In this document: positions 1-64,000 of the stretch, in pieces | How positions within the stretch are numbered: position 1 is the first letter of the stretch | How the letters are laid out: each line of letters begins with the position of its first letter | DNA from: Desulfosporosinus youngiae DSM 17734 | GTDB lineage: Bacteria > Bacillota > Desulfitobacteriia > Desulfitobacteriales > Desulfitobacteriaceae | Length of the DNA: 64,000 bases | Direction: 5' to 3' | NCBI RefSeq assembly: GCF_000244895.1 | Contig: NZ_CM001441.1 | Coordinates: 2,004,226-2,068,225 of the forward strand | The notes under the pieces: model-generated | Told to the model about the DNA's origin: nothing | The model's input: only the letters and a program-made list of their open reading frames with translations | Databases searched by the model: none | Translations under genes and position numbers: made by a program

Positions 1-432
1 GCATGTGGGCTTGTAAACTATCCAAGGATTTCTCCGGCAATTATAGTGGCGATTACAAAAGACCGCAAACTATTATTAGCGAAGGGGAGTGGCTTTCAAG
101 CCGACTTCTATAGCGTCTTGGCTGGGTTTGTAGAACCGGGGGAAACATTTGAAGAGTGTGTGCAAAGAGAAGTCAGAGAAGAAGTGGGCCTGGAAGTTGA
201 GAATATTGGATATTTTGGCAGCCAGCCTTGGCCCTTCCCAGATTCTCTGATGGTTGGTTTTACAGCCGAATATGCCGGTGGGGACATAACTATTGATGAA
301 AAGGAAATCTTGAATGCCGGATGGTTTGACGCCGATCAGCTTCCGCTGATACCTAGAACCGGAAGCATAGCCCGGAGCTTAATCGATTGGTTTATAGAAA
401 GGGTGAAAAGTGAGGAGACAAGCTCTATATGA
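1..432 (+). CDS. nudC: NAD+ diphosphatase NudC, 3' part (cut by window start)
   Basis: Frame 1 is open from the first base and reads a C-G-L-x-N-Y-P-R-x-x-P-A segment, typical of the region between the zinc ribbon and Nudix domain of NudC. The first start-like codon inside the window (GTG at 46) is therefore internal and the true start lies upstream. The Nudix box follows: G-x5-E-x5[10 protein letters not shown], with the [17 protein letters not shown] stretch, then the SQPWPFPxSLM motif that is diagnostic for NudC rather than other Nudix hydrolases. The family cleaves NAD(H), or NAD caps on RNA, to NMN and AMP. A nearly identical but broken copy lies near 7.41-7.63 kb. Confidence 0.85.
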
Positions 433-677
433 TAAAAACAAGTAGGGGCTATACTCTCATACTATTGTTCATATAAACTTTATGGACAAAAATAAGGATC
501 TTTTTTGATACCATTTGATAACCAGGCATTTGTCAATACAATGTGCTCCAATTGTTGTTGGGAATAAAGATCAGTCTATAGAAAAATTGTTCAGTACTTT
601 TTCATTTATTTTAAACTTATGTGATAGAGCAAGATCAGACTACTAACTAGCGTCTAACAAGTTGAGGTGATTTTAAG

Positions 678-1472
678 ATGAAGAAGTATTCTTGTTTGTT
701 ATCATGCATAGTGGCTATAGGCTTAACCCTCTTGTCAGGATGCGAAAGCTCTAATGGAACCTTAACCGAAGGGACAAATAATACTGTAATCAAAACTGAT
801 TCCGGTCAATCTTTTGAAACAACTGACTGGGAGACTACCGCCTATGAAATCGTCAACAACTTAGATGGTGTAACAATGAGAGTAAAGGAAGGGACCGAAT
901 TTTCTACTGGCTTGACTTTAACCTTTGCGAATAGTTCAGACAAGCAGTGTATCTACGGGGATTATTTCTTACTGGAGAAGAAAGTCAACGAAAGATGGTA
1001 TCAGGTTCCAGCCATTATTGATAACTACGGATTTCATAGTATTGGTTATGATTTGGCTGCAGGTGGGAATGGGGAATGGAAAGTTGATTGGAGCTGGCTC
1101 TATGGGAAGCCGGATCATGGTGAATATCGCATAGTAAAGGATATATTGGATTTTCGAGGTACGGGAGATTATGAAAAATACTATTTGGCAGCGGAGTTTT
1201 CAGTTGATGAGCGGACGGAATTAGCTGACTTAGTCCCAATGGTAATGATTAAAGGGAAGCTATATTTAGATACCGGCAAAGAAAGTGATATCAAAGCAAG
1301 GTGCGGGGTCATGGATGGGAAAGTAACGTCAACAGTAGAGCCTTTTGAAAAACCTACTCAAGATAATCAATCTAATTTTGGCAGTGAGTATGGATACCAG
1401 TTTGTTGATGAACGTAGTATTGATATCTATATGAATGAAAAATGGATTAGATTTGAGCTTGGTAATATTTAG
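678..1472 (+). CDS. Lipoprotein with bacterial Ig-like (Big_14-type) domain
   Basis: The 264-residue product starts with a lipoprotein signal: positive N-terminus, hydrophobic core, lipobox LLSGC with Cys at about residue 22. It is thus probably anchored to the outer face of the membrane. Residues about 60-175 contain the pattern T-G-x-T-L-T-F-x-N-S-S, then YGDYFLLEKKVNERWYQVP and KYYLAAEFSVD. I recognise this as the Ig-like domain found in many Firmicute lipoproteins of unknown role. The start has a GAGGTGA ribosome-binding site. The gene is monocistronic. Its specific function is unknown. Confidence 0.7.
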   Translation: MKKYSCLLSCIVAIGLTLLSGCESSNGTLTEGTNNTVIKTDSGQSFETTDWETTAYEIVNNLDGVTMRVKEGTEFSTGLTLTFANSSDKQCIYGDYFLLEKKVNERWYQVPAIIDNYGFHSIGYDLAAGGNGEWKVDWSWLYGKPDHGEYRIVKDILDFRGTGDYEKYYLAAEFSVDERTELADLVPMVMIKGKLYLDTGKESDIKARCGVMDGKVTSTVEPFEKPTQDNQSNFGSEYGYQFVDERSIDIYMNEKWIRFELGNI

Positions 1473-1515
1473 GATTTGAAAGAGACTAAAAGGGTCCATC
1501 GTTGATAAAAACCTT

Positions 1516-1719
1516 TTGATCAGAAGAATCAATATCACAGCGAATTATGTCGTTTATGAGCTAACCGTTCAAAAGACGGACAACTATGAACAGCTTGATC
1601 TCTTTACGGATTACGCAGCTGAACGGGCGAAAAAAGAGGATGATTGCTATCAAATAGCAAAGGTTAATAAAAAGAATCAAAAATATCAAATAGACTCAAA
1701 TAAAAGCCTGTGTCTATAA
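1516..1719 (+). pseudogene. C-terminal remnant of a Y-family DNA polymerase (UvrX/DinB-like)
   Basis: About 40 codons (roughly 1518-1642) match the C-terminus of the intact polymerase at 37.26-38.79 kb almost codon for codon: RINITAN, TVQKTDN, EQLDLFTDYAAERAKKE. DNA identity is high, so the duplication looks recent. Nothing of the catalytic palm is present and the end runs into unrelated sequence, so this is a non-functional fragment. Confidence 0.75.
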
Positions 1720-1748
1720 GACTAAATTTGGACTATAATATTTAAAGA

Positions 1749-1785
1749 AAGGCAGACAGCAGATATAGCTGTCTGCCTTCATGGT
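1749..1785 (+). terminator. Stem-loop, putative terminator
   Basis: A perfect 12-bp inverted repeat (AAGGCAGACAGC / GCTGTCTGCCTT) with a 7-nt loop. No long T tract follows, so its role as an intrinsic terminator is likely but not certain. Confidence 0.5.
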
Positions 1786-1914
1786 GGTTAAACAGCTATT
1801 TTACAGGATCTTTACGTAAATGCACCGAGGGTGGATAAGGTCACTTTTAAAAAAGATAGGCTTACCCACCGGCAACCTTGACAAGAAAAATTAACAAAAG
1901 TAAAAAGATAACAA

Positions 1915-2026
1915 GTATTGAACATCATTTAGCATGGCTTAATCTCAAAAGAAACAGGGGTAGAACTGTCATCACCATCTTATCCTTGTTCATGAGTATT
2001 GTAGAGAGTATAGATATTATTGACTA
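1915..2026 (+). pseudogene. N-terminal remnant of an FtsX/MacB-type ABC permease
   Basis: One frame reads H-H-L-A-W-L-N-L-K-R-N-R-G-R-T, then VITILSLFMSIV, followed soon by a stop. This is the start of FtsX-type permeases (AWxNLKRNKxRTxxTxLS). The gene ends after about 35 codons and no further permease sequence follows. The rest of 1786-2114 contains nothing else I can assign apart from the promoter region of the sigma factor gene. Confidence 0.5.
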
Positions 2027-2114
2027 ACTTTACTGGCTAAAATTTTAGGTACATGTTCATTTAGGCGTATACATTTACTATTACTTAATCGTTGTATAAG
2101 TAGAGGGAGGATAA

Positions 2115-2645
2115 ATGATGAAAAAGGAAAATATCCTAGCCTCCTACCTTATCAATTTGGGGGAGGAGGTGTTTCGGCTATTACTGGCCAAAGGAGCCAA
2201 AAAGGAAGACGCAGAAGATATAATTCAAAACACCTTTTACAAAGTGTATACTCTGTTAGATGATCTAACAGAGAACAATATACGCCCGTGGTTTTTTAGA
2301 GTAGCACTCAATGAATACATTGACTTGAAAAGGAAAAAAGAGCAGCAGAACATCTACTTAACCGAGGAAATTTATTCTAAGCTGCAACAGTCAGACCACG
2401 AGTTTGAGGCCATTTTAAATAAGGATGAGATTTTTTGCTTGTTAAAAGACATCAAAAAAGAATACAAAGAAATTTTCTTTTTAAAGTACTACTATGATTT
2501 TTCTCATGAAGAAATTGCGTCTATTTTAGAGATTAAGGTTAACAGTGTAAAGCAAAAATTATATCGTGCACGTTTGTTTATTCATTCAAAAATAGGAGGA
2601 AACGTTAATGGAGACTTCGTTAAAAGATTCTTTGCAAAAAGCTAA
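2115..2645 (+). CDS. ECF-type sigma-70 family RNA polymerase sigma factor
   Basis: A 176-residue protein with both ECF sigma regions. Region 2 lies at about residues 25-75 (AEDIIQNTFYKVY, RPWFFRVALNEYIDLKRK). Region 4 lies at about 120-165 (FLKYYYDFSHEEIASILEIKVNSVKQKLYRAR), a helix-turn-helix that reads the -35 element. The preceding GGGAGG is a good ribosome-binding site. The gene overlaps the anti-sigma gene by 38 bp in a different frame, so the two are translationally linked. It probably directs a small envelope-stress regulon that includes its own promoter. Confidence 0.88.
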   Translation: MMKKENILASYLINLGEEVFRLLLAKGAKKEDAEDIIQNTFYKVYTLLDDLTENNIRPWFFRVALNEYIDLKRKKEQQNIYLTEEIYSKLQQSDHEFEAILNKDEIFCLLKDIKKEYKEIFFLKYYYDFSHEEIASILEIKVNSVKQKLYRARLFIHSKIGGNVNGDFVKRFFAKS

Positions 2646-3519
2646 ACTAAAACAATTACTAAAAACCGTTATTATTGCAATTATCGTTGTACTTGTTCTT
2701 TTACCGATCCTTTATAAAACTGGCAATTACTTTGCAGCGAAAAGTTCGACAAGACTTCATGAGCAGTTGTTTCTACACAACGCTATTGCTGAACCCAATA
2801 TTCAAATTGATTCTCAAGTAATAAGTAATTCATCTATGTTTGGCGGCAACATTGTGACGAATCGTTCTAAAAATATTAATGGCTATTTAGTACAATGGAG
2901 CACACTTACAAGTTCGTATGATTGGCTTGGCACCCGTATTGATCACAACGAGTTAATACCGGGATCTTATTGGTCTGATACGGAGTTCTATGAGTATGAT
3001 AAACAAACAAAGAATAAAGTAGCAACATTTTATCATCCATCTATTCAAGAGTACCACAATGGTGTACAAAATGAACTAGGGGAAATTTCACAAATGGAAA
3101 ATCACGTTGCAGAAGTGGCGATTTCTTTCGATCAGCCTTATACATTGCAAGAAATTCAAGCAAGAATTCCCGATAATTTAAACATCGTATGGTTGTATAT
3201 GGCATCACCAGTTGTAGATGAAAGTAAGGGACCTACTGGCATGCAAGTTTATGGGTTTGACTCATCTGATTCACCGAAAGAAGCATATGACAGTTTTATT
3301 GCGGCACTTGAAAAATATGATGAACATGGTTATAACGAAACAATCCAGGAGTTTTTAAATCTAAATAAAAATAAACCGTTTGATGAAGTGAAAATTTTAG
3401 GAGCAATGCTCACCGGCCAAACCGAAAATTTTAAAGCCTTAGAAAATCAGGAGTTTATTCGGGGGGCCTCTGTAGGTGCTACTGCACAAATTGTCCCTTA
3501 TATTAAGCCGGATAAATAA
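2608..3519 (+). CDS. Membrane anti-sigma factor (Sigma_reg_N / Sigma_reg_C type)
   Basis: The 303-residue product has a short cytoplasmic N-terminus, one transmembrane helix at about residues 18-40 (VIIAIIVVLVLLPILY) and a large extracytoplasmic part. Conserved blocks resemble the sigma-factor regulator domains of Firmicute anti-sigma factors: the F-x-x-x-A-x-x-PNI region after the helix and the EVAISFDQPYTLQEIQ block near residue 165-185. The start ATG follows a perfect AGGAGG and lies inside the sigma gene, as in other sigma/anti-sigma pairs. It should hold the sigma factor inactive until an envelope signal arrives; the signal cannot be read from the sequence. Confidence 0.8.
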   Translation: METSLKDSLQKAKLKQLLKTVIIAIIVVLVLLPILYKTGNYFAAKSSTRLHEQLFLHNAIAEPNIQIDSQVISNSSMFGGNIVTNRSKNINGYLVQWSTLTSSYDWLGTRIDHNELIPGSYWSDTEFYEYDKQTKNKVATFYHPSIQEYHNGVQNELGEISQMENHVAEVAISFDQPYTLQEIQARIPDNLNIVWLYMASPVVDESKGPTGMQVYGFDSSDSPKEAYDSFIAALEKYDEHGYNETIQEFLNLNKNKPFDEVKILGAMLTGQTENFKALENQEFIRGASVGATAQIVPYIKPDK

Positions 3520-3889
3520 TTAAACAAGAGACCGGATTAATTTTTGGTCTCCTTGCTTCCTTACGGCGAAATGTGGGGAGATAAAAGCGGTGTATATTCT
3601 CGGAGTATAACCACCCGTTATTATAAACTGACCTTTGGAAGCATGGCGGATAATCTTACGTTAATTATCCTGAGGATTTTGAGTGGTAAAGTCATAGCTA
3701 TATGGAAATTTTTGTGACATCATTAAACAAAAACCTAGTCCCGAAAGCTAATTGGAGGTGCATATATGGCATCGGGTTCACACTGGCCCCGAGGACAGAA
3801 ACAGGCAGCGTGGTGTTTACTGCATGATCAAGGACCTCGATTCCCGTATTGATTTGCGGGGTCTGGGCATACAGAATTTTTTTTCGAAT
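3520..3889. other. Intergenic region without assignable gene
   Basis: A weak stem-loop (GAGACC / GGTCTC, about 3529-3552) may terminate the sigma operon. A short frame opens at 3765 but has no recognisable content and runs into the antisense end of the M56 gene. I see nothing else. Confidence 0.4.
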
Positions 3890-6394
3890 TCACGGTTTGT
3901 ATTGCGGATTGCTCATGGAGAATTTAATTACACCTTGTGAATTGGTAAGTGTGGCTTCGGTAATATCATTGTTCTTTAAATGCTTAAACAGGTTATCATA
4001 CAGCAGGCTGCGAATATCTTCATAGTCATGCTTAAAGATATTGTCCGCAAGACCTGGAATTTCTTTACCTGACGTCGGCATTGTGCAAAAGTTCCTGATG
4101 GATGGACCAAATTCCGAGCCATCTCTTGCTTGCTCGTATTTCTCCAGGATATACTTGCCGCTATCATCTTTGCGGTAGGTGATTGCCGCCGGGATAATGC
4201 TGCCTCCTTCTTCTGATAAAGCGTTGCCAAAAAGCTTATACCTCGCACTATAAGTGGTTACAAAGACCTTTAGCAGATCTTTTTCCTCATAGCTTCCAAA
4301 AAGTTTCGGCGCGACAACCATGAACCCTCCTCTTTTAGAATCTGAATTTTTCTCGATTTCCGTAGCATAGACAAGTTTTTCAATTGGATTCTCACCATCA
4401 TACTTATAATTTGGAAGCATGATCTCCTGGCGGATGGACAGGGCATCGTACCATTCCTGTGGAGACAGGGATTTGTCGCTAACGTTATTTTGCTTCCCCA
4501 AAAGTTCCTTGCACAGCTGCATCATAATCTGCCCGCGCAGTCCTTCGGCATTGCCGGCTTCAAACTGGGTCAGCATGTATTGCAGGGTATCTTCTCCGCC
4601 ATATTTCATGAAGTTTTCATACTCATTTTTATGAGCATTAATATAATCCTGGGGATTTGAAGAAGTCTTTGGCGACGACATAATGATAGCCAAATTACTT
4701 GCAACATCAAAACCGGTCTGATGTTGCGGAGTGTTTCCGGCATCTGTAAAGATAGTGATGATTTCTTGCACAGTGGTAAAGTCGATTTTGTTGATATGGT
4801 CATAGGGCCTATCTATGTAGTAATTTTTTTCATCCTCCGTGTAGAGAAAATAGGAATGGTATGTTTCATCCCCACTCATTTTAATCCGAATATAATCAGG
4901 TACAGGAGGAATGTCGTTCTGAGTTGAATCGAAAAACAGGGATGGGTTATACTTCTCGCCGCTTTGCATAAGAACGGCCATCCGCATGATCGCTTTGCTG
5001 TCGGTAATAGTGACTGATGCGGCATCATTGCCATTCTCATGCTCGGTAAATATTATACTTCGAATCTGGGGATAGCCTGATCCAGCTATCTCTTTCATAG
5101 AAACATAATCCTCCTCTGGAATTATGTAATATCTGAATTTATCTTGATATACTATCATTGCAAGGGTAGGCTCAGATTCGAAAAAACGAATTTCATTGAT
5201 TGTTTCATCCTTCACATGAATAGTAATAGATGGCGAAAGCTCATAAGGTGAGGAAACATTTTTTCTTTTCCAGTCATTTTCAGCAATATCCAGCCATTTT
5301 CCAAGCTCTCTGCCTGCAACAAAAGTATTGCCATAATCGGATGATTCAATTTTTATCTGTTCATGTTCGCCTATCCAGGACAGCATACTATTAGGATTAA
5401 GAAAGGATAAATCCGGTTCATTGTCAGAGGGATTTGATAGCAGTGCTATACCGGCACCTATTAAGACAATGGTCGAAGCAATCACCACCCAAAATACAGG
5501 TTTTTTATAATTCAATACATTCTTAATCCTTGCCTTTACATGGCTTTCACCAAAGGCTAGAGGATTGGCTGCAAAAAGTCCGTTTCTTTTTACCGAAAGT
5601 GAAAGTAGGGAATTGGAGTAACCGCCCTTGGCATCCTGGTTCATCTTTTGCAGAACGCTTTCATCACAAGACATTTCCATATCCCGGCTCATGAATGCGA
5701 AGGACAACCACATAAGCGGATTAAACCAGTGGAGAATAAGGGCGAGAAAAGCAAGGGGTTTAATGAGATAGTCCCGTCTTTGGATGTGTGTGCGTTCGTG
5801 TTCCAGTATGTAGGAAAGGTCAGCGTCTCTAACACTTACAGGCACATATATTTTGGGATGAATAAACCCGCAGACAAAGGCTGTACCGATCTGATCAGAC
5901 TCATAAATATTGTCTTTAACCAGAGTAGCGGTCAGAAGCTGTCTCTTTATTTTTATGTACGAGAGCACACTGTAGGAAAGCAGCACAATAATACCTGCAA
6001 GCCAGATAAGGCTAAAAACATCCATCCACATCTGCAGAGGGTTTACGCTTGCGATTGGTGCAGTCTGGGGCAAGGATGAGTTCACTGTGCTGTCTAAGCT
6101 GCCTATATCGGATTGAAGTGCAGGTGCTGGCATAGAACCAATATCAGGGGGCACATATTCCAGCACACCCGCTTTGTTCTGTGAATTCACATTCAGCAGT
6201 CCTAAAAAACTAAAGGCTGTAGTGAAGGAGAAAGGGAAAATGAGCCGAAACAGCACCACTGCCCATAAGGCATAAGAGAAAATCTTGGGGGCTTTTCTTA
6301 AAAGCATTCGAACAAGAATAACGCCGCCAGCCACATAGGACGCGGTGATGCTCATGTTCAGAACGGTTGTGAACATTCCTTGTATGTTGCTCAT
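3890..6394 (-). CDS. BlaR1/MecR1-like M56 family membrane metallopeptidase with long extracellular domain
   Basis: 834 residues. The N-terminal third holds four membrane segments and the zinc-protease motif HERTH (HExxH, residues 199-203) followed by RRDYLIKPLAFLALILHWFNPLMW, diagnostic of M56 antirepressors. A further helix at about 305-325 precedes some 500 residues outside the cell. These lack the SxxK penicillin-binding motif of BlaR1 in any place I could identify, so the ligand is probably not a beta-lactam. The gene overlaps the upstream repressor gene by 4 nt. On sensing its ligand it would trigger cleavage of that repressor. Confidence 0.85.
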   Translation of the reverse strand: MSNIQGMFTTVLNMSITASYVAGGVILVRMLLRKAPKIFSYALWAVVLFRLIFPFSFTTAFSFLGLLNVNSQNKAGVLEYVPPDIGSMPAPALQSDIGSLDSTVNSSLPQTAPIASVNPLQMWMDVFSLIWLAGIIVLLSYSVLSYIKIKRQLLTATLVKDNIYESDQIGTAFVCGFIHPKIYVPVSVRDADLSYILEHERTHIQRRDYLIKPLAFLALILHWFNPLMWLSFAFMSRDMEMSCDESVLQKMNQDAKGGYSNSLLSLSVKRNGLFAANPLAFGESHVKARIKNVLNYKKPVFWVVIASTIVLIGAGIALLSNPSDNEPDLSFLNPNSMLSWIGEHEQIKIESSDYGNTFVAGRELGKWLDIAENDWKRKNVSSPYELSPSITIHVKDETINEIRFFESEPTLAMIVYQDKFRYYIIPEEDYVSMKEIAGSGYPQIRSIIFTEHENGNDAASVTITDSKAIMRMAVLMQSGEKYNPSLFFDSTQNDIPPVPDYIRIKMSGDETYHSYFLYTEDEKNYYIDRPYDHINKIDFTTVQEIITIFTDAGNTPQHQTGFDVASNLAIIMSSPKTSSNPQDYINAHKNEYENFMKYGGEDTLQYMLTQFEAGNAEGLRGQIMMQLCKELLGKQNNVSDKSLSPQEWYDALSIRQEIMLPNYKYDGENPIEKLVYATEIEKNSDSKRGGFMVVAPKLFGSYEEKDLLKVFVTTYSARYKLFGNALSEEGGSIIPAAITYRKDDSGKYILEKYEQARDGSEFGPSIRNFCTMPTSGKEIPGLADNIFKHDYEDIRSLLYDNLFKHLKNNDITEATLTNSQGVIKFSMSNPQYKP

Positions 6395-6750
6395 TTGACC
6401 GCCTCCTCAATAATCTGCTTCAGCTCCTTAGCCTCCTGTTCGGTAATCTTTCGCTCGCCAAGAAAAGCGGTTAGAAATTTCGGAAGAGAGCCATCAAAGG
6501 ATTTTTCGACCACTGCATTACTCTCGTACTTTTGCACATCTTCCCGTTTGACAAGTGAGGTTACAAGCGCATCTTGATTTTGCAGGATTCCGCGATCGCA
6601 GAGCTTTTTCAAAACTGTGTAGGTGGTGGATTTCTTCCATCCGAGTTTGTCTGCACACAGTCGGACAAGTTCAGTCGAATTGATGGGTTCGTTGTCCCAG
6701 ATAATACTTGTGAATTTATACTCGGCATCAAAAAGCTTGAATTTTTCCAT
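6391..6750 (-). CDS. BlaI/MecI family transcriptional repressor
   Basis: A winged-helix repressor of about 119 residues with the family pattern W-D-N-E-P-I-N-S-T-E-L-V, then LGWKKSTTYTVLKKLCDRGIL (recognition helix). A C-terminal dimer region contains the proteolysis segment. The frame is open to a TTG at 6759, but the AAGGAGG box is correctly spaced only from the ATG at 6750, which I take as the start. Two dyads immediately upstream are the likely autoregulatory operators. It forms an operon with the M56 peptidase. Confidence 0.88.
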   Translation of the reverse strand: MEKFKLFDAEYKFTSIIWDNEPINSTELVRLCADKLGWKKSTTYTVLKKLCDRGILQNQDALVTSLVKREDVQKYESNAVVEKSFDGSLPKFLTAFLGERKITEQEAKELKQIIEEAVK

Positions 6751-6769
6751 ATACGCCAACCTCCTTGAG

Positions 6770-6809
6770 TCTATCGCGATAGATCTTGTTTGAGTTTATT
6801 GCAATAGAC
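6770..6809. promoter_or_regulatory. Two BlaI-type operators
   Basis: A perfect palindrome TCTATCGCGATAGA (6770-6783) and a second, related dyad GTTTATTGCAATAGAC (6794-6809) lie one after the other upstream of the repressor gene, 24-25 bp apart. BlaI/MecI dimers bind such A/T-rich dyads with TATTGCAATA-like cores. Confidence 0.7.
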
Positions 6810-6947
6810 CTTGTGTGTCAATAGCCTGTTCCAATCGAAGTCTAATAAGAAAAGGTCAACACGGAAAACGTCCTGGCTTCATGCGGCTACTTGAGTTTTT
6901 TGCAATATTAGCTCAGACAAACAGAAATTCGATGAAAGGGTAAGAAA

Positions 6948-7355
6948 ATGATTGAATATAAACGTGTAAAAGACTTTACAGAAGAACAACTTGAAGATTT
7001 GTTCTTATCAGTTGATTGGTTTTCAGGAAAATTCCCTGCGAAATTGAGAATAGCATTTCAAAATTCCAGCAAAGTTGTTTCGGCATGGGATGACATTAAG
7101 CTTGTTGGGCTTATTCGAGGTTTAGACGATAGTGTATGGCAGGCAACGATTGATTGTTTACTGGTGAATCCACAATATCAAGGTTATGGAATTGCTTCAA
7201 CATTAGTGAATTCTTTATTGCAGGACTACAAAGATTTTCTTTACGTTGAAGTAGTACCTGATGAAAAGAAAAATGTAAGTTTCTATCAGAAGCATGGGTT
7301 TGAAATAATGGATGAAGGAACACCTTTGCAATTTAAAGGTAGTGGATGGAAATGA
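6948..7355 (+). CDS. GNAT family N-acetyltransferase
   Basis: 135 residues. The acetyl-CoA-binding motif A is present (VNPQYQGYGIASTLVNSLL: Q-x-x-G-x-G/A pattern, about residues 76-95), followed by the motif B end FYQKHGFEIMDEGTPLQF. The N-terminus FTEEQLEDLFLSVDW resembles small GNATs annotated only as acetyltransferases. The start ATG has a GAAAGGG site. Its substrate is unknown. Confidence 0.8.
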   Translation: MIEYKRVKDFTEEQLEDLFLSVDWFSGKFPAKLRIAFQNSSKVVSAWDDIKLVGLIRGLDDSVWQATIDCLLVNPQYQGYGIASTLVNSLLQDYKDFLYVEVVPDEKKNVSFYQKHGFEIMDEGTPLQFKGSGWK

Positions 7356-7410
7356 GATGAATTCCAATTTGTTGTGTATGCCAATATAATAGTCTCCAAA
7401 GGATAATTTA

Positions 7411-7792
7411 CATTGGGAGCGTACCCATCAGTACTGCAGCTGGTGCGGAGCTCGGACAGAAAACAAACTAGATGATAGTGGCGATTACAAGAGACCGCAA
7501 ACTATTATTAGCGAAAGGGAGTGGCTTTCAAGGCGACTTCTATAGCGTTTTGGCCGGTTTTGTAGAACCAGGGGAAACATTTGAAGAGTGTGTGCAAAGA
7601 GAAGTCAGAGAAGAAGTTGGCCTGGAAGTTGAGGGTAATTCCGCTGCGCACTTGAAAACAAGCACTGTAGGGGCATCCCAAACGGTCATTGTTCATCAGG
7701 GAACATTGCTCTTAGGCCGTTGGCAGGGCATTTATTTTTGTGAATTTGACGGTCCGCGAGAACGTACTTGTTATGTAAAGATCCTTATGTGA
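7411..7792 (+). pseudogene. Chimeric remnant: NudC zinc ribbon and Nudix box joined to YjbQ C-terminus
   Basis: Three pieces are joined. From 7411 one frame reads the NudC zinc ribbon (HWERTHQYCSWCGARTENK). Then, in another frame from about 7472, it reads [18 protein letters not shown] and the Nudix box up to GLEVE, almost identical in DNA to positions 46-204. At about 7636 it switches to the C-terminus of a YjbQ/UPF0047 protein ([32 protein letters not shown]). NudC is thus internally deleted, frameshifted and truncated, and YjbQ has lost its N-terminal half. A hybrid 106-residue product could be translated but is unlikely to be active. Confidence 0.75.
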
Positions 7793-7844
7793 AATTTGTT
7801 TGGAGAAAGACTATAAAAATCCTGAAGACCTGGAGAAAATGCAT

Positions 7845-9068
7845 ATGAAGATAAACAAAGAGAATAAATGGAAGCGTGATTTCCTTACGATAGCCGGCGG
7901 ACAGACGGTATCGCTCATAGGCAGCGCCGCCGTGCAGTTTTCCCTGATCTGGTGGCTGGCCACTGAAACGGGGTCTCCTATCATGATGTCAATCGCGGGC
8001 CTATTCGCCTTTTTACCCCAGTTGGTTCTCGGCCCCTTTGCAGGGGTGTGGGTCGACCGCCTCAAGCGAAAAACCGTCATTATAGCGGCAGACCTTTTTA
8101 TAGGACTGGCGGCCCTTGTTTTCGCCTTTTTCTTCCTGTTTGGCAATCCGCCCTATTGGTCGGTTTGCTTGGTGTTGGGCATCAGGGGGCTGGGCAATGT
8201 GTTTCACACTCCGGCCATTCAAGCCGCGGTACCCATGCTGGTGCCGCAGCAGGAGCTGGTGCGCGCCAACGGCTGGAGCCAGTTCATGCAGTCGGGCGCC
8301 TTTCTGTTGGGGCCCGTATTGGGTGCGGCTATGTATGCCGCCCTGCCCCTTTGGATCATATTGCTGTCCGATTTTGCGGGTGCCCTTGTGGCCAGCGCCA
8401 CGGTGGCAGTTGTTAAAATACCCGACCCGGAGCGGCAGATAAAACAAAGGCCGCGATTTTTCCATGAAATGAAGGAAGGCGCGGCGGCTATCTGCCAGGA
8501 CAGAAAGCTGTTTATCGTGACGGCGGCCACGCTGCTCGGCATGGTTTTTTACGCGCCTCTGTCCACTTATTATCCGCTCATGACCAGTGACTATTTCCGA
8601 GCCGATGCTTGGCATGCCAGCATGGTCAACTTTGGTTATGCGGCGGGCATGATGCTCTGCGCCGTATTATTAGGAAAGTTCGGCACCATCAAAAACAAGT
8701 TTCCGGTTATCCATCTGGGACTTTTGGGCATGGGAACATCTTCATTGCTCTGCGGTCTGCTGCCTGCGGAGATGGTCTGGTTCTGGGTGTTCGCGGCATT
8801 GTGCGCCCTGCTGGGAGCCAGCAGCAACCTGTATAACATTCCCTATATCGCTTATTTGCAGGAAACCATCGCCCCAGAGCGGATGGGGCGTGCTTTTTCC
8901 CTGATCGGAAGCCTTAGTTCAGCGACTATGCCTTTGGGATTACTCATAGCAGGCCCAGTTGCTGAAAGCAGGGGAGTATCGTTGTGGTTTTTGGTTTCCG
9001 GGATCGCACTCCTGCTGCTTACGCTGGTCAGCGCCCTGCTCGTCCTCCCGCAAAAGGCGGATAATTAA
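7845..9068 (+). CDS. MFS efflux transporter, DHA3 (macrolide-efflux) type
   Basis: About 407 residues with 12 predicted membrane helices. The start region FLTIAGGQTVSLIGSAAVQFSLIWWLATETGS and the loop GPFAGVWVDRLKRKTVIIAAD are typical of Mef-like drug exporters of Firmicutes. I chose the ATG at 7845, 8 nt after TGGAGA; a TTG at 7800 would add an unlikely leader. The gene is clearly richer in G+C than its neighbours, which suggests acquisition by transfer. Short fragments of its 3' end recur at 33.85 and 51.46 kb. Confidence 0.82.
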   Translation: MKINKENKWKRDFLTIAGGQTVSLIGSAAVQFSLIWWLATETGSPIMMSIAGLFAFLPQLVLGPFAGVWVDRLKRKTVIIAADLFIGLAALVFAFFFLFGNPPYWSVCLVLGIRGLGNVFHTPAIQAAVPMLVPQQELVRANGWSQFMQSGAFLLGPVLGAAMYAALPLWIILLSDFAGALVASATVAVVKIPDPERQIKQRPRFFHEMKEGAAAICQDRKLFIVTAATLLGMVFYAPLSTYYPLMTSDYFRADAWHASMVNFGYAAGMMLCAVLLGKFGTIKNKFPVIHLGLLGMGTSSLLCGLLPAEMVWFWVFAALCALLGASSNLYNIPYIAYLQETIAPERMGRAFSLIGSLSSATMPLGLLIAGPVAESRGVSLWFLVSGIALLLLTLVSALLVLPQKADN

Positions 9069-9187
9069 AAAACATTGCATTCCTGAAAGAGCATTTTTCG
9101 GAGCCATTTCCTGGGGCATAACGGGAATTTATTAGGAGACACTTATAATAAAGGCAACCATTATTGAGAGAGCGAGGCGAATGCATT

Positions 9188-9598
9188 ATGTGGCAATGTC
9201 CTAAATGCGGACGGGAGTTCAAGAACACAAACCAAGACCATTACTGCGGCGAACCGCCGAAAACGATTGATTCCTATATTGCCGCCCAACCGGAGGACGT
9301 TCGGCCGTACTTAAATCAAGTGCGGGATACGCTCCGTGATGCGCTTCCAGACGCGGAGGAGCGTATCTCATGGAGTATGCCGACTTATTGGCGCAAACAA
9401 AATATAGTTCATTTTGCGGCATTCAAAAAGCACATCGGACTATACCCCGGCGATAAGGCTGTAGAGCATTTCCTTGAAAGGCTCACGGAATACAAGACAA
9501 GCAAAGGCGCAGTGCAGTTTCCATACCGCATGCCGTTGCCACTCCCGCTTATCGCTGAAATAGCGAAATGGTGTTACGATACCGGAAATTATCACTAA
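9188..9598 (+). CDS. DUF1801 / iron-chaperone-like protein with N-terminal zinc finger
   Basis: 137 residues from the ATG at 9188. The N-terminus has a CPKCG...HYCG zinc-finger-like motif. Residues about 25-135 match the DUF1801 (YdhG/frataxin-like) fold: IDSYIAAQPEDVRPYLNQVRDTLR, EERISWSMPTYW, HIGLYPG and SKGAVQFPYRMPLP. Members are called intracellular iron chaperones in Bacillus, but the biochemical role is poorly established. A GAGGCGA box precedes the start. Confidence 0.78.
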   Translation: MWQCPKCGREFKNTNQDHYCGEPPKTIDSYIAAQPEDVRPYLNQVRDTLRDALPDAEERISWSMPTYWRKQNIVHFAAFKKHIGLYPGDKAVEHFLERLTEYKTSKGAVQFPYRMPLPLPLIAEIAKWCYDTGNYH

Positions 9599-9632
9599 TG
9601 AGGTAGGGTATTGATGGAAGGCCCATTGAAGC

Positions 9633-10199
9633 TTATTGCATATAGGTTGGGTAGGTTTCATTAGGCACACTACCATCAATATAACTAGGTGTAACTGATG
9701 GCGATTCTTCCTTTGCAATAATAGGGATTCTTTCGTTGAAAAGTGATTTATCACCAAACGTAACTATGCTCCAAGAGGCAACTAATCCAGAAATAATATG
9801 TGTTAAAGCATAGGATAGGTTGCTGGTGCCGTCTTTAGGTGAAACCTTGTTGTTGTCAAAACCACTTAATAAGGCATTTACAGCTGAACCAAAAGCAGAA
9901 GCAGTAACCATACCTTTTATTGCCCATTTATTTAATCCAGCTTGAGTAAACATCCAAACCATAAATATTCCGTTTAATACATTTAATCCAAAGGTCATCC
10001 AACCACCTAATAATTGCCCATCCCATTTTTGTGCCTGCCTGCGGCTATTTACCCAAACACCTGCGGCAGTTGTCCAATACGAGCGTTTAGAAATACCTTG
10101 ACGAGCAGATGTGTAATCAAAAAGAGATTGGATAACAAACGTTATACCACCTGCTAAAATGCCTAATAACATACGGTCTTTAGTTTTAGGAAGCTTCAT
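9633..10199 (-). CDS. Membrane protein of unknown function
   Basis: 188 residues with about four hydrophobic segments: MLLGILAGGITFVIQSLF near the N-terminus, MTFGLNVLNGIFMVWMF, GMVTASAFGSAVNALL and YALTHIISGLVASWSIV. The tail (residues 160-188) is hydrophilic and Pro/Ser-rich. The general look is that of small DUF-type integral membrane proteins, but I do not recognise a family with confidence. An AAGGAGA site lies 13 nt upstream of the ATG. It is transcribed alone. Confidence 0.6.
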   Translation of the reverse strand: MKLPKTKDRMLLGILAGGITFVIQSLFDYTSARQGISKRSYWTTAAGVWVNSRRQAQKWDGQLLGGWMTFGLNVLNGIFMVWMFTQAGLNKWAIKGMVTASAFGSAVNALLSGFDNNKVSPKDGTSNLSYALTHIISGLVASWSIVTFGDKSLFNERIPIIAKEESPSVTPSYIDGSVPNETYPTYMQ

Positions 10200-10492
10200 A
10201 GTCTATGACATCTCCTTTCCGTGTTAGTCTGCTCAATAATTCTCTGTTTTCACATGAAATGTTTTCCGTTATATCCATCAATTAGGGGATGCCTTGAGTC
10301 TTTATTCTGGGATTCTGTAACTGAGATGAATAGCTATTGTATACTCTAAGACAAGACTGATTTTACAAAAATTTATATTTAAAATACGCTGTTTTCGTAA
10401 ATATTGTTGCTTATTAAAGGTTTCTGTAAAATGGGATCAGGTGATAATTCAACATTTTTAGATGAAGATATTTCGAATTGGAGGAATTGAAA

Positions 10493-10687
10493 ATGGATAG
10501 ATGGGAATACAAAACTGTTACTTTTGATGCTAAGGGGTTGTTTAAATCAAAGTTTGAATTTGATGAATTTGATGTAGAGTTGAGTAAACTCGGCAACGAA
10601 GGTTGGGAACTTGTAACTATGGTAACCCCTATATCTGCTAGTGGATATACAGTTAAACTAGTAGCTACCTTTAAGCGTAAAAAATAA
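10493..10687 (+). CDS. DUF4177 small protein
   Basis: 64 residues: MDRWEYKTVTFDAKG, then LSKLGNEGWELVTMV and a C-terminal VATFKRK. The W-E-Y-K-T...LNxLGxEGWELV pattern is the DUF4177 signature, a small beta-rich domain of unknown role. The ATG at 10493 follows GGAGG with correct spacing; the earlier in-frame ATG at 10478 lacks a site. Confidence 0.8.
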   Translation: MDRWEYKTVTFDAKGLFKSKFEFDEFDVELSKLGNEGWELVTMVTPISASGYTVKLVATFKRKK

Positions 10688-10808
10688 GTAGGGTACTGTA
10701 TCGACACGGTTCTGGAATAAGCTTCTTCGGACATTATTTTTGTATCCTCAAGGCATGTTGAGTGCGTAATAATGATGACATATTGTGGTTCCAAAGGCGG
10801 AAGATATT

Positions 10809-10871
10809 AAAACGGCCGGTTTTTCATCAGAGCTGACTCGCATTGCTCTGATAAAAGACCGGCCGTTTTTC
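10809..10871. terminator. Long bidirectional terminator
   Basis: An extended imperfect stem (AAAACGGCCGG... / ...CCGGCCGTTTTT plus an inner ATCAGAGC / GCTCTGAT) with T runs on both strands. It ends the minus-strand methyltransferase operon. Confidence 0.8.
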
Positions 10872-10934
10872 TGCTCTTTTATCATCTGAAGGAAGCCGGG
10901 CGGCAAAGTTCCGACCCGGGGAACACGAACACCA

Positions 10935-11729
10935 TTACTCCTCCAAAGCCTCTCCTCGAAAGGCTTTTATATAACCCCGGGCAAAACGGTCTTTGCCCAG
11001 AAGCAGATTTGCCGCCGTTATCGCGGTAGTTAATTTGCAGTCCGTCGGGTCCATAATTGCGGCGTCCATTCCGTTAACCATACAAGCCGTTAAGAAATAG
11101 CGATTGATTATTTTGCGCTTTGGTAAGTCGTGAGATACATTACTTAAGCCGGATATAGTCTTGACGTTATAGACTTTTTTGATTTCTTCAAGACAGCGAA
11201 AAAAGATCACGCCATTTTCACTATTAACCGCCAAGGGAAGTACTAAAGGATCGATATAGACATCTTCCTCTATATTCACCTTAGCCCGCCTTAATTCATC
11301 AACGAGCTGCCCGGCAATTGCTATGCGCTCTTCCGCGGTCTTAGGGATACCGCTGTCATTTAAAGTCAAACCCACGACTGCACAGCTGAATTCACTGATC
11401 AGCGGGAGCATTCCATTTAGACGGCTGGTTTCCATACTAATAGAGTTAAGCATTGCTTTGCCACGGTGCAGCTTTAACCCTGCTCTAATGACCTCGGGAT
11501 CCGTTGCATCAATGCAGAGAGGAACATCCACGACCTCTTGTAAAACCTTCACGGCCCATTCCATGTCGTCTAATTCGTTGTTTCCCTGGGCTGTATTAAG
11601 ATCCAAATAGCTGGCGCCCCCGGCAACCTGACGGCGGGCCAGGTCCTGAACAAACTCCACATTTCTGGTCTTAATGGCTTCCCTCACCGACGGAATCGTA
11701 CTATTGAGTTTCTCACCGACGATTAACAT
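10935..11729 (-). CDS. Methyltetrahydrofolate:corrinoid methyltransferase (MT II of O-demethylase; MtvA/OdmD/AcsE-like)
   Basis: 264 residues, the usual length of the pterin-binding methyltransferase fold. It begins MLIVGEKLNSTIPSV and has A-G-G-A-S-Y-L-D-L-N (residues about 37-46), VPLCIDATDP, LNSISMETSRL and GLTLNDSGIPKTAEER. These are the dihydropteroate-synthase-like strands that bind (methyl)tetrahydrofolate in AcsE-type enzymes. It should move the methyl group from the corrinoid protein to tetrahydrofolate, feeding the Wood-Ljungdahl pathway. It is the last gene of the minus-strand operon, just before the terminator. Confidence 0.88.
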   Translation of the reverse strand: MLIVGEKLNSTIPSVREAIKTRNVEFVQDLARRQVAGGASYLDLNTAQGNNELDDMEWAVKVLQEVVDVPLCIDATDPEVIRAGLKLHRGKAMLNSISMETSRLNGMLPLISEFSCAVVGLTLNDSGIPKTAEERIAIAGQLVDELRRAKVNIEEDVYIDPLVLPLAVNSENGVIFFRCLEEIKKVYNVKTISGLSNVSHDLPKRKIINRYFLTACMVNGMDAAIMDPTDCKLTTAITAANLLLGKDRFARGYIKAFRGEALEE

Positions 11730-11775
11730 TCTAATTTACCTCCAATGGATCAAATATTGTCTCCGGCCTAAGGGT

Positions 11776-12975
11776 CTATGTCATCTCCTTTTTCCGGCTC
11801 ACCGCGGCAAACCCTAAGGAAGCCGCAATCGCTGCGGTTAGAAGAATAGCGATGGGGATGGACGCAGTTCCCCAATTGCCTTGGGCATTATTGACAACGA
11901 ACCCCACAACCGGGGGACCAAGCATAAAACCTGCATTGAATAGAAGATTCAAGATTGCCATAGCTAAACCGGCTAACCGGGGTGAGCATACAGCCTCCGG
12001 AGCTAGGGTAAAGGTAGCTGTCGGGTAAAATCCTACTATCAAACCTGTGAGAATCATCCAGGGTAAAATTAAACTCGCTGAGCCTATCAAAAAGGCATAA
12101 CCATAAAAAATCAGAGTAAAGACCGCGCTGATCAGCAGAATAGCCTTAGGCTTTTTGAAATAGTCAATGGCCCAGCCGGCCAGTACAGTGGTTAAGATGC
12201 TGCACATAGGACTTATACTAGTGTAAAAATTGGCGGTTCCGGGGGGGATTCCATGGACATCCGTAAAAAAACGCGGAGCCCAAGTCGTAAATCCGGCATT
12301 GGCAAAACCAAAAGCGCCAAAGCCAAGAGCCAAAAGCCAAATAGCGGGGCTTTTGAACCCGGCCGCATAGGATACCTGCGGGTTTTCTTCCACTGCCTTT
12401 TGTGTATCTGCCTTACTATCCCCGGGACTTGTCACTACGCCCCAATAAACAACTAAAGCAACCAGCGCCGCCAAAGAACCAAACCACCAAACCCCCTGCC
12501 AATTGTAGGCTGATTTTAACGGGTTAGCCAGGTTAAAGATTAGAAAACTGCCAAGCGGTACCCATGACGCCCAAATTCCCATAGGCAGACCTCTTTGGGC
12601 CGGGGGAAACCACATGGCGATGACAGCGGGGGCCACAACAGCGATGAGCCCTAAGCCAATCCCCTCGATGGTCCTCCCCAATAGCAACATGGCAGCGCTT
12701 TCGGCAACCGCCCCCAGCGTTGAACCGATAATGGTGCAAATCAAGGCGATCATTCCGCCGCTCTTTGGTCCAAGCCGGTCCAGAATAAGAGCTGCCGGCA
12801 GGGAGAGAACCACCCCTGCCACGGCAAAAACCGACATTAGCCATCCCCCTAAAGTCAAGTCAATCTGCAACTGATCAAGCAGCATATCCATGACGGGGGG
12901 AACTTTAAATTGATTGATTACCACTGCAACACTAGCTAAGTAGACCGCCCACATAACCGCCCAAGCCTTCCGCAT
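11776..12975 (-). CDS. MFS transporter, probable substrate importer of the O-demethylase operon
   Basis: About 399 residues with 12 hydrophobic segments. The motif LILDRLGPKSGGMIA between helices 2 and 3 and WFPPAQRGLPMGIWASWVPLG in the middle are typical of the anion/organic-acid (CynX/NarK/OFA-like) branch. Three ATG codons stand in a row; the last (12975) is best spaced from AAAGGAG. Its position between the corrinoid protein and MT II suggests uptake of the methylated substrate, for example a methoxylated aromatic acid. That substrate is inference only. Confidence 0.8.
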   Translation of the reverse strand: MRKAWAVMWAVYLASVAVVINQFKVPPVMDMLLDQLQIDLTLGGWLMSVFAVAGVVLSLPAALILDRLGPKSGGMIALICTIIGSTLGAVAESAAMLLLGRTIEGIGLGLIAVVAPAVIAMWFPPAQRGLPMGIWASWVPLGSFLIFNLANPLKSAYNWQGVWWFGSLAALVALVVYWGVVTSPGDSKADTQKAVEENPQVSYAAGFKSPAIWLLALGFGAFGFANAGFTTWAPRFFTDVHGIPPGTANFYTSISPMCSILTTVLAGWAIDYFKKPKAILLISAVFTLIFYGYAFLIGSASLILPWMILTGLIVGFYPTATFTLAPEAVCSPRLAGLAMAILNLLFNAGFMLGPPVVGFVVNNAQGNWGTASIPIAILLTAAIAASLGFAAVSRKKEMT

Positions 12976-13026
12976 CATCATACTCCTTTACCAGACATAT
13001 TCAACTTTAAAATGCCTGCCTTGGCG

Positions 13027-13656
13027 CTAACCCGCAAAAACTTGATTGGCGTACTTGACGGCATCGCTGGCTCCGACCCCGATAAAATCGGCTCCGACAT
13101 TGTTTTTAACGATTTCGTCCACGTAGTTTCCACCGATGATAACTTTAGTTTGCAAACCGGCATTTCTAATCGCTGTGATCGTATCCTTCATGGCAGGCTG
13201 GCAACCCGTCAAAAGGACGCTCATTCCTACCAAAGGGGCATTGTGTTCCTTAATTGCGTCGACAAACTTGTCCGCAGGAACGTCTACCCCGAGATCGATA
13301 ACATTATAGCCCGCTCCCTTGAGCAGCATAACCACAATGTTTTTCCCCAGGTCGTGCACATCCCCATGAACCGTCCCGATGACAACATCGCCGCGATGTT
13401 CCTGATTCACGCCGCCTAAGTGCGGCTCTAAAAGGTCCATGGCACCTTTCATGGCTTCACCGGCCAAAATAAGTTCGCTTAAAAAATAGTCGCCCGCTTC
13501 AAAGCGGCTTCCTACCTCACTCATGCCTTCCTGTAAGGATCTTACGATCTCCAAGGGTTTGGTTCCGCCGTCCAAACGCTGTTTAACTAATTCAATCGCT
13601 TTATCATCTTCTAATTCGGCAATAGCACTTGCCAGTGGTTCCGATAATTTTGCCAT
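13027..13656 (-). CDS. Corrinoid (methyl-B12 carrier) protein of methyltransferase system
   Basis: 209 residues, standard for MtaC/MtbC/OdmA-type carriers. Residues about 1-85 form the helical cap (IELVKQRLDGGTKPLEIVRSLQEGM). The Rossmann-like B12 domain follows, with DVHDLG (the D-x-H-x-x-G motif whose His ligates cobalt), then VGMSVLLTGC and IIGGNYV. It carries the methyl group between the UroD-like methyltransferase and the tetrahydrofolate enzyme. Oxidised Co(II) would be reactivated by the divergently encoded RACo. A GGAGGG site precedes the ATG. Confidence 0.92.
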   Translation of the reverse strand: MAKLSEPLASAIAELEDDKAIELVKQRLDGGTKPLEIVRSLQEGMSEVGSRFEAGDYFLSELILAGEAMKGAMDLLEPHLGGVNQEHRGDVVIGTVHGDVHDLGKNIVVMLLKGAGYNVIDLGVDVPADKFVDAIKEHNAPLVGMSVLLTGCQPAMKDTITAIRNAGLQTKVIIGGNYVDEIVKNNVGADFIGVGASDAVKYANQVFAG

Positions 13657-13699
13657 TTATTAAACCCTCCAATCGCATTTACTTGCCACCTTATTGGCT

Positions 13700-13876
13700 T
13701 TAGCGGTGTACCCAAAACCAAAGATAAGCGTAAGCCATCGCATCAAGCTGTTCCCATTCCTTTTTGACTATCTCTTTATTGCCTAAAATCTCGCCGAACT
13801 CTTTAGCCTTTTGATCCCAGGGGACACATACGCCGGGTCCCATGCCTTTGGTATTAACTTTATTCGTGTCTGTCAT
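13700..13876 (-). CDS. Small 58-residue protein in O-demethylase operon
   Basis: An unlisted short gene in the gap between the corrinoid protein and the UroD-like methyltransferase. ATG at 13876 is preceded by a near-perfect GGGGAGGT with 7-nt spacing and the frame runs 58 codons to TAA. The product starts MTDTNKVNTKGMGPGVCVPW and ends AYAYLWFWVHR. It has a single Cys, a G-E-I-L-G-N-K segment and an aromatic tail. I do not recognise the family. Gene order and ribosome-binding site argue that it is translated with the methyltransferase and may be a small subunit or assembly factor. Confidence 0.7.
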   Translation of the reverse strand: MTDTNKVNTKGMGPGVCVPWDQKAKEFGEILGNKEIVKKEWEQLDAMAYAYLWFWVHR

Positions 13877-13893
13877 CAAGCTTACCTCCCCTT

Positions 13894-15069
13894 TTAGTAC
13901 ACCCCGTACTTCCTAGTCGCTTCTATTAAAGCTTCCATGTTTTCGGCCTTTACATCCATCTGCATAACCCCGCCGGTATCCATGATAAAGCCGCCGTCCT
14001 GGGCGTATTCGTCAATTAAGCGTTTACAGTACTCACTGACCTCTTCCGGTTTTCCGTAAGCCATCAAGGTGTTGGGAACATTGCCGCTCAGGCAGAATCT
14101 TCCGCCCAGGATTTCTTTGGCCTTAGCCATATCCGTAGTATCGACATGAAAAACAATGCTTTTATCCGGCAACTCGGCGATTTTTTCCAGATAGGGCGTC
14201 CAGTTGCCTTCGGCATAAAAGAGCACCCGTTTTCCCTGGTTCCACAGTTCCTCAATCACTGCTTTGAGACTCGGCCAATAGAAAGTATCCCATTGTTTAG
14301 GATTAAGGAAAGGATAACTGCCGCGGTGAAGGGGGAAGAAGGCTGGTAAAACCGTATCTCCTCCTGCTGTGGCCATTGCAAAATAAGCATTATGGGAAAT
14401 TAACATGTCCATAGCTGCTGTTACTTTATCCGGCTGTTTACGCATGTCCAGCATAACTCCCGTCAAACCGCGCAGGGTATCCCCTAAGGTATCAAAGGGT
14501 GCTTTGCCAATTCCGGATATAGCCGAAGTGACCCCAAATTCCTGGGCCCAGGAAGCTCCGCCCTGCTGCATAGCCCCATTATTCAGCATGAAACCGATGG
14601 CGCCTTTGATTAAAGCAATATTGGCACGGTAGGAACCGGGTTCTGCGAACTCCTCATGAATTCGCGGCAGAAAATTATTCAGAATCCATTTGGTTGGGTC
14701 AGCAATAAAATCGTCATAGTCATTGGCTTCCATGTACTCGCCTTCAACATATTGGAATTGACGGTTTTCTTCCAATTGTCTGCCGGCAAAGCGGTAATAA
14801 ACCGCTCCCACCGCATCATGCATCGAAGCCCACCATAGGCTGGGAGGGCTGAGAATAGCATCAATATCAAAATCTTTCAGGAACTTGTTAACAGATCCCA
14901 TGTTTTTGTCCAATTCGTAATAGATTTCCTGAGGGCTTAAACCAACATGTTTAGCGACAAATTCACTGGGGTTGAGCCGAATTGGAACCTTATCCGGTTT
15001 TCCCATGTCCATAGCCGTGGTATATCGTTTGAGCTTTGCTTGGTGCTGTCCGTCTTTTTCCGCTGGCAT
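13894..15069 (-). CDS. UroD-family methyltransferase (MT I, substrate:corrinoid)
   Basis: 391 residues with the uroporphyrinogen-decarboxylase-like TIM barrel used by O-demethylase and MtaA/MtbA-type methyltransferases. Visible features: KRYTTAMDMGKPDKVPI at the N-terminus, RGSYPFLNPKQWDTFYWPSLK, RVLFYAEGNWTPYLEKIAELP, IVFHVDTTDM, FCLSGNVPNTLM and a C-terminal GGFIMDTGG. With the adjacent carrier, tetrahydrofolate methyltransferase and RACo this makes a full O-demethylase-type system, comparable to Moorella MtvB or Acetobacterium OdmB. The methyl donor cannot be deduced. AGGAGG lies 9 nt before the ATG. Confidence 0.85.
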   Translation of the reverse strand: MPAEKDGQHQAKLKRYTTAMDMGKPDKVPIRLNPSEFVAKHVGLSPQEIYYELDKNMGSVNKFLKDFDIDAILSPPSLWWASMHDAVGAVYYRFAGRQLEENRQFQYVEGEYMEANDYDDFIADPTKWILNNFLPRIHEEFAEPGSYRANIALIKGAIGFMLNNGAMQQGGASWAQEFGVTSAISGIGKAPFDTLGDTLRGLTGVMLDMRKQPDKVTAAMDMLISHNAYFAMATAGGDTVLPAFFPLHRGSYPFLNPKQWDTFYWPSLKAVIEELWNQGKRVLFYAEGNWTPYLEKIAELPDKSIVFHVDTTDMAKAKEILGGRFCLSGNVPNTLMAYGKPEEVSEYCKRLIDEYAQDGGFIMDTGGVMQMDVKAENMEALIEATRKYGVY

Positions 15070-15097
15070 TTATGTAACCTCCTGTCATTAGGTCAAT

Positions 15098-15110
15098 ATG
15101 GTTGAACCAT
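15098..15110. promoter_or_regulatory. Palindrome in divergent promoter region
   Basis: ATGGTT-G-AACCAT, a perfect 13-nt dyad between the divergent methyltransferase operon and RACo gene, just upstream of the former's ribosome-binding site. It may be an operator. The 250-bp region has no sigma-54 element on either strand, unlike the mutase islands. Confidence 0.35.
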
Positions 15111-15319
15111 AACAAAGTTTATTATGCGCAAAAGCCATATTTATAAACTCGAAAGGAAAATGCCTGCAAAGGAATTCGTTATCTTATCTTTGAGTAAGCA
15201 AAGATTGTTCCGGGTATTTTATGTATAAATTAATGAACAGTTTAGAATTAAAAGTTAGTATAAAAGGATTCCTAATGACGAATTGTCCGCCGTAAGGCTA
15301 TAGAAAGGGGAAAATAACC

Positions 15320-17134
15320 ATGGTTGACGTTACTTTTTTACCCTCCAGTCAAAAGGTTAGTGTTCCGCAAGGAAGCACAATTTTACAGGCGGCTATTGAA
15401 GCCGGGGTTCGCGTAGAAAGTACCTGCGGCGGAAAAGGAACCTGCGGCAAATGTAAAGTTCAACTATCAATGAAACATCTCTCACCTATTTCCAAAGTCG
15501 AAACAAGGTTTTTAAGTGCAATGGAACTGGAAGAGGGCTTTGTGTTAGCCTGTCAACGTGAACTACACACGAATACCGTTGTTAAGGTGCAAGAACAAAA
15601 AGAGGTTTTAAGCAGAAAAACGGATTTAAAATCAACCAAGGAAAAAGTCGCTTTAGCCCTAAGTTTAAGCAAGCATTTTCTTTCGCTTACACCTCCCGGT
15701 GTTGAGGACCAAACCCCGGATTGGGAGCGGGTTACAAATGCTTTACCATTCCGGGATATTCCATTTGATCGATCCCTGGCAGCGACGCTGCCCTCCGTAT
15801 TGCGCCGGGAAAATTTTCGTGTAACTGTGGTTCTTGATCACCGGGAGATTGTTTCCATCGAGCCGGGGGATACCCGCAGCCGCTCTTTTGGCCTGGCAAT
15901 CGATATTGGGACGACAACAGTAGTAGCCTACCTTCTGGATCTTAATCAAGGTATCGTACTCGGGAATGCTGCTGTGACAAATCCGCAAGCCGTTTTCGGG
16001 GCAGATGTTATCTCACGGATTACTCACGCCGCCAGTAATCCCAATGGACTTTTACAACTGCAGGAAAAAGTAATCGGCGGCCTTAACCACCTAATTGGGG
16101 ATCTATGTCAAAAGTATGGGGTAAAAGCGGAAGAAATTTATCAGGCGACGGTGGTGGGCAATACCACGATGAGCCACCTGTTTTTAGGCATAGATCCGAC
16201 TTATCTGGCCCCCGCACCCTTTATTCCGGTTTTCTGTCAACCGGTTGAGATAAAGGCCAAAGAATTGGGGCTCAAGATTCTGGCTGCCGGCAAGGTATTT
16301 GTTTTACCGAATGTAGCCGGTTATGTGGGCTCGGATACCATAGGGGCCGCTCTGGCCGTAAAGATCGATCAGTTATCGGGGATAACCCTGGTTATTGATA
16401 TCGGCACGAACGGAGAAATGATTCTAGCGGGCAAGGGTAAGCTATTTACTTGCTCGACTGCGGCCGGTCCGGCCTTTGAAGGTGCCGAGATTAAATTTGG
16501 CATGCGTGCAGCCGAGGGAGCCATTGAAGGAGTTAGGATCCGGGAAGATGTAGAACTTAAGATTATAGCGGACGCCAGGCCTAGAGGAATTTGCGGTTCG
16601 GGACTTATTGACGCCATAGCTGAGATGGCCCGGGTTGGCATTTTAGACAAATCCGGGCGCATGGCCGGAACTCCAACCGTGTTAGAACAGCTCTCTCCCA
16701 AATTACGAGCGCGAATACGCGGAAAAGAATTTGTCCTTGTCTGGGCCGGTGAAACGGAAATGGGTGAGGACATTGTTTTAACTCAAAAGGATATAAGAGA
16801 ACTGCAGTTAGCTAAGGCCGCGATTATGGCAGGAGTCAGGATCTTGTTAAAGGAAATGGATGTTGAAATGAACGAAATCCAGCAAGTCCTCTTAGCCGGG
16901 GCCTTTGGCAACTTTATTAAAAAGGAAAGTGCTTTAGGTATCGGCTTGCTGCCGAAACTGCCCCCTGAGCGGATATCGGCAATCGGTAATGCCGCCGGCG
17001 ATGGGGCAAAGATGGCCTTACTGTCCGTTGAAGAAAGAGAAAGAGCCAAAAAAATCGCCCTCCAGGCGGAACACATTGAGCTTTCCAATAAGAAGGAATT
17101 TCAGGATCAATTTATTAAGTCGCTGGGATTTTGA
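15320..17134 (+). CDS. Corrinoid-protein reactivating ATPase RACo (ferredoxin-ASKHA)
   Basis: 604 residues. The N-terminal domain is a [2Fe-2S] ferredoxin with Cys36, Cys42, Cys45 and Cys78 (C-x5-C-x2-C-xn-C). After a linker, the ASKHA ATPase part begins near residue 190 with AIDIGTTTVVAYLLDL (phosphate-binding loop). It continues with VVGNTTMSHLFLG, VIDIGTNGEMIL and VLLAGAFGNFI. Such proteins use ATP to drive one-electron reduction of inactive Co(II) carrier to Co(I). The gene is divergent from the methyltransferase operon it would serve. Length and domain order are standard. Confidence 0.92.
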   Translation: MVDVTFLPSSQKVSVPQGSTILQAAIEAGVRVESTCGGKGTCGKCKVQLSMKHLSPISKVETRFLSAMELEEGFVLACQRELHTNTVVKVQEQKEVLSRKTDLKSTKEKVALALSLSKHFLSLTPPGVEDQTPDWERVTNALPFRDIPFDRSLAATLPSVLRRENFRVTVVLDHREIVSIEPGDTRSRSFGLAIDIGTTTVVAYLLDLNQGIVLGNAAVTNPQAVFGADVISRITHAASNPNGLLQLQEKVIGGLNHLIGDLCQKYGVKAEEIYQATVVGNTTMSHLFLGIDPTYLAPAPFIPVFCQPVEIKAKELGLKILAAGKVFVLPNVAGYVGSDTIGAALAVKIDQLSGITLVIDIGTNGEMILAGKGKLFTCSTAAGPAFEGAEIKFGMRAAEGAIEGVRIREDVELKIIADARPRGICGSGLIDAIAEMARVGILDKSGRMAGTPTVLEQLSPKLRARIRGKEFVLVWAGETEMGEDIVLTQKDIRELQLAKAAIMAGVRILLKEMDVEMNEIQQVLLAGAFGNFIKKESALGIGLLPKLPPERISAIGNAAGDGAKMALLSVEERERAKKIALQAEHIELSNKKEFQDQFIKSLGF

Positions 17135-17386
17135 CCTTTCTTCTAAATTCTGATATTAAATAAAAACACTTCCTTTTTGGAAGTGCGGAGGAAACGTTTT
17201 TTATTCTATAATTGTCACAATGTCACAAGTTACTATTCATGTACATCACACCGGAAGAACTCCGCTGGCTAGCGCCATTGAAGCCAACCCCTCATCCTCC
17301 TCGATGTCCCGGAAGAACTGCGTGAGGACTTTATCGCCCACAACGATGTCGGAAACATGTCAAATTGATAGGTAACCTACATACGT

Positions 17387-17500
17387 TCAATCTTGATGAT
17401 TGCCTTCCTTAAGACCTAACTCCAAATATTCGGCGCCGAATTTATGCATCATTTCAAGTATTGGGATAATATTTTTCCCTAATTCAGTTAACCAGAGCCA
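17387..17500 (-). pseudogene. C-terminal remnant of an HxlR-type regulator
   Basis: A minus-strand frame reads W-L-T-E-L-G-K-N-I-I-P-I-L-E-M-M, then HKFGAEYLE, ending at a TGA. This is the wing and last helix of HxlR regulators (LTExGxxLxPIL). The DNA-binding half is missing. The remaining 17135-17677 sequence has a weak stem-loop (CACTTCC / GGAAGTG at 17167-17185) and one short frame (17301-17366) without clear identity. Confidence 0.5.
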
Positions 17501-17677
17501 ATGGACAAGAATCATACTTCAAACATTTATCGTTCATAAAACAGTCATCGTGTTTCTTAAAATCATTTGAGTGCCTTATGAAAAACATTCCTCAAGGGAT
17601 TCATCCGGAGCCATGGGCCGGTTTTTTATCGCCCATCTTTCATGATAGAATAGTATCGTGAAAAGGGAGGACTGTTC

Positions 17678-18349
17678 ATGCATAAGATCCTGATTGTCGA
17701 AGACGATTCCGTCATTGCCAGAGCGATTAAAAACCATATGGGGACATGGGGGTGGGAAGGGGAATGTGTGACCGACTTCGAGCGGGTGATGTCTCTGTTT
17801 GTCTCCTACAATCCCCAGCTTGTGCTCCTGGACATCTCGCTGCCTTTTTACAATGGCTACCACTGGTGCAGCGAGATCCGCAAGGTGTCCAAGGTACCGA
17901 TCATCTTTATCTCCTCCGCTGCCGATAATATGAACATCGTCATGGCGGTTAATATGGGCGGTGACGATTTTATTGCCAAGCCTTTTAACCTGAGTGTCCT
18001 GACGGCCAAGGTGCAGGCCATGCTGCGCCGGACCTATGATTTTGCCGGACAGACCGATTTGTTGGAGCACCGGGGAGCCATCCTCAATACCGGCGATGCA
18101 TCCTTAACCTATAACGACATCAAGGTTGAGCTGAGCAAGAACGATTATAAGATCCTGAAAATGCTGCTGGAGAATAAAGGGAAGGCAGTCGGCCGTGAAG
18201 CAATCATGGCCCGCCTGTGGGAAACGGACAGTTATATTGACGAAAACACCCTGACGGTCAACATGACCCGGCTGCGCAAAAAACTGGAGAGGGCAGGGCT
18301 GGCCGGCTTTATTGTAACCAAAAAAGGGATAGGGTATATGGTGACGTGA
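17678..18349 (+). CDS. OmpR-family response regulator, BceR-like
   Basis: 223 residues. The receiver domain (1-120) has the acidic pair EDD, the phospho-acceptor Asp in LVLLDISLPFYNG and the Lys in DDFIAKPF. A winged-helix DNA-binding domain (about 130-223) ends ENTLTVNMTRLRKKLE...GIGYMV. The histidine kinase gene follows after 1 nt. Together they resemble the peptide-antibiotic sensing BceRS class, whose usual partner is a BceAB transporter; such a transporter lies 12 kb downstream. Confidence 0.9.
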   Translation: MHKILIVEDDSVIARAIKNHMGTWGWEGECVTDFERVMSLFVSYNPQLVLLDISLPFYNGYHWCSEIRKVSKVPIIFISSAADNMNIVMAVNMGGDDFIAKPFNLSVLTAKVQAMLRRTYDFAGQTDLLEHRGAILNTGDASLTYNDIKVELSKNDYKILKMLLENKGKAVGREAIMARLWETDSYIDENTLTVNMTRLRKKLERAGLAGFIVTKKGIGYMVT

Positions 18350-18350
18350 T

Positions 18351-19394
18351 ATGAAAGAAATCAGTCTATGGGCAGCGGGGAGGCAGTACCTCCGGGGGCA
18401 TAGCAAGGGCGTCCTTTTGTACTGTATCTTTGCCGGTGTCTTTGCCTTGGTGTTTTATCTGTATCAGCTTCCGGCGGAAGCGGTGCTCTATGCAGCTTTG
18501 CTCTGTGCCGTTCTGGGCCTCCTGGTCCTGACGGCGGATTTTCACGGCTATTATCAGCGCTGCAGAGTGCTCCGGGATTTGCGGAAACAGATCATGTTCA
18601 GCCTGGAAGGGCTTCCTGAGGCTAAGGGCTTATTGGAAGAGGAGTATCAGGAACTGATCGCCGCCCTATACCGGGATAAAATCAGGCTGGTTTCCCGGGC
18701 CGATAATGAGCGGAGCGATCTGGTGGATTATTATACCCTGTGGGCCCATCAGATCAAAACTCCTATCGCCGCCATGGGCCTCCTTCTCCAGTCCCTCCCC
18801 TTGGCGGAGGACCGGAGTACTGCTCAGAGTATGGAGCAGAATAGCGAGCTGGCCATGGAGCTGTTCAAAATTGAACAGTATGTGGAAATGGTGCTCCAAT
18901 ACCTGCGGCTGGAGAGTCCTTCCTCCGATTTTGTGCTGAAACGCTATGCTCTGGACGATATCGTCCGGCAGGCGGTGCGCAAATATGCCAAGATGTTTAT
19001 CCGCAAGAAAATCATCCTGGATTTCTCCCAGTTGAACTGTGACGTACTGACCGATGAAAAGTGGCTGGTGTTTGTGATTGAGCAGATCTTGTCCAATGCT
19101 TTGAAGTACACCCAGGAGGGGAAGATCTCCATTTATATGGCAAGAGACGGCACCAAAACCCTGGTGATCGCCGATACAGGGATAGGCATTGCCGGGGAAG
19201 ACCTGCCCCGGGTCTTTGAAAAAGGCTTTACCGGTTATAACGGCAGAAGGGATAAAAAGTCTACAGGGATCGGTCTCTATCTGTGTAAGCGGATTCTGAC
19301 CAAGCTGTCCCATACCATTGTGATTGAAGGGGAGCCGGGCAAAGGCACGAAAGTCAAGCTCGGCCTGGATACGGTGGATACAGTGCTGGAGTGA
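18351..19394 (+). CDS. Intramembrane-sensing histidine kinase, BceS-like
   Basis: 347 residues with two closely spaced N-terminal helices (about 20-65) and almost no extracellular loop, as in BceS-type kinases that sense through a transporter. The DHp box is YYTLWAHQIKTPIAAMGLLLQ, with the phospho-His near residue 133. The ATPase domain has N-box QILSNALKYT, G1 VIADTGIGI, and G2 KSTGIGLYLCKRIL. It should phosphorylate the regulator encoded just upstream. Confidence 0.9.
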   Translation: MKEISLWAAGRQYLRGHSKGVLLYCIFAGVFALVFYLYQLPAEAVLYAALLCAVLGLLVLTADFHGYYQRCRVLRDLRKQIMFSLEGLPEAKGLLEEEYQELIAALYRDKIRLVSRADNERSDLVDYYTLWAHQIKTPIAAMGLLLQSLPLAEDRSTAQSMEQNSELAMELFKIEQYVEMVLQYLRLESPSSDFVLKRYALDDIVRQAVRKYAKMFIRKKIILDFSQLNCDVLTDEKWLVFVIEQILSNALKYTQEGKISIYMARDGTKTLVIADTGIGIAGEDLPRVFEKGFTGYNGRRDKKSTGIGLYLCKRILTKLSHTIVIEGEPGKGTKVKLGLDTVDTVLE

Positions 19395-19455
19395 ACGCCC
19401 AAAGTGCATTATCAGATAATTACCTTTAGCCTACGTATGTAAAGGAGAAAAACAA

Positions 19456-20295
19456 ATGGAAAGAAAAATCAGTCAACAGGTTAGAGGCTATAGAACAAAG
19501 GACGGAGCCGGAGTGAGTTTGGTCAGGGTATTGGGAAACGGAACGGTTCAGGAATATGATCCGATTTTGATGCTCGATTCCTTTGATAGCACAAATCCGG
19601 ATGACTACACTGCGGGATTTCCAATGCATCCCCACAGAGGTATTGAAACAATTAGTTATGTGTATCGTGGATTTATGACTCATAGGGACAGCTTAGGAAA
19701 TGAGGATACAATAGGTGATGGAGAAGTACAATGGATGACAGCGGGTTCTGGTATTATGCATGAAGAAAAATTGCCGGCTGCCAAGCGGATGCTTGGTGTG
19801 CAGCTTTGGCTGAACCTTCCCGCAAAGGACAAAATGGCTCCTCCGGCCTATCACAGTATCAAAAACTCGGAAATTGAGGAAATAAAGTTTGATGGGGGCA
19901 AACTTAGACTGTTGGCGGGCGAATTTGAGGGAAGAAAAGGATATATGAGCAAATATCTTCCGCTTAACTATTACGATTTGCACCTCAACTCCAAGGCCTC
20001 GATTGTTTTGAATACAGAAAATGAGCGCTCTGTCATGGTGTTTACCCTTTTGGGGGACGCGTATATCGGGGGTAATCTGGTAAAGGAAAAGACGGCAGTA
20101 AAACTTACCTCTGGAGACGAGGCAGAGATAAGGGCTACCGATGAAAAAGCCCAAGTTTTATTCATAAGTTCAAAGCGACTGGCTGAACCGGTGGCTTGGG
20201 GCGGTCCTATCGTAATGAACACAAAAGAAGAATTGAATACAGCGTTTGATGAATTACAAAAAGGCACATTTATACAAAATAAAATCTCTTACTGA
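19456..20295 (+). CDS. Pirin family protein
   Basis: 279 residues, two cupin halves. The N-terminal cupin has the metal ligands of pirins: HPHRGIETI (two His) and the later pair in AGSGIMHEE (His and Glu). FDSTNPDDYTAGFPMHPH and VQLWLNLP are family signatures. Bacterial pirins have been described as quercetin dioxygenases or as modulators of central metabolism; no role can be assigned here. The start ATG follows AAAGGAG. It appears monocistronic. Confidence 0.88.
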   Translation: MERKISQQVRGYRTKDGAGVSLVRVLGNGTVQEYDPILMLDSFDSTNPDDYTAGFPMHPHRGIETISYVYRGFMTHRDSLGNEDTIGDGEVQWMTAGSGIMHEEKLPAAKRMLGVQLWLNLPAKDKMAPPAYHSIKNSEIEEIKFDGGKLRLLAGEFEGRKGYMSKYLPLNYYDLHLNSKASIVLNTENERSVMVFTLLGDAYIGGNLVKEKTAVKLTSGDEAEIRATDEKAQVLFISSKRLAEPVAWGGPIVMNTKEELNTAFDELQKGTFIQNKISY

Positions 20296-20433
20296 GAGTG
20301 TCAAATAGTCTTAGCTAGTTCAAAGAAGCCGGATTTATAAACTGAAAGCTGTGTAAAAAGGTCTGTTGACGGAAATGCTGAGGCTAACGCTGGGCCGTAC
20401 CTGCTTTGTTGTCTTATACAAAAGGGAAGGAAA

Positions 20434-20617
20434 TTAATGTGCCGTACTCTTTAAATTAAGCAGTGCAACACCGATAATAATTAATACTATACCTACGCCA
20501 TTATATATATTGAGTTGTTCTTTCCAATATAGAATTCCAATCACTGCCGTTAACGCAGTTCCTACGCCTGCCCAAATCGCGTAAGCTATACTCAAAAGCA
20601 CGTAGCCGTTCACTATT
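20434..20617 (-). pseudogene. C-terminal half of an SMR (EmrE/QacE-like) efflux protein
   Basis: A minus-strand frame reads YVLLSIAYAIWAGVGTALTA, then VIGILYWKE, and ends NLKSTAH before TAA at 20434. These are helices 3 and 4 of small multidrug resistance proteins. The first half, with the essential membrane Glu, is absent and no start codon exists, so the gene is broken. Confidence 0.75.
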
Positions 20618-20762
20618 TTTCCTCCTCAGTTAACGAAAGTAAGTAGTTTAAAACTTGATCACGTACATCTTCCCTTAGATTCAATCTGGTCATTTTCAAT
20701 ATAATTTTGAAGTACTCTCAAATCCCTGGCCATGGACTTAACTAGGTCCGGCCAAACAATAA

Positions 20763-20810
20763 GGGCTTGTACCAAGAATCTTACGCGCGTAAGATTCTTG
20801 GTACAAGCCC
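20763..20810. repeat. Dispersed palindrome, copy 1 (48 bp, perfect)
   Basis: The sequence from GGGCTTGTACC to GGTACAAGCCC is a perfect palindrome centred on a GCGC. An almost identical 50-bp copy is at 51494-51543 and a diverged one at 53294-53326. The right flank also resembles that of copy 3, so the repeated unit is longer than the palindrome. The rest of 20296-21040 holds only the SMR fragment and a short unassignable frame (20732-20962). Confidence 0.8.
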
Positions 20811-21040
20811 GGGAGGAGGCTCTCATTTTTATGATGAAGAATTATGAACTATTTTGCTTTCGTCTTTGCTGTTTTTCGCTTGAAAAAAGACGCAGGGAAT
20901 ACATATATACGAAGGTAGGCAGAGATCAGAAAAGTATCCGCAATGGCAGATACCTCTGCTAAAGAGTTTGTTTGAGCCAGCAATCCAGGTCAAGAATTAC
21001 TTCTCCTTTTGGTTTATGCTATAGCTCGGGAGGTGAGAAA

Positions 21041-21946
21041 ATGAATCAGGTTGAAGGAATCAGGGCAGTGCAAAGAATGCAGGATTATATTGAGGACCAT
21101 ATATCCGAAGAGATTACCCTTAAGCAACTCGCCAATGCTGCCGGTTATTCTCCCTGGCACTCAGGGAGAATTTTTAAAGAGATAACTGGGAGAACCCCCT
21201 TTGACTATATTCGTGCATTAAGATTAACCGGAGCAGCTCTGGTTCTTCGTGATGAGGAACGAAAAGTAATCGATGTTGCCTTGGATTTTGTTTTTGACTC
21301 TCACGAAGGCTTTACCCGTGCTTTTGCCAAAGAATTTGGCTTACCCCCTAAAAGATATAGTCAAAACACTCCGCCCATTCAGCTTTTTATGCCTGAAAAA
21401 GTTTTCGATACCTTCCGAGCATTGCATAAAGGAGGAATGACTATGAGTGAGAAGAAAACAACCAAAACCGTATTTGTGCAAATTATTGAACGTCCGTCCA
21501 GAAAGGTACTTCTAAAGCGGGGAATCAAAGCAAGGGATTATTTTGGCTATTGCGAGGAAGTCGGCTGTGATGTGTGGTCAATGCTTTCAAGTGTTAAAGA
21601 AGCAATTTATGAACCCATTGGAATGTGGCTGCCGGAAAGCCTGATCAAAGATGGTACTTCCCAATATGTACAGGGAGTGGAGGTGCCCCTTGCCTACAAC
21701 AATGCTGTTCCGGACGGATATGATCTGATTGAGCTGCCGCCATGCCAGATGATGGTATTTCAGGGAGAACCTTATAACGATGATGACTTTATGGACGAAA
21801 TCGGCGAAATATGGCAGCACATTGAAAAATTCGACCCCAAAATTTACGGATTTAACTGGGAACCTGAAGCAGCACCGAGATTTCAGCTTGCCCCGATGGG
21901 GTATAGAGGGTATATTGAGGCCCGGCCTGTTGTTGCTGTGAATTAA
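21041..21946 (+). CDS. AraC-family regulator with GyrI-like effector domain
   Basis: 301 residues from the ATG at 21041, which follows a perfect GGGAGGTG; the frame is open further upstream but without a site. Residues 10-110 contain two helix-turn-helix motifs (ITLKQLANAAGYSPWHSGRIFKEITG; VALDFVFDSHEGFTRAFAKEFG). Residues about 145-300 form a GyrI-like small-molecule binding domain (RPSRKVLLKRGIKA, YVQGVEVP, FQGEPYNDDDFMDEIGEIW). Regulators of this design sense organic cations or drugs, which fits the broken SMR pump upstream. Targets are unknown. Confidence 0.85.
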   Translation: MNQVEGIRAVQRMQDYIEDHISEEITLKQLANAAGYSPWHSGRIFKEITGRTPFDYIRALRLTGAALVLRDEERKVIDVALDFVFDSHEGFTRAFAKEFGLPPKRYSQNTPPIQLFMPEKVFDTFRALHKGGMTMSEKKTTKTVFVQIIERPSRKVLLKRGIKARDYFGYCEEVGCDVWSMLSSVKEAIYEPIGMWLPESLIKDGTSQYVQGVEVPLAYNNAVPDGYDLIELPPCQMMVFQGEPYNDDDFMDEIGEIWQHIEKFDPKIYGFNWEPEAAPRFQLAPMGYRGYIEARPVVAVN

Positions 21947-21955
21947 CTCCCCCAA

Positions 21956-21992
21956 AACCCCGGCAATCGTTTAGAGTGCCGGGGTTTTTTCC
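21956..21992 (+). terminator. Intrinsic terminator
   Basis: AACCCCGGCA / TGCCGGGGTT stem followed by TTTT, right after the AraC-family gene. Confidence 0.85.
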
Positions 21993-22046
21993 GAAATCTT
22001 AGCCTATGATGATTTGTATGTAAAAAGTGGGGGGCAGCCGAGTGAA

Positions 22047-22106
22047 AAATCAATCAGCAGTTGTCTCTGCCGCCGGGGACGGTTCAGCTGCTGGTTGATT
22101 TTTTTT
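22047..22106 (+). terminator. Second stem-loop with T run
   Basis: AAATCAATCAGCAG pairs with CTGCTGGTTGATTT across a 27-nt loop and is followed by a long T tract. The stretch from here to 22424 has no assignable gene; it is the leader of the sigma-54 activator gene. Confidence 0.65.
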
Positions 22107-22424
22107 ATCCTAAGTAGGTTTTTTCTGGAATTTTAGCGAATATAGAGGAGTACTAAAGTCAAGTTAAGTAACTGTTTTTCTAAAACTCTATGTTAGCTAT
22201 ACGCAAAGAAGAGAAAGAGATTGTTTTGGCGAGAAGAAAGGATCGTTCCCAATACTGAAAACCAACAATTCGCCCGGCTGTCAGTGCCATGATGTCTTCA
22301 GGTTTGGCAGGGTTTAAGAACTTCTTTGCAGAAGGAATGTTATGAATATTTAAATTTCAGTTTAAAATTGAGCTGTTTTAGAATTGAACAGGGATTCCAG
22401 ACTTTACGATTGGGGGAACCTTTA

Positions 22425-24188
22425 ATGGGCTATGAAAGTACAGAGAGCGAGAAGCCAGGAATGCTTAGCAATGAACTTCGAGCTGTGCTTGACTCAGTCT
22501 ACAATGGAATTATCGCTGTTGATATCAATGGCAAAATAACCTATATCAACGAAACTGCCAGGAAGTTTATGGAAGGCGGAGAAGAAATTATCGGGCGTGA
22601 TGTCAATGAACTTATTCCTTTGTCTGAGATCAAGGATGTTTTACATAGTGCAGAGCCCCAATATGGAGTTAAGCTGCAGATTGGGGATAGAACCGTATTA
22701 ACCAATCGCACGCCCATAATAATTAATGGGCAAATAACCGGAGCGGTAAGTTCTTTTATAGATATTACCGACCTGGAATTGGTCTCTCACCAAATCCATT
22801 CTGTTCAGGAACTGAATAGCGAACTCAGCGCCTTGATCGATTCTTCGGCTGACGGTTTAGTCATTTCAGATGGTAAAGGCTGCATAATCCGCATGAACAA
22901 GGCCTACCGCTTAATGCTTGGCATCCCCCTTGAGGAGAATTTTACAGGACAACCTGTCACAGAACTTGTCACAAGAGGTTACTTATCAGAACTTGTCACA
23001 GCTAAAGTACTCCAAACCCTTAACTCCGCTACGATGATTCAGGAAATTAAGGGTAGGGAAATTCTCTTTACAGGGACCCCTGTTTTCAATACCAAGGGCG
23101 AGGTAGTACGTGTCATTGCCAATATACGGGACCTCACTGAACTAAATTCCCTGCGGCGGAATCTTCATAAATTTTCTCAAGAGATGGATAGCTATCGCTC
23201 TGAACTATCCCGCTTAAAGATAAAAGCCTTTGAGGAGGGCTTTATCTTTAATAGCCCTGAAATCCGAAAAATTGTGGAATTATCCATTCGTGTGGCGCCG
23301 GTGGATACCAATGTGCTGATCACCGGGGAATCCGGCGTAGGCAAGGAAATTATAACCCGGATGATTCGGGAAGCAAGCAAGCGATCCGCCGGACCTTTTA
23401 TTAAAATTAATTGCGGAGCTCTCTCCCCAGGTCTGATCGAGTCGGAACTGTTCGGTTATGAGGAAGGAGCCTTTACAGGGGCCTCCAAGAAGGGCAAACC
23501 CGGAATCTTTGAGCTTGCTTTCAATGGAACCTTATTCCTCGATGAAGTGGGTGAACTTCCCCTTGACCTTCAAGTCAAGTTACTGAGAGTGATTCAGGAA
23601 AAGGAGATTACCCGCCTGGGCGGGACCCAAAGTATTCCTGTTGACGTGCGCTTGATTACAGCGACAAACCGCAATTTAGAGCAAATGGTTAAAGAGGGGA
23701 CGTTCCGCCAGGATCTTTATTATCGCTTAAATGTTGTCAATATTTATGTCCCGCCTCTCCGCGAACGCGTAACCGATATTCCTATGTTGGCGGAATACTT
23801 TATGCGTAAATTCTCGAAGCAATATAATCTTAACCGCAAGATTTCTCCGGAACTCATGCAGGCTTTTACGGAACATGATTGGCCGGGAAACATTCGTGAA
23901 CTTGAAAATACCATTGAACGAATGGTAATTTTAAGCCCTGATGAAGGGATCGATCCTTCTTTATTTAATGGCTCTAAAGAAATAACTGCCGCAGATCCGC
24001 TTCCCCTCAGTCTTTTGAAAGATGCCTTAGCCGAAACCGAGAAGAAAATGATCTTACAAGCCTATCATTTGAGCAAAAGTACCAGGAAAGCCGCTGCAAT
24101 GTTAGGCATTAATCAATCTACCGTAGTACGCAAGCTGAAGCTTTATAGAAAAGAAAGTTTGGTGATGCCGGGAAACATCACTGATTAG
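22425..24188 (+). CDS. Sigma-54-dependent transcriptional activator with two PAS domains
   Basis: About 587 residues from the ATG at 22425, preceded by GGGGGAA; an upstream TTG at 22326 is less likely. Two PAS domains occupy about residues 15-130 (VLDSVYNGIIAVDINGKITY) and 140-250 (LIDSSADGLVISDGKG). The AAA+ domain follows with Walker A GESGVGKE, the sigma-54 contact motif GAFTGA, Walker B TLFLDEVGELPL and the arginine-finger region. A Fis-type helix-turn-helix ends the protein (STRKAAAMLGINQSTVVRKL). It most likely activates the sigma-54 promoter 135 bp downstream, driving the first mutase operon; PAS domains would sense a substrate or redox signal. Confidence 0.92.
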   Translation: MGYESTESEKPGMLSNELRAVLDSVYNGIIAVDINGKITYINETARKFMEGGEEIIGRDVNELIPLSEIKDVLHSAEPQYGVKLQIGDRTVLTNRTPIIINGQITGAVSSFIDITDLELVSHQIHSVQELNSELSALIDSSADGLVISDGKGCIIRMNKAYRLMLGIPLEENFTGQPVTELVTRGYLSELVTAKVLQTLNSATMIQEIKGREILFTGTPVFNTKGEVVRVIANIRDLTELNSLRRNLHKFSQEMDSYRSELSRLKIKAFEEGFIFNSPEIRKIVELSIRVAPVDTNVLITGESGVGKEIITRMIREASKRSAGPFIKINCGALSPGLIESELFGYEEGAFTGASKKGKPGIFELAFNGTLFLDEVGELPLDLQVKLLRVIQEKEITRLGGTQSIPVDVRLITATNRNLEQMVKEGTFRQDLYYRLNVVNIYVPPLRERVTDIPMLAEYFMRKFSKQYNLNRKISPELMQAFTEHDWPGNIRELENTIERMVILSPDEGIDPSLFNGSKEITAADPLPLSLLKDALAETEKKMILQAYHLSKSTRKAAAMLGINQSTVVRKLKLYRKESLVMPGNITD

Positions 24189-24224
24189 CTGGCGCATCAG
24201 AGATTGCCGGTAAAATGACCTGAA

Positions 24225-24250
24225 GCGATGCAATAGAGCATCGCGTATTT
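24225..24250. promoter_or_regulatory. Dyad: activator site or terminator
   Basis: GCGATGC-N6-GCATCGC lies 90 bp upstream of the -24 element, the usual place for an enhancer site of a sigma-54 activator. A TATTTTTTT run follows it, so it may equally be the terminator of the activator gene. A half-site GCGATGC recurs at about 24293. Confidence 0.5.
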
Positions 24251-24322
24251 TTTTGCTTAATTTCTGTGTCTGAAAATTCGAACAAAAGGCTGGCGATGCG
24301 TTGCCTGAATATTGAAAATATG

Positions 24323-24339
24323 ATGGCATATTTTTTGCA
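24323..24339 (+). promoter_or_regulatory. Sigma-54 (-24/-12) promoter of first mutase operon
   Basis: TGGCATATTTTTTGCA matches the TGGCAC-N5-TTGCW consensus: GG (24325-24326) and GC (24337-24338) are exactly 10 nt apart. It stands between a sigma-54 activator gene and the SDR gene, 120 bp before the latter's start. Confidence 0.85.
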
Positions 24340-24460
24340 TTACATTTAGATGAGCGCGCCCTAAAGGGTTAAAGGAACAGGCAGGTTCGTACCAGCAAGC
24401 GGCCGTTGAAAATCCGCGGGCAGAGATAATTTAAAGATCAGGACGAAAGGATGGTAAGCC

Positions 24461-25207
24461 ATGAAAATTAAAGACAGAGTTGCCCTGGTAACAGGCAGCG
24501 GTCAGGGATTAGGAAAAGCAATTGCTTTCGCCTTAGCCAATGAAGGGGCTGACCTGGCAATTAACGATATCTCCCTGAATGAAGTAAAAGCCCGGGAGAC
24601 CGTTTGGGAACTTCGTAAAATAGGAACCGACGCTGAGGTTTTTCTCGCGGACGTGACTCAGGAACGTGAAGTCCAGCAGATGGTTGAGGAAATCATAGCC
24701 CGTTTCGGACGTATCGATATCCTGGTTAATAATGCCGGTATTAATCGTGACGGTTTGATCCATAAAGGCAATTTACAGAATTGGCAGGCCGTAATGGATG
24801 TCAATCTTACCGGGCCTTTTATCTGTACAAAAGCCGTCTTGCCTGGTATGAGACAAAATAATTATGGCCGGATTGTCAATATCTCATCTCTTACGGCCAG
24901 ACTGGGTATCCCGGGGACGGGGTATTATGCGTCAACAAAATCGGGGTTAATCGCCTTAACTAAAGTTACGGCTGCTGAGAATATGTCCAAAGGAATTACC
25001 TGTAATGCCCTGGCCCCCGGTTATATTAAAACGGATATGATGATGAACTATCCTGAAGAACAACTTCAGGCACTCATTGCCAGGATTCCAGCCGGCCGTT
25101 TAGCGGAACCGGCTGAAATCGCCGATGTGGTTGCCTTTGTCGCGGCTGATTCTGCAGCCTACATGACAGGTGCGGTGATCGATATCAATGGAGGGTATTT
25201 TATTTAG
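24461..25207 (+). CDS. Short-chain dehydrogenase/reductase (FabG-like)
   Basis: 248 residues. The NAD(P)-binding motif TGSGQGLG is at 11-18, NNAG near 90, and the catalytic Ser-Tyr-Lys in NISSLTARLGIPGTGYYASTKSG. The C-terminal GAVIDINGGYFI is standard. D-x-x (NDIS) after strand 2 suggests NAD(H) preference. As first gene of the sigma-54 operon it probably oxidises or reduces a hydroxyacyl/ketoacyl-CoA made or used by the mutase. Its stop lies next to the start of the MeaB gene. Confidence 0.88.
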   Translation: MKIKDRVALVTGSGQGLGKAIAFALANEGADLAINDISLNEVKARETVWELRKIGTDAEVFLADVTQEREVQQMVEEIIARFGRIDILVNNAGINRDGLIHKGNLQNWQAVMDVNLTGPFICTKAVLPGMRQNNYGRIVNISSLTARLGIPGTGYYASTKSGLIALTKVTAAENMSKGITCNALAPGYIKTDMMMNYPEEQLQALIARIPAGRLAEPAEIADVVAFVAADSAAYMTGAVIDINGGYFI

Positions 25208-25256
25208 AGATCACTCAAAACGCCTATTGACAAAGTTTGCTATGGGAGATGCGGAG

Positions 25257-26213
25257 ATGGAAAAACTTATTGAAGGCTTCATCCAAAAAGACCGAATGGC
25301 TCTTAGTAAGCTGATCACGCTGGTCGAGAACGATAGCCCTGAATCCCTGGATATTATGAAGGCAATCTATCCCCTGACAGGTAAAGCGTATGTTCTCGGG
25401 GTTACCGGTCCTCCCGGCGCTGGAAAAAGTACCTTAGTTGATAAGTTAATTCGTAATTTCAGAAGTAAGGCTGATGGTGTCGGTGTGCTCTGTATAGACC
25501 CCAGCAGTATTTTCGGCGGGGGGGCTTTTCTTGGTGACCGGGTGCGAATGGAGTGGGCTTACCAAGATGACGGTGTCTACTTGCGGAGTCTGGCCACCCG
25601 TGGTGCTCTGGGCGGTTTGGCTCCCCGGGTAAGTGAAATTATTAAACTGATGGACGCCTTTGGGAAAGAGGTTATCATTGTCGAAACCGTAGGAGTGGGT
25701 CAAATGGAAGCCGATATCCTTCGTTATGCCGACACCAAGATTGTTGTTTCCGTTCCGGGACTGGGCGATCAGATGCAGGCCTTAAAGGCCGGAATCTTAG
25801 AAATTGCCGATGTCTTAGTTGTCAATAAAGCGGATCTCCCCGGTGCCCGGGATGTGGTCGACGACCTGCAAATGATGCTCTATTTGAGGAAAGACAGTGA
25901 CTGGACCCCGGAAATTATCCTGACGGAAGCCCTCCATGACCGGGGGATCTCAGACCTGGATGCAGCCCTGGAAAGACACAGAACATTTTTAGGGCAATCG
26001 GGATTAAAAGAACGACAGACCCGTCTGCAGCGTGAACATGCCTGCTATAGGGCTGTAGAAGAAGGATTAAAAAACTACCTGCGTGAAAGCTTTTTAGAAG
26101 CTGAGGAAGTTAAAGATATTTTCAGGAGAGTTCAGGAGGAAGGCTTAAATCCCTATCAGGCCGCCGCTGAAATTCTGCAATTGCTTTTTAGCAAGACATG
26201 TAGAGGAAGGTGA
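25257..26213 (+). CDS. meaB: MeaB/ArgK-type G-protein chaperone of B12 mutase
   Basis: About 318 residues from the ATG at 25257 (GGGAG 8 nt upstream, MEKLIEGF start as in the family); the frame extends back to 25188 inside the SDR gene. P-loop GPPGAGKST, Mg-binding region DPSSIFGGGAFLGDRVRM, switch segment VETVGVGQ and base-specificity NKAD are all present. MeaB proteins gate adenosylcobalamin loading and protect acyl-CoA mutases from inactivation, using GTP. The mutase gene follows after 6 nt. Confidence 0.92.
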   Translation: MEKLIEGFIQKDRMALSKLITLVENDSPESLDIMKAIYPLTGKAYVLGVTGPPGAGKSTLVDKLIRNFRSKADGVGVLCIDPSSIFGGGAFLGDRVRMEWAYQDDGVYLRSLATRGALGGLAPRVSEIIKLMDAFGKEVIIVETVGVGQMEADILRYADTKIVVSVPGLGDQMQALKAGILEIADVLVVNKADLPGARDVVDDLQMMLYLRKDSDWTPEIILTEALHDRGISDLDAALERHRTFLGQSGLKERQTRLQREHACYRAVEEGLKNYLRESFLEAEEVKDIFRRVQEEGLNPYQAAAEILQLLFSKTCRGR

Positions 26214-26219
26214 ATAATT

Positions 26220-27980
26220 ATGCCAAGTGAACAGCCGAAAACAACGGCAGAGATACTTGAAGAGACCGGTAAGAAAACTGAAAATTGTCAGGTCTATGAC
26301 CCGGCGTATCTGGCCAAAGTTCAGGATGGTCTGAAGGAATGGAAAAAAGAAAAGGTTAAAGCCCAGGATCTCGCCAATTGGGAAAGTATTCCTCTAACCG
26401 TTCTGGGTTCTGAAATTCCCCGGGAACTGATCTATACTCCCTTGAATACTGCCGGTACGGATTACTGTGCTCAACTGGGAAATCCGGGCGAAGCCCCCTT
26501 CACCCGGGGAATTCATAGTAATATGTATCGCGGCCGTACCTTTACCCAGCGTCAATTGGTCGGTTTTGGCGGTCCGGAGGACACGAACCTGCGCATAAAG
26601 TATTTGCTGAATCACGGAGCGACAGGAATTAATCTCCTTTTTGATATGCCGACGATTCAAATGTATGACTGTGACGACCCAATGGCCCAAGGTTCCGTGG
26701 GGTCCTGCGGAGTCAGTGTCAACCATGTTCAGGACTGGGAATTGCTTTATGAAGGGATTGATATTGCTAAAGAAACCTCCTCCATCGTTACCCACTACCC
26801 TTCCAATACGGCCTGCCTATTCCCTATGTATCTGGTCATGGCCGAAAGAAGAGGGGTGCCTTGGGAGCAGCTGCAAGGCAGTTCCCAAAATGATATGACC
26901 CTTGAAGAACTGGTGCGCAATTCTTCTGAATACATCCCACCTAAAGATTGTTTCCGGATTGAGTGTGACAATATTGAATTCATCCGCCGGAATGTGCCGA
27001 AGTGGAATTTCATTACTCTTAATGGCTATAATTTCCGGGAATTCGGGACATCCGGCGTTACGGAGATGGCGGTAGCGGCAACTCACGGGATGGCCATCCT
27101 GGATGAAATGATCCGCCGCGGTTACGAAGTGGATTGGGTAGCTGAGAGATTAGCCTTCTTCTGGTCCGGAGGGATGGATATTTTCGAGGAGGTCGCCAGA
27201 CTGCGGGCCATGAGGAGACTTTGGTACAGAATCCTTAAGTATAAGTATCAGGCGAAGAAGGACCGGTCAACCTGGATGAGATGTCATCTCCAGACTTCCG
27301 GGATCAGCTTGGTCAGGGAAGAGCCCTATAACAATGCCATTCGCTCGGCTTTTGAGGCCTTGGCTGCCGTTCTTGGCGGGGTCCAGTCTTTGCATGTCGA
27401 TTCCTATGACGAGGCAATTTCCGTTCCTTCTGAGGAAGCGTCCCTGCTTTCGTTACGGACCCAGCAAATTATTGAACATGAAACAGGAGTTACCGCTGTC
27501 GTTGATCCCTTGGGAGGTTCTTATTACGTAGAGGCTCTGACTAATCAGATGGAAGAGAAGATCTTAGCCGAGATCACAGAGATTGAGAACCAGGGGGGCT
27601 ATGTGGAAGCTATTGCCAACGGCTATCTCAGCCGGAAAATATACCATTATATGTATAAAGAACAAATGCGGATTGAAAAGGGTGAGATTAAAATTGTCGG
27701 TCATAATTACCAAAAAAGCAGTGCGGGGGAAGACTTTGAAGCCTTCCGTTATCCTGAGGAATGTGAGGCCAGACAATTACAGCGCCTTGAGGCTCACAGA
27801 AAGAAGAGAAATAGTGCCGGGGTTGAAAAAGCCCTTCATGACTTAAAGATAGCCTGCAGAGAGGGTAAGAACGTCATGGAATATACGGTGAATTGTGCCC
27901 GGGCAGGTTGTACGGTTGGTGAACAATGGAAGATTTTTAAAGAAGTTTTTGGCCTTTGGAAACGGCCCGGTGTATTTTAA
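26220..27980 (+). CDS. Adenosylcobalamin-dependent acyl-CoA mutase, large subunit, atypical active site
   Basis: 586 residues forming the substrate-binding TIM barrel of the methylmalonyl-CoA mutase family; the B12 domain is a separate protein. Family blocks are clear: YRGRTFTQRQLVGFGG, INLLFDMPT, SSQNDMTLEELVRN, YNNAIRSAFEALAAVLGG, VVDPLGGSYYVEALT. Aligning by eye with methylmalonyl-CoA mutase, the Tyr of RQYAG is Leu113, the carboxylate-binding Arg is kept (Arg233), and the catalytic His of SGYHxREAG is Asn271 (NGYNFREFG). This fits neither the methylmalonyl, isobutyryl nor hydroxyisobutyryl classes, so the substrate is open; a carboxylated acyl-CoA is the best guess from the Arg. It is slightly longer at the N-terminus than isobutyryl-CoA mutase large subunits. 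Confidence 0.88.
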   Translation: MPSEQPKTTAEILEETGKKTENCQVYDPAYLAKVQDGLKEWKKEKVKAQDLANWESIPLTVLGSEIPRELIYTPLNTAGTDYCAQLGNPGEAPFTRGIHSNMYRGRTFTQRQLVGFGGPEDTNLRIKYLLNHGATGINLLFDMPTIQMYDCDDPMAQGSVGSCGVSVNHVQDWELLYEGIDIAKETSSIVTHYPSNTACLFPMYLVMAERRGVPWEQLQGSSQNDMTLEELVRNSSEYIPPKDCFRIECDNIEFIRRNVPKWNFITLNGYNFREFGTSGVTEMAVAATHGMAILDEMIRRGYEVDWVAERLAFFWSGGMDIFEEVARLRAMRRLWYRILKYKYQAKKDRSTWMRCHLQTSGISLVREEPYNNAIRSAFEALAAVLGGVQSLHVDSYDEAISVPSEEASLLSLRTQQIIEHETGVTAVVDPLGGSYYVEALTNQMEEKILAEITEIENQGGYVEAIANGYLSRKIYHYMYKEQMRIEKGEIKIVGHNYQKSSAGEDFEAFRYPEECEARQLQRLEAHRKKRNSAGVEKALHDLKIACREGKNVMEYTVNCARAGCTVGEQWKIFKEVFGLWKRPGVF

Positions 27981-27989
27981 AGGAAAGGG

Positions 27990-28412
27990 GTGGACAGCTT
28001 GGAAGATACAAGAATTAAGGTTTTAATGTGTTGTCTCGGACCCGAGACACATAATCGCGGCATCATTGTGGTGAGTACCATTTTAAAAGAAGAAGGTATG
28101 GAAGTTGTCTATATGGGCAACACCACTGCAGAAAATGCCCTGAAAGCAGCCCTGGAAGAAGATGCCCAAATTATTGGGGTCAGCTCACTATCGGGAGCTC
28201 ATCTGCGGACAGGCAAACATCTTTTGGAATTAGCCAGACAAAAAGGCCTTGAGCAAAGTATGGCCTTTGTCATTGGTGGAGTCATTCCGCCCCAGGATGT
28301 TAAAATTCTCAAGGACATGGGTTTTTATGATGTTTGCGTTAGCGGCACGAAAAGGGATGACTTAGTAACTGTAGTAAAAAGTGCCGCTCATACGGTTAGT
28401 AAGGTTTACTGA
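27990..28412 (+). CDS. B12-binding small subunit of acyl-CoA mutase, variant motif
   Basis: 140 residues with the B12 Rossmann-like fold of mutase small subunits. The usual K-x-G-x-D-G-H-D-R-G stretch reads CLGPETHNRG: the cobalt-ligating His and the final Gly are kept, but Asp is Glu and the upstream Lys is Cys. IGVSSLSGAHL and VIGGVIPPQD are conserved. It begins at GTG (27990) 9 nt after the mutase gene; a TTG at 27999 is possible. It should pair with the large subunit just upstream. Confidence 0.87.
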   Translation: MDSLEDTRIKVLMCCLGPETHNRGIIVVSTILKEEGMEVVYMGNTTAENALKAALEEDAQIIGVSSLSGAHLRTGKHLLELARQKGLEQSMAFVIGGVIPPQDVKILKDMGFYDVCVSGTKRDDLVTVVKSAAHTVSKVY

Positions 28413-28425
28413 TTTAGAGAATAAA

Positions 28426-28450
28426 GGGAGGAGTTTTGTGAACTCCTCCC
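28426..28450 (+). terminator. Stem-loop after first mutase operon
   Basis: Perfect 10-bp stem GGGAGGAGTT / AACTCCTCCC with a 5-nt loop, 13 nt after the stop codon. No T run follows. Downstream, to about 29.0 kb, I see no gene, only a 20-bp palindrome AGACTAATCTAGATTAGTCT (about 28572) and another stem at 28911-28954. Confidence 0.5.
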
Positions 28451-28910
28451 CTACAGATATAGCATAAGATATTCGGGGAAAGGAGCGCCGGAAAAGCCGC
28501 AGAATTGAAATAGTGTGTTCTGGATTGAAGTCTGTTAAATGAAGCGCTTTAAAAATCGGGCGTTTTGAGGCAGACTAATCTAGATTAGTCTGAAGGCTAT
28601 GGGCAGCTCTCCTTGACGGGTAGCGCAGCCAATCACTTTTAACCTTCGTATCTCAAATCCCGGGGTTTCCCTGCGGACCGGCAAATGGAATCAATAGTAA
28701 AGGCCAGTTGGTTCCCCGATTTGGAAATTGCAGGGGACGCAGTTTTCCGCAAATCCTGTTATAATAATGTTCGGTTCTCACCGGCCTGACTTTTTTTATG
28801 CGTCAGGTCGGCAGCTTTTTTTACGTCATAATTATAAGGAAAAGAATGCCAATCAGTATTTGGCGGGGAGTAAATTTTAATTGGCTGGCAAGTCTTAAGT
28901 GTTAAAGAAA

Positions 28911-28954
28911 TAACGCAAAAACTCTGAGAAAAATTACTTGGAGTTTTTGCGTTA
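28911..28954. repeat. Perfect 14-bp inverted repeat
   Basis: TAACGCAAAAACTC / GAGTTTTTGCGTTA with a 16-nt loop, A/T-rich on both sides. It could terminate on either strand. Confidence 0.55.
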
Positions 28955-29189
28955 ACTGTTATTGGGATAGTGCCGGGGCAGAGATGTAAGTAATGTGGCT
29001 GCCTTCGTCTGAAAGGATTGGCACCGGCACAATTGTCAAAATCGGTGTTGAATTCACTGTACACCAACTCTATAGTAATTTTCTTCAAGTAAGGCTTGAA
29101 TGGCTTGAACATGGGCAACATCCATCTCCGGGAGTTTTTACAGCAATCCCGTCAGCCACACTGGGGACTCCCTTAATGGTCGTTAGCTG

Positions 29190-29849
29190 TTGTTTGGCAA
29201 ATCTTTCTCCCGAACATCTGAAGTTGGTGGAGTTGGGCGCCAACGGCTACCTGAATCAAGCTCTGGACTGGCAGCCCTTGACCGCCTGTACGAAAGCGTA
29301 GAGGCCGGAACCTATACAAAGCTCTACCATCTTGGTGTGGAGTTTAAACGTGCTCAATATTTTATTCTTTGCAAAGGAAAAGCCTTGGCGGGGCTTAAGG
29401 TAATCCCCCGCAATGTGATGCGGGCCCTGGTGGCTGTAATTGAACCGGAAAATTTCGTCTTGCCCTTGCTGGCCTATCATTTCTCAAACCGTTACCCCGA
29501 CGAAGGCTTGATGATTTTTGACAAAACCCATAAGTCGGCCCTCATTCACCAGGCAGGCCGGTTGGACATCGTGGATGTGGTAGGGTGGGAACTGCCGGAG
29601 CCGGAGGAGGAAGAGATGGAATATCGTCGCCTCTGGCAGCAATTCTACAAAACCATTGCCATTGCCAGCAGGGATAATCCCCGCTGCCGTATGAATTTTA
29701 TGCCGAAACGTTTTTGGAAGCACCTGACGAGGTTTTATCCTGAGCAGAAAGGGACAACCCCCAGCCATAGAGCACAGATAATGCTCCCCGGCCATCGTCA
29801 GCCCGAGGGTCAAATTATTAATTTAAGGGAGGAATTGGAGAAGTTATAA
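29190..29849 (+). CDS. TIGR03915-like (putative DNA repair/modification) protein, probably N-terminally truncated
   Basis: The last 170 residues match proteins called probable DNA metabolism protein (TIGR03915, DUF4130): FVLPLLAYHFSNRYPDEGLMI, ALIHQAGRLDIVDV and the end FYKTIAIASRDNPRCRMNFM, then PKRFWKHLTRF. In other genomes these pair with a radical-SAM protein (TIGR03916), which is absent here. The first 40 residues are not recognisable, the start is TTG without a good site, and the preceding frame (28993-29301) looks like other debris. I therefore think the 5' end is lost. Confidence 0.55.
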   Translation: MFGKSFSRTSEVGGVGRQRLPESSSGLAALDRLYESVEAGTYTKLYHLGVEFKRAQYFILCKGKALAGLKVIPRNVMRALVAVIEPENFVLPLLAYHFSNRYPDEGLMIFDKTHKSALIHQAGRLDIVDVVGWELPEPEEEEMEYRRLWQQFYKTIAIASRDNPRCRMNFMPKRFWKHLTRFYPEQKGTTPSHRAQIMLPGHRQPEGQIINLREELEKL

Positions 29850-29949
29850 CGAAATAATACCGTAATATGGGATTAAAAGAAGATTAAAGGAGAGATTGTA
29901 TGAAGAGCAAAAAAGGTCTATTCCATTCGTTTTACTCGTATCACACTTT

Positions 29950-30120
29950 CAAGTAACGGTCGAAATGATGGCTTTACAGGTACTCGCAAGTGGATTAGCA
30001 ATTATGTGCATACTTGGGGAGAGACTGTTCCTACGTTTGCTATTACTACTGGGGATATAGGGGTATACTTAACGAATGATACAATTTCGTGGAAGATTGC
30101 TAGTGCTGTTGTTTACTAAA
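29950..30120 (+). pseudogene. Gene fragment without start
   Basis: A 55-codon frame reads FTRITLSSNGRNDGFTGTRK, then WISNYVHTWGETVPTFAITT and a TAA at 30118. It looks like the C-terminus of a secreted or surface beta-rich protein, but I cannot name the family. A ribosome-binding site and ATG at 29900 lead into another frame that stops after 18 codons, so the gene is broken. Confidence 0.4.
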
Positions 30121-30244
30121 ATAACCGAATGATATGCCATACGTGGGCTGCATTATGTAGTCCACGTATGGCTAAATCAATATATTGGTGATAATACAAG
30201 GATTCGCATGTTGGTGTCTTTCGTAGAAAGGAATGGTCTTTAAC

Positions 30245-30748
30245 ATGAAGAATCGTTTTACTTTCAAACTCATTGCTTTGGGTGTGCTTGCTGTCGCATT
30301 GATAAGCTTAGCCGTTTTTATGAAACCTATGCCAAAGGTAGAGCCGGAGCAATATGTCAAAGAAAAATACTCGGATAACTCAGAATACAGCAATGTTTTA
30401 CATACGAAGAATGGGTCGTATGAAGCAATACTTGGGGAAGATCAAGAAAAAGTTTATATGGAACTGTTTCGAGATGGTGAATATTTTGGCGGCAAGACTA
30501 TTGTGAAGGATACACAGTATTCCGTGGATGTATACCAATTTCAACAATATGAAGTACTTCAGGTCGTATGTGGCTATAATCAGGATGCCAAGTTCGCGTC
30601 CTATAAGCTGAAGCTGAGCGGTACCAGTGCGGCCGGTGGATCTGTATGTATTCAAAAAGAAATAAAAGAGGATAAATACATTTTAGATATATACTCGCTT
30701 GATACAAGGTATATCTTTACGGGAGACCTTGAGCTCATAAAATCCTGA
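30245..30748 (+). CDS. Hypothetical membrane-anchored protein
   Basis: About 167 residues with one N-terminal hydrophobic helix (LIALGVLAVALISLAVFM) and a soluble exported part with repeated short beta-like stretches (SVDVYQFQQYEVLQVVCGY, KYILDIYSLDTRYIFTGDLE). No family is recognised. The start is uncertain between ATG 30233 and ATG 30245. Confidence 0.55.
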   Translation: MKNRFTFKLIALGVLAVALISLAVFMKPMPKVEPEQYVKEKYSDNSEYSNVLHTKNGSYEAILGEDQEKVYMELFRDGEYFGGKTIVKDTQYSVDVYQFQQYEVLQVVCGYNQDAKFASYKLKLSGTSAAGGSVCIQKEIKEDKYILDIYSLDTRYIFTGDLELIKS

Positions 30749-30800
30749 GCTGAGTTAAGCTGCTTTCCATGCTTCCAGACTGTCGAATTTGAGCTGAACT

Positions 30801-30896
30801 ATTGTGGCGAAGGGAACTCATGCCGAACTTTTGGCTCAAGAAGGGTTATATTATAAGATGTTTATGCTCCAGCATGGGAGCAAAGAAAAAGAATAG
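30801..30896 (+). pseudogene. C-terminal remnant of an ABC exporter ATPase
   Basis: One frame reads IVAKGTHAELLAQEGLYYKM, then FMLQHGS, ending in TAG. This is the extreme end of MsbA/LmrA-type exporters (GTHxELLxxxGxYxxLYxxQ). Nothing of the rest is present. Confidence 0.65.
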
Positions 30897-30969
30897 GACC
30901 AGAGTGCTTGCCGTAAGGCGGGATCTGACATTTTGGACACTATAATCTACCTTACAAAAGGGTAAGCTT

Positions 30970-31016
30970 AAACTGGAAAATGTAAGCCAAAGTTATGGCA
31001 GGGCATTTTCCAGTTT
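30970..31016. promoter_or_regulatory. Inverted repeat upstream of the BceAB-like operon
   Basis: AAACTGGAAAATG / CATTTTCCAGTTT, a perfect 13-bp inverted repeat with a 21-nt spacer, ends 40 bp before the ATPase start. It may be a leader stem-loop or a regulator binding site. The 307-bp gap also holds the ABC exporter fragment. Confidence 0.45.
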
Positions 31017-31055
31017 TGCTATACTGAACCTACTCAGCAAAGGAGGTTCTTCTTG

Positions 31056-31823
31056 ATGACCATTTTAGAGGTGAATAATCTTAAAAAAGTCTATACCACC
31101 CGCTTCGGCGGCAGCCCTGTTCAGGCCTTAGCCAATGTGTCCTTCTCCGTGGAAGAGGGTGAATATGTGGCGATCATGGGTGAATCGGGATCAGGCAAAA
31201 CGACCCTGCTCAATATTCTGGCCTCTCTGGACAAACCCACCAGCGGTGAGGTTCTGCTCAAGGGGAAAGCGCTCGGCACCATTAAGGAAAAGGAGATTTC
31301 CGCCTTCCGCCGGGAAAATCTCGGCTTTGTGTTTCAGGATTTTAATTTGCTGGATACCTTCTCCTTGCAGGATAACATTTTCCTGCCCCTGGTGCTGTCC
31401 GGCAAGTCCTATGAGGAGATGAGCCGGCGCTTGGAGCCCATTGCCCGCAAGCTGGGAATCAGCGATATCCTGGCCAACTATCCTTATGAAGTGTCGGGAG
31501 GGCAGAAGCAGCGCTGTGCCGTAGCCCGCGCTCTGATTACCAAACCCCAGCTGATTCTGGCGGACGAACCCACCGGCTCTCTGGACTCTCAGTCCGCTGA
31601 GGGTTTGCTCCGCCTGTTTAAAGAAATCAACCGTGACGGTCAGACCCTGCTGCTGGTGACCCACAGCGTGAAAGCGGCCAGCCATGCCAAACGGGTACTG
31701 TTTATTAAGGATGGGGAGGTCTTCCACCAGCTGTATAAAGCCGGAATGACAGATGAAGCCATGTACCAGAAGATCTCCGCTACCCTGACCACCATGGCCA
31801 CAGGCGGTGCGCGCCATGAGTAG
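31056..31823 (+). CDS. ABC transporter ATPase, BceA-like
   Basis: 255 residues. Walker [11 protein letters not shown]-loop [10 protein letters not shown], signature VSGGQKQR, Walker [13 protein letters not shown] and the H-loop VTHSVKAA are all intact. The sequence [20 protein letters not shown]-like start is typical of antimicrobial-peptide transporters of the BceA/YxdL class. The ATG at 31056 follows AAGGAGG. It overlaps the permease gene by 8 nt. The cognate two-component system may be the BceRS pair at 17.7-19.4 kb. Confidence 0.9.
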
Positions 31824-33813
31824 ATTTTTTTATGCCAAGCTGGCCGCCACCAATCTGAAAAAGAATGCCCAAACCTATCTGCCCTACATCCTGACCTGCA
31901 TCGGCACGGTGATGATGTATTACATCATGTTTTTTCTGGCTGAAAATGAGGGCTTGGGAAAAATGGCCGGCGGTTCCCAAGTGCAAATGATCCTCTCCCT
32001 GGGCTCCTATGTGATTGCTATTTTCGCGGCAATTTTTCTCTTCTATACCCACAGTTTTCTGATTAAACGGCGCAAAAAGGAATTCGGCCTTTTTAATATC
32101 CTGGGTATGGAGAAGAAGCATATCGCCAAAGTCCTGGCCTTCGAAACCCTGTATGTGGCGGTGATCAGCCTGGGGGCGGGCCTGCTGGGCGGGATACTTT
32201 TCTCCAAGCTGATCTTTATGGTCCTGCTGAAAATCCTCAACTTTGCGGTGCCCCTGGGCTTCAACGTGTCCGGACCCGCTCTGGCTGCTGTGCTGTTCCT
32301 CTTCGCCGGAATTTTCCTGCTGACCCTGCTCAATACCTTGCGCCAAATCCATCTGGCTAAGCCGGTAGAACTCCTGCAGGGCGGTCAGACCGGGGAGAAG
32401 GAGCCGAAAACAAAATGGCCTTTGGTAGTCATCGGGACGCTGAGCCTGGGCGGGGGGTATTATATCTCCCTCACCACTCAATCTCCTCTGGACGCCCTGA
32501 CCCAATTTTTCTTTGCCGTCCTTCTGGTGATGACCGGCACCTATTGTTTATTTACGGCGGGCAGCATTGCAGTGCTCAAACTGCTGCGCCGGAACAAGGA
32601 GTATTATTATCAGACCCGGCATTTCACCGCTGTAGCGGGGATGATGTACCGGATGAAGCAAAACGCCGCGGGGCTGGCCAATATTTGCATCATGGCCACT
32701 GCCGTGCTGGTGATGGTGTCCACCACCGTGTCCTTGTACATTGGGATGGAGGACGTGTTGCGCACCCGGTTTCCCCAAAATATTATGATTTCCGCCCCCG
32801 TGCCTGCCGGTCAATCCGTCGAGGGGTTGCAGACGTCGGTTAAGGAAGTCTTGGCGAAGCACAGGCTGGAGGGGAAGGATAGGCTGGACTACAGGTATGT
32901 GGCCTTTGTCGGCAATCAAGAGGGTGACAGGTTGATCACAGATATGAGCAACATGTCCAACGCCTCTTCTTCGGTCAGGGAATTCTATCTGATTCCTCTG
33001 GAGGATTATAACCGGCTGGCCAAGAAAACAGCCAGCTTGGGGGATGATGAGATTCTGATTTATTCCAGCCGCAGTAAGTATGAAGAAGATGCCCTGACGG
33101 TATTAAACCGGACATTGACAGTTAAGGAAAGGCTGGACTCGTTTTTTGAAAATAGCCTGAATAGGGTATCGATCTCGGGCAGCTATTATATCGTGGTCAA
33201 AGATATGGATGCGATCAAAGCCCTAGAGGAGGCCCGGGCTGAAGAAAACGGGGATGATCCGTCAGGGTATCGATATTATCTGGGCTTTGACCTGGAGGCC
33301 GCTGAGGCTGACATCTCGGCTGTTTACCAGGACATCCGCACTGCCGTGGGCAGCGATTATCCCGGCAGCAGCATCGAATCCCCGGTGGCAGCCAAGGAAT
33401 CCTTTTTCGCTGTTTATGGAGGCTTGTTCTTCCTGGGCATTTTCCTGGGGGCCCTGTTTATCATGGCTACCGTGCTGATCATCTATTACAAGCAGGTCTC
33501 CGAGGGGTATGACGATAAGGCCCGCTTTGCAATCATGCAGAAGGTGGGAATGAGCCGTGAGGAGGTCAGAGGCTCGATCCGCAGTCAGGTCCTGACCGTA
33601 TTTTTCCTGCCCCTGGTTGCCGCCGGGATTCATATTGCCTTCGCTTTTCCCATCATTACTAAATTGCTGGCCGTACTGAATCTCACCAATGTGGGTTTGT
33701 TTGCCTGGTGCACAGTGGGTACTATCTTGGTTTTTGCCCTGTTTTATGCCCTTGTCTACGGGCTGACGGCCAAAGTGTATTACCGGATCGTCAGTTGGGG
33801 GACGTCTGTATAA
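31816..33813 (+). CDS. ABC transporter permease, BceB-like (antimicrobial peptide resistance)
   Basis: About 665 residues, the length of BceB. It starts [24 protein letters not shown]-like, has ten predicted membrane helices in the FtsX arrangement and a large extracellular domain between about residues 315 and 515. The F-x-x-x-H-S-F-L-I-K-R-R-K-K-E-F-G-L-F-N-I-L-G-M motif after helix 2 is diagnostic of this class. Such transporters remove peptide antibiotics from lipid II-cycle targets and signal to a BceS kinase. Confidence 0.9.
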   Translation: MSRFFYAKLAATNLKKNAQTYLPYILTCIGTVMMYYIMFFLAENEGLGKMAGGSQVQMILSLGSYVIAIFAAIFLFYTHSFLIKRRKKEFGLFNILGMEKKHIAKVLAFETLYVAVISLGAGLLGGILFSKLIFMVLLKILNFAVPLGFNVSGPALAAVLFLFAGIFLLTLLNTLRQIHLAKPVELLQGGQTGEKEPKTKWPLVVIGTLSLGGGYYISLTTQSPLDALTQFFFAVLLVMTGTYCLFTAGSIAVLKLLRRNKEYYYQTRHFTAVAGMMYRMKQNAAGLANICIMATAVLVMVSTTVSLYIGMEDVLRTRFPQNIMISAPVPAGQSVEGLQTSVKEVLAKHRLEGKDRLDYRYVAFVGNQEGDRLITDMSNMSNASSSVREFYLIPLEDYNRLAKKTASLGDDEILIYSSRSKYEEDALTVLNRTLTVKERLDSFFENSLNRVSISGSYYIVVKDMDAIKALEEARAEENGDDPSGYRYYLGFDLEAAEADISAVYQDIRTAVGSDYPGSSIESPVAAKESFFAVYGGLFFLGIFLGALFIMATVLIIYYKQVSEGYDDKARFAIMQKVGMSREEVRGSIRSQVLTVFFLPLVAAGIHIAFAFPIITKLLAVLNLTNVGLFAWCTVGTILVFALFYALVYGLTAKVYYRIVSWGTSV

Positions 33814-33846
33814 GCGGCTGCCTGAGCGGGAGCCTCAGGTCAGCGG

Positions 33847-33905
33847 CTATGCCTTGGGGATTGCTCAGAGCAGGCCCGGCTGCGGAAAGCAGGGGAGTAT
33901 GGTGG
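33847..33905 (+). pseudogene. Fragment of MFS transporter 3' region
   Basis: About 59 bp closely match positions 8927-8985 of the MFS gene: CTATGCCTTGGGGATTGCTC, then AGCAGGCCC and GAAAGCAGGGGAGTAT. It is too short to encode anything. Confidence 0.7.
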
Positions 33906-33973
33906 CCGACAAGCAGATGCTTGAAGCAAGTGATGTTTCTTACTTGTGTGATTATGTTAAAACGAATGAGATT

Positions 33974-34165
33974 TTAATGGCATAGCTTGTGGGCCATTTC
34001 ATAGAGCAGTGTTACCTCGTGAAAAGGCCGGTCAGGGTATTCTGCACAAAGGTTAATCCCGCGGTATTTCTCGTCCTCCGGGGATACGGTGATCACCGGG
34101 CGTATAAGCTCGTTATTGTAGAAATGCGCATTGAACAGGTCTTTTAGGGTGAATATCATTGACAA
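33974..34165 (-). pseudogene. SprT-like metallopeptidase fragment with altered active site
   Basis: 63 codons: FTLKDLFNAHFYNNELIRPV, then HEVTLLYEMAHKLCH. The layout (FN..FYNNEL..PVITVSP, then xTLLHEMAH) is that of SprT-like zinc proteins, but the HExxH motif reads YEMAH. The frame stops at once afterwards. Probably a decayed gene. Confidence 0.45.
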
Positions 34166-34199
34166 AAAAACGCCGGCCGGGAATTGCCTCGGCTGGCGT
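34163..34199 (-). terminator. Intrinsic terminator of the EamA-type gene
   Basis: On the minus strand ACGCCAGCCG / CGGCCGGCGT is followed by TTTTTTT. It stands 85 bp after the stop of the transporter gene. Confidence 0.8.
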
Positions 34200-34283
34200 A
34201 TACTATTTCAGACAGGATAAAGCTTCGCATTATGAGTCATAATCAAACCAGTAAATTGGAATTGTCGGTTACTTATAGGCAGC

Positions 34284-34709
34284 TTATTTGGCAAGCAGAA
34301 TCAGACCGACTACACATACTCCCATTCCCAGTATTTGATGCAAGCTAAGCACTTCCTTGTATAAGAGAAATCCAACGATTAACAAAACACAAGCCAAGGT
34401 TATACTGGCAAATAAATATGCTGTGCTTATTTTCCATCCAGCACGATAAACACATATAAACCCAAATTCCAAGCCAACGATTGCTACTCCGAGGGCATAG
34501 GTCGTCCAATTCGTTTTTGATAATTCTTGTAAAAGGTTTTTGTTTTCACTGGTAACGAAATACATAATTACTGAACAAATCATAGCTATTAGGTAAGTAA
34601 CAGAAAGGGAAGCAAATGAATTAATATTTGCCGGTGTTGATTTTGCACTGATGTTGTAAATTGTATTTGCAGCAACAACAATCAGAATTGGCCATAGCAT
34701 ATTCCACAT
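34284..34709 (-). CDS. Small EamA/DMT-family transporter
   Basis: 141 residues from the ATG at 34709 (GGGAGGT upstream), with four to five hydrophobic helices: MLWPILIVVAANTIYNISAK, SLSVTYLIAMICSVIMYF, AYLFASITLACVLLIVGFLLY and ILGMGVCVVGLILL. It equals one EamA repeat, as in small DMT pumps that act as dimers. Substrate unknown. Its leader has a terminator overlapping a short reading frame, so expression is probably attenuated. Confidence 0.75.
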   Translation of the reverse strand: MWNMLWPILIVVAANTIYNISAKSTPANINSFASLSVTYLIAMICSVIMYFVTSENKNLLQELSKTNWTTYALGVAIVGLEFGFICVYRAGWKISTAYLFASITLACVLLIVGFLLYKEVLSLHQILGMGVCVVGLILLAK

Positions 34710-34732
34710 AACATAGACCTCCCGAAGAAAAT

Positions 34733-34766
34733 AAAAAGCCGTATGCAAGTTAGCCTCGCATACGGC
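34733..34766 (-). terminator. Leader terminator (attenuator) of the EamA-type gene
   Basis: On the minus strand GCCGTATGC / GCATACGGC with a loop of 11 nt and a TTTTTATTTT tail ends 23 nt before the gene's start codon. A terminator inside a 5' leader implies conditional read-through. Confidence 0.75.
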
Positions 34767-34776
34767 AGGTGCTCAT
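34750..34776 (-). CDS. Candidate leader peptide (8 codons; possible longer form to 34812)
   Basis: ATG at 34776 gives MSTCRMRG and stops at TAA 34750-34752, inside the loop of the leader terminator. Codons 5-8 overlap the 5' arm of the stem. A longer in-frame version starts at 34812 (MYHDLHDVIYHR before it). A ribosome paused on it would block the terminator. No strong ribosome-binding site is visible, which lowers confidence. Confidence 0.4.
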   Translation of the reverse strand: MSTCRMRG

Positions 34777-35050
34777 CCGATGATATATAACATCATGTAA
34801 ATCATGATACATTAAAAGACTGTGGATTGCAACAACAATTCCCGGAAAGCAAGTAAAGCGACAGGCAGTCGCCTCGCCTCCTATAACGGGGAAACTCTGT
34901 GGATTAAGAACAGCGGTTACGTTACCTAGGTAAGAACGAACCCAGAGTACAATGTCTATATATCAGCCTGTTATTATTTTTAAGATGTTGAAGATATGAT
35001 ATGATCATCTTTAAACTAGTTGTTATAGCTGTTTATTGAGGATTTATAGA

Positions 35051-36178
35051 ATGAATAGAGAATTAAGGCATAAAGGAAAGAAAAGAATGTGTATTGCTAT
35101 CCTTACAGTGTTATTGTGTATCGCATTTTTGGTTTGTATCATATTGCCCCCTAGTTTGGGGAAAACAAAACCATTCATTGATGATAAGGGAAATACCATT
35201 GACGGAAGCATCTCAGAAAAAATACATGTGGATATCAATGGCACATCACTTGGAATGTTTATCATGGCAAAAGACGACAGCAAACCTGTCCTGCTCTTTC
35301 TTGGTGGAGGTCCCGGCATACCGGAGTATTTTTTGGAACAGAATTATCCCACCGGGCTTGAAAATGAATTTGTCGTTTGTTACATGGATTACCGTGGAAC
35401 AGCTCTTTCCTACAATCCTGCTATTTCAATAGAAACCATGACATCAGAGCAATATATCGCAGATGTTATCGGCGTGACAAATTACCTGCTCAATCGATTT
35501 AATCAAAATAAAATCTATTTGATCGGTCATTCTTTTGGCACATATATTGGTATCCGGGCTGCATCGCAAAATCCAGAATTATATCAGGCCTACATCGCAA
35601 TTGCACAAATTACCAATCAAAACAAATCTGAAAAAATAGCCTATAACTATATGTTGGAACAATATCGGTCTGCTGAAAACTTGAAAATGGTGAAAAAATT
35701 TGAGGGCTATTCGATTTTAACCTCTGATAAAGCATACGAGCAGTATTTTACATCTTCCCTGCGCGATACCGCAATGCATGAACTTGGGGTTGGTACAATG
35801 CACCATATGAACTCTGTTATAAGCGGCATTTTCTTTCCGAGTTTACGTTGTACCGTTTACACACCGGCAGAACGCATAAATATTTGGCGAGGCAAAGCAT
35901 TGGCACAGGCGACTTCTGTTGTAACAGACAGCGCACAATTTAATGCTTTTAAGGACGTTCCCGCTCTCGATATTCCCATTTACTTTCTGGCAGGAATTTA
36001 TGATTATACTTGCAACTATTCTTTGCAAAAAGAATACTGCGAGCAGATTCAAGCACCGTTAAAAGGGTTTTACACCTTTGAAAACTCCGCGCATAGTCCG
36101 TTGTTCGAAGAACCTAAAAAAGCACTTTCTATCTTGTTGGAGGATATTGTAACGGGAAGAAATACATTATCTGATTAA
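35051..36178 (+). CDS. Alpha/beta hydrolase, membrane-anchored
   Basis: 375 residues from the ATG at 35051 (TGAGGA upstream). One N-terminal helix (about residues 14-35) anchors it. The fold is an alpha/beta hydrolase: LLFLGGGPGIPEYF (oxyanion loop), the nucleophile elbow GHSFGT (Ser near 163), Asp in AGIYDYTC and His in ENSAHSPLFEEP. The HGGPG-like motif is characteristic of proline-iminopeptidase-like hydrolases. Substrate unknown. Confidence 0.8.
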   Translation: MNRELRHKGKKRMCIAILTVLLCIAFLVCIILPPSLGKTKPFIDDKGNTIDGSISEKIHVDINGTSLGMFIMAKDDSKPVLLFLGGGPGIPEYFLEQNYPTGLENEFVVCYMDYRGTALSYNPAISIETMTSEQYIADVIGVTNYLLNRFNQNKIYLIGHSFGTYIGIRAASQNPELYQAYIAIAQITNQNKSEKIAYNYMLEQYRSAENLKMVKKFEGYSILTSDKAYEQYFTSSLRDTAMHELGVGTMHHMNSVISGIFFPSLRCTVYTPAERINIWRGKALAQATSVVTDSAQFNAFKDVPALDIPIYFLAGIYDYTCNYSLQKEYCEQIQAPLKGFYTFENSAHSPLFEEPKKALSILLEDIVTGRNTLSD

Positions 36179-36478
36179 ACGCACTTTTTTATGTTTGAAT
36201 GTACTTGCTGCGGTACTAACAGCCAACCGGAGCCGCATCAATTAATATACAAGAACAATTATTAGGCAATAAACTACGGCGAACGGCAGATATAAGCGGC
36301 ATTGCCAGAGTAGTTTTGGAACTTTCTGAATATTGGTTATTATATGGGTTTATTGAGAACTCCAGACTATCAACGTCTGGAGTTTGATGCTGGAAGGGTA
36401 TTGGACTAAAGTACAATATCCAAATTTACTCACTCTTGTTATAATTCAGAAATAACCCTGCGAAACTCATATCAGACT

Positions 36479-36681
36479 TCTTTTGGAGCAGACGCTGGAG
36501 GAACTGGAAGATGACGGAGTCGGCTTGATTATCACCGAAAACGGTCAGGAGGCCCTGGAGAGCATTACATTGAGTATTTTAAAGATATTATCCCGGGCGT
36601 AAAGTTTCATTATGAACGTTACGATGGTAAAGGCTATTCTGACGGGCTGAAGTCATCATTGTTTAAGCTGGGGAGGGCGTG
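36479..36681 (+). pseudogene. Decayed response regulator / HD-GYP fragments
   Basis: One stretch reads LEQTLEELEDDGVGLIITEN, then GQEALESI, typical of a receiver domain. It is joined to FHYERYDGKGYSDGLK, which resembles the HHERYDGKGYPxGL motif of HD-GYP phosphodiesterases. Large internal parts are missing. The preceding 36179-36478 region has nothing I can assign apart from a TCCAGAC / GTCTGGA stem. Confidence 0.55.
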
Positions 36682-37065
36682 ATGTCTGTGCTTCAATCAC
36701 ATATTTTGACAGATAATAATAAGTGCCAGGGATGCAATAAATGCATAAGGGCTTGCCCGGTGGGGGCTAATTCAGCCTACCTTCTCGACGGTGAAGTTAA
36801 AGTGAGAATCAATAACGAGCGATGTATTGAGTGTGGTCGATGTATTGCGGTCTGTGACCACGCGGCCAGGTCCTATATCGACGATACGGAAGTACTTTTC
36901 AGAGATATCAGGCAAGGACGCAAAATCACCATTTTGGCTGCACCGTCTGTGCAGAAAAGCACAGTGGACTTAATGCCCTCTGTGCTTTTCCTTACGTTTT
37001 TCTTGTTGCAATTGAAATTGACGATCTTTGTTCTCCCGTTTTCCTTGCTCCTGCTGAAGTTTTAA
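36682..37065 (+). pseudogene. Truncated [4Fe-4S] sensor with hydrogenase-like N-terminus
   Basis: The authentic N-terminus has two ferredoxin clusters: CQGCNKCIRACP and CIECGRCIAVCDH. GRKITILAAPSV follows, as in chemotaxis/PAS proteins whose next domain is the [FeFe]-hydrogenase large-subunit fold. At about residue 95 the sequence changes to unrelated hydrophobic residues and stops, so all catalytic or sensing parts are lost. A stem AAAAGCACAG / CTGTGCTTTT lies at the break (36956-36988). From here to 37261 nothing else is visible. Confidence 0.65.
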
Positions 37066-37261
37066 CGCTTGCTGTGTTTTCGTTCCAACCCCTGTGTTCT
37101 GGAGCTGCTACCAACCGGAACTGTGTTTTTATCTTTGCGATTTTAGTTTAACGCTATGCCTGCATAAGGTCAATATTGTGGTACAATACCAATTGACTGT
37201 GGAATCCAATAAACAGGAAAATTTGTCGAGCAGATAATTTTTAAGGAGGCGACCGGAGACT

Positions 37262-38785
37262 ATGAAGAATAGAACCTATATCGCAATCGATTTGAAATCC
37301 TTTTACGCTTCGGTCGAGTGTATGGAACGAGGGCTTGATCCGCTGACCACTAACCTTGTTGTCGCTGATGCAAGCCGCACCGAAAAAACCATCTGTCTCG
37401 CCGTCTCTCCCTCCCTTAAAGAATACGGCATTCCCGGCAGAGCAAGGTTGTTTGAGGTCGTGCAGAAGGTCAAGGAAGTGAATGGGGCACGGCTAAGCAA
37501 AACACCGGGACGAGCCTTTACGGGCGCTTCCTTCAGCGATACTGAATTAAAATCCTCAGCGAGTCTCTCACTGGACTATATTGTTGCCCCACCGCGAATG
37601 GCGCATTATATGGAGTATAGCACGCGGATTTACAATATCTATTTGAAGTATATCGCGCCCGAAGATATTCATGTCTACTCAATCGACGAGGTATTCATCG
37701 ACGCCACCGACTATTTAAAAGCCTACAGTCTCACAGCCCGTGAGCTTGCGGCCGAAATAATTCTGGATGTTCTTAAAACGACCGGCGTTACGGCAACTGC
37801 GGGAATCGGCACAAACCTGTACCTTTGCAAGATCGCTATGGATATTCAGGCAAAGCATATCCCGGCAGACCAAAATGGCGTGAAGATTGCTGAATTGGAC
37901 GAAATGAGCTACCGGTGCCTGCTGTGGTCACACCGGCCTCTAACTGACTTTTGGCGCGTTGGCAGAGGTTATGCCAAGAAGCTGGAGGAACATGGGCTCT
38001 TCACTATGGGTGATATTGCAAGATGCTCTCTCGGTAAACCTGCCGATTACTATAACGAGGATTTACTATATAAGCTGTTCGGCGTCAACGCAGAGCTGCT
38101 GATCGACCATGCGTGGGGCTGGGAGCCGTGTACGATTGCCGATATTAAAGCGTATAAGCCAACCACAAACAGTCTTGGATCGGGGCAGGTGCTGCAATAC
38201 GCTTATACCTTTGACAAAGCGAAGCTGATCGTGCGGGAAATGACCGATCTGCTGGTACTTGATCTGGTAGATAAAAGGCTTGTGACGGATCAGCTTGTTT
38301 TAACGGTCGGATATGATATTGAAAATCTGGCAAACCCGGAGATAAAGAAATTATATCACGGGGCGATCACCATTGACCACTACGGGCGCAACCTTCCGAA
38401 GTCGACGCATGGCTCGATAAATCTTGGCAGGCAGACCTCCTCTACAAAGCTGATTCTGGATGCCGTCACAGGGCTGTTCGAGCGCATCGTTGACGAAAAC
38501 CTCCTGGTCAGAAGAATCGGCATCACAGCTAATCATGTTGTTGATGAGGCAACCGTTCAAAAGACGGACAACCTTGAACAACTTGATCTCTTTACGGATT
38601 ACGCGGCTGAGCGGGCAAAGAAAGAGGCCGAAGAAGCTGAGCTCGCACGGGAAAAAAGGATGCAGAAAGCAATACTGGATATAAAAAAGAAACACGGCAA
38701 GAACGCCATTCTAAAAGGTATGAACCTGGAGGAAGGCGCCACCACAGTAGACCGGAATAGGCAGATTGGGGGGCATAAGGCATGA
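37262..38785 (+). CDS. Y-family DNA polymerase (UvrX/UmuC-like)
   Basis: 507 residues. The palm carboxylates are present: IAIDLKSFYASVEC near the N-terminus and YSIDEVFID near residue 140; GIGTNLYLCKIAMD follows. The little-finger domain is at about 245-400. The C-terminus has the motif EQLDLFTDY, similar to a beta-clamp-binding peptide (QLDLF). The next gene, YolD-like, overlaps by 4 nt, the usual arrangement in Gram-positive mobile and chromosomal lesion-bypass modules. A good AGGAGG precedes the start. Confidence 0.92.
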   Translation: MKNRTYIAIDLKSFYASVECMERGLDPLTTNLVVADASRTEKTICLAVSPSLKEYGIPGRARLFEVVQKVKEVNGARLSKTPGRAFTGASFSDTELKSSASLSLDYIVAPPRMAHYMEYSTRIYNIYLKYIAPEDIHVYSIDEVFIDATDYLKAYSLTARELAAEIILDVLKTTGVTATAGIGTNLYLCKIAMDIQAKHIPADQNGVKIAELDEMSYRCLLWSHRPLTDFWRVGRGYAKKLEEHGLFTMGDIARCSLGKPADYYNEDLLYKLFGVNAELLIDHAWGWEPCTIADIKAYKPTTNSLGSGQVLQYAYTFDKAKLIVREMTDLLVLDLVDKRLVTDQLVLTVGYDIENLANPEIKKLYHGAITIDHYGRNLPKSTHGSINLGRQTSSTKLILDAVTGLFERIVDENLLVRRIGITANHVVDEATVQKTDNLEQLDLFTDYAAERAKKEAEEAELAREKRMQKAILDIKKKHGKNAILKGMNLEEGATTVDRNRQIGGHKA

Positions 38786-39195
38786 CGAGGGCATATGACG
38801 ACATCATCAATCTACCGCACCATATCTCTGCAACACGCCCTCATATGACAGCGATTGACCGGGCGGCTCAGTTTTCCCCCTTCGCGGCGCTGACCGGCTA
38901 TGATGCCGCCGTCAAAGAAACCGCAAGGCTGACTGATGAGAGAATAGAATTGGATGAATACATGAAGGAGGTTTTAAGCCATAGGCTGCAAATCATAGCA
39001 GGCCGGATTAAAGAGCATCCCGAAATCGCAATCACCTGCTTTCAGCCGGATGAAAAGAAGAATGGTGGCGCTTATGTTACCATTATCAGTACGGTTAAAA
39101 AGATAGACGAATATGAAAGGGTTGTGATTATGGACGATGGCACGGCAATTCCCATCGATGAAATCATCAGCATAGATGGGCAGATGTTTGCCTGA
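38782..39195 (+). CDS. YolD-like protein
   Basis: 137 residues. Motifs HHISATRPHMTAIDRAAQFSPFAALTGYD and IISTVKKIDEYERVVIMDDGTAIPIDEI define the YolD-like family. ATGA overlap with the polymerase gene indicates translational coupling. YolD proteins always accompany UvrX-type polymerases and may load or control them. Confidence 0.9.
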   Translation: MTRAYDDIINLPHHISATRPHMTAIDRAAQFSPFAALTGYDAAVKETARLTDERIELDEYMKEVLSHRLQIIAGRIKEHPEIAITCFQPDEKKNGGAYVTIISTVKKIDEYERVVIMDDGTAIPIDEIISIDGQMFA

Positions 39196-39359
39196 ATAGC
39201 ATTATGGAGAGTATAACAAACAAAAGAATTATGGTTTACTCTTGCTCTTGCTCTTGCTATTGCATTGGCTGTATCCATTTTATTAGGCTGTATTTTATAA
39301 TTATTCTATTATTTCAGGTCAAACAAGTTGCCAAAACCCAGAACAAAGGAGAGGAAGCT

Positions 39360-39785
39360 ATGATTACACCTTACCTTACATTCAACGGGAACTGCAAAGA
39401 CGCGCTGAACTTCTACCGCACCGTCTTCCATTGCGGCGAGCCAAACGTCCTGCCCTACGGTGACTATATGCCGGAGGGGTCAAAGACGCCGCCTGAGCTG
39501 CTGCGGACTTGGGTTATGCACGCCGAGATGGTCATCTCTGGTACAAACGTCTGGTTTGCCGATGAAGCTGCGCCGCCCCAGAACGGCGACAACATCAAAC
39601 TAACTGCCACGGTACCTACGGGCGGGGAAGCGACGGCTATCTTTGACGCGCTTTGCGCAGGTGGCGAGGTGACGCTCCCGCCGACGGAGACCTTCTACAG
39701 TGTGTTCCACGCCGCAGTAAGAGACAAGTTCGGTGTGAACTGGAATGTCGTCGCTGAAGAAGCGCCGCAGCAAGTGGAGGGATAA
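39360..39785 (+). CDS. PhnB-like VOC (glyoxalase-fold) protein
   Basis: 141 residues: MITPYLTFNGNCKDALNFYR start, MHAEMVISGTNVWFAD, and the end VFHAAVRDKFGVNWNVV. These are the PhnB/YjdN-type glyoxalase-superfamily signatures. The frame is open to 39204 but the ATG at 39360 has GGAGAGGAAG and matches family starts. Function unknown; often called DNA-binding 3-demethylubiquinone methyltransferase-like in error. Confidence 0.85.
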   Translation: MITPYLTFNGNCKDALNFYRTVFHCGEPNVLPYGDYMPEGSKTPPELLRTWVMHAEMVISGTNVWFADEAAPPQNGDNIKLTATVPTGGEATAIFDALCAGGEVTLPPTETFYSVFHAAVRDKFGVNWNVVAEEAPQQVEG

Positions 39786-39788
39786 AGC

Positions 39789-40142
39789 GTGAGTAACGAA
39801 CGTGTATACAAAATGAAAATCTCCGGCGTCTACCCTCTGTATATTCAAAAGGTTGAGCGTAAAGGACGCACGAAAGCGGAGCTGGATACCGTCATAGAGT
39901 GGCTGACAGGCTATGATGAACAGGGATTGCAGTCTCAAATTAATCGGGAAGTGAACTTTGAGACGTTCTTTGCCGAAGCCCCTCAAATCAATCCGAAGGC
40001 TTCCCAAATCACCGGAGTAATCTGCGGAGTTCGCGTCGAGCAAATTGAAGACCCGCTTATCCAGAAGATACGCTGGTTAGACAAGTTGGTGGACGAACTG
40101 GCAAAAGGTAAACCGATGGAGAAGGTGTTGAGAAGCAAATGA
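39789..40142 (+). CDS. DUF2200 protein
   Basis: 117 residues from a GTG start with GGAGGG upstream, 3 nt after the PhnB-like gene. The motifs VYKMKISGVYPLYIQKVERKGR, EWLTGYD, and ICGVRVEQIEDPLIQKIRWLDKLVDELAKGK identify DUF2200, a small conserved protein of unknown function. Confidence 0.88.
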   Translation: MSNERVYKMKISGVYPLYIQKVERKGRTKAELDTVIEWLTGYDEQGLQSQINREVNFETFFAEAPQINPKASQITGVICGVRVEQIEDPLIQKIRWLDKLVDELAKGKPMEKVLRSK

Positions 40143-40241
40143 AAGCAATAAAATTGCTGCAATATAACAATGGGTAACTCAAATGCGCAACATAGAAAAT
40201 GAACCCAAGTGCTGGCATCCTGCAACAGGGTTTTAGTCACA

Positions 40242-40276
40242 CAGAGGGGCCTGGTTCATCGAACCAGGCCCCTCTG
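40242..40276. terminator. Perfect 16-bp stem-loop
   Basis: CAGAGGGGCCTGGTTC / GAACCAGGCCCCTCTG with a 3-nt loop, 100 bp after the DUF2200 gene. There is no T run, so it may be a transcript-end stabiliser or a repeat. The 40143-40558 gap also holds one copy of an A/T/GCAAC-rich repeat (see findings). Confidence 0.6.
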
Positions 40277-40558
40277 TATGTGAAAACTACCGGGCTTACG
40301 GCAAAGCTGCAACAACCATAACTGACCAATAGTGCTGCAGTAATACAACATTGACTTAAAAAGAGTCGTAATTCTTAATAAAAGAATATCCAGGTATATA
40401 GCTGTTTAAGCATAGTTGTTAACAATAAATAAAGTAATGGCACAAATTTTGCATGTGATATAGGATAATTGCTTAATGGAAAAATAATGAAGAAGGGAGG
40501 AAATATGTAAAAATCGTTGGTCAACCATCTTATTAAAATTTAGAATGGAGTTGATAAA

Positions 40559-40780
40559 ATGGCAACGACAATAAGTGTTACAATTGATGATTTTGGTCAA
40601 ATCCTGCTCCCCCTGGAGGTTAACAAACAACTTAATTTAACCAATGGCGATTATCTTAAAGTAAGTATTCAATCAAATCAGATAGTAATAGCCCCTTTTA
40701 AATCCTGGTTTGATGAGGAGTTGAATGAGGGATTGCTTAAGGCTCTTCTTCATGAAGGTATCTTAATAGACGTCGAATAG
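40559..40780 (+). CDS. AbrB/SpoVT-type DNA-binding domain protein
   Basis: 73 residues. The swapped-hairpin AbrB fold is visible: TISVTIDDFGQILLPLEVNKQLNLTNGDYLKVSIQ. A short helical tail follows. It is probably a transition-state regulator or an antitoxin; no toxin gene follows. ATG with a GGAG site. Confidence 0.75.
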   Translation: MATTISVTIDDFGQILLPLEVNKQLNLTNGDYLKVSIQSNQIVIAPFKSWFDEELNEGLLKALLHEGILIDVE

Positions 40781-41130
40781 CTTGTCGGAATAATGGTTAT
40801 AAAGTAGTACGCTGGCAGCCTGCCGATAATTTTGTTCAAAACTTTAACGTTTGCAGTAATAGCAGCTATTGCCAGAGGGAGTAGAGGGCTTAAAATTTAC
40901 TGAATATTTTAAATATTAAATGATTGAGGAGTTTAGTATTTGTGACTGCAATAGCTTACGCATCGAATTCAAAAGCTTAGGGATGGCTGATTTTCGGCTT
41001 AAGTAACAGGTTGTTTTGAAGAAATAGTCAAAAGGGGGTGTTCCATAAATCGGTAAGATAAATAAAATTACACTTCAAGAAGCCGCTGAAGTTGACCCGG
41101 AAGGAGTTTCGGTTGATACGTTCATAATCC

Positions 41131-41269
41131 GTTGCAATACAGCAACGGACCACTCAAATATGCAACACAGAGCTTAAAACAAGTCTGCAGCGCTATTGCA
41201 ACGGGGTGGCGGGGTAAACTATGGCGGTTGCAACGGGCAATAGCAGTTTTTGCGTTGCGGCAGCGCAAC
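41131..41269. promoter_or_regulatory. Two GTTGC-N6-GCAAC dyads, probable activator sites
   Basis: GTTGCAATACAGCAAC (41131-41146) and GTTGCGGCAGCGCAAC (41254-41269) share the same 16-bp dyad. A weaker version with N5 is at 41227-41241. They lie 75-215 bp upstream of the -24/-12 promoter, as expected for enhancer sites. Confidence 0.55.
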
Positions 41270-41343
41270 AATTGTTAGAAATTTTTTTATTTATGAAACA
41301 TTCAAACATAGGCATTTAGCCATAATTCAGAATTATTTGATAT

Positions 41344-41359
41344 TGGCATTATTCTTGCT
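41344..41359 (+). promoter_or_regulatory. Sigma-54 promoter of second mutase operon
   Basis: TTGGCATTATTCTTGCT: GG (41345-41346) and GC (41357-41358) are exactly 10 nt apart and fit TGGCAC-N5-TTGCW with one mismatch. It is about 100 bp before the adenosyltransferase start. Confidence 0.85.
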
Positions 41360-41460
41360 TATAAATTGAGTAAGAGATGCGAAATTAATGATAAGTGGAC
41401 CTCCCCTACCTTAAGGTGCCCTTTACTTGACGGGGAAGAGTGAAGAAAGAGGTGAATACA

Positions 41461-42012
41461 TTGAGTGTGATGCAGTCCACGGCGAGCATAGCCAAGCGTG
41501 GTTTGGTGATGGTGATTACGGGTAACGGCAAGGGTAAGACAACGTCCTTCTTTGGTCAGGCCTTACGGGCTATTGGCCAGGGCTACAAGGTATGTGTTAT
41601 TCAGTTTATGAAGGGACGTAAATACGGAGAGGTGATTGCCGCGGAAAAGTACCTTCCGGACTTGCAAATCTATCAATTCGGACTGGATAGTTTTGTCATG
41701 CGCAACAATCCTGCGCCGGTAGACGTGGAGATGGCCCGGCAAGGTCTGGAAAAAGCTAAAGAGATTATTGCCGGTGGTAAATTTGACATGGTCATCCTGG
41801 ATGAGATTAATGTGGCTGTTGACTTTAAGCTCATTCCGGAGGAAGACGTGCTGGAGATGATTAAAAATAAGCCGGCGGAATTGGATTTATTGTTAAGCGG
41901 CCGGTATGCTTCCGATAAGTTGAGAGAAATAGCTGATTTGGTAAGTGAAGTTACCGAGATAAAACATCACTATAACGCGGGTATTAAAGATAGGGCAGGG
42001 ATTGAGTACTAA
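41461..42012 (+). CDS. cobA: Cob(I)alamin adenosyltransferase, CobA/BtuR type
   Basis: About 183 residues. P-loop GNGKGKTT, then FFGQALRAIGQGYKVCVIQFMKG and DMVILDEINVAVDF are CobA/CobO signatures. I prefer the TTG at 41461, six nt after AAAGAGGTG; the GTG at 41440 has its site too close. The enzyme transfers adenosyl from ATP to cob(I)alamin. Being first in the operon, it gives the following mutase its own supply of adenosylcobalamin. Confidence 0.9.
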   Translation: MSVMQSTASIAKRGLVMVITGNGKGKTTSFFGQALRAIGQGYKVCVIQFMKGRKYGEVIAAEKYLPDLQIYQFGLDSFVMRNNPAPVDVEMARQGLEKAKEIIAGGKFDMVILDEINVAVDFKLIPEEDVLEMIKNKPAELDLLLSGRYASDKLREIADLVSEVTEIKHHYNAGIKDRAGIEY

Positions 42013-42039
42013 ACCATAAGCATTAGGGGGGAATAACGT

Positions 42040-43722
42040 TTGATTACTGAAGAATTAGCCAATAAGTCAAGCGCATTAAGGCAAAAATGGGAAGATGAAG
42101 TTAAAAAAATAGTGGCCAAACACCCTGACCAAAAAGAAAGCTGGACCACGGTTTCTGATTTGGATATTAAGAGAATATACGGCCCTGAGGACATTAAAGA
42201 TATGGATTTTGAGCGGGATATAGCTTATCCGGGACAATATCCCTATTTGAGAGGCTGCCAGCCGTCCGGTTACCGCGGAAAATACTGGACCTTCAGAATG
42301 TTCTCTGGTATGGGTACGGCTGTTGAAACCAACAAGCGCTGGAAATACCTGTTAGCCACCGGCCAGACCGGCCTGAGTACGGCCTTTGATTTCCCGACCC
42401 TGATGGGTTATGATACTGATTCCCCCAAAGCCAGGGGTGAGTGTGGAAAAGTAGGGGTGGCGATTGATAGCATCGCAGATTTCAGAGACCTGATCGCAGG
42501 GATTCCACTGGATAAGATAACCACCTCTATGACCATTAACCCGCCGGCAACTATCTTATGGGCTATGTATATTGCCTGTGCCCAGGAACAGGGAATTCCT
42601 CTGAACAAAATCGGCGGTACCATTCAGAATGATATGTTAAAAGAATTTATTGCCCAGAAAACCTTTATGTGCCCGCCCGAGCCGTCCGTAAAATTAGTCA
42701 GTGATACCATAGAGTTTGGGACCAAATATGTACCCAAGTGGAATACCGTCAGTATCAGCGGTTATCACATCAGAGAAGCCGGCTCAACCGCTGTACAGGA
42801 ACTGGCCTTCACTTTAAGAGACGGTATGGAATATGTAGAAGACGTGATCAAACGTAAAGGGTTACAGGTTGATGAATTTGCTCCCAGATTATCCTTCTTC
42901 TTTAACGCGCATATCGATTTCTTTGAAGAAATTGCTAAATTAAGAGCCGCCCGCCGGATCTGGGCTAAAGCAATGCGTGAGCGTTATGGCGCCAAGGACC
43001 CGCGTTCCTTATGGATGAGATTCCATACCCAGACTGCCGGATGCTCGCTTACTGCCCAGCAGCCCTACAATAACGTGGTGCGGACGGCTATTGAAGCTCT
43101 GGCCGGTGTTCTCGGCGGCACCCAGTCCCTGCACACCAACTCACTGGACGAAGTTCTGTGCCTGCCTTCAGACCATGCCGTGCAAATTGCCCTGCGGACT
43201 CAGCAGATTATCGCTGAAGAAACCGGTGTGGCCAGCACGATTGACCCGCTGGCCGGTTCATATTTTGTGGAAGCGCTGACCAATGAAATGGAAGAAAAAA
43301 CTTGGGATTATATTCATAAGATCGACGATATGGGAGGTATGATTGCCGCTATCGAGAAGGGCTTCCCGCAGCTGGAAATTTCCGATGCTTCTTATAAATT
43401 CCAAAAGCAAATTGATGCTCAGGAAAAAGTCATGATCGGTGTGAACAAGTATGTTCAGGAAGATGAACAGGTTGACATTCCGATCGTAGAAATAGATGAC
43501 TCTGTGGAAGCGGAACAGCTCAATCGTCTGGCTGAAGTTAAGAGAAAGCGCGACGGACGTAAAGTGGCGGAAACCCTTAAAGATATCGAGGCTGCTTGTA
43601 AGAAAGGCGAAAATGTGATGCCTTATTGTATTGAGGCGGTTAAGAGCTATGCCACTGTTCAGGAAATCTGCGATGTTTACAGGGGAGTTTATGGTGAGTA
43701 CCGCGACCCCGGCATTTACTAA
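42040..43722 (+). CDS. Acyl-CoA mutase large subunit, isobutyryl-CoA mutase-like
   Basis: 560 residues, the length of IcmA-type large subunits. By alignment with characterised enzymes, the substrate-determining Tyr/Arg pair of methylmalonyl-CoA mutase is Phe88 (TFRMFSG) and Gln206 (KEFIAQK), 118 residues apart as in isobutyryl-CoA mutase. The position that is Asp in 2-hydroxyisobutyryl-CoA mutase is Ala115 (LSTAFD). The catalytic His is kept (His243, SGYHIREAG). It therefore probably interconverts isobutyryl- and n-butyryl-CoA, or a close branched/linear pair such as pivalyl/isovaleryl-CoA. Start is TTG after GGGGGG. Confidence 0.9.
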   Translation: MITEELANKSSALRQKWEDEVKKIVAKHPDQKESWTTVSDLDIKRIYGPEDIKDMDFERDIAYPGQYPYLRGCQPSGYRGKYWTFRMFSGMGTAVETNKRWKYLLATGQTGLSTAFDFPTLMGYDTDSPKARGECGKVGVAIDSIADFRDLIAGIPLDKITTSMTINPPATILWAMYIACAQEQGIPLNKIGGTIQNDMLKEFIAQKTFMCPPEPSVKLVSDTIEFGTKYVPKWNTVSISGYHIREAGSTAVQELAFTLRDGMEYVEDVIKRKGLQVDEFAPRLSFFFNAHIDFFEEIAKLRAARRIWAKAMRERYGAKDPRSLWMRFHTQTAGCSLTAQQPYNNVVRTAIEALAGVLGGTQSLHTNSLDEVLCLPSDHAVQIALRTQQIIAEETGVASTIDPLAGSYFVEALTNEMEEKTWDYIHKIDDMGGMIAAIEKGFPQLEISDASYKFQKQIDAQEKVMIGVNKYVQEDEQVDIPIVEIDDSVEAEQLNRLAEVKRKRDGRKVAETLKDIEAACKKGENVMPYCIEAVKSYATVQEICDVYRGVYGEYRDPGIY

Positions 43723-43754
43723 GATTGAGTTCAGAATTAAAGGAGGCAAGTGTG

Positions 43755-44159
43755 ATGGCAGAAAGAAGAATTCGTATACTGTTGTCTAAACCCGGCTTAG
43801 ACGGCCATGATCGCGGGGCTAAGGTGTTAGCCAGGTGCTTCAGGGATGCCGGTTTTGAGGTGATTTATACCGGATGTCACCAGACTCCGGAGCAAATAGC
43901 TGCCGCCGCTATTCAGGAAGATGTTGATCTTGTGGGCTTAAGCTGTTTATCAGGTGCGCACAAGTACTTGTTCCCGCAAGTCGTTAATCTTTTGAAGGAG
44001 GAAGGTGCCGATGATATCTGCGTTATCGGCGGGGGGATTATTCCCGAGCAGGATATGCAGCCTCTTTATGACGCGGGACTGAAAGCATTATTTACTCCGG
44101 GAGCCAAACTTGATTCACTGGTGGAGTGGATTAATACAAATGTAACTCCAAGGGCGTGA
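43755..44159 (+). CDS. B12-binding small subunit of acyl-CoA mutase
   Basis: 134 residues from the ATG at 43755 after AAAGGAGG. The full motif SKPGLDGHDRG (Lys, Asp, cobalt-ligating His, Gly) is present, then VGLSCLSGAHK and VIGGGIIPEQD. It should form the heterotetramer with the large subunit encoded upstream. Compare the two variant B12 domains in this window, which differ in exactly these residues. Confidence 0.93.
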   Translation: MAERRIRILLSKPGLDGHDRGAKVLARCFRDAGFEVIYTGCHQTPEQIAAAAIQEDVDLVGLSCLSGAHKYLFPQVVNLLKEEGADDICVIGGGIIPEQDMQPLYDAGLKALFTPGAKLDSLVEWINTNVTPRA

Positions 44160-44164
44160 GTGCG

Positions 44165-45127
44165 ATGAAAGAATTAGGACAAAAAGTATTGGCGGGAGAT
44201 GTGCGTTCAGCCTCTCGCCTCATCAGAAACCTGGAAGATCAAATACCCGGCACCCATGTTGCTATGCAGCAAATTTTTACTAAAACCGGTAATGCCCATG
44301 TCATAGGCATTACCGGTGCCCCGGGGGCCGGTAAAAGTACCTTGACAGATGAACTGGTTTTTTCCTGGCGTCAGAGAAACAAGACGGTCGGTGTTCTGGC
44401 AGTAGACCCCACCAGTCCCTTTACCGGGGGAGCGCTTTTGGGAGACAGAATCCGTATGCTGCGGCATGCTGAGGATAAAGGGGTATTCTTGCGCAGCCTG
44501 GCTACCAGGGGTTCTATGGGCGGCATATCCAAGGCTGTGGGAGAAGCCATCCATGTTATGGATGCTATGGGCAAAGACTCCATAATAATCGAAACTGTCG
44601 GGGTGGGGCAGCAAGAGGTAGAAATCATTAATCATGCTCATACTGTAATCGTTGTTCTGGTGCCCGGTATGGGGGATGAAATACAGGCTCTTAAAGCCGG
44701 CTTAATGGAGATAGCGGATATCTTTATCATTAATAAGGCAGACCGTGACGGTGCCGCGAACTTGTATAAGGAAGTCTCGAACATGATTCATATGTCTGTT
44801 GCCAAAGGTGGTTGGGAAATACCTGTATTACTGGTGGAAAGCGTACAGGAACCTAAAAAATTCGCCGAGAGTGTGTCGGTTGTATGCGATAAGATAGAAG
44901 ATCATTACCGCTTCCTGGTGGACAATAACCTTTTGTCTGAGCGTTTGCGCCGTAAGACTGCTGCCGAATTTAATGAAGCTTTGTGGGGAGCAATCCTGCA
45001 GCCGGTATTAGATGACCTGGATGAAGGCGGAGAAATGGAAAAAATGATTGATACGTTATTGAAAAAAGAAACAGATCCCTATACTCTGGCAGAGGAAGTA
45101 GCCGTCAGGTATAAAAACAGGGTTTAA
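44165..45127 (+). CDS. meaB: MeaB-type G-protein chaperone
   Basis: About 320 residues. P-loop GAPGAGKST, DPTSPFTGGALLGDRIRM, ETVGVGQQEVEI and NKAD are conserved. I prefer the ATG at 44165 (AAGGGCG 9 nt upstream); a GTG at 44156 overlaps the previous stop. It serves the isobutyryl-type mutase. It is clearly related to, but distinct from, the copy in the first island. Confidence 0.92.
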   Translation: MKELGQKVLAGDVRSASRLIRNLEDQIPGTHVAMQQIFTKTGNAHVIGITGAPGAGKSTLTDELVFSWRQRNKTVGVLAVDPTSPFTGGALLGDRIRMLRHAEDKGVFLRSLATRGSMGGISKAVGEAIHVMDAMGKDSIIIETVGVGQQEVEIINHAHTVIVVLVPGMGDEIQALKAGLMEIADIFIINKADRDGAANLYKEVSNMIHMSVAKGGWEIPVLLVESVQEPKKFAESVSVVCDKIEDHYRFLVDNNLLSERLRRKTAAEFNEALWGAILQPVLDDLDEGGEMEKMIDTLLKKETDPYTLAEEVAVRYKNRV

Positions 45128-45200
45128 AGGTACAGATCAGAAGGGCGGTGCTTTCTTATCTTTAGCGTTTATTAACACTGGCTTTGAAGGATGTTAGAGC

Positions 45201-45626
45201 ATGAATAAGCGAACAATAAAGGTTCTGCTGGCTAAGGCCGGGATGGATAATCAGAATAAGGAAATCCGCGTTCTGGCTCGTGGTTTAAGAGAACAGGGCG
45301 GCATGGATGTTATTTATACAGGTTTGTATTGTTCACTTGAGGAAATAGCTGAAACAGTACTGCGGGAGGCTGTTGATCTGGTGGGGTTATTTGTGCATAA
45401 CGGTTCCCACCTGGATTTATACCCGCGCTTGCATGATCTGCTGGCTGCCCAAAATACCGGGCATGTTCCGGTTTTCGGAGGGGGCTTGATACCCGAGCGG
45501 CACCGGCAGGAGCTTAAAGCTCAAGGGATGGCAGCTGAGATATTCGGGCCAGGCACCTCCACCCGCAGTATAATTGCCTGGATTAATCAGGTGCCGGCTG
45601 CCGGTGAGGAAGGAGAAACAGTATGA
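45201..45626 (+). CDS. Degenerate B12-domain protein lacking the cobalt-ligating His
   Basis: 141 residues, with the same fold pattern as the mutase small subunit four genes' width upstream: KVLLAKAGMDNQNKEIRVLARGLREQGG, DLVGLFVHNGSHLDLYPRL and VPVFGGGLIPERH. The motif D-G-H-D-R-G is D-N-Q-N-K-E: the axial His is Gln and the terminal Gly is Glu. It cannot bind B12 in the base-off/His-on way. It may be a structural partner, decoy, chaperone or base-on binder. The next small gene overlaps it by 4 nt. Confidence 0.8.
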   Translation: MNKRTIKVLLAKAGMDNQNKEIRVLARGLREQGGMDVIYTGLYCSLEEIAETVLREAVDLVGLFVHNGSHLDLYPRLHDLLAAQNTGHVPVFGGGLIPERHRQELKAQGMAAEIFGPGTSTRSIIAWINQVPAAGEEGETV

Positions 45627-45820
45627 GAATATTAAAAGAAGATGTTATCATTCCGCTGGGCCGCATGTATTTTATCCCTAAAGAAGACGGCCTGAAAGCG
45701 GAGGATTTAATCTTTGAAACAGCCGGCAAATACAGAGTCATTGATAAGCCCGACTGTATTGCCGTGCATAATGACGACTGCTGCAAGAGTATTAAGGTTA
45801 CTATAAAAATTAAAGATTAA
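45623..45820 (+). CDS. 65-residue protein coupled to the degenerate B12-domain gene
   Basis: The start overlaps the previous stop (ATGA), so translation is coupled. The product starts MRILKEDVIIPLGRMYFIPK, is rich in charged and beta-prone residues, and has a CC pair in HNDDCCKSIKVTI near the C-terminus, with nearby His and Asp residues that could bind metal. I do not recognise a family. It closes the sigma-54 operon. Confidence 0.7.
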   Translation: MRILKEDVIIPLGRMYFIPKEDGLKAEDLIFETAGKYRVIDKPDCIAVHNDDCCKSIKVTIKIKD

Positions 45821-45947
45821 AGATGATAGGATGATTACTCCTGACCCCTGGCATCCCTGTGTTGGTTACCGTTACCTGTTAGGTTCTAAGGTGACCGGAT
45901 AAAGGTTATGTATGCCGGGGGTTCTTTTATGATTGGTTTTGGATTAG

Positions 45948-45998
45948 ACTTAAGAGTCAAAGGTTCACTATCCGGGACAGAGCTTTTGACTCTTAAGT
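45948..45998. promoter_or_regulatory. Perfect 14-bp inverted repeat upstream of activator gene
   Basis: ACTTAAGAGTCAAA / TTTGACTCTTAAGT with a 23-nt spacer, in the 297-bp gap between the small gene and the activator gene. It may end the mutase operon or be a control site for the activator gene. Confidence 0.45.
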
Positions 45999-46117
45999 TT
46001 GAGCGGCAGTTGAGAGATTGAACTGAAGGATAAATTCAAATGATATCGAATTATTAAACAGCGAAATAATAGTTGAAGGACAATGGACAAATATAATCAG
46101 ATAGGAAGTGAAATTAA

Positions 46118-48214
46118 TTGAAAGTTCGGGAAATTATGACCCCTGATCCTTTAACCATAAGTCCCAATCATAAGGTTTGCGAGGTCGTCAATATTTTTAT
46201 AGCCAATAAGATAGACGGTGCCCCGGTGTTAGACGAAAAGGGTAAATTGGTAGGCCTTTTTACCAAGAGTCATATTTACCGCGCCATAAGCAGGGGCCTG
46301 GATATGAATACGAAGGTGGAAGACTTAATGACCCGGAAGATTCTTACGGGTCATCCTGAGGATGAGTTTGGGGACGTACTTAATGCTACGGTGCCCCGGC
46401 TGCCCGTTGTGAATGAAAACGGGCAGGTAGTGGGGATCATTACCCGCGGCGATATTGCCAAAGCTTTCTTTAATTCTTATCGCAATATGTCCCTTGAACT
46501 TGATACGATTATAAATTCAACTCATAATGCAATTATTTCCGTGGATGAAAAAGGCATAATTAATGTCTGGAATTTGTCGGCCGCCAAGCTGCTGGGTATT
46601 GAGGCAGAGGATGCTGCCGGGAAAAGTATACGGGAGGTACTTCCTACCGCTAAACTGATGGATGTAATTCAGACCGGAAAAGTCGAAACTCTTAAGAAAG
46701 TAAAACTCAATGACCGTTACTTTATGTCCAATCGTTCTCCGATTAAAAAGGACGGCAAGATTATCGGTGCCGTTGCGGTGCTCCAGGATATCTCCGAGCT
46801 GGATAAGATGTCCAAGGAACTGTTCTATGTGAAGGAATTAAATGAGGAGTTGGATGCCATAGTGGAATCATCCTTTGACGGGTTATTTATAACTGACGGC
46901 AAAGGAAAAATCCTGCGCTATAATAAGGCTTTTGAACAGCTGACGGGCATCAATGCCCATGAATACCTGGGACTAAGTGTGGAGGACATCAGAAGAGACG
47001 GCATTATTTCTGAACCTGTAACCTGCCATGTCTTGGAGAAGAAGAAATCCATCACGATTATGCAGACAAGTAAAACCGGCAAACTTACGCTGACTACGGG
47101 AAACCCGGTCATAGATGCAAGCGGCGAAATAATCAGGGTTGTCTGCAATGTCAGAGATATCACTGAATTAAATCTCTTGAAACACCAGCTGAAAAAAGCC
47201 CAGGGGCTAAGCCAGCACTATGAAAACCAGCTTCGCACCTTGAGGCTGCGCTATGATAATACCGAAAGCCTGGTGGTTAGCTCGGCTAAGATGAGGCAGC
47301 TGTTGGATATGGTGATCAGGCTGGCCTCAGTTGATTCTACTATTTTAATCATGGGTGAATCAGGTACCGGTAAGGAACTGATAGCCGAGACAATTCACAG
47401 CAACAGCTCACGCCGGGATAAACCGTTTATTAAGGTGAACTGCGGTGCTATCCCTGAAAATTTATTGGAATCGGAATTATTCGGCTATGATGGCGGGGCC
47501 TTTACCGGGGCCAAACGGGAAGGTAAATCAGGATATATTGAACTGGCTTCCGGAGGGACTTTATTCCTGGATGAAATTGGTGAAATGCCGCTGAATTTAC
47601 AGGTTAAGGTGCTGCGGTTCTTGCAAAACAAAGAAATTATCCGGGTCGGGGGATCAAGTGTTATTAATGTGGATGTGCGCATTGTCGCCGCTACAAACAG
47701 GGATCTGTTGGAAATGGTGCAGCATAAGCAGTTTCGCGAGGATCTTTATTACCGGTTAAATGTAGTGCCTGTGTGTGTCCCGCCCCTGCGCGGCCGCAAA
47801 GATGATATCCCCCCGCTGGCGGCACATTTCGTAGAGGTATTTAACTACAAATATAAAAAGAATAAAAAGATATCACAGAGTGTGGTTGATATTCTGATGC
47901 AGTATGACTGGCCCGGCAATATCAGAGAATTGGAAAACCTGATTGAGAGAATGGTTGTTACGACCATAGATGATAACATCACCGGCGAGGATTTGCCTTC
48001 CTTCCTGCGGGATAAAGTTGGGAGCAGTTCCTCATATATTATTGTTTCGGGGATAGTGCCCTTAAGGGATGCTGTAGAAAGTGTGGAGAAGCAGCTGTTG
48101 GAAAGAGTTTATGCCAACTATCGAACGACCAGGCAGATGGCTAAGGAATTAAAAGTTGATGCCTCTACTGTGGTCAGAAAGGCAGCAAAGTATTGTATTA
48201 TCAGGGATTCCTGA
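46118..48214 (+). CDS. Sigma-54-dependent activator with CBS pair, two PAS domains, AAA+ and HTH
   Basis: 698 residues from TTG (AGGAAGTG upstream). Two CBS motifs fill residues 1-120 (VREIMTPDPLTISPNHKV; VEDLMTRKILTGHPEDEF). PAS domains lie at about 130-235 and 245-350. The AAA+ part has GESGTGKE, the sigma-54 contact motif GAFTGA, FLDEIGEMPL and a C-terminal Fis-type helix (TTRQMAKELKVDASTVVRKA). CBS pairs bind adenosyl ligands (AMP, ATP, SAM) in many proteins. It probably controls the second mutase operon through the GTTGC-N6-GCAAC dyads. Confidence 0.92.
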   Translation: MKVREIMTPDPLTISPNHKVCEVVNIFIANKIDGAPVLDEKGKLVGLFTKSHIYRAISRGLDMNTKVEDLMTRKILTGHPEDEFGDVLNATVPRLPVVNENGQVVGIITRGDIAKAFFNSYRNMSLELDTIINSTHNAIISVDEKGIINVWNLSAAKLLGIEAEDAAGKSIREVLPTAKLMDVIQTGKVETLKKVKLNDRYFMSNRSPIKKDGKIIGAVAVLQDISELDKMSKELFYVKELNEELDAIVESSFDGLFITDGKGKILRYNKAFEQLTGINAHEYLGLSVEDIRRDGIISEPVTCHVLEKKKSITIMQTSKTGKLTLTTGNPVIDASGEIIRVVCNVRDITELNLLKHQLKKAQGLSQHYENQLRTLRLRYDNTESLVVSSAKMRQLLDMVIRLASVDSTILIMGESGTGKELIAETIHSNSSRRDKPFIKVNCGAIPENLLESELFGYDGGAFTGAKREGKSGYIELASGGTLFLDEIGEMPLNLQVKVLRFLQNKEIIRVGGSSVINVDVRIVAATNRDLLEMVQHKQFREDLYYRLNVVPVCVPPLRGRKDDIPPLAAHFVEVFNYKYKKNKKISQSVVDILMQYDWPGNIRELENLIERMVVTTIDDNITGEDLPSFLRDKVGSSSSYIIVSGIVPLRDAVESVEKQLLERVYANYRTTRQMAKELKVDASTVVRKAAKYCIIRDS

Positions 48215-48366
48215 CTATGATGCGGATCTTAATTTTATGGAAATCGAGGGATTTAAAAATGAGGCTGGGTTAAACCGCTTTATATTGTCACGATCTGCTG
48301 CCAAGGGGATACCGGAGGGGTGCAACATCTTTTTTGTACACTCAAGGCATGTGGAATCTATTTCAG

Positions 48367-48406
48367 CAGAGCAGGCACCGGCAGAAAAAGGCCGGTGCTT
48401 GCTCTG
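48367..48406 (+). terminator. Stem-loop after activator gene
   Basis: CAGAGCAGGCACCGGC pairs with GCCGGTGCTTGCTCTG (one G-T pair), 8-nt loop. It has only a short T run. An in-between open stretch (48215-48330) has no identity. Confidence 0.55.
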
Positions 48407-48475
48407 TAGTTTGAGTATGGCGGGCAGATGGTTTATAATGGAAATTAATTAAAGTGAAGAGAAAGAGGTTTGTCA

Positions 48476-49258
48476 ATGAACATTGAGCCGGTAATCACCA
48501 TAAGAGATCTTAAAATGCGATTTGGTTCGAAAGAAGTACTAAAGGGGATTAACCTGGAGGTATTCAGGGGCCAGATTATCGGATATATTGGGCCGAATGG
48601 GGCGGGAAAGAGCACCACTGTTAAAATCCTGATGGGTTTGGCAGATGGGTACGACGGTGAAATAAGAATTTTTGGAGAGAATATCTCTGAGGGTAAGGTG
48701 GAATATAAACGAAAAATAGGTTACGTGCCTGAGACGGTGGAGATCTTCGAAAACCTGACAGCCTATGAATACCTTACATTTATTGGAGAGGTTTACGGGC
48801 TTGGTTTGGAACAGGTAAATAATAAGGCCAAAAAGCTCATGGCTTTACTTGGTATAGAAGAAGTCTATCATACAAGAATATCGGCGTACTCAAAAGGTAT
48901 GAAGCAAAAGCTTCTGATTATCTCCAGTATTATTCATAATCCGGATATTTTGTTTCTGGATGAACCATTAAGCGGGCTGGATGCAAATAGTGTGATGATT
49001 GTAAAAGAGATTCTGGCCGAACTGGCGGCTTTGGGTAAAACTATATTCTATTCTTCACATATTATGGACGTTGTGGAGAAGATTAGCAGCAGAATAATCT
49101 TAATCAATGAGGGACAAATAGTTGCGGACGGAAGCTTTGACGAACTTAAAGAACAGAGCAGTCAAGGCTCGCTTGAACAGATATTTAACCAATTGACCGG
49201 CTTTAATAGGCATAAGGAGATTGCCTATGAATTCATCAAAGAATTACAGGGAGTTTAA
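48476..49258 (+). CDS. ABC transporter ATPase
   Basis: 260 residues from the ATG at 48476 (AAAGAGGT upstream). Walker A GPNGAGKST, signature YSKGMKQK, Walker B ILFLDEPLSGLD and the His in YSSHIMDVVEK are present. It belongs to the ABC-2/DrrA-like export class (Ccm-, Nod- or Bcr-like). The permease gene follows after 3 nt. Substrate unknown. Confidence 0.9.
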   Translation: MNIEPVITIRDLKMRFGSKEVLKGINLEVFRGQIIGYIGPNGAGKSTTVKILMGLADGYDGEIRIFGENISEGKVEYKRKIGYVPETVEIFENLTAYEYLTFIGEVYGLGLEQVNNKAKKLMALLGIEEVYHTRISAYSKGMKQKLLIISSIIHNPDILFLDEPLSGLDANSVMIVKEILAELAALGKTIFYSSHIMDVVEKISSRIILINEGQIVADGSFDELKEQSSQGSLEQIFNQLTGFNRHKEIAYEFIKELQGV

Positions 49259-49261
49259 CTG

Positions 49262-50914
49262 ATGAAGGATTTTTGGATTTTAAAGGTCCTGGATTTTTTT
49301 AGTTTTTTCTACAGAGTCATGGGAATCGATTATGGGGTAATGAGAAAAATATTGCAAATTAAGCTGATCATGGACCAGAGACGGGCACCTTCGATACTGA
49401 TCGGTTCTAAACATAAAGATCAAGAAAACACTTTCAAGAAGTCACTAATAATGTATGGATTTATGGGCGTCATTCTTGTCCTGATTCTCCTGCCCCCCTT
49501 ACCCCTTTTCTTAAAAATGAACCTAATCATTGGAATACTGATAGTTATGGTTATGATGACTATGGTGTCAGACTTTTCATCGATATTGCTGGAGACAAGA
49601 GACAAGGATATCCTGTTATCAAAACCTATAAAGTCTCAGACTGTAAACGCGGCAAAAATAACCCATATCTTAATCAATTTGTTGACGGTCACGTTTGTCA
49701 TGGCTGGACCGTCGTTAATAGCAGGAGGCTATAAATATGGCTTGCTGTTTATGAGCATCTATTTTTTTGATTTGTTACTTATCTCGGGACTGATTCTTTT
49801 TTTGACCTCAGTGCTTTATTTCCTGATGCTTCTGTTTTTTGACGGGGATAAGCTTAAGGATGTTATTAATTACTTTCAAATCATCTTATCCTTAATGATG
49901 ATGATTGGATATCAGTTTACGGGTCACGTCTTCAGATATATCGGCCATGATATGGTTTTTAATTTCAAATGGTGGATGTATCTGCTTCCTTCGGCGTGGT
50001 TTGCGGCACCGTTCAGTTGGATATCGGAGAACAGCGTGGAGAATCATTTTGTCTATTTAAGCGTTATAGGAGTAATAGTTCCATCGTTACTTTTAATGTT
50101 ATATTTCGGAGTAGTTATTAAATATTTTGAGAGAAGCCTATATAAACTCGATACGGTTAGAGCAAAGAAGCGTATAACTGTGGAAAAAAGAGCAATAATC
50201 TATAGAAAAATCAGTTCAGCTCTTATTCCGAACAACCTTGAAAATAGTGTTTGCAGGTTTTCTCAAAACATGATTTCCAGCGAAAGGAGTATAAGGCTGC
50301 GTCTGTATCCTAATCTGGGATTGGCCATATTTCTGCCTGTTTTGATTATGGTTAATCCGCTAATAGGAAATAACTCACTGCAGGAAGCGATGACAGATAT
50401 TTCACAAGGAGCTTATTACCTGTTTATATATCTTTCGGTCTCTATGCTTTCATCAACGGCTGTCACAATAAATTCAAGCGAAAATTACAAAGGCGCATGG
50501 ATCTACAAGGCTTTGCCAATTGAGCTGCCGGGTGTAATTCTCATAGGAGCGTTAAAAGGTTTCATCTTGAAGTATGTTATCCCGGCATACTTGTTTGTAA
50601 GTCTGATCTTTGCTGTACCTTACGGAGTCCGGATCATACCCCATCTGATCATAATATTCTTAAACATGCTGTTGTTAATTATATTGCTTTTCAAGCTGTC
50701 ACCCAATGAGCTGCCCTTCGGCAAAAAGTTTCAAGGCGGGGAAAATAACGTGCAGTCAGCACTGGGTTCCCTTGCATTCTGCGGTATTTCTGCTTTTCTG
50801 CATTATGCCTTGCAAGATATTCAGGTTGGATTATTTATATATGGTATTGCAGTGCTTCTTGTGTCTGCTTATTTATGGAAAACCAGTGCTAAGATTACTT
50901 GGAAAGATCTCTAG
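49262..50914 (+). CDS. ABC-2-type permease
   Basis: 550 residues with about 12 hydrophobic segments spread over two halves. Between about residues 285 and 340 is a cytoplasmic stretch rich in Arg and Lys. It does not match the well-known small ABC-2 permeases; similar long permeases occur beside solitary ATPases in Clostridia. Coupled with the ATPase upstream. Confidence 0.8.
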   Translation: MKDFWILKVLDFFSFFYRVMGIDYGVMRKILQIKLIMDQRRAPSILIGSKHKDQENTFKKSLIMYGFMGVILVLILLPPLPLFLKMNLIIGILIVMVMMTMVSDFSSILLETRDKDILLSKPIKSQTVNAAKITHILINLLTVTFVMAGPSLIAGGYKYGLLFMSIYFFDLLLISGLILFLTSVLYFLMLLFFDGDKLKDVINYFQIILSLMMMIGYQFTGHVFRYIGHDMVFNFKWWMYLLPSAWFAAPFSWISENSVENHFVYLSVIGVIVPSLLLMLYFGVVIKYFERSLYKLDTVRAKKRITVEKRAIIYRKISSALIPNNLENSVCRFSQNMISSERSIRLRLYPNLGLAIFLPVLIMVNPLIGNNSLQEAMTDISQGAYYLFIYLSVSMLSSTAVTINSSENYKGAWIYKALPIELPGVILIGALKGFILKYVIPAYLFVSLIFAVPYGVRIIPHLIIIFLNMLLLIILLFKLSPNELPFGKKFQGGENNVQSALGSLAFCGISAFLHYALQDIQVGLFIYGIAVLLVSAYLWKTSAKITWKDL

Positions 50915-51044
50915 GGGAGCAGCGAGTCTCTTGTGGCATTCTTAATGCCGGAATCCGGGGATAAGTTTTGCGTACATCAAGGGCTGACAATTATCGCAAC
51001 ATTGTATAATGGGATTATATTGAATTAATGAGGTGATCTATTTA

Positions 51045-51290
51045 ATGAAATGGGAGGAAGTTAGAAGAATATATCCTGACAGATTTGTAAAAATTCAGAT
51101 ACTAAAGGCTCATATTGAAGATAATGTACGATACATTGATGATCTGGCAGTAGTGAAGGCTTTTGATGACGAAAGGGAAGCAACAAGAGAGTTAGTACGC
51201 ACAAAAGACGATGAACTAGTTTATCACACTGGAAAAGAAAAGCTTGAGGTTCAGATTAAACAAATATTTGGATTTAGAGGAGCAATCTAA
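51045..51290 (+). CDS. Small conserved hypothetical protein
   Basis: 81 residues from the ATG at 51045 (GAGGTG upstream): MKWEEVRRIYPDRFVKIQIL, DDEREATRELVRTKDDELVYHT and a C-terminal VQIKQIFGFRG. The W-x-E-V-R-x-x-Y-P-x-x-x-V-K-x-x-I-L-K-x-H pattern recurs in unnamed Firmicute proteins. Function unknown. Confidence 0.65.
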   Translation: MKWEEVRRIYPDRFVKIQILKAHIEDNVRYIDDLAVVKAFDDEREATRELVRTKDDELVYHTGKEKLEVQIKQIFGFRGAI

Positions 51291-51457
51291 TGAATATGAA
51301 GTTTCAGGATGGGCTTTTGTTTACCTCTATCCAAATATCTAACATTAGATGCATATAGCTAAGGAGATATTTGAGGAGCCGCCGTTCATGGCGGCTTCTG
51401 GTTTAACGGTTTGGTGAAGAGGAGACTGCCGACAGTCGGTTTTTCAGTTGATCATTT

Positions 51458-51478
51458 GCCTTTGGGATTGCTCATAGC
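51458..51478 (+). pseudogene. Tiny fragment matching MFS transporter 3' region
   Basis: About 21 bp match the MFS gene at 8932-8952 with one difference, just before palindrome copy 2. By itself this is weak, but the same segment recurs at 33.85 kb. The rest of 51291-51668 has a short GCCGCC/GGCGGC stem and the palindrome, no gene. Confidence 0.35.
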
Positions 51479-51493
51479 TGACTCGTAACCGGC

Positions 51494-51543
51494 CGGGCTT
51501 GTACCAAGAATCTTACGCGCGTAAGATTCTTGGTACAAGCCCG
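51494..51543. repeat. Dispersed palindrome, copy 2 (50 bp, perfect)
   Basis: From CGGGCTTGTACC to GGTACAAGCCCG, identical in its central 48 bp to copy 1 at 20.8 kb. Confidence 0.85.
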
Positions 51544-51668
51544 CGGAACTAGGGTCACAAAAAGAACCAGAGCTATGGCATTGAGACAGATGTTTAGATG
51601 ACGAGAGATTAGGGTACTGGTTCTCATTAAAAGCACTATCAACCTAGATAAAATCAGTATAGAGATGT

Positions 51669-53078
51669 CTATTTAACAATTTCAAAAACAGTGCCTTGGT
51701 TAAAATCAGTCACTTTCATAGAGCCATAAACCCCTAAATATAATCTGCTCTGATCCAGATTCGTTCCCAAACTAACATAAAAGGCTGATTGAGGGCCAAA
51801 ATTATAACCGATTTCGATAACCCTGAAATCAGTTGGATTACAATCTGTTCTTACCCGAGTATAAGCTAAGACCCCTCTGACTGGCGGCAGGGATTTATCA
51901 TCCCGAGCCAGGTCGGTAAAGACAACGCTTCCCGTTAAAGCGGGAATTTCATTCCCCATATAGGGCTGAACTCCGGTAAGCGCGGTTCCTCCAAACTTAG
52001 CGGGGCGGGGGTCTTTATGGAAATAACTAATTAGAGGCTGCAGACGCCGCGCTGAAGTTTTGATTGCTTCATTGTAATAAGCAATGGTTTTTTCGTTTAA
52101 GGTTGGATTACCAGAGCAGGCTCTTATTATCGAAGTAGGAAAAGCACCCTCCCACCCCCGCCAGCCAAGGTTAATAAATCCTTCCTGGTCAGGTTCGGAT
52201 CTCAGCATAGCAGCTTGAATTAGCTCTGTAACCGGTATTGGTTTATAATCAACAAATGAAAAAATTGACTCTACCAGATCCTGTCCGACATTGCCAATAT
52301 ATTTGATACACTGGTTATAGAACCATTGAAATGAAATGCCTGATATATTGCGAACCCCTTTAGCAATGACCGTCAGGGTTTCCTGAATAGAGGCAGGAAG
52401 TTCATTAAAACGTGTGACTGCAGGCGGATTATTGACAAAGGTATTCTTAAGTACATCGATTTCAATTATTTTACCGGCGATTTCCAGATCATTCTGGCTT
52501 AAATTAAAGGGATCATACCCTGATCCGCCGTCCCCGGTTGTTAAAACAAGGTTTCCGGTTTCAGGTGAAAAGTTTAAACTGTTGACTCCATTATGATTAA
52601 AAAAAGGCCTTCTTAAGTTAAGCAATGTTCGTCGTTTGCGGGGCTGACCATTCGCTTGTAAAATCCATTCTTCAACTGTATCAATATGATCATATTGAAT
52701 TTCCCGATTTATCCACCTTAAGTTTAAGGTGCCGGGGACACATGGGTTAGGCTGGAAAGATTCAGGAAGAGCGCCCGGACCTTGTGTTCCGGCCATGGAA
52801 TAATGAAGATAAAACAGGCCGTTATAATAAAATTCGGGATGAAACGCCAGACCCAGCAATCCCCGTTCATCATATCCGCGGCCAGCAACGCCTAGTTTTA
52901 TGATTTGCGGGCGAATATCTAAAAAAGTCCTGATAACTCCATTGCCAAGGTAAAAGATCTCTCCTGTCTGAGTTGCGACAAATAATCGTTCAATTGAGTC
53001 GCCCGGAAGGATCGTTGTTTTTAAAACGGTGGGTAAATTTATCTTGGTGAGGATGGGCCGTAAACTAACTTTTATCAA
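51669..53078 (-). CDS. Sorbosone dehydrogenase/PQQ-type glucose dehydrogenase-like beta-propeller protein
   Basis: 469 residues. Features of the soluble glucose/sorbosone dehydrogenase family: RLFVATQTGEIFYLG, RGLLGLAFHPEFYYNGLFYLHYS, NHNGVNSLNFSPETGNLVLTTGDGG, GKIIEIDV, NISGISF, and IGNVGQDLVESI. There is no signal peptide, and the cofactor cannot be confirmed. A start at TTG with AAGGAGG 13 nt upstream is the only one available. Its promoter region carries the same motif as the XRE regulator promoter next door. Confidence 0.8.
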   Translation of the reverse strand: MIKVSLRPILTKINLPTVLKTTILPGDSIERLFVATQTGEIFYLGNGVIRTFLDIRPQIIKLGVAGRGYDERGLLGLAFHPEFYYNGLFYLHYSMAGTQGPGALPESFQPNPCVPGTLNLRWINREIQYDHIDTVEEWILQANGQPRKRRTLLNLRRPFFNHNGVNSLNFSPETGNLVLTTGDGGSGYDPFNLSQNDLEIAGKIIEIDVLKNTFVNNPPAVTRFNELPASIQETLTVIAKGVRNISGISFQWFYNQCIKYIGNVGQDLVESIFSFVDYKPIPVTELIQAAMLRSEPDQEGFINLGWRGWEGAFPTSIIRACSGNPTLNEKTIAYYNEAIKTSARRLQPLISYFHKDPRPAKFGGTALTGVQPYMGNEIPALTGSVVFTDLARDDKSLPPVRGVLAYTRVRTDCNPTDFRVIEIGYNFGPQSAFYVSLGTNLDQSRLYLGVYGSMKVTDFNQGTVFEIVK

Positions 53079-53126
53079 CTAACTAATACTCCTCCTTAGT
53101 GTTATTTTTCATAAGATATGATTGGA

Positions 53127-53139
53127 GGTATTCCGTTAG
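53127..53139. promoter_or_regulatory. Putative XRE operator near dehydrogenase promoter
   Basis: GGTATTCCGTTAG, the same core as the two elements at 53636-53651 and 53684-53698, lies 49-61 bp upstream of the dehydrogenase start. Confidence 0.4.
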
Positions 53140-53196
53140 TACTTAATTAGAACCAGGGTATTATGGCCTATAACTACATTGAATTGACGAGGATAG

Positions 53197-53241
53197 GAAG
53201 AATCGAATTCCCAAGCTGAGGGCCTGGGAATTCGATTCTTC
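53197..53241. repeat. Perfect 17-bp inverted repeat
   Basis: GAAGAATCGAATTCCCA / TGGGAATTCGATTCTTC with an 11-nt loop, containing two EcoRI-like GAATTC sites. Its resemblance in design to the nearby palindrome 3 suggests a mobile stem-loop element. Confidence 0.6.
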
Positions 53242-53293
53242 ACGTTATCATTCAGATGCAATTTATAACACGATTTGGCATTTGTAGTCTTAG

Positions 53294-53326
53294 CACCAAG
53301 AATCTTACTTGCGTAAGATTCTTGGT
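53294..53326. repeat. Dispersed palindrome, copy 3 (diverged)
   Basis: CACCAAGAATCTTAC / GTAAGATTCTTGGTG around TTGC; the outer arms of copies 1 and 2 are lost on the left but GCCCG remains on the right. Confidence 0.75.
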
Positions 53327-53380
53327 GAAAGCCCGAGAGAAGGTTGTCACTCTTGCCGGGTTAATTCAGTTGTATGACGG

Positions 53381-53623
53381 CTATTTTATTTCCTGCTCCA
53401 GGTCAGAAAACAAATCGGAGTCAAAAAATTCCCGTACACTGATTCCGAATCCATCGCACAGTTTCTTGATAGTTACAATTCCCGCATTGTAGGTTATGCC
53501 GTTCACGATATCATTCACCGTTGACTGAGTTACGCCTGAAGCATTGCAAAGTGCATTGACTGTCAGCTTATGTTCTTTGCACAGCATTTTAATACGTTTG
53601 ACTACTGCTTGAGAAATATTCAT
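53381..53623 (-). CDS. XRE-family helix-turn-helix regulator
   Basis: 80 residues from the ATG at 53623 (AGAGGTGATCAA upstream). The HTH is VNALCNASGVTQSTVNDIVNG; KKLCDGFGISVREFFDSDLF is the standard fifth helix region. It is a minimal regulator without sensor domain. Two operator-like repeats lie in its promoter, so it probably represses itself and perhaps the dehydrogenase. Confidence 0.85.
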   Translation of the reverse strand: MNISQAVVKRIKMLCKEHKLTVNALCNASGVTQSTVNDIVNGITYNAGIVTIKKLCDGFGISVREFFDSDLFSDLEQEIK

Positions 53624-53635
53624 TTGATCACCTCT

Positions 53636-53698
53636 AACCGTTATTCCGTTAAATCTAAGATAGCAGTATGCATTAAAAATAATTAACGGAATACCGTT
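53636..53698. promoter_or_regulatory. Inverted operator pair of XRE regulator
   Basis: AACCGTTATTCCGTTA (53636-53651) and its near-complement TAACGGAATACCGTT (53684-53698) flank a 32-nt spacer between the XRE gene and the divergent Spo0E-like gene. Confidence 0.55.
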
Positions 53699-53773
53699 GA
53701 AAATAAAATAGAGATGATTTATACTGTACATGCTTTAAATAAATTAATGGGTGGGGCAGAAGGAGATTTCAGC

Positions 53774-53962
53774 ATGGGAAAAATATCTCTCGATGAAAGG
53801 CTGAAAAGAGAAAAGGAAAAGCTGCATAGACTTGTTGAAGAAGCCATAAAAAATGGGATTCCGATCATACAGGATGAGGCAGTTATGACACAGAACCGCA
53901 AAGTTGATGACTTGGTGGTCAAAATACAAAAGGAACTGGGGCATTATATGAGAAGGAAATGA
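53774..53962 (+). CDS. Spo0E-like / small coiled-coil protein
   Basis: 62 residues from ATG 53774 (AAGGAGA upstream): MGKISLDERLKREKEKLHRL, then a two-helix pattern with AVMTQNRKVDDLVVKIQKEL. The S/T-Q-N-R-K-V-D-x-L-V end resembles the SxxLDxLI motif of Spo0E-type aspartyl-phosphate phosphatases, but the match is loose, so the call is tentative. The frame upstream to 53714 lacks a site. Confidence 0.45.
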   Translation: MGKISLDERLKREKEKLHRLVEEAIKNGIPIIQDEAVMTQNRKVDDLVVKIQKELGHYMRRK

Positions 53963-54092
53963 GATATTTGTTTTAAGGGGAAATAATCAAATCCCATACT
54001 CGAATCTTTCATTAGCACAAAATGGAGATAATGAGAGGAATTTAAAGCAATAATATGATATTTTAATACCATAGGAAATTAGCAATTCTAAT

Positions 54093-54172
54093 GGTCAGAA
54101 AAGGTCAAAGATGATATTTGAAACTTCAGTTTACATAGTGTATAAATATATTAAAGGTCAGTGATGGTCAGA
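54093..54172 (+). promoter_or_regulatory. CtsR-type operators around sigma-A promoter of hsp20
   Basis: GGTCAGA-N3-GGTCAAA (54093-54109) and GGTCAGT-N3-GGTCAGA (54156-54172) match the CtsR direct heptad repeat with exact 3-nt spacing. Between them is TTGAAA (54118-54123), 17 nt, TATAAA (54141-54146), a good sigma-A promoter. The hsp20 start is 135 bp further. Confidence 0.75.
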
Positions 54173-54280
54173 AAACAAAAAGTAGGGGGTGCTCTTGATG
54201 TAATAAGTTATTTAGTGGACTCGGCATATTGAACCTATTGAAGTGTTACTAAACAAGAACAACAGCGGAGGTGTTTGTTA

Positions 54281-54733
54281 ATGTTTGATATAGTACCATT
54301 TGCAAGAAGAAGTTCCGGAATTCAAAAATACAATAATTTGTTTGATCTTGAGGGAATTTTCGAAGGTTTCTTTAATGATAGACATTTTCCCTCCCTTTAC
54401 AAAAATAGTGCTCAAATGAAGGTTGATGTAAAGGAAAACGAGAATGAATTTATTCTTGAGGCTGAACTCCCTGGGATCAAGAAAGAAGATGTTAATCTTC
54501 AAATTGATGATGACAGACTCACAATATCTGTCCAGAAAAATGAGCAAACGGAAGAGGAAAAGGACAATTATATACGTAGAGAGAGAAACTATAGTTCTAT
54601 GACCAGATCGTTTGTAATTCCTAATGTTGAAACCGATAATGTGAATGCCAAATTTGAAAATGGACTGCTTTTCATAACACTGCCCAAAAAACAGGAAAAA
54701 GCTATTAAAGGAAAACAAATTGAAATAGATTAA
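54281..54733 (+). CDS. Hsp20 family small heat-shock protein
   Basis: 150 residues from the ATG at 54281 (GGAGGTG upstream). The alpha-crystallin domain spans about 45-140: VDVKENENEFILEAELPGIKKEDV, RRERNYSSMTRSFVIP, and AKFENGLLFITLPK; the A-x-x-x-n-G-v-L motif is present as KFENGLLFITLP. It forms oligomers that hold unfolded proteins. The CtsR-type boxes upstream imply repression until heat or protein stress. Confidence 0.92.
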   Translation: MFDIVPFARRSSGIQKYNNLFDLEGIFEGFFNDRHFPSLYKNSAQMKVDVKENENEFILEAELPGIKKEDVNLQIDDDRLTISVQKNEQTEEEKDNYIRRERNYSSMTRSFVIPNVETDNVNAKFENGLLFITLPKKQEKAIKGKQIEID

Positions 54734-54740
54734 ATTTTTT

Positions 54741-54768
54741 AAGAGCATCGAAAGGTGCTCTTTTCTTC
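54741..54768 (+). terminator. Intrinsic terminator of hsp20
   Basis: AAGAGCATC / GGTGCTCTT with a GAAA loop and TTTTCTTC tail. Confidence 0.85.
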
Positions 54769-54839
54769 TATATTCATGAAGAAAAACCCTACATTTAACT
54801 TGATCTAATGTACAATAAGAGTGATTGGGAGGTATCATG

Positions 54840-55634
54840 ATGAAGGATCAGACTCTGGAAAAACTGGCGCAGTCACTTACAGGTGATAGTACCGACATTA
54901 TCCCGTTTCTTCCCTACTTGCTGCAGGATTTATGGGAGCTGGGAAGCTCTCCCGAAGAAATGCTCAGCATGATAAAGAACCATATCCTGCTGAAGGAAGA
55001 TGCCCGGGTTTTGGATTTAGGCTGCGGAAAGGGTGCGGTATCCATCCGCCTTGCCAGGGAGCTTGGCTGCCGTTGCAAAGGCATTGACCTGCTTCCGGAC
55101 TTTGTTCAGTATGCAAGGGAAAAGGCAGCAGAATACGGTGTCGAGGGTCTTTGCGAATTTACGGTAGGAGATATTACCGAGACTGTCCAAGCGGAACGCG
55201 GTTATGATCTGGTGATCTATGGAGCGGTTGGCAATGTCCTGGGCAGTCAATATGAAATTTTAAAGGCGCTGGCAGGTACGGTCAGGTCTGGAGGACATAT
55301 TCTCCTGGACGATGCTTATTTGGCGGAGGGGAACGAGAGCACGCTGCTTTTCTACGGTGAGTATCTTAGGCTTCCTGAATGGAAATCCCTTATCGGGGAA
55401 GCGGGGCTGAAGCTTGCCGCCATCCACGCTTTAGACGAAGAAAAGCCCAGCTATGCAGAGGACTTCAGCAATATCAAGCGCCGCGCGGAAGAACTAAGCA
55501 AGGCTTATCCGGCCAAGAGAGAGTTGTTTGCCCAATATGTGCGGAATCAGCAAGACGAACTTGCCGATCTGGAAAGCCGTCTTGTGGGGGCGGTGTTTTT
55601 ATTGGGCAACGCCTTAAAGTATCCGGCGGAATGA
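54840..55634 (+). CDS. SAM-dependent class I methyltransferase
   Basis: 264 residues from the ATG at 54840 (GGGAGG upstream). Motif I VLDLGCGKGAVSIRLARELG, motif II region KGIDLLPDFVQYAREKAAEYGV, then GDITE, YDLVIYGAVGNVLG and LDDAYLAEG define a class I methyltransferase. Substrate unknown. Confidence 0.85.
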   Translation: MKDQTLEKLAQSLTGDSTDIIPFLPYLLQDLWELGSSPEEMLSMIKNHILLKEDARVLDLGCGKGAVSIRLARELGCRCKGIDLLPDFVQYAREKAAEYGVEGLCEFTVGDITETVQAERGYDLVIYGAVGNVLGSQYEILKALAGTVRSGGHILLDDAYLAEGNESTLLFYGEYLRLPEWKSLIGEAGLKLAAIHALDEEKPSYAEDFSNIKRRAEELSKAYPAKRELFAQYVRNQQDELADLESRLVGAVFLLGNALKYPAE

Positions 55635-55681
55635 ACCTTTAAAGAAGATGAATTACAAGGGAGAAGGTGAGGGAATCGTTC

Positions 55682-56158
55682 ATGCCTTCTGGTTTAAATA
55701 AGTTGGTGCGAACAAGCGCAGGAGTACTCTTTCTTATATATTTTGCCTATTTGCTCTATCGGCTTTTCTTTTTTGCTTACAGTCAGTATTTTAGGTTTTC
55801 CGGGGACGTTCTGAGCTTTAACTTGATCCCATTCAAAACGATCACTGCTTATCTGAGCTGGATCGGTGATGAGAATATTGATGTTTGGTTTTTCAACTTG
55901 TTTGGGAATGTATTGGCTTTTATGCCCATGGGCTTTCTGCTGCCCCTTGTTTTTAAAAAGCTCAAAAGTCCCGGAGCTATTGTACTTGCTGTCTTGATAA
56001 CGAGTTCTGTTCTGGAAATAATACAGCTCGTCGCCAAACTGGGGATAGCGGATATCGACGATGTTATTTTAAATACTTTAGGCGGGTTTTTGGGCTACCT
56101 TGCGCTGATTATAGTCCTGAGGCTGCTTGCAAAAGCAGTGCGTTTGGAAAAGGGTTAG
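55682..56158 (+). CDS. VanZ-like membrane protein
   Basis: About 158 residues with four to five helices. The VanZ pattern is clear: FNLIPFKTITAYL, NVLAFMPMGFLLPLVF, SSVLEIIQLVAKLGIADIDDVILNTLGGFLGY. VanZ-like proteins can lower teicoplanin binding, but most chromosomal members are uncharacterised. Start uncertain between GTG 55667 and ATG 55682. Confidence 0.85.
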   Translation: MPSGLNKLVRTSAGVLFLIYFAYLLYRLFFFAYSQYFRFSGDVLSFNLIPFKTITAYLSWIGDENIDVWFFNLFGNVLAFMPMGFLLPLVFKKLKSPGAIVLAVLITSSVLEIIQLVAKLGIADIDDVILNTLGGFLGYLALIIVLRLLAKAVRLEKG

Positions 56159-56208
56159 GCTCCTGTTCTCGGCGTTCTATCCATTTTGAGTTTTATTCCA
56201 GCATAGTT

Positions 56209-56715
56209 TTGAGAGGAGTGGGCAAAACGGTAAAAATTGCGGTAAGGCCTGCTGAAGACTGTGAAAATGATATTTTAACCAATCTCTCATTTGCGGCAAA
56301 GAGATACTGGAATTATCCCGAAGCATATTTCGATATCTGGAAAACAGAGTTAACCATTACGTCTAATTACATAAAGGACAATTATGTTTATGTGGCGGAG
56401 GTTGCAGGTCAAATAGTTGGATATTTCTCCATGGTGGAAGTTCAAGAGGATTTCCTGGTCGGGGAGATACTGCTCAGAAAGGGTTTTTGGCTGGAGCATA
56501 TTTTTATCCTGCCGGAGTTTATTGGTCTGGGAATTGGAACCCAGTTAATTGGTGCGGCAAAAAACATCTGCGTTAAGGAGAATATCCACTGCTTATCCAT
56601 ATTGTCCGATCCTTATGCAACAGGATTCTATAAAAAAGTGGGCGCAAAATATAGGAATGAAATACTATCCAACATTAAAGGAAGAACCGTCTCATTATTT
56701 GAATTAAAAATCTGA
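56209..56715 (+). CDS. GNAT family N-acetyltransferase
   Basis: 168 residues. Motif A is EHIFILPEFIGLGIGTQLIGAAK, followed by LSILSDPYATGFYKKVGAKY. The start is poorly defined (TTG 56209 or GTG 56218). Substrate unknown. Confidence 0.8.
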   Translation: MRGVGKTVKIAVRPAEDCENDILTNLSFAAKRYWNYPEAYFDIWKTELTITSNYIKDNYVYVAEVAGQIVGYFSMVEVQEDFLVGEILLRKGFWLEHIFILPEFIGLGIGTQLIGAAKNICVKENIHCLSILSDPYATGFYKKVGAKYRNEILSNIKGRTVSLFELKI

Positions 56716-56799
56716 AAGACTTGTATGGTTTGCAGTTACAAACGATGTTGGATGAACAAGTTTGCATACTAATGCAATCCCACATTTAGCAAAACCATA

Positions 56800-57060
56800 G
56801 AGAGGAACCGGATGAGGGAAATTCACACGTCCGGACCTGTAATAGCGGCATGGGCGGCTACTACTCTACTCTGAAAAATCAAACACCCACAAAAAACATG
56901 CAGAAGAATTCCTAGGCCCGCAAGCAGGGCAGCTTCGTCCACAGAAGCGAACCCATTGCATGGAGAGGCGGTAAAAGCCCACAAGACGGTGCGAGCCTCG
57001 GAATGCTGCGGTACACGCAGACACTGTCTTCGCACGAATTAACTAATCTTGCACGGATGT
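56800..57060 (+). other. Possible group II intron remnant (non-coding)
   Basis: The stretch GGAACCGGATGAGGG...TTCACACGTCCGG (about 56807-56838) resembles the domain V-type stem of bacterial group II introns (CCGGAT...CGTCCGG around a small loop). It is followed by GGTGCGAGCCTCGG-like sequence. No reverse transcriptase is present. The identification is tentative. Confidence 0.3.
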
Positions 57061-57096
57061 GGCGAAGCTGCCAGACCCGAGAGCACTCTCATTTAC

Positions 57097-57138
57097 AGGG
57101 GCTGTGCGAAACTATTAATAGTTTTCGCACAGCCCCTT
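57097..57138. terminator. Long stem-loop downstream of the TetR gene
   Basis: AGGGGCTGTGCGAAA / TTTCGCACAGCCCCT with an A/T-rich centre, 30 bp after the stop of the minus-strand TetR gene. It can terminate both strands. Confidence 0.6.
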
Positions 57139-57165
57139 TGAAAATTCATAGAAGCAGACCGGAAC

Positions 57166-57768
57166 TTATTCCGACTTGTCAGTGACAGGGTTCCCCGCCA
57201 GACCATATAGCATTAAATCATATAATTCTTTCAGCAAATCTTTGTTGCTGTTCCTTAACATTTCAGGTTTTTGAACTACCTCTTGATACATTTTGAGATA
57301 AACCATGGCCGCTTCAATCGAGATTTCCCTGTGGATATAGCCTTCTCTTCGACCCTTCTCCAGAAATTGACCAACGATGTAGGGGTATTCGTGTGTATCA
57401 AAATCATCTGCCAGCTTCTTTATCTCCGGATCGGCATTAAGCAATGCTTTCAGAGTCTCTAGGTTAATCTGATCAATGAAATCGTCTTTCATAGATATGG
57501 CACGTTTTAATAATTCAGGAAAAGGCAGGTCAGTTTCCCACAACTCTTTTCTCGCTTTCCAGCCGCTTTTCAGTAGGTTTATAATCGTATCCTTCATTAG
57601 GCCTTCTTTGCTTCCAAAATAATTGTAAATACTGGCCGGTGCGACTCCTGCCTTTTGAGCGATCTCATTGATACTGGTTTTATCTGTTCCATACATGCAA
57701 AAAAGCCCTAAGGCGGCAGTGCGTATTTTATCTTTTTTTAGTTCTGTTCTGCGCTCGTATCCATTCAA
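57166..57768 (-). CDS. TetR/AcrR family regulator
   Basis: About 200 residues. The HTH is INEIAQKAGVAPASIYNYFGSKEGL (residues about 30-55). The C-terminal ligand-binding part is unassigned. The GAGGTG box fits the TTG at 57768 better than the GTG at 57777, which lies inside the box. It is divergent from the ABC exporter operon and most likely represses it. Confidence 0.87.
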   Translation of the reverse strand: MNGYERRTELKKDKIRTAALGLFCMYGTDKTSINEIAQKAGVAPASIYNYFGSKEGLMKDTIINLLKSGWKARKELWETDLPFPELLKRAISMKDDFIDQINLETLKALLNADPEIKKLADDFDTHEYPYIVGQFLEKGRREGYIHREISIEAAMVYLKMYQEVVQKPEMLRNSNKDLLKELYDLMLYGLAGNPVTDKSE

Positions 57769-57796
57769 GTTTGTCACCTCACCATAATGGTACTAA

Positions 57797-57864
57797 AAGT
57801 TTTATAATGAGTCAATATAAAATATATAAAACTTATTGACAAGAATTGTAACGGCGAATATTAT
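57797..57864 (+). promoter_or_regulatory. Sigma-A promoter with overlapping operator for ABC exporter
   Basis: TTGACA (57836-57841), 17 nt, TATTAT (57859-57864). The inverted repeat AAGTTTTATA / TATAAAACTT (57797-57806, 57825-57834) ends right at the -35 box, a likely TetR site. Confidence 0.7.
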
Positions 57865-57914
57865 GGAGATAATATAACATGTTATTATAAAACATATAAA
57901 GAGGAGGGTTGAAT

Positions 57915-58832
57915 ATGAATGTCATTCATATTCAAAAGCTGAGCAAATCCTTTGGCAAGACCCAGGCTTTAAAGGGAATTGATCTCACAGTGGAGCAAGG
58001 GGAAATACATGGATTTATTGGCCCTAACGGTGCCGGGAAGTCTACGACTATCCGCATCCTGCTGGGAATTTTGAAAAAAAGTTCAGGAGAAATCCGATTG
58101 CTTGGCGGAGATCCCTGGCGGGATGCCGTGGAATTACATCGACGTTTAGTTTACGTCCCCGGAGATGTTACCCTATGGCCTGACCTATCCGGAGGGGAGA
58201 TTATTGATTTTCTGGGCCGGCTGCACGGAGGGCTTAACCTTTCTCGGAAAAGACAATTGCTGGAACGCTTTCAGCTTGACCCAACTAAAAAGAGCGGAAC
58301 CTATTCTAAAGGAAACCGGCAGAAGGTGGCTTTGGTATCTGCCTTTTCCTGTGAAGCGGAATTGTATCTTTTGGATGAGCCTACTTCGGGGCTTGATCCT
58401 TTGATGGAAGCGGTTTTTCAAGAATGTGTGGCAGACGTAAAAAAAGCCGGAAAAACCGTGCTTCTGTCCAGCCATATCCTATCGGAAGTTGAGGCTCTTT
58501 GTAACCGGGTGAGCATTATCCGGCAAGGGCAAATTGTCGAATCGGGAACATTGTCCCAGCTTAGACATCTTACCCGCACAACCGTCAATGTTGAGACGGG
58601 CCGCAGTGCCGTGGAATTGGAGAAATTGTCAGGAGTTCATGATGTGTCGCGAGAAGGGCTAAAGTACCGTTTTTCTGTGGATTCTAAGGCCATGACAGAG
58701 GTGATGGGGGCGCTGCTGCCGCTGGGGATAAAATCGTTGACGGTTGAACCGCCCAGTTTGGAGGAACTGTTCATGCGCCATTATGGCGATGATCTTCATG
58801 AAAAAGGAGGAGCCTGGTTTGAAAAAAATTGA
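57915..58832 (+). CDS. ABC exporter ATPase (DrrA-like)
   Basis: About 305 residues from the ATG at 57915 (GAGGAGG upstream). Walker A GPNGAGKST, signature YSKGNRQK, Walker B LYLLDEPTSGLD and SSHILSEVEAL are intact. A C-terminal extension of about 80 residues (VNVETGRSAVELEKLSGV) is typical of polyketide/drug exporters. The permease gene overlaps by 14 nt. Confidence 0.9.
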   Translation: MNVIHIQKLSKSFGKTQALKGIDLTVEQGEIHGFIGPNGAGKSTTIRILLGILKKSSGEIRLLGGDPWRDAVELHRRLVYVPGDVTLWPDLSGGEIIDFLGRLHGGLNLSRKRQLLERFQLDPTKKSGTYSKGNRQKVALVSAFSCEAELYLLDEPTSGLDPLMEAVFQECVADVKKAGKTVLLSSHILSEVEALCNRVSIIRQGQIVESGTLSQLRHLTRTTVNVETGRSAVELEKLSGVHDVSREGLKYRFSVDSKAMTEVMGALLPLGIKSLTVEPPSLEELFMRHYGDDLHEKGGAWFEKN

Positions 58833-60426
58833 TTTTACGGGTACCGGTACACTTTTCAGATTATTTCTGCGCCGGGACCGTTTTCTGCTGCCTCTCTGGA
58901 TCTTCTTGCCGGTGATTCTGGGTTTAATCGTGGCAGCTACGTTCAGTGCCATGTCCGGCCAGGGATTAGAAAAGGTATTGTATGATTTTGATAAGGATTC
59001 GTTAATTTCGGCACTACTTGGTCCCGTCATGTCCTTTGACCTTCCGGGTGCCATTGTGTGGCGGGGGGTTTCCCAAATCACTCTGGTCCTGGGTGTCGGC
59101 AGTCTGCTTACAGTGGTCCGGCACACCCGTGGGGATGAAGAAACGGGTCGCAGCGAGCTGTTTCGTTCCTATGTAATAGGCCGCCATGCCAACCTGACTG
59201 CTGTGCTGATGCTGACCGGTATGGGAAACCTGGCAGCGGGATTGCTGATTGCCTTGAGTATTATTTTTCTTGGCGGTCCGGCAGGAGGCTCTTTTCTGTT
59301 TGGAGGGACTATGGCGATAAGTGGATGCTTCTTTGCCGGAATCGGGGCCTTAGGGGTTCAACTCAGGGAAAACAGCGGGACTGCCCGGGGGATCGGGCTG
59401 GCAGCTTTGGGAGCGGGACTGGTGATGGGGATTTTGAATAACTTTGGCGGTGGCGATACTTTATTAAAATGGCTTACACCTATGGCCTGGCAGCGGATAA
59501 CTCAGCCCTTTGCCGGGAATTCCAGCTGGGGTCTGCTCTATTGTGCGGCCTTGGCAGCTGTACCTGCCGTAATTGCCTATGTACTTTCTGCTCGCAGAGA
59601 TCTGGGGGCAGGTGTTTTTTTAGCCCGTTCCGGCCCGCCGGAAGCAGCTCCCTATTTTTCCGGTCCCTTAGCGTTGGCCTGGAGGCTGCAAAGGAGAAGT
59701 TTTTACGGTTGGCTGTTGGGGACAGTGTTGTATATTGCGGTATTTGCAGCTATTTCTCCCGGTCTATCCGCAGCCGGCGGAATGAGTGACTGGCTGTCAA
59801 ATCTGGGCGGGACAAGCTGGTCTGATGAGGTGGGTTTGGGTAATGTCTTTATCAGTATCAGTTTCTATTTGATTTCTCTTTTTGTAGCTGTCTATGCCAT
59901 GACTGCTGTACTGCGCCTTAAAAAAGAAGAAAGTGAAGGGAGAGCAGAGATGCTGGTAGATAAGCAGGTCAGCAGGATTCGCTGGATGAGCAGTCATTTA
60001 ATCATAGCATCTTTGGGCTCTGCTGCACTGCTGGTGGTTATAGGCATTGTCGGGGGATTGGTTTATGGGGGTGCAGCCGGTAATTTAAGCAATGAGTTTT
60101 GGTATATTTTTGTCATGAGTGTTTCTAAAATACCGCCTGTATGGCTATTGTTGGCAATAACAGCTTTATTGTATGGCTTATGTCCTCGGATAACTGCACT
60201 GGGGTGGGGAATCTGGCTGTCCTTCAGTATGCTGGAGCTTGCCTGGGAAGCCCGGATCATTGATTGGTCAATGATGCGTATTTCTCCATTCTCTTATAGT
60301 CACTATACCATTGATATTAATAATTTGCCGCTGCTTCCGTTGTTCGGGCTGCTTTGCCTTTCGGTTATACTGACAGGGGCCGGATTGTTTGGCTTTAGAA
60401 ATAGAGATGTTCTGACAAAAGCATAA
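58819..60426 (+). CDS. ABC exporter permease (polyketide/antibiotic exporter type)
   Basis: 535 residues from a TTG (AAGGAGG at 58804-58810), inside the end of the ATPase gene. About twelve helices in two repeats; VVRHTRGDEETGRSELFRSYVIGR after the third helix is the hallmark of ABC-2 permeases annotated as polyketide antibiotic exporters. Probably controlled by the divergent TetR regulator. Confidence 0.87.
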   Translation: MKKIDFTGTGTLFRLFLRRDRFLLPLWIFLPVILGLIVAATFSAMSGQGLEKVLYDFDKDSLISALLGPVMSFDLPGAIVWRGVSQITLVLGVGSLLTVVRHTRGDEETGRSELFRSYVIGRHANLTAVLMLTGMGNLAAGLLIALSIIFLGGPAGGSFLFGGTMAISGCFFAGIGALGVQLRENSGTARGIGLAALGAGLVMGILNNFGGGDTLLKWLTPMAWQRITQPFAGNSSWGLLYCAALAAVPAVIAYVLSARRDLGAGVFLARSGPPEAAPYFSGPLALAWRLQRRSFYGWLLGTVLYIAVFAAISPGLSAAGGMSDWLSNLGGTSWSDEVGLGNVFISISFYLISLFVAVYAMTAVLRLKKEESEGRAEMLVDKQVSRIRWMSSHLIIASLGSAALLVVIGIVGGLVYGGAAGNLSNEFWYIFVMSVSKIPPVWLLLAITALLYGLCPRITALGWGIWLSFSMLELAWEARIIDWSMMRISPFSYSHYTIDINNLPLLPLFGLLCLSVILTGAGLFGFRNRDVLTKA

Positions 60427-60597
60427 TTCTCTGCTTCCAGCTTGCTCAAACTCAAAATTAGATTTTACTAATTTAGAGGAATATTCCAAAGAAATACAGA
60501 ATTAGAATTAAGATCGGAGTTTTCGGCTAAAAGCTCCGATCTGATGGAACTGAGAACTGCGGAGGGGCAAGATTGGATTAAGGGGGTGAGCTGTATT

Positions 60598-60840
60598 ATG
60601 AATGATATTCATTTTGGAGAACCTGGTGTAATGAGTTTGGGCCTTGGATTAATGAGCAGTGTGTTCTCAATGCTGCTTTTGGGGATTGTCTTCCTGTTTA
60701 TAGTTAGCGGTGTTCTAATGTGGCTGTGGAATATAACAATAACCCGGATTTTTAACATCAGGGAAATTACATACTGGGAAGCGCTGCGCCTGCTAATCAT
60801 CTCCGCTATTCTGTTTGGCAGGCCGCTGGGAAATGGGTGA
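60598..60840 (+). CDS. Small membrane protein of unknown function
   Basis: 80 residues from the ATG at 60598 (GGGGGTGA upstream). One strong membrane helix (MSSVFSMLLLGIVFLFIVSGVLMWLW) and a second weaker one (EALRLLIISAILFGRPLG). It looks like a small helper membrane protein; no family is recognised. Confidence 0.55.
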   Translation: MNDIHFGEPGVMSLGLGLMSSVFSMLLLGIVFLFIVSGVLMWLWNITITRIFNIREITYWEALRLLIISAILFGRPLGNG

Positions 60841-60940
60841 TTGAGCCGCCGGGGTTCCCGCAAAATAGTGGGTTCCTACATAATGTCTTAGGCACTGCAG
60901 CGTTCTTCTTCCAACAAAGCTTTAGCTTTACGGCAGTGAT

Positions 60941-60974
60941 TTGGCGGGCACAGCAAAAGTACTGTGCCCGCCAA
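60941..60974. repeat. Perfect 13-bp stem-loop
   Basis: TTGGCGGGCACAG / CTGTGCCCGCCAA with an 8-nt loop, between two small membrane-protein genes. It may be a terminator or a dispersed stem-loop element. Confidence 0.55.
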
Positions 60975-61028
60975 GAACTTGTTATTGTTTTGGGAAGAAT
61001 AGGACCACTCTGGAGTAGGAGGAGAGCC

Positions 61029-61898
61029 TTGAATATAGTCCAGATCATTGTTACGGCAATTCTTATTTTGGGACTCATTTATATCTACACGCGAAGTGAT
61101 AGGTCTGAGGATTTTCTTTTATTGAAATTGTTTGGATATTACATATTAGGGAGTTTCCGATTCAATTTTAATAAGATTGCCATTCCATTAGGATTTCTCA
61201 TCTATTTACTATTTCTACATCCCAAAATGAACATAAGAAATAAACGATGGGCTGCACTTTTAGGATTAGTGATCTTCATTGTGGGCTTAGCCCAACCCGC
61301 AGTTGAGAACTATCTGTATCAGCTTCCCATAAAGGTGAAAGCAGAATCGGTAAACCTGTACGATTTTGACTATTTGAATGATTGGGAATCCATGTGCCAA
61401 AAACTTGAGCTTCCAGATCAAGCTAAGATAGAGGATTTCCAAGCAGATTTTGAAGCTGATGGTGAAATCAGGGAACTGCGTTATCAACTAATCAGCCGAA
61501 AGGATGGAGACCTGGTTCATTACAATGTCAATTTCCAAAAGCAACGTATGGAGTATATAATTCGCAGGATTAAGATCGATCAATGGTTACAATACGATCG
61601 CTTGGTAACTGCTCAGAGGTTTTTTGAAGTAGTTTCTGAATTAGATATCAACAAACTTAAACCGGAAGAGGAGTATGTTTGGTATTGCATAGCCAGTCGC
61701 GGGGAGCTTGGTTCATACGGTATGAGAGATAGAGATAATTTCATTCTTGGCAGCAAAGGTGATATAGTGGCCGTGGATAGCGGGCAGTTGCCTCTTAAAG
61801 GTTATTATATATCCTTATATGGAATGTATAGATTGAATGAAGTTACATGCGAGGGTCGAGGATATAAGGATTATCTTTTTGATATTATACAGAACTAG
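61029..61898 (+). CDS. Hypothetical membrane protein
   Basis: 289 residues from a TTG that follows AGGAGGAG; the frame runs upstream through the stem-loop, which is unlikely to be coding. Three to four helices lie in residues 1-105 (IVQIIVTAILILGLIYIYT; LGFLIYLLFLHP; AALLGLVIFIVGLAQPA). A soluble C-terminal part of about 180 residues follows. No family recognised. Confidence 0.6.
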   Translation: MNIVQIIVTAILILGLIYIYTRSDRSEDFLLLKLFGYYILGSFRFNFNKIAIPLGFLIYLLFLHPKMNIRNKRWAALLGLVIFIVGLAQPAVENYLYQLPIKVKAESVNLYDFDYLNDWESMCQKLELPDQAKIEDFQADFEADGEIRELRYQLISRKDGDLVHYNVNFQKQRMEYIIRRIKIDQWLQYDRLVTAQRFFEVVSELDINKLKPEEEYVWYCIASRGELGSYGMRDRDNFILGSKGDIVAVDSGQLPLKGYYISLYGMYRLNEVTCEGRGYKDYLFDIIQN

Positions 61899-62057
61899 GG
61901 TCAGCTATTTCACATAACAGCGTGTTTTTAGTAATATGTACTTCTTTAATATGGGATGCTATCAAAAAAGTAAAATCCTCCCGATAATGATAAGACGACT
62001 TGGAAAGTATAGAAGTATGCGGGATCAATTATTTGGTACTGGACAGTAAAAGTACTG

Positions 62058-62086
62058 CGGCCGTAATCCGCAAAGGATTACGGCCT
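62058..62086. terminator. Stem-loop
   Basis: GGCCGTAATCC / GGATTACGGCC with a 6-nt loop, directly upstream of the DUF4256 gene's ribosome-binding region. It could be a leader structure. Confidence 0.5.
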
Positions 62087-62101
62087 GGGGAGGGCGATTG
62101 A

Positions 62102-62644
62102 ATGACAAACAGTGAATTGATGGGAATATTAAAGAAACGTTTTGAGGAAAACATGCACCGGCATAACGGTCTTGAATGGGCTAAAGTGCAAGCCAGGCTG
62201 GAAGATCGGGCGGAGAAACTTTCCTCACTTAATGAAATGGAAAGAACCGGCGGCGAACCTGATGTGGTTGCTTGGGATGAGGCGACGGGTGAGTATATTT
62301 TTTATGATTGTTCAGCAGAAACTCCGCTAGGGCGCAGAAATAGTTGTTATGACGGTAAAGGCCAGGAGGAGAGAAACAAGAAAGGAATATTTCCGCAGGG
62401 CAATGCAGTGGATATGGCGGCGGCCATGGGTATCGAGCTTCTGACAGAAGAGCAATACAGAGAACTGCAGAAACTGGGAAATTTCGATCTGAAGACCTCA
62501 AGCTGGCTGAAGACACCTTCCGACATCAGAAAACTCGGCGGAGCTATTTTTGCGGACCGTCGCTACGGCCAAGTATTCATTTATCATAACAGTGCCCCTT
62601 CGTTCTATAGCAGCAGGGCGTTCCGTGGTTCCTTGAGGGTATGA
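62102..62644 (+). CDS. DUF4256 protein
   Basis: 180 residues: LKKRFEENMHRHNGLEWAKV, MERTGGEPDVVAWDEATGEYIFYDCSAETPLGRRNSCYD, EERNKKGIFPQGNAVDMAAAMG and a C-terminal FIYHNSAPSFYSSRAFRGSLRV. This is the DUF4256 pattern along its full length. Function unknown. Confidence 0.88.
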   Translation: MTNSELMGILKKRFEENMHRHNGLEWAKVQARLEDRAEKLSSLNEMERTGGEPDVVAWDEATGEYIFYDCSAETPLGRRNSCYDGKGQEERNKKGIFPQGNAVDMAAAMGIELLTEEQYRELQKLGNFDLKTSSWLKTPSDIRKLGGAIFADRRYGQVFIYHNSAPSFYSSRAFRGSLRV

Positions 62645-62810
62645 ATTGTTCATTTAGTGTTCTTATTTTTTTCGAACTGGGATCCAAACTTCACTATAAG
62701 CGTAATCTTTTTTGTGTTCATTCATTTTAGTAAAAGAGAAAGCGGGGGTATTGATTACTTCGTAATATATTTTTGCCATTGTTGGAATGTTAAAAATGAC
62801 TTGCGGCCTG

Positions 62811-62853
62811 CCCCGTTGCCTCCTGGTTTGCTCCAGAAGGCAACGGGGTTTTT
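62811..62853 (+). terminator. Intrinsic terminator
   Basis: CCCCGTTGCC / GGCAACGGGG with TTTTT. It separates the DUF4256 gene from the PadR operon. Confidence 0.88.
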
Positions 62854-62884
62854 GAAATTGGGGGTTCAAGCTATTTTTAATATC

Positions 62885-62946
62885 TTGACAATATCGATAT
62901 TCGATGTTATTATGCAAACAAATTATATCGATATTCGATATTCGCG
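62885..62946 (+). promoter_or_regulatory. Sigma-A promoter with repeated PadR-type operator
   Basis: TTGACA (62885-62890), 17 nt, TATTAT (62908-62913). The spacer holds ATATCGATATTCGAT, and the same ATATCGATATTCGAT recurs at 62925-62939, downstream of the -10. Both copies are probable PadR sites. Confidence 0.7.
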
Positions 62947-62959
62947 AAGGAATGATTAC

Positions 62960-63280
62960 ATGGCCAGAGAAAAATATCAAACATTAACAGAGCAAATGTT
63001 TTACATCCTTATTTGCCTAAGAAATGAGGCCTGTGGTGTTGATATTATGAAAATGGTAGCAGAGCTTACCGATGGCAGAGTGCTCATTGGCCCTGGAACC
63101 CTATACAGCTTATTGGATAACTTTGTCAAGGAAAAAATGATTATAGAGACTAAAACGGAAAATCGAAAAAAAAGCTATATTATTACAAAGCTTGGTGATG
63201 AAATGCTTGAAAAAGAATATCACCGGCTAACAAAGCAGAAAAATGATTACGAAGCACTGGTAAAAGGTGGTGGGCAGTGA
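62960..63280 (+). CDS. PadR family transcriptional regulator
   Basis: 106 residues: QMFYILICLRNEACGVDIMKMVAELTDGRVLIGPGTLYSLLDNFVKEKMI is the PadR winged helix, and RKKSYIITKLGDEML the wing. The downstream DUF2812 gene overlaps by 1 nt, a common pair. The ATATCGATATTCGAT repeats in its own promoter suggest autoregulation. Confidence 0.9.
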   Translation: MAREKYQTLTEQMFYILICLRNEACGVDIMKMVAELTDGRVLIGPGTLYSLLDNFVKEKMIIETKTENRKKSYIITKLGDEMLEKEYHRLTKQKNDYEALVKGGGQ

Positions 63281-64000
63281 TGAACCATAAAGTTAAAAAG
63301 GTGATAAATTTTAGATTTGACCGTTATAAGGATATAGAAGTCAAATTGGAGAAACTGGCGGCAAAGGGATTATTTCTTGAGGAGTGCGACGCCTTTTTAT
63401 GGACATTTCGAAAAGGAGAGCCGAAGAAGTTAAAATACACAGTTACATATTTTTCCGAGGGGTCAGTATTTAATCCCGATATTACGGATAATCAGCAAAC
63501 CTATTTCGATTATGCCAAGGCTGCCGGTTGGGATTTCGTAACACAATTCAACCAAATGCAGATTTTTTGCAGCGAAGCTGACAACCCCATACCATTTGAG
63601 ACGGATGAAAAAGAGAAATTTGAGAATATCAAAAGATGTATGAGAAAGAGCTTTCTTCCATCTATAATAGTTATGATTCTGGTTTTAATGCTTAATTTGG
63701 TTGTGCAGTTCAATTCATTTCAATTGGATCCAATCGATTTTCTGTCGGATCCCAGTCGATTGTTTTCTGTTGCCATGATTTTGGCGGTTGTCATTTATGA
63801 AGTGTATTCCTTGCTTGATTACTTCATTTGGTGTAAACGCTCAGAGCGCTCGATTGCCGGTGGCGGGGAATGTGCTGAAAATATCAGCATGGTGCGCAGA
63901 ATTGTCCATATCATCTTTATGAGTTTTATTTTTGCTGGCTTTGGTTACTTACTGAACTATCTCGTTTTTAAAATAAGCTGGTTCGGTGCATTTCTATGCA
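63280..64000 (+). CDS. DUF2812 membrane protein (cut by window end)
   Basis: Open from the ATG that overlaps the PadR stop (TGATG) to the end of the window, 240 codons. The N-terminus KVINFRFDRYKDIEVKLEKLAAKGLFLEE and YFDYAKAAGWDFV are DUF2812 signatures. Helices follow at about 127-145, 165-185 and 215-235. DUF2812 proteins are usually regulated by and may be partners of the adjacent PadR repressor. The 3' end is missing. Confidence 0.85.
   Translation, partial: MNHKVKKVINFRFDRYKDIEVKLEKLAAKGLFLEECDAFLWTFRKGEPKKLKYTVTYFSEGSVFNPDITDNQQTYFDYAKAAGWDFVTQFNQMQIFCSEADNPIPFETDEKEKFENIKRCMRKSFLPSIIVMILVLMLNLVVQFNSFQLDPIDFLSDPSRLFSVAMILAVVIYEVYSLLDYFIWCKRSERSIAGGGECAENISMVRRIVHIIFMSFIFAGFGYLLNYLVFKISWFGAFLC

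Follow-up and report, generated by a model that had tools for sequence, protein, structure and literature searches.

B12-binding domains carry DxHxxG as their lower-ligand motif, with SxL and GG as further motifs. In the inactive subunit of methylmalonyl-CoA mutase the B12 domain is degenerate. Such a subunit is common in bacterial methylmalonyl-CoA mutases and is not predicted to touch the G-domain, and the same goes for the inactive subunit of the M. extorquens mutase (PMC9974510). Contacts between M. extorquens MeaB and the B12 domain of its mutase are made by strand 612-616, Asp609, Asp632 and Asp634 of the domain, and the G-domain contacts of IcmF include Gln75, Glu76 and Asp77 (PMC9974510). 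Gene clusters for isobutyryl-CoA mutase (ICM) have been named in Syntrophothermus lipocalidus and Syntrophomonas BUT1 (PMC5017805, PMC6687939).

The locus described here lies in a window of 64,000 nucleotides, the whole stretch of DNA analysed, which is part of the 5.66-Mb one-contig genome of Desulfosporosinus youngiae DSM 17734. It resembles the S. lipocalidus ICM cluster, Slip_0757-0760, in comprising an adenosyltransferase, two mutase subunits and a MeaB-like protein (PMC5017805). It also encodes a second B12-domain protein without the axial His and a 65-aa small protein, neither of which figures in the passages of PMC5017805 that name those four genes. In the open-licence PMC literature, we found no paper describing the small protein of ICM operons or an additional B12 subunit that lacks the His.

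Operon layout and regulation

All genes of the operon are on the forward strand. A CobA/CobO-type ATP:corrinoid adenosyltransferase (41440..42012; PF02572, 203.9 bits) is followed by the mutase large subunit IcmA, of the isobutyryl-CoA mutase type (42040..43722; PF01642, 725.5 bits), the true B12-binding small subunit IcmB with DGHDRG (43755..44159; TIGR00640, 168.4 bits), and the G-protein chaperone MeaB (44156..45127; TIGR00750, 303.5 bits, above the cut-off). The IcmB reading frame is listed from a TTG at 43725, and the ATG at 43755 was used as its start. Next come the His-less B12-domain paralogue, a putative pseudo-subunit of 141 aa (45201..45626), the 65-aa small protein (45623..45820), and a gene for a sigma-54 activator with CBS and PAS domains (46118..48214; PF00158, 239.3 bits). 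The order adenosyltransferase, mutase, B12 subunit and MeaB given in a first-pass annotation of this DNA is confirmed by the open reading frames and profile matches, and the operon genes are likely to share a single transcript.

The same annotation described a sigma-54 operon. A sigma-54 type promoter of the pattern GG-N10-GC, TGGCATTATTCTTGC, is located at 41344..41358, but this pattern matches six times in the window against 2.86 expected, and the site by itself is weak evidence. A perfect palindrome, CCGTTGC-N6-GCAACGG (41129..41148), is a probable upstream activator site, with imperfect copies at 41185-41204 and 41252-41271 (three mismatches each). The promoter motif does recur, however: upstream of the adenosyltransferase gene, a (T/C)GGC-N8-TGC site occurs in 13 of 26 scanned loci and GTTGC-N6-GCAA(C/A) in 8 of 26, counts for which the shuffled control covers the window only. 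Counting the window, a sigma-54 activator gene is present on the fetched stretch of 11 loci, and all eight loci with the latter motif belong to this group. Homologues of the activator adjoin the ICM operon in 10 other loci, and the product of 46118..48214 is the probable regulator of this operon. Scans for sigma-70 promoters and terminators gave matches no more numerous than in shuffled sequence.

The substrate of the mutase was assessed from alignments of IcmA to 4r3u_A, 8gju and 1req. At the position held by Tyr in methylmalonyl-CoA mutase and by Ile in 2-hydroxyisobutyryl-CoA mutase, IcmA has Phe; an Arg of methylmalonyl-CoA mutase is replaced by Gln, and an Asp of 2-hydroxyisobutyryl-CoA mutase by Ala. 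We take Phe, Gln and Ala at the substrate site to be marks of isobutyryl-CoA mutase, and the large subunit at 42040-43722 carries both the Phe and the Gln; these residues suggest isobutyryl-CoA as the substrate. By overall score IcmA is closest to 2-hydroxyisobutyryl-CoA mutase (570.9 bits). Second ICM-like mutase copies (77-79%) were observed in loci L097 (G224:C17) and L109 (G469:C14), each with its own small subunit, which reads DMHPQG in L109, and with no accessory genes on the fetched stretch.

A second B12-domain protein in the operon

The reading frame 45201-45626 encodes a B12-domain protein, as had been proposed. It scores 69.5 bits against PF02310 (cut-off 32.1) and 88.8 bits against TIGR00640 (cut-off 57.45), and has the profile and Rossmann-like fold of these families. 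Its AlphaFold2 model has a pLDDT of 84.5, with a less certain motif loop (mean 70 over residues 11-20). The nearest solved fold found by Foldseek is the small subunit of 4r3u (4r3u_D; E 3e-12, TM 0.85, rmsd 1.3), and the A3 profile of the paralogue scores 140 bits against 4r3u_C. In fold, profile and mutase-operon setting, the protein is therefore like the small subunits IcmB, HcmB and that of 2-hydroxyisobutyryl-CoA mutase (4R3U). It differs from the small B12-binding subunits of acyl-CoA mutases in lacking the axial His and the Leu of SxL, and from a usual small subunit in that the true IcmB is already encoded two genes upstream. The motif substitution reported in the first-pass annotation is present: the segment KPGLDGHDRG of the IcmB encoded in the operon corresponds to KAGMDNQNKE in the paralogue, so that DxHxxG is replaced by DNQNKE. 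The Ser of SxL is also missing (F64), but GG is kept. With its 141 aa the protein is a B12 domain only, with no TIM barrel fused to it.

In a tree with 27 IcmB and 10 other small subunits, the 19 paralogues group together in a single clade (support 100/98), which also holds when the motif columns are removed; the tree and the motif counts leave out L098_icmB, which is partial, and L109_icmB, which has a very long branch. DxHxxG is intact in six members (DSHDRG in five, DAHDKG in one), while the others read DSHNKK (1), DSQNKK (3), DNQNKE (2), DNQDKE (1), DSDGKE (1), DQDGKE (1) and DPNNKR (4). The expectation that no homologue would retain the His was not borne out, since 7 of the 19 keep it and 12 have lost it; the Gly of DxHxxG is gone in 13, and the second Gly of GG is kept in 11 and gone in 8. 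The fewest changes on the tree are three for the His and two for the intact motif. These patterns indicate that the paralogue arose once from a B12-binding small subunit and that DxHxxG was lost at least twice. The motif can differ even between close members: of the proteins from L057 and L061, which share about 80% identity, one reads DSHDRG and the other reads DSDGKE.

Other pocket positions have changed throughout the clade. Pro13, Gly17, Leu66 (of SxL) and Ser67 are kept in 37/37 true small subunits and changed in 19/19 paralogues, none of which has the Leu of SxL. At position 66, ten paralogues have His, eight have Tyr and one has Ser, against Leu in all 37 true subunits, and position 43 is Tyr in every paralogue but His in 35 of the 37. 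Even the His-keeping members therefore have an altered pocket, and from these residues we infer that the 12 His-less members would not bind cobalamin in the normal His-on manner.

The residues predicted to face MeaB tend to follow the state of the His. We aligned query residues 4-118 with residues 45-159 of the 4xc6 chain, less a 20-residue tag that the chain numbering presumably includes, and Gln75-Glu76-Asp77 of IcmF would then correspond to positions 55-57 of the paralogue alignment. The true subunits have QED here, in 37/37 cases at each position. His-keeping paralogues retain Gln55 in 6/7, Glu56 in 7/7 and Asp57 in 6/7 cases, compared with 2/12, 5/12 and 1/12 among His-less paralogues. 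The His and the MeaB patch thus tend to be kept or lost together.

Distribution and gene order

A search of 99 other genomes of relatives returned the paralogue in two, G026 and G027, at 88-89%, and the small protein in the same two; the other readable proteins in the 30 returned loci that were read keep DGHDRG. Of 398 genomes sampled across the phylum, 11 have the mutase (E <= 1e-250), the window's genome included, and strong small-protein matches (E <= 2e-18) fell in exactly the same 11. Five weaker small-protein matches (E 6.5e-6 to 0.008) lie in genomes without such a mutase. ICM at 95-100% was found in 5 of 29 genomes of the genus sample, and 19 of 54 genomes of family f18 have ICM. Together, the phylum sample, the genus and f18 gave a set of 27 ICM genomes (identity >= 77%), which are not independent, 19 being of one family, and which include several fragmented assemblies.

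Among these 27, the small protein is present in 23 and the paralogue in 19. Conservation outside the strain is thereby established, and we reject the idea of a strain-specific oddity, as both proteins occur in many other ICM genomes. The small protein is missing from G003, G006, G493 and G486, where in G486 the contig ends before its expected place, and the paralogue from G003, G006, G178, G288, G335, G489, G493 and G500. The paralogue gene directly follows meaB on the same strand in all 18 loci (window included) with both on one contig, with gaps of -32 to 242 nt (73 nt in the window). The first-pass annotation had suggested looking for the pair beside mutase genes in other genomes. The small protein lies 45 kb from the mutase in G178, and about 4 kb away on the opposite strand in G488. 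The pair is not obligate, as five of the 27 genomes encode the small protein but no paralogue, and in 13 loci other genes separate the two.

The common order outside the genus is adenosyltransferase, IcmA, IcmB, MeaB, paralogue, C_GCAxxG protein (PF09719), MtnA-like isomerase (PF01008) and small protein, and it is the C_GCAxxG protein gene and/or the isomerase gene that intervenes in those 13 loci. The MtnA-like isomerase was found in L057 (7948-8988) and 17 other loci, and the C_GCAxxG_C_C putative redox protein in L057 (9071-9613) and nine other loci. The window's genome has no close copy of the isomerase (best match 40%), and the operon-type isomerase has a seven-residue deletion beside the HC motif that is absent from that genome's own MtnA. 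In the DHAP shunt, 5-deoxyribose-1-phosphate is a substrate of MtnA (PMC10986504); by analogy, a role of the divergent operon copy in coenzyme upkeep might be guessed at.

The best of the weaker small-protein matches is in G115, whose best mutases are at 57% and 51%. On one contig, locus L066 of this genome holds a decayed small-protein fragment ending KNDECCRSIKVTVKIKE (about 7500-7640) and, about 4 kb apart, a 109-residue MtnA-like piece (about 3569-3898). These fragments look as if the module had decayed once ICM was lost.

Several further sequences were observed. A genome contig scan returned only two loci, L039 (Desulfosporosinus sp. UBA8487) and L040, the latter a Bacteroidetes contig with a 36% match to the paralogue at 2640-3014 and with one of the paralogue's peptide patterns. 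Within the window, an open frame of 143 codons contains a further match of the B12-binding type at positions 28011-28358 (G000:C1:2032236-2032583; L004), which shares 30% identity with the paralogue and scores 59.9 bits against the clade profile. A protein of 138-199 residues, without a Pfam or NCBIfam match, adjoins the small protein in five loci (L057:7085-7684, L098, L099, L101 and L102), and downstream of the small protein in G450 (L061:4774-5751) lies an open frame that by eye resembles a CoA-transferase subunit.

The 65-aa small protein

The frame at 45623-45820 overlaps the paralogue gene by ATGA, as had been noted. This overlap is seen only in three same-genus loci, and we do not take it as a sign of an obligate pair, given the loci with intervening genes. 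The Cys pair with nearby His/Asp that had been pointed out is conserved in part, with the Cys-Cys invariant in an alignment of 21 homologues but the His confined to the three same-genus ones. The AlphaFold2 model (pLDDT 93.3) is all-beta, with six strands and no helix of at least four residues.

Searches for a known family gave no match in Pfam-A above the cut-off for the first member (best E 0.0079 among the 21 members), no NCBIfam match for the window protein or its L059 homologue, and a best E of 0.29 in a profile search of PDB sequences. For the model, Foldseek gave a best E of 0.47 and VIA a best Z of 5.2, to ZapD, the latter within the range of common arrangements; neither search yielded a convincing relative. 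Plasmid records held no small-protein match, and the mutase relatives there were all below 60% identity. On these comparisons the small protein constitutes a new family. It is an ICM-linked factor separate from the paralogue and may, at a guess, bind to the mutase complex as a small partner.

Selection and losses

For the paralogue, dN/dS (Nei-Gojobori counts, Jukes-Cantor correction, 300 codon resamplings) is 0.31, 0.40 and 0.51 in the genus trio and 0.10-0.23 in seven other pairs. The bootstrap interval is below 1 in nine of ten pairs, and that of the third trio pair reaches 1.54. Neutral decay with dN/dS near 1, against which the pseudo-subunit proposal was to be checked, is made less likely by these ratios of 0.10-0.51. 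IcmB gives 0.01-0.13 in nine matched pairs, the rate of the paralogue being 1.9-15 times that value, and the small protein gives 0.11 and 0.14 for two pairs, with no amino-acid change in a third. The codon counts thus show purifying selection on the paralogue, looser than on IcmB.

Two genomes of the same genus, G003 and G006, have ICM at 95-96% identity and the four core genes followed by the activator gene, with no pair between them, and the pair is therefore dispensable. In the G006 gap, a stretch of 43 bp aligns with the paralogue with 39 identities (54.0 bits, against 24.3 for the best of 100 mononucleotide shuffles), which indicates that the paralogue was once present there and then deleted. 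The G003 gap gave no paralogue match at E <= 1, and keeps sequence resembling the region downstream of the small protein.

Possible roles of the paralogue

Conservation, linkage to meaB and purifying selection make an accessory role for the mutase the natural inference, and both the paralogue and the small protein probably have a part in the assembly, tuning or maintenance of ICM. The earlier proposal of a pseudo-subunit that aids the mutase is upheld in these respects, but not as an obligate pair. Loading, repair and allostery are not told apart by the sequence. Our leading reading, which we hold tentatively and at somewhat below even chances, is that the 141-aa protein is a non-catalytic second ICM subunit. 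It would dock on the mutase large subunit at the place of IcmB, or on a partly assembled mutase, without cobalamin. The result would be an asymmetric or 'parked' enzyme, with one half-site held cofactor-free and the other carrying IcmB-cobalamin. Both the docking partner and the regulatory effect are put forward as proposals. The analogy is with the inactive subunit of heterodimeric bacterial methylmalonyl-CoA mutases, likewise an inactive mutase partner; that it is not predicted to touch the G-domain (PMC9974510) agrees with the loss of QED in His-less paralogues. That subunit, however, is a full-length chain with a TIM barrel, whereas the paralogue is a single domain and belongs to ICM. Further points against a second subunit are that, given the members with an intact DxHxxG or His, the whole clade need not be B12-free, that ICM occurs without the pair in G003 and G006 and without the paralogue in six further genomes, and that the paralogue evolves faster than IcmB.

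A rival reading is a cobalamin escort or acceptor, which would take cofactor from the adenosyltransferase, or damaged cofactor from the mutase, in a mode other than His-on involving His/Tyr66 and Tyr43. Position 66 being mostly His or Tyr, the invariant Tyr43, the six members with an intact DxHxxG, and a gene placed between meaB and, often, that of a C_GCAxxG redox-type protein all suit such a carrier, which we nevertheless consider unlikely, if with some real chance, given the losses of the His and of the Gly residues of DxHxxG and GG. Moreover, chaperones of the MeaB type do not themselves bind cobalamin during delivery, and its transfer from the adenosyltransferase is direct (PMC9974510), so that no extra carrier is needed. 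The constant position after meaB in every testable locus could instead reflect a mimic of the apo B12 domain that stimulates or titrates the MeaB GTPase, an activity raised 25-fold by an isolated apo B12 domain (PMC9974510), and most of the edge strand pairing with MeaB (residues 35-39) has been retained. What weakens a direct role of this kind is that, by our alignment, most His-less members no longer have the contact patch at positions 55-57; as it erodes along with the His, we ranked this role below first choice and regard it as improbable. Hardly more probable is that the protein is the relic of a former B12 subunit, subject to drift and on its way to loss. Motif loss in at least two lineages, fast evolution, the deletion in the G006 line and the absence in G003 would all be expected of one. 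Neutral decay as the main reading was nonetheless ranked lower because nine of the ten pairs have a dN/dS well under 1, and the frames are open in 19/19 members, at a fixed position and retained over several families.

If the non-catalytic second subunit is considered with its neighbours, the ICM operons of anaerobic Firmicutes might be mutase-maintenance modules, in which a cofactor-free pseudo-B12 subunit would hold the mutase during cobalamin exchange, the C_GCAxxG protein would supply electrons to reduce cob(II)alamin, the MtnA-like isomerase would salvage the 5'-deoxyadenosine of spent coenzyme, and the Cys-Cys small protein would take part; we offer this as a speculative and rather unlikely extension.

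A B12 domain without its cofactor grip, encoded beside meaB and under selection, would offer a handle on the assembly and upkeep of AdoCbl mutases. The motif series within one clade (DSHDRG, DAHDKG, DSHNKK, DSQNKK, DNQNKE, DSDGKE, DQDGKE, DPNNKR) permits a stepwise study of binding. The small protein serves as a specific marker for this type of ICM; it may also be a component so far missing from anaerobic isobutyrate conversion.
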